DNA of 29,281 bases. Source: a virus. The stretch covers positions 1 through 29,281 of the IMG/VR virus record IMGVR_UViG_3300025853_000474; one strand, 5' to 3'. This document shows, in pieces, positions 1-29,281 of this stretch. Below the pieces are notes generated by a model. That model saw only the letters and a program-made list of their open reading frames with translations, was not told the origin of the DNA and ran no database searches. How positions within the stretch are numbered: position 1 is the stretch's first letter; every line of letters starts with the position of its first letter. The position numbers and the translations under genes were made by a program.

Positions 1-3000
1 TCTCGGGCTAGTCTTCTATCAAACTCAGAATAGACCCCTGCTTTCCGCATCTTTCGTTTCTGCTCGTCTGTGACATCCATCGGCGTGAACTTGCCCTTGA
101 TAAGGCTCTTCCAACCACCAATGTTTTCTTCTTGTAGAAGCTTACGAATCTCACGTTGGCTTAGGCCAAGTTCCTGTGCATCTTTGAGCATTTGGTAATA
201 CTCGCGGTCCACACGAAGCTTTGCTTGGTTTGCAGCAACAAACGCGTTATACAAAGATTCCCCTGTCGCATTGCCATCATCTGTACGAGAGTTGAAAATC
301 CGTCGCGCATCATCCTGTGCCCGCTTCAATCTTCTGGCGGCAAAGACGACGTTCTTTTTCGGATCAAACTCTAACGGTGTCACACCGACAAACTGACGAA
401 GGATTTCTTCTTGAGCATTACGCTCCCGACCAAACTTATCTTTAGGGTCGATTAGGTCTGGGTACTTTGATCCAACGACACCTCGAAGGAAACGACTTGG
501 CTCAAACTCACCAGAAGAAACGTTCACAGGAATTACGTTTGGTAGCATCGTATCCAGAACGTGGTTGAACATCTTCTGGATCTTCAAGCCGTCATTGTCC
601 TCGGGGTTGTAAACCTGAGCCCCTGTTTTAGTCCGTCCACCACGAGCCGTGATGTCCACCAAGGCTTCTGTAAGCATCGCCTCACCGAAGAAAGGAGAGA
701 ACAACTCACCCAGAGTGCCAACCATCGTATCAAAAACAATCTTGTCGATATCTTGTTTCTGTTCTACGCCACGTTCGACTTCCGTAAATGCGCGGTTAGC
801 AAAGCGGAACAAGCTGTCGTATGGGTTCGATGTACTAAAGTTAAAGTAGCGAAGCTTGCCGTCCTCATCCTGGTCGATGGGGACAAGAACGGATCCCTGC
901 TCCCACGACGCACCAAAGGACCGTTTGTAAGCCTCCATTACCTCTTTGCTTACACCGCTGATCGCAGAGCCTAGATCAAGCGCAGCCATCGGGGCAACAC
1001 CCGCCACCGTAGTGAAGCCAATCAACCGCTGCCGACCACGCGCTTGGATAGCAGGAATGTCCGACGCCATATCACTCAGAGCCTGACGTACAATGTTGAA
1101 ACTTGTACGATACATCTCTGCTGGGAATGTAATAAAGTTACCGACAGGCAAACGACGAGCGTAGCGGATCGCTTCAGATGCAGCTTTGCTGTAGTTAGGA
1201 ACGGTGTCACGCACGATCTGCGCAGCACGGTCCTTGATTAACTCTTCAACGGGTAGATCGCTGCCCTGTCCTTTGGTCAGGTATGCAATCTGTTGTTCTT
1301 CAGTTGCACCCTTCAATGCGTTGCGCAGCTTGGCTTGTTCAGCGTGGTAGTTGAAATACTTCCAGAAGTCGTCTGAGCCCTGGTACAAATCTTCCGCGGG
1401 TTTTGTCACGCCACGTAAGGCACCACCAAGTCTTTCCCCAAGCACCGTATCGGCAAAGCTCTGAGGACCGCGGGCCGTGACATCCACGCCCTTGCTTAGT
1501 GTGTCTTGAATCTCTCGTAACTCTGCGTTTGTACCAAGGACCCCTCGTCGCTGTGCATCGAACAGATCGTCGAACACAGCATCAGACCCTCGGTTTGTAA
1601 TGTTTGAGAACACCAGTTTTGCAGAGTCGCTCAAGCTGCCGCCTCTACCGATCATCGGCACGTTGCCGTTTGCCAGGGCGAAACTTACAGCCGTGGTGAA
1701 GTTACGCACTTGGGTAATTGGGGACAGAACAGTTTTACTGTACTGAGATATACCTTTGCCTTTAAGGAAGGCACCGATGGTATAACGGGTAAGAAGTGCA
1801 CCAAAACTGTCTTCGGCAAGAACTGCGTTTGTTAAGTCTTTATAGATCGCCTTTGGCACATAGTATCCGCTTAGTGATCCCCAGCCCTGAGAACTAACCA
1901 ACTCGCTTATAGCTTTGTCTTCTGTACTAGACTTAACCATACTTGGCGCATCATCTGAGCCCAGTTTAACATATCCGCGTTGAACCAGTCCGGCTTCTTG
2001 CTGTGGAGATGCGGGCTTCACGAACAAGCGACCTATGCCCTCGTCGTTCTTAGCCAATTGTGCGATTGAATCGTAGTAATTATCGACTGCGTTGAACTGA
2101 GCTAAGTCAGCTACGGTGCTCAGATATGCTTGTTTGGGATCGTCAACCTCACCAAGGAGTTGGCGTAAAGCTTTTGGGATGTTCTCACGATCAATAAACA
2201 TCTTTGTGTCTAAGCGATCCCGTGCGACACGACCTCCGCCAAGCTTCTCCCGAGCGCGGACTGCATACTTCGACAAGAATGCTTCCTGCGCAACACGAGC
2301 AACATCCGAGGTTACTTTGTTCGGAACGACAATCTTTGTGCCTTCGTCGTCCGTAACTCTTTGAAGCCCATTGCGGGTCATAAAATCATCAGTCAGAATT
2401 TCGTTGAATGTGTCACGCTGCGCAAGTTGGGTGAGTTCTTTTTCAGTAGCGGTTTTATTGCTCTTGAAAAAACCCCGAGCGGTATTGATGGCAATTTGAT
2501 CCGGCACATACTTTGCATCTTCAAACGCACGATAGCGACGGCGGAGGTAAGACCCGATGTTCTCATCGATGATGTCTTTTAGGCTTTCACCCGTAGGGGT
2601 GACAGGATTCCCCCGTAGAAACGGACCGTCGCGAATAACCTTACTTAACTCATCAACATGATCCCGCATCGCACGAACATTGGGACGAATCGCTACAGGT
2701 AATTGGTTGAAAATATCCGACTGCGTTTTTAGGTCAGCCTCGGTTAAAAACTCTTCAACCTTACTAACAATACCGACGCGATCCAACTGCGATGACGGCT
2801 TTGCTTTTTTCAAAGCCACATCGATCTGCTTGTCCAACTGCTTTACGACGCGTTCCGCTTTTTTCAGTTCCGACGCGACTTGACCCTCGATCAGATACCG
2901 TTGGGTGGCTGCTTCCTCGGGCAGAGAACCGCGATACCTAGCGAAAGATGCGATGTCTGCACCAAGCTTGCCAAGCACACCTAGTTCTTCCGCGGACCCA

Positions 3001-3788
3001 GGAGCGGCAGTCGCTCTCCGATATATTAGATCATCGATCTTGGCTCCTGCGGCATCGATCTTATCAGTGAGGGTTTTGGCTACGGCTTGACCTGCGCTGG
3101 TTCTTCCCAAAGACCCTATAGCTGCACCGATTCCGGCACCGATTCCAGTTGCTTCCGATGCACTTCTAAGTCTGTTACGGATACGACCCAGAGCTTTCTC
3201 TTGTCCACGCAAACCAATCAAGTCTTCCGTTTGCGTTGGTCCCATTTCCACCCAGTCACCGATGGTGGTTGTGCCGTCCGTGGTGACGGCAACTTCTGCT
3301 GCACCTGCTGCGCCCAACTGCGCTGCCGCTAGGCCAAACCGTTCACTGCGGGTAAGTGGTGTTTTAGCGGCTTTGAGTTTACCTAGACGCGCGGCTCTTA
3401 CTGCTTGATACCCGCGGCCCGCCATACTCGCAGCCTTCAATGGAAGATACACGAACTGGCTGAGTATTTCAGAGCCTTTGCCTACAAACCCCTCGGGGTC
3501 TAGGCCCATGGCATCCCGCAGATCCTCACTGGCTTTAGTGATTTGATCACCGTAGTCTGTGTCGTACGCAACATCCACTGGAATAGCTGCTAATCCCGCT
3601 ATTCCTTCTCCAAGTTTGATAAACCCTGAAGCTACGCCCTCACCCAACTCTCCGATAAGAGTGTCGTCGTAGAACTGCTGGTCTTCTTTTTCAGGTTCTT
3701 CAGCTTCAACTGAACGAGAGGAGTTATCAAATGGGTCTACAATTCCAACAGAAGGATTCGGATCGAAAGGGTCTACAATTTCAACCAT
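1..3788 (-). CDS. Very large putative internal virion / DNA-ejection protein, C-terminus beyond window
   Basis: An open frame of at least 1262 codons that runs off the left edge without a stop. The ATG at 3788 is preceded by AAAGGA about seven bases upstream. The N-terminus is acidic and contains a short repeat (IVDPFDPNPSVGIVDPFDNS). Next come glycine/alanine-rich stretches (about residues 45-65, and a glycine-zipper-like GIGAGIGAAIGSLG near 214-228), a long helical, charged body, and another hydrophobic stretch near residues 915-940. I see no transglycosylase, protease or polymerase motif. It is the last of three large genes after the tail hub, the usual place for ejection proteins in podoviruses. 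The ejection role is inferred from position, size and composition. It could also be a large polyvalent protein of unknown role. Confidence 0.75.
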   Translation of the reverse strand, partial: MVEIVDPFDPNPSVGIVDPFDNSSRSVEAEEPEKEDQQFYDDTLIGELGEGVASGFIKLGEGIAGLAAIPVDVAYDTDYGDQITKASEDLRDAMGLDPEGFVGKGSEILSQFVYLPLKAASMAGRGYQAVRAARLGKLKAAKTPLTRSERFGLAAAQLGAAGAAEVAVTTDGTTTIGDWVEMGPTQTEDLIGLRGQEKALGRIRNRLRSASEATGIGAGIGAAIGSLGRTSAGQAVAKTLTDKIDAAGAKIDDLIYRRATAAPGSAEELGVLGKLGADIASFARYRGSLPEEAATQRYLIEGQVASELKKAERVVKQLDKQIDVALKKAKPSSQLDRVGIVSKVEEFLTEADLKTQSDIFNQLPVAIRPNVRAMRDHVDELSKVIRDGPFLRGNPVTPTGESLKDIIDENIGSYLRRRYRAFEDAKYVPDQIAINTARGFFKSNKTATEKELTQLAQRDTFNEILTDDFMTRNGLQRVTDDEGTKIVVPNKVTSDVARVAQEAFLSKYAVRAREKLGGGRVARDRLDTKMFIDRENIPKALRQLLGEVDDPKQAYLSTVADLAQFNAVDNYYDSIAQLAKNDEGIGRLFVKPASPQQEAGLVQRGYVKLGSDDAPSMVKSSTEDKAISELVSSQGWGSLSGYYVPKAIYKDLTNAVLAEDSFGALLTRYTIGAFLKGKGISQYSKTVLSPITQVRNFTTAVSFALANGNVPMIGRGGSLSDSAKLVFSNITNRGSDAVFDDLFDAQRRGVLGTNAELREIQDTLSKGVDVTARGPQSFADTVLGERLGGALRGVTKPAEDLYQGSDDFWKYFNYHAEQAKLRNALKGATEEQQIAYLTKGQGSDLPVEELIKDRAAQIVRDTVPNYSKAASEAIRYARRLPVGNFITFPAEMYRTSFNIVRQALSDMASDIPAIQARGRQRLIGFTTVAGVAPMAALDLGSAISGVSKEVMEAYKRSFGASWEQGSVLVPIDQDEDGKLRYFNFSTSNPYDSLFRFANRAFTEVERGVEQKQDIDKIVFDTMVGTLGELFSPFFGEAMLTEALVDITARGGRTKTGAQVYNPEDNDGLKIQKMFNHVLDTMLPNVIPVNVSSGEFEPSRFLRGVVGSKYPDLIDPKDKFGRERNAQEEILRQFVGVTPLEFDPKKNVVFAARRLKRAQDDARRIFNSRTDDGNATGESLYNAFVAANQAKLRVDREYYQMLKDAQELGLSQREIRKLLQEENIGGWKSLIKGKFTPMDVTDEQKRKMRKAGVYSEFDRRLAR

Positions 3789-3805
3789 GATAGTTTCCTT
3801 TACGA

Positions 3806-6520
3806 TTATTTACCGTACTTCTCATTGTAATACTTTGTTAGGTCCTCATCACTATACTTTGCGTTTTCAGGATACTTTCTGGCTTCAGTTATGAACTCAT
3901 CTACTGTTTTTTTATCTTCAGGAGCCTTATAAAGACTGGTGCCTAGAACTTGGTAAGTTTCAATCAAGCGGTTAACTTTATCCATGTCGATTTTATCATC
4001 GTCCCCAAGAACACCGAATAGTTCTGCGGCGTCCTCATCCTTAATCATTTCAAGTATCGACTGGCGCAGTCTCTCTGGCGTATATGTCCCTTGCTTACTT
4101 GGCAGTGCTTTAAACGATGTAATACTTCCGTCTTCCCCATACACAGGATCGAGGCCCGCGGAGATGTACGCACGTCTCAAGCGATCTCGTGCGTCTTCAC
4201 GTCTTTTCTCGTCTTCCCGTGCACGTTCATCCGCGGCAAGCATAAGTTCTCGATCAAGGGCCCGCTCTTCTTTGCGCTCCGCTTTAAACTGCGCTAGTGT
4301 TGCATTTGCCGCATTAGCGATGTTGGTTAGAGCGTTTGGAGATTGGCCCGCTGCCATGGCAAAACCGAACTGTGCCATTATCAAAGACAAGTCACGCGCT
4401 TTGTCTTCGTCGGATAAACCAAGGCGTTTTTTTAGCTGCTTGTAATATTCGTCGGTAGCTTCCGCGGGAGTCATCTTAATGACTTTTTCAACGGATGGGG
4501 TTACGCCGCCTGTTGTTTTTTTCGGTTCGCCGCCTGTTTTTTTAACGGATGGGGTATCGTCCCTTGGTTTATTGCTTGTGCCAGAGGCGTCTTCGTTCTG
4601 TTCCACAAGGCCCTCCTCCTCGGGAGTCATAATGGTGACCTTTTCTTCGTTCTCTTTGATAAGGTCTGCTGCGATCTTGTTGGACACTTGGGCAGGATCC
4701 TCAACGACCTGTGCTAGAAGAGAGTCTAAAGCTTCTTGCATCTTTTTAGGATCCGCAGAGCCGATCTCTGGCATCCCAGTCATTTTGGCAATTTGCGCTT
4801 CTTCTTCACGAAACTTTCGTGCTCTTCCTGGATATAATATGCGATTAATTTCGTCTTGCTGCGCCTTTCGATACGCATCTTCTGATGGGAAACGATCAGA
4901 AGAAGTTCGAATGTTTGTTAAGCCAGCATTTGCTGCGTCGATTCGTTCATTAAATGACAGATTCGCGGCTTCTTGCAGAGTCAAAGGCACACCCGTGCTT
5001 GTGTCAAAATCAGGGAAAGCTGATAGACTACTACGGAGAACATCTTGTTCAGGCAATGCGGTAAAGCCAATTGTTTCAGAACTACCAAGCCCAAGTGGTG
5101 CACCAAAAGGTTCTTCAGCAGAACCCATGAAGGAAACTTCAGGCCCTGGCCCCTTCCGCGCTTGGATGATCGACTCTGGGAGGTCTGGTAACCGCTCTGA
5201 CACAGATCCTTCAGCAAACAACGATGGATCGTTCGCCAACATAGCATCCGACATATTCCGCAAAGATTGAGATTCAATGTCCTTACGCCTCTGCTCAAGT
5301 AGTTCAGCTTCCGTCAAACCTTTGTCCAAACCTGCGGTTAAACGAGGCAGCACCTCCCCCTCGTTGTAGTACATCTCGTCAGACAAATCTTTAATGTCTG
5401 TTGCCAGGCCCGCATAAAACTCGCCAGCTTGCGTGTTGCCCATTATACCGGACTGGAATGCAGACATGAGATCTGAGGCAAACGCTGTACCCTCTAACAG
5501 ACCTGCACTTGCTAAACCTGCACCAATATCTAAAATTTCTACAAGTGGACGACCAAGCATGTTGGCAATCTCGCCTGCCCTCATGCCGCGCTGCGCACTT
5601 TCAGCAACACGCGCTCGGATACCCTCATCTGAACGCGGATCCGAGGCCCGTTGTAATTCAACAGCTTCTAAACCTGTCATCTCAGGCTCTATCACAGATC
5701 TGCCAAACTTTGTCATGTCATACATGGGAGGAACCGAAAGTCGAGCTACGAGACCAGGATCAACTTGCGCAATTAACGGTTTGTTTGGATCTTCAACGCC
5801 TGCGGATTTTAATCCTGACTCAATTAAGCTAACCATAGGGTTGGTGGGATCATCGGAAGATCGAAATGAAATATCCGGTAACGCATCGCCAAGTCTGCCA
5901 AACTTTGTCATGTCATACATGGGAGGAGCCGAAAGTTGAGCTACGAGACTAGGGTCAACTAACGGTTTGTTTGGATCTTCTACACCCAAAGACTGTAGTC
6001 CAGACTCAACCATCTGAACCATCGGGTTCGTTGGGGTGGTCAACAACTCTGAAAGGCTCTGCTCAGTGAAGTTTCCACTCAACGGGTTGTAGTCATATGT
6101 CGACGCTAAACCCTCACGAACGATGTCGCGAATGCTGCGGTCATCCACAGATTCTTGGACCGTGGGCACAGGTGCAGCGGGTGTTAACTGACGCTCAACA
6201 AACGCATCACCTGGACGAAGTCTGTTTACATCCACACCACGTTCAGCCGCAGTAGCGGCGTCCATAACAAACGCCTGTTGCATGATCTCAGGTACGAGAT
6301 CCTGTAGTCTTGCAAGCGTGTCACCGCGTAACCGAATGGGCCGACCCCCATTTATACCACGGATAATTACAACGTATTGCTCAACTTCAACTCCCCCGCC
6401 ATTTGCAAACGTCATAGCCTCGCCCAGAAGTTCTGGAGACGAGGCTAGGATACCACCCATTTCCGACAAGGCTCTACGAGCATCGTTATTCCGAAACATT
6501 TTACGGTTTAAAACGTTCAT
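3806..6520 (-). CDS. Putative DNA-ejection / internal virion protein (904 aa)
   Basis: The start overlaps the stop of the 337-residue gene by four bases (ATGA), implying translational coupling. An N-terminal domain (about 1-115, with FANGGGV at 38-44) is followed by a direct duplication (162-209 and 225-274) sharing VEDPNKPL and PPMYDMTKFGR. A disordered Lys/Thr/Gly linker lies around 640-680 and a charged coiled coil (RAREDEKRREDARDRLRRAY) around 770-800. Just before the coil is a Gly/Ala/Asn segment with FGFAMAAGQSPNALTNI, a type of sequence I associate with phage DNA-transfer proteins. There are no catalytic motifs. Position between another Gln/Ala-rich candidate ejection protein and the giant protein supports the role, which remains an inference. 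Confidence 0.72.
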   Translation of the reverse strand: MNVLNRKMFRNNDARRALSEMGGILASSPELLGEAMTFANGGGVEVEQYVVIIRGINGGRPIRLRGDTLARLQDLVPEIMQQAFVMDAATAAERGVDVNRLRPGDAFVERQLTPAAPVPTVQESVDDRSIRDIVREGLASTYDYNPLSGNFTEQSLSELLTTPTNPMVQMVESGLQSLGVEDPNKPLVDPSLVAQLSAPPMYDMTKFGRLGDALPDISFRSSDDPTNPMVSLIESGLKSAGVEDPNKPLIAQVDPGLVARLSVPPMYDMTKFGRSVIEPEMTGLEAVELQRASDPRSDEGIRARVAESAQRGMRAGEIANMLGRPLVEILDIGAGLASAGLLEGTAFASDLMSAFQSGIMGNTQAGEFYAGLATDIKDLSDEMYYNEGEVLPRLTAGLDKGLTEAELLEQRRKDIESQSLRNMSDAMLANDPSLFAEGSVSERLPDLPESIIQARKGPGPEVSFMGSAEEPFGAPLGLGSSETIGFTALPEQDVLRSSLSAFPDFDTSTGVPLTLQEAANLSFNERIDAANAGLTNIRTSSDRFPSEDAYRKAQQDEINRILYPGRARKFREEEAQIAKMTGMPEIGSADPKKMQEALDSLLAQVVEDPAQVSNKIAADLIKENEEKVTIMTPEEEGLVEQNEDASGTSNKPRDDTPSVKKTGGEPKKTTGGVTPSVEKVIKMTPAEATDEYYKQLKKRLGLSDEDKARDLSLIMAQFGFAMAAGQSPNALTNIANAANATLAQFKAERKEERALDRELMLAADERAREDEKRREDARDRLRRAYISAGLDPVYGEDGSITSFKALPSKQGTYTPERLRQSILEMIKDEDAAELFGVLGDDDKIDMDKVNRLIETYQVLGTSLYKAPEDKKTVDEFITEARKYPENAKYSDEDLTKYYNEKYGK
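5699..6037 (-). repeat. Direct duplication inside the 904-aa gene
   Basis: Two copies of a unit of roughly 50 codons, offset by 186-195 bases. Near-identical DNA starts at 5701 and 5896 (tgccaaactttgtcatgtca in both) and continues through a MYDMTKFGR-encoding stretch. The second protein copy has three extra residues (IAQ). Copies differ at scattered, mostly third positions, so the duplication is not very recent and is maintained in frame. Confidence 0.9.
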
Positions 6521-7530
6521 ACTCGACCTCCTTGTGCAAAGCCAAACAACGAACCAATCCCTTGCCCACCACTAAGACCATAAAGCCCCATGCCAAGCCC
6601 TGCAATCTGAGAAAACAAACTCGGATTAGGCGTCGTTTGCGTACCGATAGTCGTCTGACCCATAGGCAAACCTTGGAAAACATCTGAATAAAAGCCCAGT
6701 TGCTGAAACGGTGCCATGACATTTTGGTATTGCGTCTGACGCTGCGCATCCAATTCAGCCTGACGCTGTTGCTGTTCTGCACTGCCAAACGCAGCAAGCT
6801 GCGAAATGTCTCTGCCTAACATTGCCTGTTGCGCTTCTCCCAGTTTTGCTTGCTGCATACCAAGAGCACCAAGCCCTTGACCCACAGCACCAAGCTGAGT
6901 ACCCGCCTGCAAACCAAGCTGACCCGCTTGCAGTTGTTTTGTCAGATCATCCTGATACGCTTGTTGCGCACGTTGCGCCGCGCTTTCGTATCCCGATTGG
7001 CGCATCTGTGCGGCTGTTCGCCCTTGTTGCTCTAAAACATTTCTGTTCAACATGCCTTCTTGCACAGCCTGACGGGATCCACCGTAAGCCCCCTGACCCA
7101 CCGCTTGTGCACCCAACGCCGCACGTTGCTCCGCGCCTGACCTGCTAATGTCTGCCATCGCTTGTTGTACAGCCACGTCCTCATAAGGGTTCATAAACCT
7201 TTGAATGCCGCTAGGGTCAAACCCCCCAGCCTGCCCTATCTGCTGGCTGCGACCATATACGTCCGATAAAGCGCCTGCCCCAGCCGCCCCCGCTGATATG
7301 CCCCCGCCCAAGGTGCTCGAACCAGCCTGCAACATAGGCATATACGAACCAACACCAGACATAGCCATCTGCATAGCCTGTCTTTGCATTGGTGTTATTC
7401 CCGCAACGTCAAACCCCGGAAGCTTAAAGTCTTGTGTGCCTAACTCTTTGGCACGACCAATTATATCCCTCTGGTACTGTTGAAGATAGTCGGGGATATT
7501 AGTGGTCTGTGTCGTAGTACTCGTAGGCAT
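6517..7530 (-). CDS. Gln/Ala/Gly-rich putative ejection protein (337 aa)
   Basis: The first ATG in the frame is used, two bases after the stop of the upstream gene. The N-terminus (MPTSTTTQTTNIPDYLQQY) is followed by a low-complexity helical body very rich in Gln, Ala and Gly (about residues 50-270), then a hydrophobic glycine-rich tail (SQIAGLGMGLYGLSGG) and the terminal tag FAQGGRV. Such composition is usual in podovirus proteins that are packed in the head and ejected with DNA (P22 gp7/gp16/gp20 type), but there is no residue-level signature I can name. It is coupled by ATGA to the 904-residue gene, suggesting they are made in fixed ratio and work together. An alternative is a tail-tip structural protein. 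Confidence 0.7.
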   Translation of the reverse strand: MPTSTTTQTTNIPDYLQQYQRDIIGRAKELGTQDFKLPGFDVAGITPMQRQAMQMAMSGVGSYMPMLQAGSSTLGGGISAGAAGAGALSDVYGRSQQIGQAGGFDPSGIQRFMNPYEDVAVQQAMADISRSGAEQRAALGAQAVGQGAYGGSRQAVQEGMLNRNVLEQQGRTAAQMRQSGYESAAQRAQQAYQDDLTKQLQAGQLGLQAGTQLGAVGQGLGALGMQQAKLGEAQQAMLGRDISQLAAFGSAEQQQRQAELDAQRQTQYQNVMAPFQQLGFYSDVFQGLPMGQTTIGTQTTPNPSLFSQIAGLGMGLYGLSGGQGIGSLFGFAQGGRV

Positions 7531-7532
7531 AA

Positions 7533-7844
7533 CTATCCCTTTCTCATCTTCTGTAGATCATTGTACATCTTAGCAATGATCTTCCCCCGTGTTCCATTTG
7601 GCGCGTTCCCCACACGAATAGCGGCGCGTTCAACGTCCTTATCAGGATCAAGGTTCGCCAGATCTTTGTTCGACAACACAACCTCATTGGTAGACAAACG
7701 CGCTTCTTGAACAGGAACACCATCTTGATAAATCATCGCAGGAATAGAGTCACTGGTCCCGGTCCCGGGACCTTGAACCAAGCCGCCTTCAACATAATGC
7801 TTTACTTCGGCGTAAATCGGTAACGTTTCAATTCCCTCTTTCAT
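7533..7844 (-). CDS. Small conserved phage protein with SDSIPA motif (103 aa)
   Basis: I chose the ATG at 7844, which overlaps the upstream stop as TGATG, rather than the TTG one codon earlier. The protein has EGGLVQGPGTGTSDSIPAMI at about residues 20-39, then LSTNEVVLSNKDL and a basic C-terminus (NGTRGKIIAKMYNDLQKMRKG region). The GPGTGxSDSIPA element followed by a 'LS..E.V' segment recurs in many phage tail or internal proteins. Its function is unknown to me. It sits between a small beta protein and the ejection genes, so a minor virion component is the likeliest reading. Confidence 0.75.
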   Translation of the reverse strand: MKEGIETLPIYAEVKHYVEGGLVQGPGTGTSDSIPAMIYQDGVPVQEARLSTNEVVLSNKDLANLDPDKDVERAAIRVGNAPNGTRGKIIAKMYNDLQKMRKG

Positions 7845-8164
7845 CAAGTGATCTCCAAGATGCTGGCTACTACATGTAACCTGTTTGCCGTAGCTGCCGT
7901 GACTTTTAGTATCTCTCCCTCTTGTAACACAAGTGGAGCAGAAAGTAACTCCTCTGTGCCATTAGCACCGATAGATTTTGTTTTAAATAGACTATATTCA
8001 TCAGAGCCACTTGTCAGAGTTACCGTAATGGTGTCCGCGTTGCCACTATCCTCAGAAACCAAAATAGATTTAACAATAGCCGTTTTAAAGTCCGCGCAAG
8101 TGTACAAAGTTGTGGCGGTCGTGGTTGTTAAATCCGCTTTTGCATTTACATACGCATTCGCCAT
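7844..8164 (-). CDS. Small beta-rich virion protein (106 aa), paralogue of the 114-aa protein
   Basis: The ATG at 8164 is coupled by TGATG to the preceding 53-codon gene; an upstream in-frame start at 8179 would add only five residues and overlap that gene. The product (MANAYVNAKADLTTTTATTL...) is Thr/Ala/Val-rich and looks all-beta. Its C-terminal pattern ILKVTAATANRLHVVASILE matches ILKVSASGATDVILSIMEQ in the 114-residue protein at 18639-18983, so the two are probably distant paralogues. Likely a small structural protein associated with hub or fibres; this is inferred from context. Confidence 0.72.
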   Translation of the reverse strand: MANAYVNAKADLTTTTATTLYTCADFKTAIVKSILVSEDSGNADTITVTLTSGSDEYSLFKTKSIGANGTEELLSAPLVLQEGEILKVTAATANRLHVVASILEIT

Positions 8165-8325
8165 CAGCCCATAAACCACGCTAAAGCAGAACCCTCATCC
8201 TGTTGGATCGTGTTCTGATATTGAGTTAAAAAAACCGAAAAAGATCTTGCAACCTCTGCCATATACGTCTGTGTATACTCGGCAGGAGGAACGGGAAAAT
8301 AGGGTAAAGGTAAATTATTCGGCAT
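8164..8325 (-). CDS. Short hypothetical protein (53 aa)
   Basis: A small gene whose ATG overlaps the hub gene's stop (TAATG) and whose TGA overlaps the next ATG (TGATG). It starts MPNNLPLPYFPVPPAEYTQT, a proline/aromatic-rich head, followed by a helix (MAEVARSFSVFLTQYQNTI) and an acidic end. It has no recognised family. Tight coupling on both sides and exact filling of the space between two good genes make it believable as coding. Confidence 0.72.
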   Translation of the reverse strand: MPNNLPLPYFPVPPAEYTQTYMAEVARSFSVFLTQYQNTIQQDEGSALAWFMG

Positions 8326-10517
8326 TACCGCCTCCCATCAGGTCTTATATCTACACGAGGTATGCCAAGTCTCCAGAGCACGTTTGCATCGGTGGATTGT
8401 ACCTTAAATGTAAAGCTGCGTCCACGTAACCTCGTCTGATATTGATTGGTATATTGATCCACAGGGGTTGAAGACGTTTTAGAAACGGTGTCTGTTTCAG
8501 TGGCTTGCGAAACTTGCCCCGGCGCATTCTTCGCACTTAAAATAAAATCAACAGAAGACGTAGCCGTAGCCTCTCTGAAGTTTATGTCGGGCAACACACG
8601 ACTAATAAATGAAAACTGTTGACCGTCCGCAATGCCTAAATCCCCAGATTCCACAAAAGATGTCATCGCAGAACCGTCGTCCAAGGACCCCGTTTCCTGA
8701 TTATACAAGTAGTTGTTCCCTCCTGTAGACACAGGGACATCTGATATACCACGGTCCAACCATGCTGTACGTTCCAACGATCCAACAAACCAAATGTTTT
8801 CTTGGTAGTTGTAAACCACATACCTGTCATTGTCTGCGGCAGAAGAGGACGGGTAAAACCACCACACCTCTGCGTAAGACACATTGGATCCAGCAACGGT
8901 TTTCCCCGCCTCCTCATAATTAAAATCATCAAACACATAGTCTCGAACAGTGCAGGGTATGCGTTGAACTGTACCGTTGTAGACGTAAAACTCAGCATTG
9001 CCCATCCAAAACACGTTATCATTTACGGCAACCGCTGCTTTTGGACTTTGAATGGTAATGTTATTAGAGATCAAATTAATTCCGTAAGTAAATGGCGGTC
9101 CAATGAACTGCATGGAGTAAGCAGCCACATCTGTCAAAACCAATATTTGTTGGCGAGTTTCTACAGCCTGTACGATCTTGGACCCTGTGTCGATCCGCAA
9201 ATCCCCCGCTGTGTTTGTAGTAGTCGGATACCACTCAGTTGGATTTTCTTGACTGGAAAATCGAATAAGCATCGGATCCTGTACGCCATCGCCTTGCGTT
9301 GCGGTGCTAGATGCCCCAAGTCCATCTGCACCAAATGCTATAACATGCCTGTCACGATCTGAAAGAAGAACTTGCGCAGCTTTTTGCGGAACAGATGTAA
9401 CCGTGCCAGAACGTGTGGAAAGCTCTACCGCACGGGTGCCTAGTCCAGTGGTTTTATCCCAGTAAAACACGCCGCCATTGCGTTCGTTTATAATCAAGTC
9501 TTCACCAAAGTTATCATGCGACCAAATGCGAAGGTTTGATGTCGAGGTTGCAACACCTGTTGCAACACCCTCGCCCCAACCATTATAATCGTTGACACTA
9601 TCTGCGTTACCGACAACCAAGATAATTGTGTCGCCGTTTGAATGCGTCGCTGCCGTGGTGCCCTTAGCGCCACGAGTTACAGTCAGAGTATCGGTGGCTA
9701 CGGAACTAACATCCATAAGCTCAGACCCAACTAAGACCACATCATTTGTTGCAAAATTAGAACCCTGCCCCGTCGCCACGTCCACGTCTGTTTCTGAAGC
9801 ATCAAGGTCTTCTGCAATCGTAGTTTGAAATGCACCGTTGTTTGTGCCGCCCCACAAGCCAGCGCCCCAACCTGTCCCCGCAACAGAATCATTCAAACCT
9901 GTGCCGATCTGATAGGCACCTACAACACTGGCTCCGCCATTACCTGTATCGCTTGCATTCGCCGTCACGGGTGTTGTGTCTAATCCCCCGGAAATAGTGA
10001 TGCTTTCAATAGTGCTTACCGTCCTTGCTGTAATGGTGTAAGAGTTACCGTTAATAACACTGGCAACTTGATACTCTTGGTTTAAAATATCTGCCGTGAT
10101 ATTTCCTCCAAGAGACACCGCGCCCGAAAAAGTAACGAAATCATTTACCACACAACCATGGTTGGTGTCCGAAACAGTAATTGTAGAAGATCCATTTGTG
10201 GCGGAAAACGTAACATCCCCTGCGGAGGTCGTTTCCCGAATAGGAGTAACGTCTTTATATGCGGTGCCCTGCTTGATGTAATATTTTAACTGAGTGCCAA
10301 CACCTAAAAAACTCTCACCACTTAATGCAACCCACTCATGCAACCCTCGACACAATCCTAAAAAAGCATTGTTAGACGCTTTTTCCCAACCATTTAACTT
10401 TTCTGGATAACCAAAACGAAACCTAATCTTGTCACAATCCACCCAACCATTCTCTTCAGAGTATGGTGTAATTTCTTTGTTTATGCCCGGTTTGAAGCGA
10501 AGATCTGTGTATGGCAT
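8325..10517 (-). CDS. P22 gp10-like tail hub / packaged-DNA stabilization protein (730 aa)
   Basis: Begins MPYTDLRFKPGINKEITPYS and continues with DCDKIRFRFGYPEKLNGWEK, a start I recognise from phage stabilization (P22 gp10-like) proteins, which form the hub below the portal and adaptor and keep DNA in the head. Two beta inserts follow: about 105-170 (ATNGSSTITVSDTNHG...) and about 235-300 (DLDASETDVDVATGQGS..., TVTRGAKGTTAATHSNGD). The second half has repeated beta-propeller-like strands ending in a fold with WRLGIPRVDIRPDGRR. Length is somewhat above that of P22 gp10. It is the only hub candidate, lying between the fibre cassette and the ejection genes. Confidence 0.8.
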   Translation of the reverse strand: MPYTDLRFKPGINKEITPYSEENGWVDCDKIRFRFGYPEKLNGWEKASNNAFLGLCRGLHEWVALSGESFLGVGTQLKYYIKQGTAYKDVTPIRETTSAGDVTFSATNGSSTITVSDTNHGCVVNDFVTFSGAVSLGGNITADILNQEYQVASVINGNSYTITARTVSTIESITISGGLDTTPVTANASDTGNGGASVVGAYQIGTGLNDSVAGTGWGAGLWGGTNNGAFQTTIAEDLDASETDVDVATGQGSNFATNDVVLVGSELMDVSSVATDTLTVTRGAKGTTAATHSNGDTIILVVGNADSVNDYNGWGEGVATGVATSTSNLRIWSHDNFGEDLIINERNGGVFYWDKTTGLGTRAVELSTRSGTVTSVPQKAAQVLLSDRDRHVIAFGADGLGASSTATQGDGVQDPMLIRFSSQENPTEWYPTTTNTAGDLRIDTGSKIVQAVETRQQILVLTDVAAYSMQFIGPPFTYGINLISNNITIQSPKAAVAVNDNVFWMGNAEFYVYNGTVQRIPCTVRDYVFDDFNYEEAGKTVAGSNVSYAEVWWFYPSSSAADNDRYVVYNYQENIWFVGSLERTAWLDRGISDVPVSTGGNNYLYNQETGSLDDGSAMTSFVESGDLGIADGQQFSFISRVLPDINFREATATSSVDFILSAKNAPGQVSQATETDTVSKTSSTPVDQYTNQYQTRLRGRSFTFKVQSTDANVLWRLGIPRVDIRPDGRR

Positions 10518-10519
10518 GT

Positions 10520-11572
10520 TTAAGTCTTCATAATGTAAGCAAGAGCATAGTATGGTGGTCTGTTTTCGTGGCTGCCTCCACCACCAGTAGAAGCATTTGT
10601 CATTGTTGTAGTTGTGCTTGTAGAAACGGTAATACCTGTTGTGCTGTTCTTAATTAAATCGGTACTATTACTAAAGACTTTTGGGCTTGTTCCAGCTTCA
10701 CCAGCAGTTATAAACTCATCTACTTGATTGCCGCCCCCGTTAACCCGTAATTCGTGATTATGGCCCGGATCCGTCACACTTGAAGTTGAGGAGGAAGAGG
10801 CTGTGTTGGCGTGGCTGTGACTTGGGATCTGAGAGGTCGTCAAAGTAACGCTTGCCGCACCGCCCGTTGCATTCGGCGCATAATCACCGCCGCTGTCAGC
10901 GTCGGCACCCACAACAAACCTATCACGCAAGTCCGGCGTAGAGTTCGTGCCGTCACAAAGCACCCACCCCGTTGGAATTGCGGAAATTGCACCAGACCAA
11001 AGAAGAATAACGCCTGAAGGTATCGTATTCGATATAGCCGTAGTAACAAATGCAGTTGTTGCAAGCAGTGTATTGTTAGTCCCAGCCGAAGGCGTTGGCG
11101 CAGTGGGGCTTCCCGTCATCGTCGGACTAGAAATTGCTGGGCCCTGTAAATTACTTAGCGTGGAAGTATAATCAGTAACCGCTGCACCTGCACCTGCGCC
11201 ATCTGCAAGAACAATAGCAGATTTACCTGTCGCAATTGTAGTATCTCCACCAGAACCTTGCGTAATAATTAGCGATTGATCCGTACTGTTAAGGATCATG
11301 TACATTCTAGCTCTGTCGTTTTGTTCTAGCGTAACAGTGCACGTTCCCCCCGGAGTTCCGGTAAACTTAATAGCTTTATAATGTCCGTTAGAAAGCACCG
11401 CCGTCGTAGAAAGAGCCAAGGTATATGACGTACCAGACAACGCAATAGATACAAACCCATTTGCAGCGCGGTCTATAATATCAAAGTTGTTATTGGTCGA
11501 TGTACCCCACGTACCCGCTTCGTCACCCGTTCCAATTTTCTTTATTGCATTTGCATCTGTATATGTAGCCAT
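10520..11572 (-). CDS. Phage tail-collar domain fibre protein (350 aa)
   Basis: N-terminal phage fibre motif (KKIGTGDEAGTWGTSTNNNF at 11-30), then a Thr/Gly beta stretch, a linker with NTLLATTAFV, and a classical tail-collar domain at about 184-220 (PSGVILLWSG, PTGWVLCDGT, TPDLRDRFVVGA). Two His-X-His pairs follow: SHSH at 251-254 and GHNH at 270-273. In T4 short-tail-fibre-like proteins such residues bind metal. The C-terminus HENRPPYYALAYIMKT is the expected family ending. Role: receptor-facing or tail-tip fibre. An SD-like GAGGT lies upstream of the ATG. High confidence in the domain, less in its exact place in the virion. Confidence 0.9.
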   Translation of the reverse strand: MATYTDANAIKKIGTGDEAGTWGTSTNNNFDIIDRAANGFVSIALSGTSYTLALSTTAVLSNGHYKAIKFTGTPGGTCTVTLEQNDRARMYMILNSTDQSLIITQGSGGDTTIATGKSAIVLADGAGAGAAVTDYTSTLSNLQGPAISSPTMTGSPTAPTPSAGTNNTLLATTAFVTTAISNTIPSGVILLWSGAISAIPTGWVLCDGTNSTPDLRDRFVVGADADSGGDYAPNATGGAASVTLTTSQIPSHSHANTASSSSTSSVTDPGHNHELRVNGGGNQVDEFITAGEAGTSPKVFSNSTDLIKNSTTGITVSTSTTTTMTNASTGGGGSHENRPPYYALAYIMKT

Positions 11573-11583
11573 AAGTTACCTCG

Positions 11584-12354
11584 TCACGCCGCTATCTCAG
11601 TATAGTTCGGATTTTGGTTTGGAGCAATGTTTGAATACGCGGGTGTTTGCGCTGGAGATATTCCCACATAATTCGGATTTTGGTTTGGAATAATGAGGTC
11701 GTAAACATTTACTGAGCTAATTTCACCTGTCGCTTCAACGCCTGTTACAGCTACATTAGCATCAGCAAAAATAGTAACGGATCCCACCGCGCCCGTCGCC
11801 TCTACGCCCGTTACCGCGACATTAGCATCAGCAGAAATAGTAACCGCGCCTACTGCGCCCGTTGCAGATACGCCCGTAACAGATACGTTAGCATCAGCGG
11901 AAATAGTAACGGAACCCACCGCGCCCGTCGCCTCTACACCCGTAACGGTAACGGTAACGCCCGACCCTTCGATTATAGTAACGGACCCAACCGCAGTTGC
12001 GGCAGTTTCACCCGTTACCGCAACATTAGCTTCCGTAGAAATAGTAACTGTACCAACAGCACCCGTTGCAGCTTCACCCGTAACAGCTACATTGGCATCT
12101 GCCGTAATAACAACTGTACCAACGGCACCCGTGGCAGCTTCGCCCGTTACTGCGACATTAGCCGCAGTTGAAACCTCTACGGTAGACCCATTACCGACAG
12201 CGGTGGTAGCCTCGTTCCCAATGAGGCCAACATTTGCTTCACCGGAAATCCCAACACTGCCAACTGCACCTGTGGCGGAAAGACCTACAAGGACCGCAAT
12301 CTGTTCGTCGTCATCACCTAACGGGGTCGAACCTAATGCGGAAAAACCTAACAT
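11584..12354 (-). CDS. 22-residue tandem-repeat tail protein (256 aa)
   Basis: The ATG overlaps the stop of the 59-residue gene (TGATG). After a short N-terminal segment (MLGFSALGSTPLGDDDEQ) come about nine copies of a 22-residue unit of the form ANVAVTGVEATGAVGSVTIS, predicted to be beta strands in a regular stack. Then a 37-residue tail with three copies of an 11-residue unit (NQNPNY, AQTPAY, NQNPNY, spaced by IxP). There are no charged catalytic residues. It is probably an elongated fibre or a surface-exposed spacer. The position after a fibre and its small partner supports a tail-fibre role. Similar repeat proteins appear familiar from marine phages, but I cannot name a family. Confidence 0.82.
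   Translation of the reverse strand: MLGFSALGSTPLGDDDEQIAVLVGLSATGAVGSVGISGEANVGLIGNEATTAVGNGSTVEVSTAANVAVTGEAATGAVGTVVITADANVAVTGEAATGAVGTVTISTEANVAVTGETAATAVGSVTIIEGSGVTVTVTGVEATGAVGSVTISADANVSVTGVSATGAVGAVTISADANVAVTGVEATGAVGSVTIFADANVAVTGVEATGEISSVNVYDLIIPNQNPNYVGISPAQTPAYSNIAPNQNPNYTEIAA
11587..11697 (-). repeat. C-terminal 11-residue repeat (NQNPNY)
   Basis: Three consecutive copies of I-x-P-x-Q-x-P-x-Y-x-x at the end of the 256-residue protein. The first and third share the DNA string attcggattttggtttgga at about 11608 and 11671. It is likely a short terminal fold or trimerisation/assembly tag. Confidence 0.8.
11698..12297 (-). repeat. 66-bp in-frame tandem repeat (about nine units)
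   Basis: Coding tandem repeat of 66 bases (22 codons). The consensus protein unit is ANVAVTGxxATGAVGxVTIS(A/T)(D/E). Two units are longer by a few codons (around the GNGSTVEV and IIEGSGVT segments). The copies near 11.74-11.94 kb are the most similar to each other. The in-frame unit length, lack of palindromes and variation at third positions show it is a protein repeat, not a CRISPR or origin iteron array. Confidence 0.93.
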
Positions 12355-12533
12355 CAGTCAGCCTCTTGGATCACAAGCTCACCCAATTCAACCTGCCGCA
12401 TGATCTCACTGTAGTGGCGGTTGTCTGGGTCTAGGGGTACGAACATTTCAACGCCGTCGATGGTGGCTTTTATTGCTGTATTCACACCTTCGTCAGCAAC
12501 ATATTGAACAGAGGTAATTTGCATTTCATTCAT
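12354..12533 (-). CDS. Small fibre-partner protein (59 aa), copy 2
   Basis: A 59-codon gene starting just after the 365-residue fibre gene and overlapping the next gene by TGATG. The sequence contains FVPLDPDNRHYSEIMRQVEL and ends GELVIQEAD. It is clearly paralogous to the 58-residue gene at 17364-17540 (IPLDPANRHYAEIMRQVEAG...TIQEAE). 'VPxDxxNxxYxxxxxWVxxG' segments are seen in phage tail-fibre assembly proteins and in small proteins beside fibres, so a fibre chaperone or fibre-associated role is a reasonable inference. The consistent position directly behind a 365-residue fibre in both copies supports it. Confidence 0.85.
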   Translation of the reverse strand: MNEMQITSVQYVADEGVNTAIKATIDGVEMFVPLDPDNRHYSEIMRQVELGELVIQEAD

Positions 12534-12535
12534 CG

Positions 12536-13633
12536 TTATAATTCCGCATCAATGTAAATAGCTGTGCTACCTGCAAGTTTAGATAGCCAACCACTATAAC
12601 CACTTATCGTGTTTCCAGTACCTACACCTATATCTACTCTACAGTTTTGATCATTTATACTTGAAGCTCCTATAGATGTAAGTGTGCGGTTGTTGCCATC
12701 TGTTCTGTAACGGAAATCAGAGGCAACGCCAACAAATGTAATCGTAGGGGTTGAGCGTTTTTCTACTTTCCAGTCAAGAGAACCATATGCGGCTGCAGTT
12801 GAAAACGACGTAGCAACACAGATTATATCCTTGCCGTCTTTTATGCTTTCAAAATACCTCAAGCACCTCGCCAGTTCATCCCCATAGCTTCTGTGCTCGA
12901 AGGGGGTGGCGGTGTCGCCTACTTCTAGTTGGACACCTGTGATTTGCCAGTAGTTAGATGTGCTGTCCGCTAGATTAACATTACCAACATAACGATTAGC
13001 ATCTGCGTATGCTTGCCATGTGGTAGCTAAAGTACCAGACGTGTAATCTGACCCAGCAGCCAAAACAAACTCAAGTTGTATTGACACTCCATTATCGTTA
13101 GTGAAGCCCGATATAGTGTCTCCATCAATTGTTAAGGCTTTATACTCCCATGTATCTGCGGCATCTACTGTGTATGCTTTTGCAATTTGACGGGCTGCAT
13201 CATTATTATAAAACCAAGCAATATAAGTACCTGTTTTGTTTGACTTTACCCAAAAAGAAAGTGTCAAATTTTTTGCATTAGACGTCCCAAACGCTGTTTG
13301 TTGTAAATCTTGGCCTTCAAGTCTAGTCATTAAGCGCAGAGAGTGATTTGCGCCTAAAGAAGGGGCTGCCGTAGTTACTGCAATTTTATATGATGAGGCA
13401 AAGCCGTCTGGAGCAGAGGTGTCTTGCGTTACATCTGTAACAAAAGAGATGGAGCCACCTTCACTCCATCGCCATCTGTCAAGAGTATAACCAGAATTTC
13501 CGTCTGTAAGTCCTGTAAAACTCGTCCCACGCTGCGCCACTTGCATAGCACCATTGATAATCAGGTTCCTGTTCGACAAGGCACCACCGTCATAGACGTT
13601 ACCAAGATTTGCAAGTTGTCTTGCCTTGCTCAT
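12536..13633 (-). CDS. Tail fibre with carbohydrate-binding-like domain (365 aa), copy 2
   Basis: Starts MSKARQLANLGNVYDGGALS and has the phage fibre signature LSNRNLIINGAMQVAQRG at 20-37. A jelly-roll-like region follows with NLTLSFWVKSNKTGTY (about 124-139) and ADTWEYKALTIDGDT, then the well-known VQLEVGDTATPFEHRSYGDE and ARCLRYFE (about 235-263), and a C-terminal beta domain unlike that of copy 1. The family is thought to bind surface polysaccharide. It is the same length as its paralogue at 17542-18639, and the two are most alike in the first 265 residues. The C-terminal ends diverge, as expected for receptor-binding parts. Confidence 0.87.
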   Translation of the reverse strand: MSKARQLANLGNVYDGGALSNRNLIINGAMQVAQRGTSFTGLTDGNSGYTLDRWRWSEGGSISFVTDVTQDTSAPDGFASSYKIAVTTAAPSLGANHSLRLMTRLEGQDLQQTAFGTSNAKNLTLSFWVKSNKTGTYIAWFYNNDAARQIAKAYTVDAADTWEYKALTIDGDTISGFTNDNGVSIQLEFVLAAGSDYTSGTLATTWQAYADANRYVGNVNLADSTSNYWQITGVQLEVGDTATPFEHRSYGDELARCLRYFESIKDGKDIICVATSFSTAAAYGSLDWKVEKRSTPTITFVGVASDFRYRTDGNNRTLTSIGASSINDQNCRVDIGVGTGNTISGYSGWLSKLAGSTAIYIDAEL

Positions 13634-13643
13634 GTGTCACCCC

Positions 13644-14027
13644 TTACGGTTTTGTAGGCCAAACGACATCATCCAAGGACGTGGCACTTGTCGTTATATC
13701 ACGCAATGCTTGTCGGTAAGCAGTTTGCTTTGCTGTCATGGTTAGGTCTGAGGATGCCCACCAATCTGTTTCAGCCAGTTTGCGATCACGTTCTGCGCGG
13801 AGTTCTTTCATGGGCTGTGCAGCAATCAGTTCATCACGTTTTGCTGCGACAGTTGACCATGTTGTACCCCAGTCGCTGGGATTGCTGCTTTCGATAGCCG
13901 AGCCATTGGCATCTGCGCCAGTGACCTTGCGGAACATCTCGTTGAACTCCGCTTCTGTTGTTGGCTCACCACGGAGTACCCACTCCGTAATCCCCAACTC
14001 TGTTAGTGCGTTTGCTATTGTTGTCAT
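13644..14027 (-). CDS. Tail assembly chaperone-like protein (127 aa)
   Basis: The C-terminal half shows the pattern LRAERDRKLAETDWWASSD followed by YRQALRDIT and a final VVWPTKP, which matches phage tail-fibre assembly/chaperone proteins (RDxxLxxTDW...YRQALRD). The N-terminal half (ITEWVLRGEPTTEAEFNEMF) is a helical region seen with such domains. Its role would be folding or trimerising the neighbouring fibres. It lies between a short C1q-like fibre and the second 365-residue fibre, which fits. The motif is clear; which fibre it serves is not known. Confidence 0.83.
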   Translation of the reverse strand: MTTIANALTELGITEWVLRGEPTTEAEFNEMFRKVTGADANGSAIESSNPSDWGTTWSTVAAKRDELIAAQPMKELRAERDRKLAETDWWASSDLTMTAKQTAYRQALRDITTSATSLDDVVWPTKP

Positions 14028-14036
14028 GATCCTATC

Positions 14037-14561
14037 CTATCCTATTAATGCGCCACTAAATGAAGAGTTACTTTGAATATCCCAACCAGTATCACTACTT
14101 GCCATAACTGTAATTCGTATGGTGTCATTGGCATCTAGCTTAAAACATTCAGAACCTGTCAAGCTAAGATACGAGCCATCAGGTGACCCATCAATTACAT
14201 ATGTTTCAGAAGAACCGCTCTCATTAGAATTACGTTCAATTCTTGTAATGATGTAACCTGAACCAACATCATCATATCTTGTACTAAAGTTAATTTGGTA
14301 AACGCCTGATACTGGGACAGTTACCTGTCCAGTTGATGTATCTAAACTACAACCACCTTGTATATAACAATTATCACCTGAAGTTTTATCCCATAAAACA
14401 GGATTTCCCTGACCCCCTGACGTAGTAAAAGTTGCTGTTGCAGAAAGGCAAAGCCTCCAAGCGGGAAGAACACCCTTAGTAACAACCCCGTTACTGTCAA
14501 TACTAAAACCACCGACACCCGCCGCATTCTGGATTTGATCGACTTTGATTATGCTGGTCAT
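14037..14561 (-). CDS. Short C1q-like beta fibre protein (174 aa)
   Basis: Coupled by a four-base ATGA overlap to the 170-residue gene. The N-terminus (MTSIIKVDQIQNAAGVGGFS) is a common phage fibre attachment motif. The rest resembles a C1q/TNF-type trimeric jelly roll: a first strand with ATFTTSGG, then GQVTVPVSGVYQINFSTRYD in the middle, and regular beta strands to the C-terminus (SNSSFSGALIG). Such domains are seen at the tips of phage head or tail fibres and bind host surfaces. The call is by pattern only. Confidence 0.78.
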   Translation of the reverse strand: MTSIIKVDQIQNAAGVGGFSIDSNGVVTKGVLPAWRLCLSATATFTTSGGQGNPVLWDKTSGDNCYIQGGCSLDTSTGQVTVPVSGVYQINFSTRYDDVGSGYIITRIERNSNESGSSETYVIDGSPDGSYLSLTGSECFKLDANDTIRITVMASSDTGWDIQSNSSFSGALIG

Positions 14562-15070
14562 TGTGCGATCTCCTGTAATACAAAAGAACTTTGCTGATCC
14601 CCACCGCCGTCATCATAAGTAAAGCTAACATTAGCAGCGCTACCATAATTACTTACTCTTGCACTAAATCCATAATTTAAAGTTGATGTTGAAGCAGGAC
14701 TGTCTAAATAAGTAAACGGTATGTTTATCATAGGCGCTATGGTTGAGCCAGTATCCATCCATCCTGCGTATCCCATTACCTCACCTAACAATGTACTGTT
14801 TCTATTTATGGCTAAATCTGCTCTAAATTGACCATAATTAGTAGTGAGACTAGCATAATAAAAACTAATCACACCTGTTATTAAGATTTTACTAGAAGCA
14901 GACTTTGGGGTTATTGTTGCCACGTTTGTGTAAATATTTGTCCAAGTATTTAAAGCACTAATATCTACTTGAGTAGATGTTACGCCATGAACAGTTTGTA
15001 ATGTGTGACCTGCAATAATCACACCGCTGCCCAAGTTAGGCTGGAGATTATCAACGTAGAGTGTGCTCAT
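14558..15070 (-). CDS. Short beta-rich fibre protein (170 aa), paralogue of the 180-aa protein
   Basis: The four-base overlap with the upstream gene (ATGA) implies coupling. N-terminal MSTLYVDNLQPNLGSGVIIA is a fibre-type attachment segment; TPKSASSKILITG in the middle, YLDSPASTSTLNYGF and the terminal SFVLQEIAQ match the 180-residue neighbour (TPTSTSSKILILA, HLDSPNSTSALTYEI, ITLMEIAG). The central regions differ more. I read it as a short trimeric fibre or host-range protein. The virion location is unknown. Confidence 0.78.
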   Translation of the reverse strand: MSTLYVDNLQPNLGSGVIIAGHTLQTVHGVTSTQVDISALNTWTNIYTNVATITPKSASSKILITGVISFYYASLTTNYGQFRADLAINRNSTLLGEVMGYAGWMDTGSTIAPMINIPFTYLDSPASTSTLNYGFSARVSNYGSAANVSFTYDDGGGDQQSSFVLQEIAQ

Positions 15071-15609
15071 CCTGCGATCTCCATTAGGGTTATACCGCTT
15101 TCCATTGGTCGACCATTGTTTTGGTTGTTAAAGTAAACGGTTCCTGAGTTAGATAGTGCGGCATAAATTTCGTATGTAAGTGCTGATGTACTGTTTGGAC
15201 TATCAAGGTGATGTGACATAACGTTGCCACTGTTTGCTCCAGAACCATTATCATACGTAGCAATTTCCTGAACGTGGAAAGCCACATTAGAATTGCGATA
15301 TATCTGCGTTCTCATAAAAGTACCACCGCTACCCTTGTATATACCATTGGTGCTTGCGAGAATTAAAATCTTACTGCTTGTACTTGTTGGTGTAATTGTT
15401 GCTGTAATACCTGTTGCGACAGGACTTGTGGAAGTTATAGTGGTAAATGTCGTAAATCTGCCATGAACAACTTGAATTACGCCACCAGCACTAGGGACCA
15501 ACGTCCCACCAGACGCATCTAACGTCTGCCCAGACGGGATGATTATCTTATTCGCATTGGCACCAGATGTCGGGCCTTGTAGGTTTTGTACTGTTAATGT
15601 CCCTGCCAT
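15067..15609 (-). CDS. Short beta-rich fibre protein (180 aa)
   Basis: Its ATG lies immediately before the stop of the 150-residue gene. The N-terminus (LTVQNLQGPTSGANANKIII) and PSGQTLDASGGTLV are typical fibre-shaft elements. The body contains TPTSTSSKILILASTNG, and the end MESGITLMEIAG. It is paralogous to the next gene, so tandem duplication is likely. No enzymatic motifs. Confidence 0.78.
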   Translation of the reverse strand: MAGTLTVQNLQGPTSGANANKIIIPSGQTLDASGGTLVPSAGGVIQVVHGRFTTFTTITSTSPVATGITATITPTSTSSKILILASTNGIYKGSGGTFMRTQIYRNSNVAFHVQEIATYDNGSGANSGNVMSHHLDSPNSTSALTYEIYAALSNSGTVYFNNQNNGRPMESGITLMEIAG

Positions 15610-16062
15610 CTATACCACCGTTAAATTACCGTTTATTGTTAGCGTCACACCCGTGGCTATGGTCAAAGGTCCAGCACAGGAAGCATTCTCTGTAGCATCA
15701 ATCGTAACATTGGCGTCTAGCTGCTGCTGATTAATCCTAAAGATGTCACCCGCTGAAGCCACACTTCCGACCGTTCCACGTTCACCTTTATAACGTCCAC
15801 CTGAGTTTGCAGTCTCAAAGGTTTTAAATATTACAACTTCTAAGTTGTCTCCAGCAGCAGCCCCAGAGGTAAGCACTACATCAGAACCATTACTTGCTGT
15901 GTAATCGGTACCATTAACCAAGTGTACACCGTTCATGTACACATCAAGAAATCCCGGTGTATACCCTGATGTTGGAAAACTTGTCTGTCCCGCCGTAGCA
16001 GTGAAAACATCCCTGTTCATCGTTGCCTGTGGCGTGGGTATTGTGCCGATGTAGCCTGACAT
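15610..16062 (-). CDS. Tail fibre with MxGYIG N-terminal domain (150 aa)
   Basis: Residues 1-85 (MSGYIGTIPTPQ..., DVFTATAGQTSFPTSGYTP, VYMNGVHLVNGTDYTASNGS) align by eye to the start of the 327-residue fibre. The C-terminal part (YKGERGTVGSVASAGDIFRI, VTLTINGNLTVV) is different and ends in a short shaft-like repeat. An N-terminal virion-attachment domain joined to a short variable end is inferred. An SD-like GAGG lies upstream of the start. Confidence 0.8.
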   Translation of the reverse strand: MSGYIGTIPTPQATMNRDVFTATAGQTSFPTSGYTPGFLDVYMNGVHLVNGTDYTASNGSDVVLTSGAAAGDNLEVVIFKTFETANSGGRYKGERGTVGSVASAGDIFRINQQQLDANVTIDATENASCAGPLTIATGVTLTINGNLTVV

Positions 16063-16065
16063 GTT

Positions 16066-16317
16066 TTATACCTCTTGTGCTGCTAGGTGTGCAGCATAAG
16101 CATCCTTAACCGCTTGTGTATGAACCACGTTGCAAATGTTCTGCACCTCTGTGCTTTCACCTGTGATGTCGGCATCTGGTGCGACTACATGACGTGAGAA
16201 TGATCGGCTGATCTCTACACCGTCACGCTTGATGACCGTGGCTGTACGCACCTGAACGTGCTTGAAGTCGCCTACGATCTCTATTTTGTCTTGTACTGTT
16301 TCTTCTGTTAGTGCCAT
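16066..16317 (-). CDS. Small conserved hypothetical protein (83 aa)
   Basis: The ATG at 16317 is preferred over a TTG at 16350 because it has AAGGAGA about six bases upstream. The protein is MALTEETVQDKIEIVGDFKH, then QVRTATVIKRDGVEISRSFS and a C-terminal helix rich in Ala. The R.T.I..DG.EISRS segment is reminiscent of small proteins found beside fibre genes in marine phages. The function is unknown. It sits between two fibre genes that share an N-terminal domain. Confidence 0.78.
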   Translation of the reverse strand: MALTEETVQDKIEIVGDFKHVQVRTATVIKRDGVEISRSFSRHVVAPDADITGESTEVQNICNVVHTQAVKDAYAAHLAAQEV

Positions 16318-16380
16318 TTTTATCTCCTTTGGCTGGACTGTCCGACCCAAAGCTATGCAGTGGGTTAATCTTAAAAGTTA

Positions 16381-17364
16381 TTATGCATCGGTCATATAGG
16401 TGCAACAAAACATTGAATATTGAATACCAGCGTTCCAATTTATGCCAGAAGTACTATTGTTTGCTATTGCTATCATTCTTCCATTACCACCCAGATATCC
16501 TCCAGAACTGCTCAACGCTGTTCCATGAACATTAAACCAAGGAAATACTGCTCCAGAGGCAGAAGTTACTGTAAATGGAAGGTTGCTTAAATATGCGTAT
16601 CCAGAACTTCCAGCAGTTATGTTAGGAACAATGTAAGCAGAAACATAAACTGATTGTCCTATTTTTACATACCTTGCAAATTGTATGCCAATAGTCGCAG
16701 TAAGGTCAGCATTTGAGGTATGCATAGTAGGCGTCCAAGTCCCCTCCTCATAGTCATCCAGCGCATTTGCCGCAGCCGTATCGCCGTTAAAGGTAATGCC
16801 ACCAGATGAAAGAATGCGGAGGCGTTCTGTGCCGCCAGAACTAAAGAAGTTTATTGTATCACCACCAGTTGTACCAATAAACCCACCACTTGTCCCTCCG
16901 TTTTGTAACAAAACTGAATACTGATCTTGTGAGTTTACATAGAAACGTCCACCAGACACCATAGCCCTTGCTTCGGAAGGAACTGAACTCGTCCCAATGC
17001 CAACACGATTGTTTGTACTGTCAACGTAAAGTGTGTTGGTATCTACGGTCAGATCACCTTCAATTGTAGTGCCACCCGTAAACGTCAAAGCATCCGTGTC
17101 AAGCAACTGGTAATCAGCAAACAGAATAACCACTAAGCTATCACCAGCAGAAGCTGCATTCACAAGCGTCACTGTAGTCCCACTGGAAACAGTATAGTCA
17201 GTGGTGATAACTAGACGTACACCGTTCTGAAATACTTGGATTTGCTGGGGGTTAGGAATGTCCATTCCAGTAAAAACAGTCTGTGCAGCCGTAGCTGTGA
17301 ACGTGTACTTACGTTGCGATCCGTTAGAGACTACAGGTGTTTGACTGCCAATGTAACCTGCCAT
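16381..17364 (-). CDS. Long tail fibre with MxGYIG N-terminal domain (327 aa)
   Basis: The ATG overlaps the stop of the 58-residue gene (TAATG). Domain 1 (1-90) starts MAGYIGSQTPVVSNGSQRKY and contains VFQNGVRLVITTDYTVSSGT, as in the 150-residue fibre. A shaft follows (TNTLYVDSTNNRVGIGTSS, a motif common in phage fibres, about 112-130), then GGTERLRILSSGGITFNGD and ANALDDYEEGTWTPT, also frequent in fibres. The C-terminal beta domain (about 220-327) may be the receptor-binding tip. No S74-type autoprotease catalytic dyad is evident. Confidence 0.86.
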   Translation of the reverse strand: MAGYIGSQTPVVSNGSQRKYTFTATAAQTVFTGMDIPNPQQIQVFQNGVRLVITTDYTVSSGTTVTLVNAASAGDSLVVILFADYQLLDTDALTFTGGTTIEGDLTVDTNTLYVDSTNNRVGIGTSSVPSEARAMVSGGRFYVNSQDQYSVLLQNGGTSGGFIGTTGGDTINFFSSGGTERLRILSSGGITFNGDTAAANALDDYEEGTWTPTMHTSNADLTATIGIQFARYVKIGQSVYVSAYIVPNITAGSSGYAYLSNLPFTVTSASGAVFPWFNVHGTALSSSGGYLGGNGRMIAIANNSTSGINWNAGIQYSMFCCTYMTDA

Positions 17365-17540
17365 TATTCAGCCTCCTGAATGGTTAGTGTGCCAGCTTCA
17401 ACCTGCCGCATAATCTCAGCGTAGTGGCGGTTGGCTGGGTCGAGGGGGATGTACTTTGTCTGACCATCAATCGACGCAACTATGCTGATATTTTCATTTG
17501 AAAAACTATCTCTTTGATATTGTGCTGAAATAATATTCAT
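17364..17540 (-). CDS. Small fibre-partner protein (58 aa), copy 1
   Basis: The ATG at 17540 follows the fibre stop by one base; a longer in-frame reading from 17714 would lie inside the fibre gene and is rejected. The sequence MNIISAQYQRDSFSNENISI is followed by YIPLDPANRHYAEIMRQVEA and ends TLTIQEAE. It is the paralogue of the 59-residue gene behind the other 365-residue fibre. A role as assembly partner of the fibre is inferred from this repeated pairing. Confidence 0.87.
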   Translation of the reverse strand: MNIISAQYQRDSFSNENISIVASIDGQTKYIPLDPANRHYAEIMRQVEAGTLTIQEAE

Positions 17541-17541
17541 T

Positions 17542-18639
17542 TTAAAGCTCCGCAGACAAGTCAAACCTAGTTTTATAAGCTGAATTATTATACCAAATAG
17601 CCGGTCTACCACCTGTCGTAGAAGTGGTAACTGTACCGTCAAGTTCAACAATTTTACTATTTGAATAATTGCCGCCAATTGTGCCAGTAAAGGTATAGGT
17701 GGCGATGCCATCATAAAGTTGATTATGCCCTGATGTGCCTATTGATGTTAATGTAATTGTAGGAGTTGACCTCATCTCAACTGGGAGTATTGCACCATTT
17801 CGTCCAAAGTTTGAACCTGTTGCCATTGTTCCTTTAAGCTGTAGAGGTTCATATCTTTGAAAGTACCTCTGGCACCTCGCCAGTTCATCCCCGTATGACC
17901 GATGCTCGAAGGGGGTGGCTGTGTCCCCGATTTCCAACTGGACGCCTGTCAGTTGCCATGTGGCACCTGATGTTGCTAAAATCTTAACTCCACCAGTTAA
18001 CCCATATTTGGAGTATGTTCCATCTTGTGTCCATGTGTTTAATGTATTGGAACGGGATGACCCTTCTCCCAGATCAAAAATTAAACCTGCCCCAACAGTG
18101 TTGTTTATAGGAAATTGAGTTGTTCCGCCACTAGTGAGGCCAGACACAGTAACCGTTTTATACTCCCACGTACTTGCGGAATTGACCGTATACGAAGATA
18201 CATAATAATAATCTAGTCCTGACGTGAACCCAACGCCAAAAGTTCCTGTAACCGAGCTTTTTACCCAAAAGGAAAGTGTTACATCTTTTGCATCAGAAAA
18301 CCCCCAACGCATTTGCGCCCAATTGTAACCTTCTATGGCGCTAAAAACACGACCATATTCTGTACTTGCGGGAGTCGCCCCAGTTCCAACGGTCAGCTTG
18401 ATAGACTTTGTAAAACCAGAGGGGGCATCAGAAACTACTTGAACAGTAGAGCCACTTGAAACGTTACCCCAAACTTTAAATCGATCTGCACTAAATGCAG
18501 CTGAACCAGACAGCGTATAAGCGGCACCACCATTGCGTTGGTCCACAATCATGGCACCATTAATAATAACATTCCTGTTCGACAAGGCAGACCCAGAAAA
18601 AACACCAGCTAATTGAGCAAGTTCTGATTGGTTACTCAT
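17542..18639 (-). CDS. Tail fibre with carbohydrate-binding-like domain (365 aa), copy 1
   Basis: Starts MSNQSELAQLAGVFSGSALS and has LSNRNVIINGAMIVDQRN, then DVTLSFWVKSSVTGTFGV, STWEYKTVTVSG and WQLTGVQLEIGDTATPFEHR with YGDELARCQRYF. All blocks are shared in the same order with the copy at 12536-13633. The C-terminal 100 residues are different (RNGAILPVEMRSTPTITL...). This is a tail fibre or receptor-binding protein; polysaccharide binding is known for the type, not shown here. The start overlaps the 114-residue gene (TAATG). Confidence 0.88.
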   Translation of the reverse strand: MSNQSELAQLAGVFSGSALSNRNVIINGAMIVDQRNGGAAYTLSGSAAFSADRFKVWGNVSSGSTVQVVSDAPSGFTKSIKLTVGTGATPASTEYGRVFSAIEGYNWAQMRWGFSDAKDVTLSFWVKSSVTGTFGVGFTSGLDYYYVSSYTVNSASTWEYKTVTVSGLTSGGTTQFPINNTVGAGLIFDLGEGSSRSNTLNTWTQDGTYSKYGLTGGVKILATSGATWQLTGVQLEIGDTATPFEHRSYGDELARCQRYFQRYEPLQLKGTMATGSNFGRNGAILPVEMRSTPTITLTSIGTSGHNQLYDGIATYTFTGTIGGNYSNSKIVELDGTVTTSTTGGRPAIWYNNSAYKTRFDLSAEL

Positions 18640-18983
18640 TAGGTTTGCTCCATGATGCTGAGAATAACATCCGTGGCACCCGAAGCAGATACCTTCAAAA
18701 TATCCGTAGTTTCCATAACAACCTTACCATCAAGCACAGAAAGAGATGACCCTTGAGGTATCGGCGCATCCGTCACAATCTCAACATCCTGATTCGCTTC
18801 GTCATTGTTACCAGCCCTGTTTGCTGTATCACTAGAAAGCGTCACCGTAGCCGTAACCTGACTAGATGTTGTGTTGCCAAGAACCAAACCAAGAACCACT
18901 GTCGTTGTGGATCCCGCAACCGTGTAAATATCATCTAGGGTCGTTACTCCCGCTTTTGTTACAACTTTAAATGTGTTTGCCAT
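18639..18983 (-). CDS. Small beta-rich virion protein (114 aa)
   Basis: Thr/Val/Ser-rich, with alternating strands (TTTVVLGLVLGNTTSSQVTA, TDILKVSASGATDVILSIME). Related by eye to the 106-residue protein at 7844-8164. Coupled to the following 365-residue fibre (TAATG). It is probably a minor structural protein linking fibres to the tail. The family name is not known to me. Confidence 0.75.
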   Translation of the reverse strand: MANTFKVVTKAGVTTLDDIYTVAGSTTTVVLGLVLGNTTSSQVTATVTLSSDTANRAGNNDEANQDVEIVTDAPIPQGSSLSVLDGKVVMETTDILKVSASGATDVILSIMEQT

Positions 18984-18986
18984 AGA

Positions 18987-19433
18987 TCAGCCCAATGCAA
19001 TGGCGAGAGCCGTGGCCTCGTCCGTTGTCCCTAAGTTAGTCCTCGCCGCATCCGCAGTCGAAGCGCCCGTTCCACCATCAGCAATAGCAAGATCCGTAAT
19101 GCCCGTCACACTACCACCCGTTATTGCCACATCTGAAGTAATGTCTCTAGCTATCGCGCCAATGAAAACAAAAGCATTCCCAGACAGGTTTATCGCCGCG
19201 TCTGAGTTTGAGCTTTCAAGAACGGACCTGCTTAGTGTCGTGCCTGACGCACCGTATGTGCCGTTACCAATCTCAAAATTTGCACCATCTTCAATTACAT
19301 AACGAACCGTCTGCCCGTCAGTAACACCCGCATCAGCAAAAGTCTGAAACCCAGAAACCGCACTGCCCAATGTAATAGTCCCAGTGCCTGTTGTTGCCGT
19401 GGACATCTTTGCCCTGTTTACAAGCACTGCCAT
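18987..19433 (-). CDS. Tail-fibre base protein with GGTGASTADAARTNLG motif (148 aa)
   Basis: The N-terminal half has a frequently seen phage motif, with ATTGTGTITLGSAVSGFQTF at 13-32, then RYVIEDGANFEIGNGTY and TLSRSVLESSNSDAAINLSG. The second half carries IADGGTGASTADAARTNLG, a motif common in trimeric fibres. It is short, so it may be an attachment/anchor fragment that other fibres build on. Located directly before the 114-residue protein and the first long fibre. Confidence 0.83.
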   Translation of the reverse strand: MAVLVNRAKMSTATTGTGTITLGSAVSGFQTFADAGVTDGQTVRYVIEDGANFEIGNGTYGASGTTLSRSVLESSNSDAAINLSGNAFVFIGAIARDITSDVAITGGSVTGITDLAIADGGTGASTADAARTNLGTTDEATALAIALG

Positions 19434-19435
19434 TG

Positions 19436-19894
19436 TTACGCGATCCTTATAATAGCACTAGACGCATCCGCTGTTGGAAATTGAATTGTAAAGTCACCGT
19501 TTGAAGATGTCTTGTCAGAACCAAAGTTTAAAACAACAACAGACGGATTTGTAAGTGCAGAGCCAGACTCATCATTAGCACTTGGTGTACTGTTGTAGAT
19601 TAATGCGCCCCTTGCGGTAATCGTTGAGCTTGAGAACGTCAGATCTGCAAAATCTGTAAACGCTGTGGTCGAACTTGTTGTCGGAGCCACCCCAGTCAAA
19701 CTTCCTCCACCACCACTATATCCCGTGCCAGACACTTCATTTGTGGCTGAGTATGCTGTTGTTGTCGCATCTAGTGTTGCGGAGCTTGTATACAAAGCCA
19801 ACTTCATTGTGTCGGCTGCATTCGTTCCAAACCTATGTACTCCTAACAGAAGCTCTTTCTTGAAAGAAGTACACATTGCCTGTGTAATTGCCAT
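19436..19894 (-). CDS. Conserved virion structural protein (152 aa)
   Basis: Starts MAITQAMCTSFKKELLLGVH and continues DTMKLALYTSSATLDATTTA, GGGSLTGVAPTTSSTTAF, then regular beta strands to a conserved-looking end (DGSAIIRIA-like: ADASSAIIRIA). I recognise this start from several marine phage genomes, where it is a structural protein of unknown role. It lies in the neck/adaptor region, so tail or neck is likely. Confidence 0.78.
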   Translation of the reverse strand: MAITQAMCTSFKKELLLGVHRFGTNAADTMKLALYTSSATLDATTTAYSATNEVSGTGYSGGGGSLTGVAPTTSSTTAFTDFADLTFSSSTITARGALIYNSTPSANDESGSALTNPSVVVLNFGSDKTSSNGDFTIQFPTADASSAIIRIA

Positions 19895-19895
19895 G

Positions 19896-20189
19896 CTAAA
19901 GTCTCCTTATGGCTTCTGCCAGACTGAGTTGCCCAGCATCCTTGATTGCATTATATACCGTAGTTCTGTCACTTTTTATAGCCTCTTTCATGTAAAACGT
20001 CACCACTTGTTGTACGGCGTCACGATAGGCAATTGCTTGATCTCTCAAAACTGGATGCGCAGTTTCAGAAACCTGCACAATCCTTTCTACGCATCTTGCC
20101 GCAACCTCCTCCGGAGTTTGACCACGGTTTTCTGTCGTGATTACGTTCACAATAGGCGCTTCGGATATGTCTACTCTAGCATCAAACAT
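19896..20189 (-). CDS. Conserved helical phage protein (97 aa)
   Basis: Coupled by TAATG to the upstream adaptor-like gene. Blocks such as ENRGQTPEEVAARCVERIVQ, HPVLRDQAIAYRD and SDRTTVYNAIKDAGQLSLAE are strongly conserved-looking and recur in marine phages close to neck genes. It is probably all-helical. The function is unknown; a neck or head-completion role is inferred from position. Confidence 0.78.
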   Translation of the reverse strand: MFDARVDISEAPIVNVITTENRGQTPEEVAARCVERIVQVSETAHPVLRDQAIAYRDAVQQVVTFYMKEAIKSDRTTVYNAIKDAGQLSLAEAIRRL

Positions 20190-20836
20190 TATTGTTTCGG
20201 CCTTATAACCTTACCAACCCGATACTCTTGAGTTGTCTCTTTGGATTCCCCGAGCATTTTTAAGCCCATTAAGCTTTCTTGATAACGTTTATCATACATC
20301 GCCATAACGTCTTGCTCCCCTTTCATAAAGACATACGCCTCCACCAAAGAACCATACAACAACGTTAACTCTGCGTTTTCACTTAACCACGTTGTTCCAC
20401 TTTCCGCTCCCGCTGTAATGCTAGTTGGGCGATAAAAATAATGCACTTCAACAGTGAGGTCCGCATTAGGGGTCGGAGCTAAAATAAAGTTTGTATTGTC
20501 AAACACCGCATAATATTTCGGCAATCCTGTAGTTGCTGGGTTTGGCGTATAAGTTTGAATAAAACTTACGTCTTTAAATTCCACAAATTCATGTGCACTG
20601 TCGCTAAGATAACTCAAAGAAAACGGCGCTAAATAATCAGAAGGTTGAGCTAAATATTTATTCCCGCTTGTCATATTCCCAGTTACGTTTTTTCGAAACA
20701 AATCTAATTGAACACTTTTTAAAATTCGCTCTTCCGCCGTGCGGATAAAAATCGGCAAATTATTAACAAACGTTGTTTCAGTGTTTTCTGTAAAATCCTG
20801 AATAGCTGTTTTAAGCTGCGCATACGTAAAGCTCAT
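20189..20836 (-). CDS. Tail adaptor / connector-like protein (215 aa)
   Basis: Helical N-terminus (MSFTYAQLKTAIQDFTENTE, FIRTAEERILKSVQLDLFRK), a middle beta region (YLAQPSDYLAPFSLSYLSDS, FIQTYTPNP) and a C-terminal helix bundle with LLYGSLVEAYVFMKGEQDVM. This shape matches connector/adaptor proteins (T7 gp11 and related gatekeepers) that bind below the portal. Position next to the gp4-like gene agrees. An ATGA overlap couples it to the 108-residue gene. Confidence 0.75.
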   Translation of the reverse strand: MSFTYAQLKTAIQDFTENTETTFVNNLPIFIRTAEERILKSVQLDLFRKNVTGNMTSGNKYLAQPSDYLAPFSLSYLSDSAHEFVEFKDVSFIQTYTPNPATTGLPKYYAVFDNTNFILAPTPNADLTVEVHYFYRPTSITAGAESGTTWLSENAELTLLYGSLVEAYVFMKGEQDVMAMYDKRYQESLMGLKMLGESKETTQEYRVGKVIRPKQ

Positions 20837-21159
20837 GTTGTCACCACCGTAACCGTGCCTACAGCACCAGTCCCAACCAATCTGTTTGCCGGAGTAATCC
20901 CGGGAATTTCATGAAATCCTACAGGATCAAATCCGTATTGTATATCTCTTTGCGTTGCTAAACCTTGCTCCGGACGTGGATCTCGAAGCGCCTGTGGATC
21001 AGGGGAAGCTTTAGGGGGATAAAGCTGCGGATGTTTAGGCTCAAACTCGTCGGGTCCGACTTTGGCACCCGTCCATTCCGTCTTCATCTCGTTTAGACGA
21101 TACCGTCTTCCCGATCTGTCAGATATACCCCAAGCATGTTTCCCAGAAGCATATGCCAT
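20833..21159 (-). CDS. Conserved phage structural protein (108 aa)
   Basis: Starts MAYASGKHAWGISDRSGRRY and continues RLNEMKTEWTGAKVGPDEFE and PKHPQLYPPKASPDPQ, a block I recognise from several marine podoviruses and myoviruses, but without an assigned function. The C-terminus is Gly/Val/Thr-rich. It lies between two adaptor-like genes, and is coupled to both by TAATG and ATGA overlaps, so it is probably a neck component. Confidence 0.78.
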   Translation of the reverse strand: MAYASGKHAWGISDRSGRRYRLNEMKTEWTGAKVGPDEFEPKHPQLYPPKASPDPQALRDPRPEQGLATQRDIQYGFDPVGFHEIPGITPANRLVGTGAVGTVTVVTT

Positions 21160-21824
21160 TATACCCTCAAGTACTGAATACTAGGCTGTAGCTTTAAAGG
21201 AACTCGATCTTCATCTTCGTCCGCTGCACGTTGGAACTCCTCCTCGTAAACAGTTTTTAAAAGCTGAACAAGTTGCGGGGCTCGTTTCATCGCAAGATAA
21301 TACGCCAGACCAGCAACCATACATGGATAAAACCGAAACGGCATGTCAGTTGTATTTACCAAAGCGTCCGCATCTTCAATTCGCTGCACGTAATAATACA
21401 CAATTTGATCGGTGGAATTTTCCGGCACAGCCCACAAATTAATTATGGGATCAATCTGCTTGTTAAACCAGAACTGGCTTGGTCTACCTTGAGTGGTTTT
21501 ATCCGGCAAGGTTATATACTCGCCACGACTAATCCGCTCAATCTCGTAATCCGTGCCATCCCTGCGCAAAACCATTTCCAAAACATCGACCACATCCGCT
21601 GTTAATGTAACCGTCGCTGTGCCCTGAACAAGCGTGGCGGTACCTTGTTGAACCGTCCACAAGTTTACGCCACGGTTTGCCCAGTCTGCAAACATCAGGT
21701 TCAGTGACCGTCGCGCAGTTTTCGCATCATAACCAGTGCGAACTTCGAGGCCGCAGCGTTCATACGCCTCCTCGATGATCTCACCGACATCCATGTTAAA
21801 GTCCCTAGAACCTGAAGTTGCCAT
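21159..21824 (-). CDS. P22 gp4-like tail adaptor protein (221 aa)
   Basis: The N-terminal segment has the family pattern DVGEIIEEAYERCGLEVRTG followed by ARRSLNLMFADWANRGVNLW (about 9-57). The middle is beta (TATVTLTADVVDVLEMVLRR), then ISRGEYITLPDK and QGRPSQFWFNKQIDPIINLW. The C-terminal helix (VAGLAYYLAMKRAPQLVQLL) is expected to pack against the portal. P22 gp4 is the tail accessory factor that follows portal closure; its start was once annotated as peptidoglycan hydrolase, and I see no clear catalytic residue here. Good confidence in the adaptor call. Confidence 0.83.
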   Translation of the reverse strand: MATSGSRDFNMDVGEIIEEAYERCGLEVRTGYDAKTARRSLNLMFADWANRGVNLWTVQQGTATLVQGTATVTLTADVVDVLEMVLRRDGTDYEIERISRGEYITLPDKTTQGRPSQFWFNKQIDPIINLWAVPENSTDQIVYYYVQRIEDADALVNTTDMPFRFYPCMVAGLAYYLAMKRAPQLVQLLKTVYEEEFQRAADEDEDRVPLKLQPSIQYLRV

Positions 21825-21828
21825 TTAC

Positions 21829-22191
21829 TTACACCATTTTTGTGTCTCGGACACCACGTCCAGCCATCACGCAACCGCCGTTTTTGTATCCCTTTTTGAC
21901 CATACCACCTTTGGCCTTCTCTACTGGCCTATTTCTTCTTTCTTTGGCTTTTCTTTCAGCAAAGCCCATAAGCATTTCTTCAAGTTCAGCATCATCGTCA
22001 TACTTACTAGCACCATACTCGCCAGCCCTTAATCTGGCCTTTTTTTCCAAAATATCAGGGTCGCCTAAAGGATTTGCCATAAGTTTATGAAACAAATTAT
22101 CAGAATGGCGACCAAAATCACCTTTAGAGCGTTCGTATTGCTGCGCACCACCGCGAGTTTTCTTTAGTTTAATCTTTTTACGTTCAGCCAT
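21829..22191 (-). CDS. Small basic protein with C-terminal NGGCVMAGRG tag (120 aa)
   Basis: The ATG at 22191 is used (TGATG overlap); a GTG one codon earlier is less likely. A very basic N-terminus (MAERKKIKLKKTRGGAQQYE) is followed by a helical middle (HKLMANPLGDPDILEKKARL) and a C-terminal tag KAKGGMVKKGYKNGGCVMAG. The tag is shared with the preceding 71-residue protein. The function is unknown; it may be a DNA- or capsid-binding minor protein. Confidence 0.75.
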   Translation of the reverse strand: MAERKKIKLKKTRGGAQQYERSKGDFGRHSDNLFHKLMANPLGDPDILEKKARLRAGEYGASKYDDDAELEEMLMGFAERKAKERRNRPVEKAKGGMVKKGYKNGGCVMAGRGVRDTKMV

Positions 22192-22406
22192 CACTTCATA
22201 CCTTTATACTTGCCGCCACGACCAGCCATAACGCAGCCGCCGTTCTTATATCGTACCATACCACCTTTGGCTTTTCCTTGCGAACGCTTTATAGCTTCCT
22301 CGGTAGGCGCACCTTTTTCGCCCTTCTTGCGCATACGTTCGCCGGACCCTTCTTCGATTCTTTTTCTTTTATTATGAATATTTGTCCACAAACCTGATTT
22401 AGCCAT
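22191..22406 (-). CDS. Small basic protein with C-terminal NGGCVMAGRG tag (71 aa)
   Basis: The start is taken at the ATG at 22406, two bases after the stop of the 77-residue gene, giving MAKSGLWTNIHNKRKRIEEG; a longer frame from 22466 would overlap that gene. Highly basic (SGERMRKKGEKGAPTEEAIK) with C-terminal tag KAKGGMVRYKNGGCVMAGRG. It is similar at its C-terminus only to the next gene. SGLWxNIHxKRKRIxxGSGERMRKxGxxGAPT is a pattern I have seen in marine phages, without function. Confidence 0.78.
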   Translation of the reverse strand: MAKSGLWTNIHNKRKRIEEGSGERMRKKGEKGAPTEEAIKRSQGKAKGGMVRYKNGGCVMAGRGGKYKGMK

Positions 22407-22407
22407 T

Positions 22408-22641
22408 TTAGTTTTCCTCTCTGGAGACTTTGATATTTGGAAAGGCATTTGACCACGCCCTATCATAACTTGCCTGCCTTTCTGTCAATTGTTCAACGGA
22501 TTGGACCAAATGATCTAACTTTACATGCATGACTTCTGTCCGCTTATCCACCGAAATCAGCGTAGAAATCATCCATGCTATACCTCCCGTGCAAAGAGTT
22601 ATCGCAGCCCCCCAAAGCAAAAGTTGAACATTTTTATCCAT
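22408..22641 (-). CDS. One-pass membrane protein, possible holin or spanin-like (77 aa)
   Basis: A single hydrophobic segment at about residues 7-29 (QLLLWGAAITLCTGGIAWMI) is followed by a helical, charged region with coiled-coil pattern (VMHVKLDHLVQSVEQLTERQ). This is the typical layout of small phage membrane proteins such as class III-type holins or i-spanin-like proteins. No other lysis gene is visible in the window. It could equally be a virion-associated membrane protein. Confidence 0.7.
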   Translation of the reverse strand: MDKNVQLLLWGAAITLCTGGIAWMISTLISVDKRTEVMHVKLDHLVQSVEQLTERQASYDRAWSNAFPNIKVSREEN

Positions 22642-22645
22642 TGTC

Positions 22646-22891
22646 TTACCACATTTTACACGACCAATAACGGGCCGTTAGTTTATCTAAACGTCTAGTA
22701 TCACAGCCGTGTCTTGCACGAAATGATTTCCTTCGTTTGGGGTTTGACTTCTTAATAGTCATATTAGCGTCCCCGAATCGAATAATCTTTTCTTTCCCTT
22801 TATCACATGCCTTTACAACAAACTTCTTGCCGCCAGACACCTGACGCTTGGGCTTATTGCATTTCATCTTGGACTTGTCGATCTTAGGCAT
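22646..22891 (-). CDS. Small basic protein with four cysteines (81 aa)
   Basis: Coupled by TAATG to the 265-residue gene. The protein is strongly basic, with C11, C29, C63 and C78. Blocks: SGGKKFVVKACDKGKEKIIR, FGDANMTIKKSNPKRRKSFR, RARHGCDT and LTARYWSCKMW. These blocks recur in marine phages; the four cysteines and His61 might hold zinc and the basic patches nucleic acid, but neither is shown. Function not known. Confidence 0.8.
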   Translation of the reverse strand: MPKIDKSKMKCNKPKRQVSGGKKFVVKACDKGKEKIIRFGDANMTIKKSNPKRRKSFRARHGCDTRRLDKLTARYWSCKMW

Positions 22892-23688
22892 TAGATTGGC
22901 CCCACATTTTGAATGTAAACAAATTCCATTGACGCAGAAACATTAAAGTCAACAGATCCAGAGGAGGAAAACGCCCTCATTTCTAAGTCTGTTTTTTCTG
23001 TAAACCTTAAAGGAAAAGTATAAAACTGTTCGTGTGCGCCATCTGTAAGAGTAAATCTTTCTTTTATTTGAAACACTTCCCCATAGGGTCTAGCAACAAG
23101 ACTAGCATTCAGAATAGCAGGTGTCTGAGTTGATGTACCTGTGGACAAAGCCATCTTTGTAAGAAAGGCTGTATATCCTGCGGGAACCGTCCAAAGAGCC
23201 ATTAATGTTTGGTTATCACCATCCCCATTTATGGTCAGGTAAATATTAGCAGGAACTCCAGAAGTTACTGTTCCTGTACCAGCGTAGATTATACCAGCGT
23301 TTGCGCCACCACTACCCGCGCTGCGAACAAGACCGCGATTTATCCGTAGGTAAGATTTTGTGGTGTTAACAGCAGTTTGTCCGTTTAATGTGACAACTTC
23401 GTTTATTTCGTTGTAATCGGCGTCTAAGCCAAAAACTTCTACTGTTCTTGCACCAGTCCCTGCAGCAGTGTCATTAGCTGAACTGCTTGATACAGTCATT
23501 ACTGTAGCTGACGCGGGATAAGCGTACAAACCACCTTGTTCCCAGATGGTTTCTTTTGTGTTTCCAACATCGCTGTTGTAACCAAACTTAAATATCGTTT
23601 TATGGCCCGTGATTTGACCACGGGCCACCTGTAGCTCAAATGGCTCAGATGTTCCGACCTGTGAAATGGAACGGATATCGTATGCCAT
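22891..23688 (-). CDS. Conserved beta-rich virion structural protein (265 aa)
   Basis: A start pattern MAYDIRSISQVGTSEPFELQ, then ITGHKTIFKFGYNSDVGNTK, ETIWEQGGLYAYP and GTGARTVEVFGLDADYNEIN, with regular beta strands to the C-terminus. This protein type is found in many marine phages just after the major capsid region and is detected as a virion component. A head decoration or neck/fibre-base protein is possible. Good confidence as a structural protein, not on location. Confidence 0.8.
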   Translation of the reverse strand: MAYDIRSISQVGTSEPFELQVARGQITGHKTIFKFGYNSDVGNTKETIWEQGGLYAYPASATVMTVSSSSANDTAAGTGARTVEVFGLDADYNEINEVVTLNGQTAVNTTKSYLRINRGLVRSAGSGGANAGIIYAGTGTVTSGVPANIYLTINGDGDNQTLMALWTVPAGYTAFLTKMALSTGTSTQTPAILNASLVARPYGEVFQIKERFTLTDGAHEQFYTFPLRFTEKTDLEMRAFSSSGSVDFNVSASMEFVYIQNVGPI

Positions 23689-23697
23689 GTGACCCTC

Positions 23698-23979
23698 CTA
23701 CGAAAGGATGATCGTTAGTTGGTTACTCGCACCTGTAAACGCAGAAACGTACACACCTTCCGAAAAGATAATGCCGTCATCTGGAATGTTCATTACGTGG
23801 TGACCTGCCGGAAATGTTTGCGTAAGCAAAGTATCACCGCTTGCGCCACCGTTTTTCAACGTGAACGCACCCGCAGCCGCACCGTAAATTACAACCTGCC
23901 GTAAACGAGAACGAGATGGACCGACAACCGCAGCCGCCGTTCCTTGAACCCAATTATATGCACTGACTGGACCAGCCAT
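23698..23979 (-). CDS. Small virion structural protein (93 aa)
   Basis: A small beta protein (MAGPVSAYNWVQGTAAAVVG, LRQVVIYGAAAGAFTLKNGG, FPAGHHVMNIPDDGIIFSEG, TGASNQLTIILS). A strong SD (AAGGAGG) precedes its start by seven bases, suggesting high expression. The pattern recalls small head or neck-fibre proteins of marine phages. No named family assigned. Confidence 0.76.
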   Translation of the reverse strand: MAGPVSAYNWVQGTAAAVVGPSRSRLRQVVIYGAAAGAFTLKNGGASGDTLLTQTFPAGHHVMNIPDDGIIFSEGVYVSAFTGASNQLTIILS

Positions 23980-23990
23980 AAGTTACCTCC

Positions 23991-24455
23991 TTATGAGAGG
24001 TTGCGGTTTTGTAGATACAATACCGTAACTGTAGCTGCACCCGCAGTAGCTGCTGTACCTGTCTGGTTGTAGGTCACCGTGATATCAACATCAGAGGTTC
24101 CAATGTCGATCAAGTTTCCAATCTGAGAAACATCAGAAGTAGCAAGAACACGCGCTTGTGCCCCCGCAGCTAGTGCGTCTGCGTATTTATCCGCCGTTGT
24201 TCCATCACCGATGTCTAACGTGTTAGTCGTGCCAGCGTCAAACGCAGTCGTCACATCAACAGCAATTTGATAAATTTGACTATTGGCTGGAAGTGTAGCA
24301 ACAACAGTTTCTGTTCCGTTCGCACCAAAAACAACGTTTCCGCTTTGCGCCATCAAAACAAAACCAACGTTTGCTTTGTCCGAACCTACAGTAGTTCCTG
24401 TAGTGTCTTTAATGGTCCCTGCTTTAATAGGACCTGAAAAAGTAGTTGTACCCAT
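23991..24455 (-). CDS. Virion structural protein (154 aa)
   Basis: The first gene after the terminator. An AGGAGAT SD lies upstream of the ATG. N-terminal MGTTTFSGPIKAGTIKDTTG is followed by beta strands (NVVFGANGTETVVATLPANS, NSQIYQIAVDVTTAFDAGTT), ending in VLYLQNRNLS. It is probably a capsid or decoration protein. It is separated from the capsid gene by the only substantial intergenic gap in the window, so it may start a new transcript. Confidence 0.78.
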   Translation of the reverse strand: MGTTTFSGPIKAGTIKDTTGTTVGSDKANVGFVLMAQSGNVVFGANGTETVVATLPANSQIYQIAVDVTTAFDAGTTNTLDIGDGTTADKYADALAAGAQARVLATSDVSQIGNLIDIGTSDVDITVTYNQTGTAATAGAATVTVLYLQNRNLS

Positions 24456-24505
24456 GTCGATCTCCTGTCTGGGTTAGTCAGCCACCCCATGTGACTGTCA
24501 GGGAT

Positions 24506-24533
24506 ATATTAACCATACAGAAGTTTAAGACAA
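24506..24533 (-). promoter_or_regulatory. Weak candidate promoter after terminator
   Basis: On the minus strand TTGTCT (near the -35 consensus, 4/6) and TAATAT (near -10, 4/6) are separated by 16 bases just past the terminator stem and about 50 bases before the 154-residue gene. The match is weak and partly overlaps the terminator U-tract. It would explain renewed transcription, but read-through could do the same. Confidence 0.25.
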
Positions 24534-24560
24534 AAAGAAAGGGGCTACCGAAGTAGCCCC
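24530..24560 (-). terminator. Intrinsic terminator after the major capsid gene
   Basis: On the minus strand GGGGCTAC-TTCG-GTAGCCCC forms a perfect eight-pair stem with a C(UUCG)G tetraloop, followed by TTTCTTTTTG. It lies 55 bases past the capsid stop. The strand sense and T-tract fit leftward transcription. It would cut or reduce read-through from the head genes. Confidence 0.95.
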
Positions 24561-24614
24561 AGTCCAAACAGGGAGGAATGTCATTTGAAAACGACACAAC
24601 CCCTATAACACATT

Positions 24615-25526
24615 TTACGCTCCGGGGGAACCGAAAACACAGCGAGGATCAGAAAATCCAAAGCTGTAGCGTTCACGAGCCTTAAAGCGCATGTTTCCTG
24701 TGTCAAAGTCCGCTTCCATGTTAGTTGACAACGGAGTACGCTCAAAGTGGATGAAACCACGTGGCGCGTCTGTTTTGATGAAAAACGCATCTGGATCCGT
24801 TAGGAAGTCGTTGACGGCATAGCCTTCAGGCAACATTCCCATTGAACGGATTGCGTTTACATCGTTGTCCGCTGTGCCAACACGAAGGTTAGACACCATC
24901 AAACGTTCTGCAACGAACTGTAGTTGACGTGGAATAATCAACTTCATGCCGCGTAGTGCGACCTTCAAACCACGCTCGTCAACAAAACCTGCGATGTTGA
25001 TAAGGGCATCTTCAAGAGATGTCTCATTCAAATCCGCAGCAGTTGTTGGTTCGTTGGCAAATGTACCACCTGAAGTAAGTGGGTGGTCAGTTGCACACAA
25101 TGCAACACCATCACCACCAGCAGATGCGCCAGCAGTAAAGGCATTGTTAAGAACCGCAGCGGCCTTAACTTGTTTTGTGTGTGCCATTGAACGAGCCAAC
25201 GCACGAGTATACCGCGAACCAAGACGATCATAAAGATTGTCTTCGATAGCTTCCTCTGTTATAGAGAATGCAAGCGCGATAGTTTCGTGGTTATAACGAG
25301 CAGTATATGCCTCGTTAGCATCGTCGAAGTTTACAGCAGAACCTTCCGATTTGGTTGGTGCCGCGCCGAAACCACTCAACATAACTTCCTCTTCAAATGC
25401 ACGATCTGAAGATTCAGTGGTGTATACCTCTGCATGTTGGTTTTCGTACCTATTGTACTCCATACCAAACAAGGCGTTGAGGCCGGGTTCCAACTCTTTC
25501 GCTAGTTGTGCGCGAGAGATAGCCAT
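24615..25526 (-). CDS. Major capsid protein, HK97-fold / Mu gpT-like (303 aa)
   Basis: N-terminal MAISRAQLAKELEPGLNALF, then YENQHAEVYTTESSDRAFEE and FSITEEAIEDNLYDRLGSRY (about 93-112), HTKQVKAAAVLNNAFTAG and a P-domain-like stretch with TDHPLTSGGTFANEPTTAAD. The C-terminal part has RGMKLIIPRQLQFVAERLMV and FIKTDAPRGFIHFERTPLST. This matches major capsid proteins of many marine phages, related to the Mu gpT group. A strong SD and a following terminator suggest very high expression. It follows a scaffold and a decoration-like gene, as expected. Confidence 0.87.
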   Translation of the reverse strand: MAISRAQLAKELEPGLNALFGMEYNRYENQHAEVYTTESSDRAFEEEVMLSGFGAAPTKSEGSAVNFDDANEAYTARYNHETIALAFSITEEAIEDNLYDRLGSRYTRALARSMAHTKQVKAAAVLNNAFTAGASAGGDGVALCATDHPLTSGGTFANEPTTAADLNETSLEDALINIAGFVDERGLKVALRGMKLIIPRQLQFVAERLMVSNLRVGTADNDVNAIRSMGMLPEGYAVNDFLTDPDAFFIKTDAPRGFIHFERTPLSTNMEADFDTGNMRFKARERYSFGFSDPRCVFGSPGA

Positions 25527-25533
25527 TAGTTAG

Positions 25534-25540
25534 CCTCCTT
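25534..25540 (-). promoter_or_regulatory. Strong ribosome binding site of the capsid gene
   Basis: AAGGAGG seven bases before the capsid ATG, overlapping the stop of the upstream gene. It fixes the start at 25526 and allows coupled, strong translation. Confidence 0.85.
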
Positions 25541-26174
25541 ATACGCCAGTTGTCGATGGAGTACCAGCAACAATCGCACCATTCGGTGAGTTGAAGCTGT
25601 TATTCAATCGAACGATGAGTGGGATACCAGCGGCTGTAAAGTCTTGGTTTTCTGGGTCATCTTGAATCCCCATAATACGCAAGTGCAATGCAGCAGTGGT
25701 GGCGATTGTGCTAACACCCAACTTGGCAGATGAGATACCCGTGGTCGTTGAACCAGAAGTAGCCGTTGCAAAGTTAGCGTTTGCAAACACATGTCCACGC
25801 GCAGTTGCTTCGCTAGTCAGTGAAGCATCTGAACAAATAACAAATGTCTGCATTGGGTTGTCATACACAAAGGCTTTGACGGGATGATTTGAATCCGCGC
25901 CAGAACCGGGCCAGTAGTTAGAAAAAACTTTCTCACCAGTAGTGGACGAAACGTATTCGCAGCCCCAGAATACACCAACAAGTCCTACCGTGCCACCAGC
26001 AGCCGCGCCAACAATGTCAATAAAGCCTGTTGACAGCGGGATTACGGGTGAACCTTGGTAAATCGCGTTAGTGTTTCCAGAGGCAATACGATACTCGGTC
26101 GCACCAGTGGTGTTCGCAGCCTGACCGACTACGCCAATCGGACGAAGTCCGAATGCACCGTTAGTGTTTGCCAT
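25539..26174 (-). CDS. Probable capsid decoration / head protein (211 aa)
   Basis: Starts MANTNGAFGLRPIGVVGQAA, and continues with GATEYRIASGNTNAIYQGSP, FWGCEYVSSTTGEKVFSNYW, and ALHLRIMGIQDDPENQDFTA. The 'NGAFGLRPIG' start and FxGCxYxS pattern are typical of a protein encoded just before the major capsid gene in marine phages. It is likely a head decoration or second head protein. An SD (AGAGGA) lies ten bases upstream. It is beta-rich, with no transmembrane segments. Confidence 0.78.
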   Translation of the reverse strand: MANTNGAFGLRPIGVVGQAANTTGATEYRIASGNTNAIYQGSPVIPLSTGFIDIVGAAAGGTVGLVGVFWGCEYVSSTTGEKVFSNYWPGSGADSNHPVKAFVYDNPMQTFVICSDASLTSEATARGHVFANANFATATSGSTTTGISSAKLGVSTIATTAALHLRIMGIQDDPENQDFTAAGIPLIVRLNNSFNSPNGAIVAGTPSTTGV

Positions 26175-26192
26175 AGTAGCAATCCTCTAAGT

Positions 26193-26654
26193 TTATCCGG
26201 AGTCGCGTTCGCGGCCTCCGAAGGTTACACGACTTTGCCTACTATTACTTATAGGCATTGAAGGATGTTGCTCCTTCATAAGGTCCTGATCTACAGCGGT
26301 CATTTGTTCGCGGGTTCTGCCCCCGTAATATGCAGTACGTTCTGCCACCGTTTCAACAGGTATACGGCACAGCATCAGTCCTCCTTGTCCAATCACCCCC
26401 TCATATCGACCTTCGTCGATAGTCGGAGCCTCATAGTCTGGATACTCATCTTTCCGGACAGGTTCCCATCCTTCACGTAGCTTGGAATTGACGTTCATTT
26501 TGTCTTCCTCGCCACGCATAGCGACTCGAATCCAACGATGCACAAACCCATCAGGTGGAGTTGGTGCCTCAAGATGACTGGGCGGTGCCCATGGTTTTCT
26601 GCGCGTTTCTTTTTCGCGGGTTTCACTCTTACGAGTAGTGCGGGTATCAGCCAT
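26193..26654 (-). CDS. Conserved head-module protein of unknown function (153 aa)
   Basis: Basic N-terminus (MADTRTTRKSETREKETRRK), then WAPPSHLEAPTPPDGFVHRW, an REGWEPV segment (about 60-66), a VIGQGGLMLCRIPVE segment and a C-terminal MPISNSRQSRVTFGGRERD. This type is found between scaffold and capsid genes in marine phages. The role is not known; it might assist assembly or be a minor head protein. Confidence 0.77.
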   Translation of the reverse strand: MADTRTTRKSETREKETRRKPWAPPSHLEAPTPPDGFVHRWIRVAMRGEEDKMNVNSKLREGWEPVRKDEYPDYEAPTIDEGRYEGVIGQGGLMLCRIPVETVAERTAYYGGRTREQMTAVDQDLMKEQHPSMPISNSRQSRVTFGGRERDSG

Positions 26655-26657
26655 GTC

Positions 26658-27542
26658 TCAATCCTTCACGTATTTAGCATATTCTTCAAGCGGCACGTTT
26701 AAACGTTTCGCCATCGCAACTTGTGATGGTGAGAGCTTCACCGACTTGCGCCCCTGTTTTGCAGTAGTGCGGGTAGCTGAAGCGCCAGCAGGTGCGACCT
26801 GTGCTCCACCCGATTTCTTCGTCTGAAACTTCTGCGGAAACTCCGCACGAATACGACGATCAAGTTCAGTATAGTACGAGTCGTCGTTTGGGTCAAACCC
26901 CTCTTCTTCGACAAGTTTACGGTGTAGACCAAACGCAGCATATGTCATAACCTCGTCAGATCCAAACCAATCATTTTTTTGAGCCCACGCCTCCGCTCTA
27001 GGGTCCGGCCTGCTTTGCGGTTGCGCAGCAGGTGCAGCCTGTGAAACGGGAACCTCTGGCTGTTGTGTGCGGGACTGCGCACGAGATTGCGCCATCCGCA
27101 AACGCTCGGACTCAATAGCCATTTGAGACAACTTCTGTTGCGCCTCAAACATTTTATCCGCTTCCCCAGCCTCATATGCTTCACGATACTCACGTTTCGC
27201 TTGCTCTATTTGAGACTCAATCCGACCACCAAACTCCGTAAGATAACCTTTATCCAAGCTTTCCACACGAGACTGAAGCTTTTTATTCTCAGCAATTAAA
27301 TGCTCGGCAAGCCGCGCCGCTTCTTCTTTTGCTTTTTCTTCGTCACGATACTTGCGGGTTAGTTGGTTGATCCGTTTTTGAACCTTGTTGTTGTAGTCTT
27401 CAACTTCATCATCCGACCTAGCCGCTGTGTCCGCTTCAAAATCAAGTTGCTCTTGAGGCGCTTCTTCGGATGTCTCAACCTCAACTTCGACATCTTCCTC
27501 AATGTCTTTTACATCTTCTTCCATTGTAATATCCTCAGACAT
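26658..27542 (-). CDS. Capsid scaffold / head assembly protein (294 aa)
   Basis: Very acidic N-terminus (EEDVKDIEEDVEVEVETSEE), then a long coiled coil from about residue 45 to 165 (KYRDEEKAKEEAARLAEHLI), a Pro/Gln/Ala linker (QQPEVPVSQAAPAAQPQSR), a helical C-terminal part and a basic tail with KSVKLSPSQVAMAKRLNVPL. An acidic, coiled-coil protein with a basic C-terminus encoded before the capsid gene is the usual scaffold. Eight-base overlap with the co-chaperonin gene. Confidence 0.82.
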   Translation of the reverse strand: MSEDITMEEDVKDIEEDVEVEVETSEEAPQEQLDFEADTAARSDDEVEDYNNKVQKRINQLTRKYRDEEKAKEEAARLAEHLIAENKKLQSRVESLDKGYLTEFGGRIESQIEQAKREYREAYEAGEADKMFEAQQKLSQMAIESERLRMAQSRAQSRTQQPEVPVSQAAPAAQPQSRPDPRAEAWAQKNDWFGSDEVMTYAAFGLHRKLVEEEGFDPNDDSYYTELDRRIRAEFPQKFQTKKSGGAQVAPAGASATRTTAKQGRKSVKLSPSQVAMAKRLNVPLEEYAKYVKD

Positions 27543-28008
27543 GTTTCACATCATCAGGATCAAAAATAGTAGCGATAACTTCGTCGTCGTTAAGAATACG
27601 AACTTCGCCCCCATCAATTTTAAATCTTGATCCTGAATACCTACCAATACAAACCCACTGGCCTTCCTTACACCACGGCTTGTCTCCAAACCGCTCAACA
27701 TCAGAATAAGCCATAGGCCCGACCTTGAGAACGTAAGCAACCACTGTGGCAATACTTTCACGTTCTCTGACTTCTTCCGGAACATAAAGTCCCCCGGAAG
27801 TTTTTTGTTTGCCCTGATATGGCATAACTAAAATCCGCCAACCCGTGGGTTGCGGAAGCCGTTCAAGTAGCGATTTGTCCAGAAGAGAGGGCTCTAACAC
27901 CCTGTTATTAGCGTCAACATACGCGCTATCAATAGAAGAAGACTGCTCTTGTCTTTCTTTATTCATTTTTTGCGCGACGTGATCAGGAAGATATAAAGTC
28001 TTCGACAT
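27535..28008 (-). CDS. GroES-like (Cpn10) co-chaperonin (157 aa)
   Basis: Residues about 51-150 follow the GroES fold: PTGWRILVMPYQGKQKTSGG (54-73), a mobile-loop-like KTSGGLYVPE (69-78) comparable with the KSAGGIVLTG loop of GroES, VAYVLKVGPMAY, KPWCKEGQWVCIGRYSG and VRILNDDEVIATI at the end. GroES caps GroEL; phage versions (T4 gp31) help fold capsid proteins. A 50-residue N-terminal extension is unusual. It overlaps the previous gene by 26 bases and the scaffold gene by eight, tying it to head assembly. Confidence 0.82.
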   Translation of the reverse strand: MSKTLYLPDHVAQKMNKERQEQSSSIDSAYVDANNRVLEPSLLDKSLLERLPQPTGWRILVMPYQGKQKTSGGLYVPEEVRERESIATVVAYVLKVGPMAYSDVERFGDKPWCKEGQWVCIGRYSGSRFKIDGGEVRILNDDEVIATIFDPDDVKHV

Positions 28009-28195
28009 CTTCGTCAGCGTTCTCCAGCAGGGCTTTTAACTCTTCTCGTGCATAGGAGAGGCCCCGTATCTCCCCAACGAGCAATTTGTACTCATGAAAG
28101 TCTTTTGCCACATCATGAGCAAGCGCGTCAGCTATTTCATCCTGACGTTGTTTTAAGACTTTATACATAAATTGCGCAAATGCAATAGCATCCAT
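27983..28195 (-). CDS. Small helical protein (70 aa)
   Basis: Starts MDAIAFAQFMYKVLKQRQDE, with YKLLVGEIRGLSYAREELKA and an acidic C-terminus. Entirely helical in appearance. Coupled to the cysteine protein by TAATG and overlapping the co-chaperonin start. 'YxxLVGxIxGLxxAxxEL' is reminiscent of small phage head-tail proteins, but no function is assigned. Confidence 0.78.
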   Translation of the reverse strand: MDAIAFAQFMYKVLKQRQDEIADALAHDVAKDFHEYKLLVGEIRGLSYAREELKALLENADEDVEDFISS

Positions 28196-28575
28196 TAAAG
28201 AATATCCCTCTCAGAACCTTCCGCCATAGATTTTATCGGACCGCCCGTAACCCAGGCATCGCACACATGGTCCGAAGAACACACAAACTTGTACATTTGA
28301 CAGTAACCAAGATCCCCAGATTCATCCCCAATACATTCGAGCATGTTATCTGTTTGATTATACGCGCCACAATTGCCGCAAACTTCCGTTAACTTAAATC
28401 CGCCGTCGTTAGATGGATCTCGGTAGTTGACTTCTTCTATGGCAAGTTCCTTGGCTTCTTCATTAACCTCCGCATCCTGCGTGGCAATCGGGCAGCTAGG
28501 ACCACCATCATCCCCATTGACCATTTTATCCACAGGGATGCCTTCGTCCATTATGCTAATTGTAATTATAGGCAT
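28195..28575 (-). CDS. Cysteine-rich protein, HiPIP-like or zinc-binding (126 aa)
   Basis: The N-terminal half is acidic. The C-terminal half has C66-GN-C69, then C81, GYCQMYKF (C92), C99 and VCDAWVTGG (C105). C-x2-C-x22-C-x12-C followed by DAW resembles high-potential iron-sulfur proteins (CxxC ... C ... GWCxAW). C81 and C99 also allow zinc binding. It is coupled by TAATG to genes on both sides. A role in iron-sulfur or redox chemistry in a phage structural operon would be unusual. The name is tentative. Confidence 0.75.
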   Translation of the reverse strand: MPIITISIMDEGIPVDKMVNGDDGGPSCPIATQDAEVNEEAKELAIEEVNYRDPSNDGGFKLTEVCGNCGAYNQTDNMLECIGDESGDLGYCQMYKFVCSSDHVCDAWVTGGPIKSMAEGSERDIL

Positions 28576-28841
28576 TAATAAGTCTTTCCACGATTAGGGT
28601 TGTCACGAACGTCACCAATACGGCCCCCGTTCTTTAAACGCGCACCAACAACACGGCCCTCTTTGTCAATAAGAAGCATAGAGTCCGGAAGTTTTTTTGA
28701 AGGTGGAGGGCCAAATTTTCCCCGCAATATTCTATCTGGATATTCCGGAAAATTCCTTCGCAAGTCTTCCCTCTGAAAAAAACCACGACCTTGTAGCCGT
28801 TTACTTTCGGCCTTTTTTTCTTTTTCTGATGCGCGTGCCAT
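28575..28841 (-). CDS. Small basic protein with C-terminal NRGKTY tag (88 aa)
   Basis: Basic, with an N-terminal helix (MARASEKEKKAESKRLQGRG), then FFQREDLRRNFPEYPDRILR and a C-terminal tag KNGGRIGDVRDNPNRGKTY. The same GDVRxNxNRGKTY ending closes the neighbouring 98-residue protein. No family assigned. It may be a small virion or DNA-binding protein. Confidence 0.72.
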   Translation of the reverse strand: MARASEKEKKAESKRLQGRGFFQREDLRRNFPEYPDRILRGKFGPPPSKKLPDSMLLIDKEGRVVGARLKNGGRIGDVRDNPNRGKTY

Positions 28842-28855
28842 TAAAACCCCTAAGC

Positions 28856-29152
28856 TTAATATGTCTTTCCACGATTACGGTTATAACGCACATCGCCAGC
28901 ATACTCATGCACCTTTCCGCCATGCACAAACTTTTTTGGCGTTTTTCTGCCAAGACGTTTTTCCAGATCCGTATCGGCCTCTCTCATCAAGTAGTCTCCA
29001 AAATCCTCAACAGCCTTACCAACCCGGGATTTCTGCCCATACTCTTTGTAGGTAGGTGCACCTGTATCAGTCATGGCCTCGGAAAGAAGCTCCTCAATCC
29101 GTTTTTCTACCTTTGGAGTCATGAAATTTTTTGTCTCAGCGCGCATTGGCAT
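28856..29152 (-). CDS. Small basic protein with C-terminal NRGKTY tag (98 aa)
   Basis: The first ATG (MPMRAETKNFMTPKVEKRIE) is preceded by an AGGAAA SD. A helical middle (LLSEAMTDTGAPTYKEYGQK) is followed by FVHGGKVHEYAGDVRYNRNR and GKTY. The last 13 residues match those of the next gene, although the N-terminal parts are unrelated. Function unknown. Confidence 0.72.
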   Translation of the reverse strand: MPMRAETKNFMTPKVEKRIEELLSEAMTDTGAPTYKEYGQKSRVGKAVEDFGDYLMREADTDLEKRLGRKTPKKFVHGGKVHEYAGDVRYNRNRGKTY

Positions 29153-29161
29153 AGCCGTTTC

Positions 29162-29281
29162 CTACTCTCTTATCTCAAAGTGTGGGCCGTCAATAAACGG
29201 GCGTCTACCCTGTGAGCGACGCAAGTCAATGTAAGCATTCATTGCTTCCTCCATAGTTCCGCCCCATTTACGGATATCATC
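29162..29281 (-). CDS. C-terminal end of a gene entering from the right
   Basis: An open frame of 39 codons to a TAG at 29162, without a start in the window. The visible end contains WGGTMEEAMNAYIDLRRSQG and PFIDGPHFEIRE. The protein is not recognised. Its stop lies nine bases before the next gene's start codon, fitting the tight operon. Confidence 0.7.
   Translation of the reverse strand, partial: DDIRKWGGTMEEAMNAYIDLRRSQGRRPFIDGPHFEIRE

Follow-up and report, generated by a model that had tools for sequence, protein, structure and literature searches.

Organization of the head gene module

The window, by which we mean the whole 29,281-base stretch analysed here, is a virus fragment. The source phage is marine or freshwater and is most likely a podovirus-like relative of the HTVC023P-type phages, a group that is defined by PolA phylogeny, while the genes identified in this fragment are of virion type only. 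A run of head genes is located on one strand and includes small genes, groES, a 294-aa scaffold candidate, proteins of 153 aa and 211 aa, and the 303-aa major capsid protein (MCP) (Table 1). The order groES, scaffold, small gene, small gene, MCP is that of the HTVC023P-type relatives.

Table 1. Features of the groES region, with positions in the window.
Feature	Position	Strand	Evidence or remark
groES-like co-chaperonin gene, 157 aa	27535..28008	minus	ATG start; Pfam, PHROG, PDB sequence and structure matches
N-terminal arm, residues 1-52	27853..28008	minus	pN/pS by segment; low pLDDT
Cpn10/GroES domain, residues 53-148	27565..27852	minus	PF00166, 39.8 bits; same place in DNA search
Mobile loop, residues 65-79 (QGKQKTSGGLYVPEE), tripeptide LYV	27772..27816	minus	Alignment with E. 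coli GroES
C-terminal tail, residues 149-157 (FDPDDVKHV)	27538..27564	minus	Longer than E. coli GroES tail
Putative scaffolding protein, 294 aa, acidic	26658..27542	minus	PHROG matches, position
Major capsid protein (MCP), 303 aa, 33.0 kDa	24615..25526	minus	PF25209 Phage_capsid_4, 1.7e-12; phrog_371 major head protein
70-aa ORF, small-gene slot between portal and groES	27983..28195	minus	Overlaps groES start by 26 nt

The groES open reading frame had been reported in an earlier note made from the sequence alone, and both its ends are exact; it lies on the minus strand and begins with ATG. Use of this first ATG is supported by a GGAG-type motif upstream and by the invariance of residues 1-8 in 30 relatives, which is itself partly due to the 26-nt overlap with the upstream gene. 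The same note described an overlap with the scaffold gene. The overlap of the groES stop with the start of the downstream gene is real and is 8 nt long (ATGTCTGA), and a scaffold identity for the 294-aa neighbour is plausible from its position, its acidic composition and a weak match to phrog_8865 (head scaffolding, only E 0.03); it also matches phrog_28737 (unknown function, 5e-70).

Two further features of the window lie outside the head genes. Two 365-aa tail-fibre-like paralogues (12536-13633 and 17542-18639, both minus) share 41% identity over 316 columns and are located in an array of small fibre-like genes, which suggests, from sequence, a duplication in the host-recognition region. A 256-aa protein (11584-12354, minus) is composed of 22-residue repeats encoded by 66-bp tandem units (about 79% matches); it has no PHROG match, and variation in repeat length is possible.

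The groES product belongs to the GroES family

The protein matches PF00166 (Cpn10) with 39.8 bits against a cut-off of 21.1 (E 4.7e-10), residues 53-148 aligning to profile positions 3-93 of 93, and phrog_3188 'co-chaperonin GroES' with E 9.3e-16 over residues 52-148. Solved GroES/Cpn20 chains are matched by sequence with phmmer and more strongly with a profile of the family, and no gp31 chain appears among the family-profile matches at E <= 0.01. In a diverse family alignment Cpn10 is matched by all members (79/79), and none of them matches a different Pfam family. NCBIfam GroES models also match, with scores below their own cut-offs, as expected because the window GroES is a divergent member.

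An AlphaFold model built on the alignment of 79 diverse relatives has a mean pLDDT of 78.4, with about 84-93 in the core; a model built on the alignment of close relatives, which is too shallow (mean pLDDT 44.6), was set aside. Foldseek searches with the core give E-values down to 1.6e-7, and the structures ranked highest are the GroES lids of GroEL-GroES complexes. With VIA-align the core superimposes on the GroES of H. thermoluteolus (8wuc_a) with Z 10.7 (91 residues, rmsd 2.8 A, 28% identity) and on E. coli GroES (1aon) with Z 8.5, whereas the gp31-type structures 2cgt (Z 8.0 over 71 residues) and 1g31 (Z 7.3 over 89) share only 8-10% identity. The prediction of a Cpn10 fold is thus borne out by the model, and in these comparisons GroES ranks above T4 gp31, the co-chaperonin named in the earlier note. 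The model also resembles medium-chain dehydrogenase domains weakly (Z about 6), through the GroES-like barrel that these enzymes are known to contain.

Among viral structure models, those nearest to the window protein are entries of 139-155 aa named 'Co-chaperonin GroES [uncultured virus]'. These presumably come from a study by Marine et al. (2017, ISME J 11:2479; cited in PMC7185714 and PMC5934643), which reportedly dealt with the chaperonins of virioplankton.

Within the close clade pN/pS for the Cpn10 core is 0.098, and the barrel, the roof segment and the mobile loop are all under strong purifying selection (pN/pS about 0.1); a chance open reading frame is ruled out by these values. Taking profile matches and modelled fold together, we regard the assignment of the 27535-28008 product to the GroES family of co-chaperonins as secure.

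Mobile loop and roof

The motif KTSGGLYVPE, noted earlier as resembling a mobile loop, is indeed at the GroES mobile-loop position (residues 69-78). KTSGGLYV aligns with KSAGGIVL of E. coli, such that LYV takes the place of the hydrophobic tripeptide IVL. The tripeptide was compared across 313 distinct relatives: its first position is hydrophobic in every one (313/313) and its third in 282/313, and 42/313 have the IVL of E. coli. Directly after the loop there are four residues more than in E. coli GroES, close to a short helix predicted by AlphaFold at 78-86. The gp31 loop is 22 residues long compared to 16 in GroES (PMC6318259), and the parallel with the longer loop region seen here is suggestive only. 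The roof segment PMAYSDVERFGDKPWCKEG is present by alignment, slightly longer than in GroES, and conserved, and its PWC motif is nearly invariant.

The window protein thus shares with bacterial GroES (E. coli; H. thermoluteolus 8wuc) the fold and a mobile loop with a hydrophobic tripeptide, and differs from E. coli GroES in the extra 52-residue arm, the four residues that follow the loop, and about nine C-terminal residues. T4 gp31 and RB49 CocO are phage-encoded GroEL lids with a head protein as the likely client, as the window protein would be, and their structural match is weaker than that of GroES. Roof loops are missing from gp31, and the capsid protein that it serves has a mass of 56 kDa (PMC6318259), whereas here the roof segment is kept and the MCP is 33 kDa.

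The N-terminal arm

The roughly 50 extra N-terminal residues described previously amount to 52 ahead of the Cpn10 domain, and they are not special to this protein. Nearly all of the 351 relatives with a recognisable P-x-G-W motif have 46-59 residues before the motif; in more distant family members the arm is shorter or almost absent. Its sequence has no recognisable conservation between clades, and MSKTLYLPDHVAQK at the protein start is that of the window's own clade.

Selection on the arm is uneven. In the close clade pN/pS is 0.11 for residues 9-18, 0.66 for a fast-evolving linker at 19-28, and 0.16 for residues 29-52, so that purifying selection acts on part of the arm. The lack of variation in residues 1-8 is weak evidence, because this stretch lies in the overlap with the upstream gene and has a low synonymous rate as well. 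In the AlphaFold model pLDDT is about 48-58 up to residue 40, with a possible, low-confidence helix at 9-21. The arm is thus an addition to the lid, a peptide conserved in part and carried on a flexible linker, and it probably tunes the lid, for example by touching the client, the scaffold or the cage.

groES is tied to one capsid family

The 13 published core genes of the HTVC023P-type pelagiphages include GroES (PMC9599517), and the gene is an established component of this large phage group; the view that a co-chaperonin is unusual in a phage is outdated for this lineage. It is also annotated in Roseobacter phages CRP-901 and CRP-902 (PMC10149686), in Planktothrix/Synechococcus phages, and in Caulobacter phages. 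The HTVC023P-type proteins (HTVC027P gp55 and HTVC023P gp36, with relatives in 023Pt_psg01 and DSL-LC04) have the same Cpn10 domain, are 146-155 aa long and carry an N-terminal arm, and their genes lie between portal and scaffold as in the window. The MCPs of HTVC023P, HTVC027P and 023Pt_psg01 are 69-73% identical to that of the window; in contrast, GroES identity is only 44-53%, and the arm sequences are not recognisably alike.

We retrieved viral contigs by their MCP alone and kept loci with at least 4 kb upstream (n=30). In 30/30 of these groES is located about 2.0 kb upstream of the MCP gene, although they represent one lineage and not 30 independent events. All fetched loci having the three genes (405/405) have the order groES, scaffold, MCP. 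A Cpn10 protein is encoded in 14 of 15 scanned annotated phage records with a related MCP, and the exception is a 10.8-kb fragment. From local gene order the most distant complete records, vir526 and ct7ZZ929, had appeared to be capsid relatives without GroES; this is wrong, as in both the gene is outside the head module and still in the genome. In vir526, which is assigned to the Methanomicrobiales (archaea), groS is directly upstream of the terminase gene (L241:2827-3183; BK063670.1 42826-43182).

A tblastn search of a 50,697-record phage collection with two GroES queries, which would not reach all phage GroES, returned mostly members of this phage group; the other matches were to unannotated fragments and to what looks like host DNA. 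Matches in Listeria, Enterococcus and Acinetobacter 'phage' records (OR846807, OR848137, OR846590, CAKLQF020000019 and similar) look like host chromosome and were not counted.

Compared with locus L069, the window has 97.7% identity in the MCP, 80% in the GroES core, and 57% in the scaffold. These steep differences among neighbouring head genes (24615-28008) may reflect recombination or very different constraint. Since the MCP is far more conserved than either GroES or the scaffold in this comparison, the rates show no sign of a close fit between lid and capsid.

A probable phage lid for host GroEL

In the GroEL-GroES system the mobile loops of the lid dock on ATP-bound GroEL and the client is enclosed. 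A search for GroEL in 16 records (the 15 phages with a related MCP and the window) found none, so a host GroEL would be needed as the partner. The window GroES would form a heptameric lid that docks on host GroEL via its mobile loop; the capped chamber would enclose new phage proteins, chiefly the MCP encoded about 2 kb downstream, and the enclosed capsid-module proteins would fold there for head assembly. We consider it probable that the phage lid caps host GroEL while capsid-module proteins, chiefly the MCP, fold, and that the arm tunes the lid. The strict tie to one capsid family supports a client from the capsid module and falls short of proof, and common descent of the head module could by itself account for the co-occurrence of groES with the MCP gene. 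A capsid protein in need of a customised cap, as suggested earlier, is plausible and compatible with the strict co-occurrence.

The size of the client is a counterpoint. In the precedent, T4 gp31 acts with GroEL to fold gp23, a task for which GroES cannot replace it (PMC3012670), and the 56-kDa gp23 slightly exceeds what the normal cage can hold (PMC6318259). The 33.0-kDa MCP of the window fits an ordinary GroEL-GroES cage, so the reason given for T4, a bigger cage, is not transferable, and with an MCP small enough for the host lid the need for a phage lid is not obvious. This would fit a broader role, in which the phage protein takes over from host GroES, or adds to it, in the folding of many proteins of phage and host, for example as host chaperone expression falls, without capsid specificity. 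Chaperone and folding-catalyst genes are among the Pelagibacter genes down-regulated during infection by HTVC027P and HTVC022P (PMC12753301), and T4 gp31 is able to replace GroES for host proteins (PMC3012670). However, a general helper could sit anywhere in the genome, whereas nearly all relatives have groES among their head genes and the gene goes with one capsid family, and at the search sensitivity used it is rarely seen in other phage records; we therefore think a general boost to folding unlikely as the main role.

Placement among the head genes also argues against a decoy, which would cap GroEL without productive folding and so block host folding or a GroEL-dependent defence. The mobile loop, judged by its residues, should bind GroEL and the arm could block the cycle, but strong purifying selection covers the barrel, the roof segment and the loop (pN/pS about 0.1), and the phage depends on host folding for its own proteins; we find a decoy hardly credible. 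Reuse of the GroES fold in head assembly without GroEL, such as in an assembly factor that touches the scaffold via the arm, draws on the 8-nt overlap with the putative scaffold gene and on the conserved arm; it is very improbable given that every relative keeps a hydrophobic residue where the loop would dock on GroEL, which such a role would not require. A distinctly unlikely, more specific proposal for the arm is that it is a built-in client handle, in which the conserved helix (about 9-21) on its fast-evolving linker captures the capsid protein or the scaffold and hands it on to GroEL. If so, phage capsid proteins would get priority in the host folding machine.

To the known presence of groES in this phage group the present analysis adds its near-universal tie to one capsid family, the partial purifying selection on the arm, and the small size of the inferred client. 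It makes testable the question of why a 33-kDa MCP, which fits easily into a normal cage, always comes with a phage lid, given that an oversized client is the accepted reason in T4. HTVC023P-type phages are put at about 7.6% of the reads in ocean viromes (a figure cited in PMC12753301), and with a lineage this abundant a fixed dependence of the capsid module on its own GroEL lid, if true, would be a widespread use of the host chaperonin.
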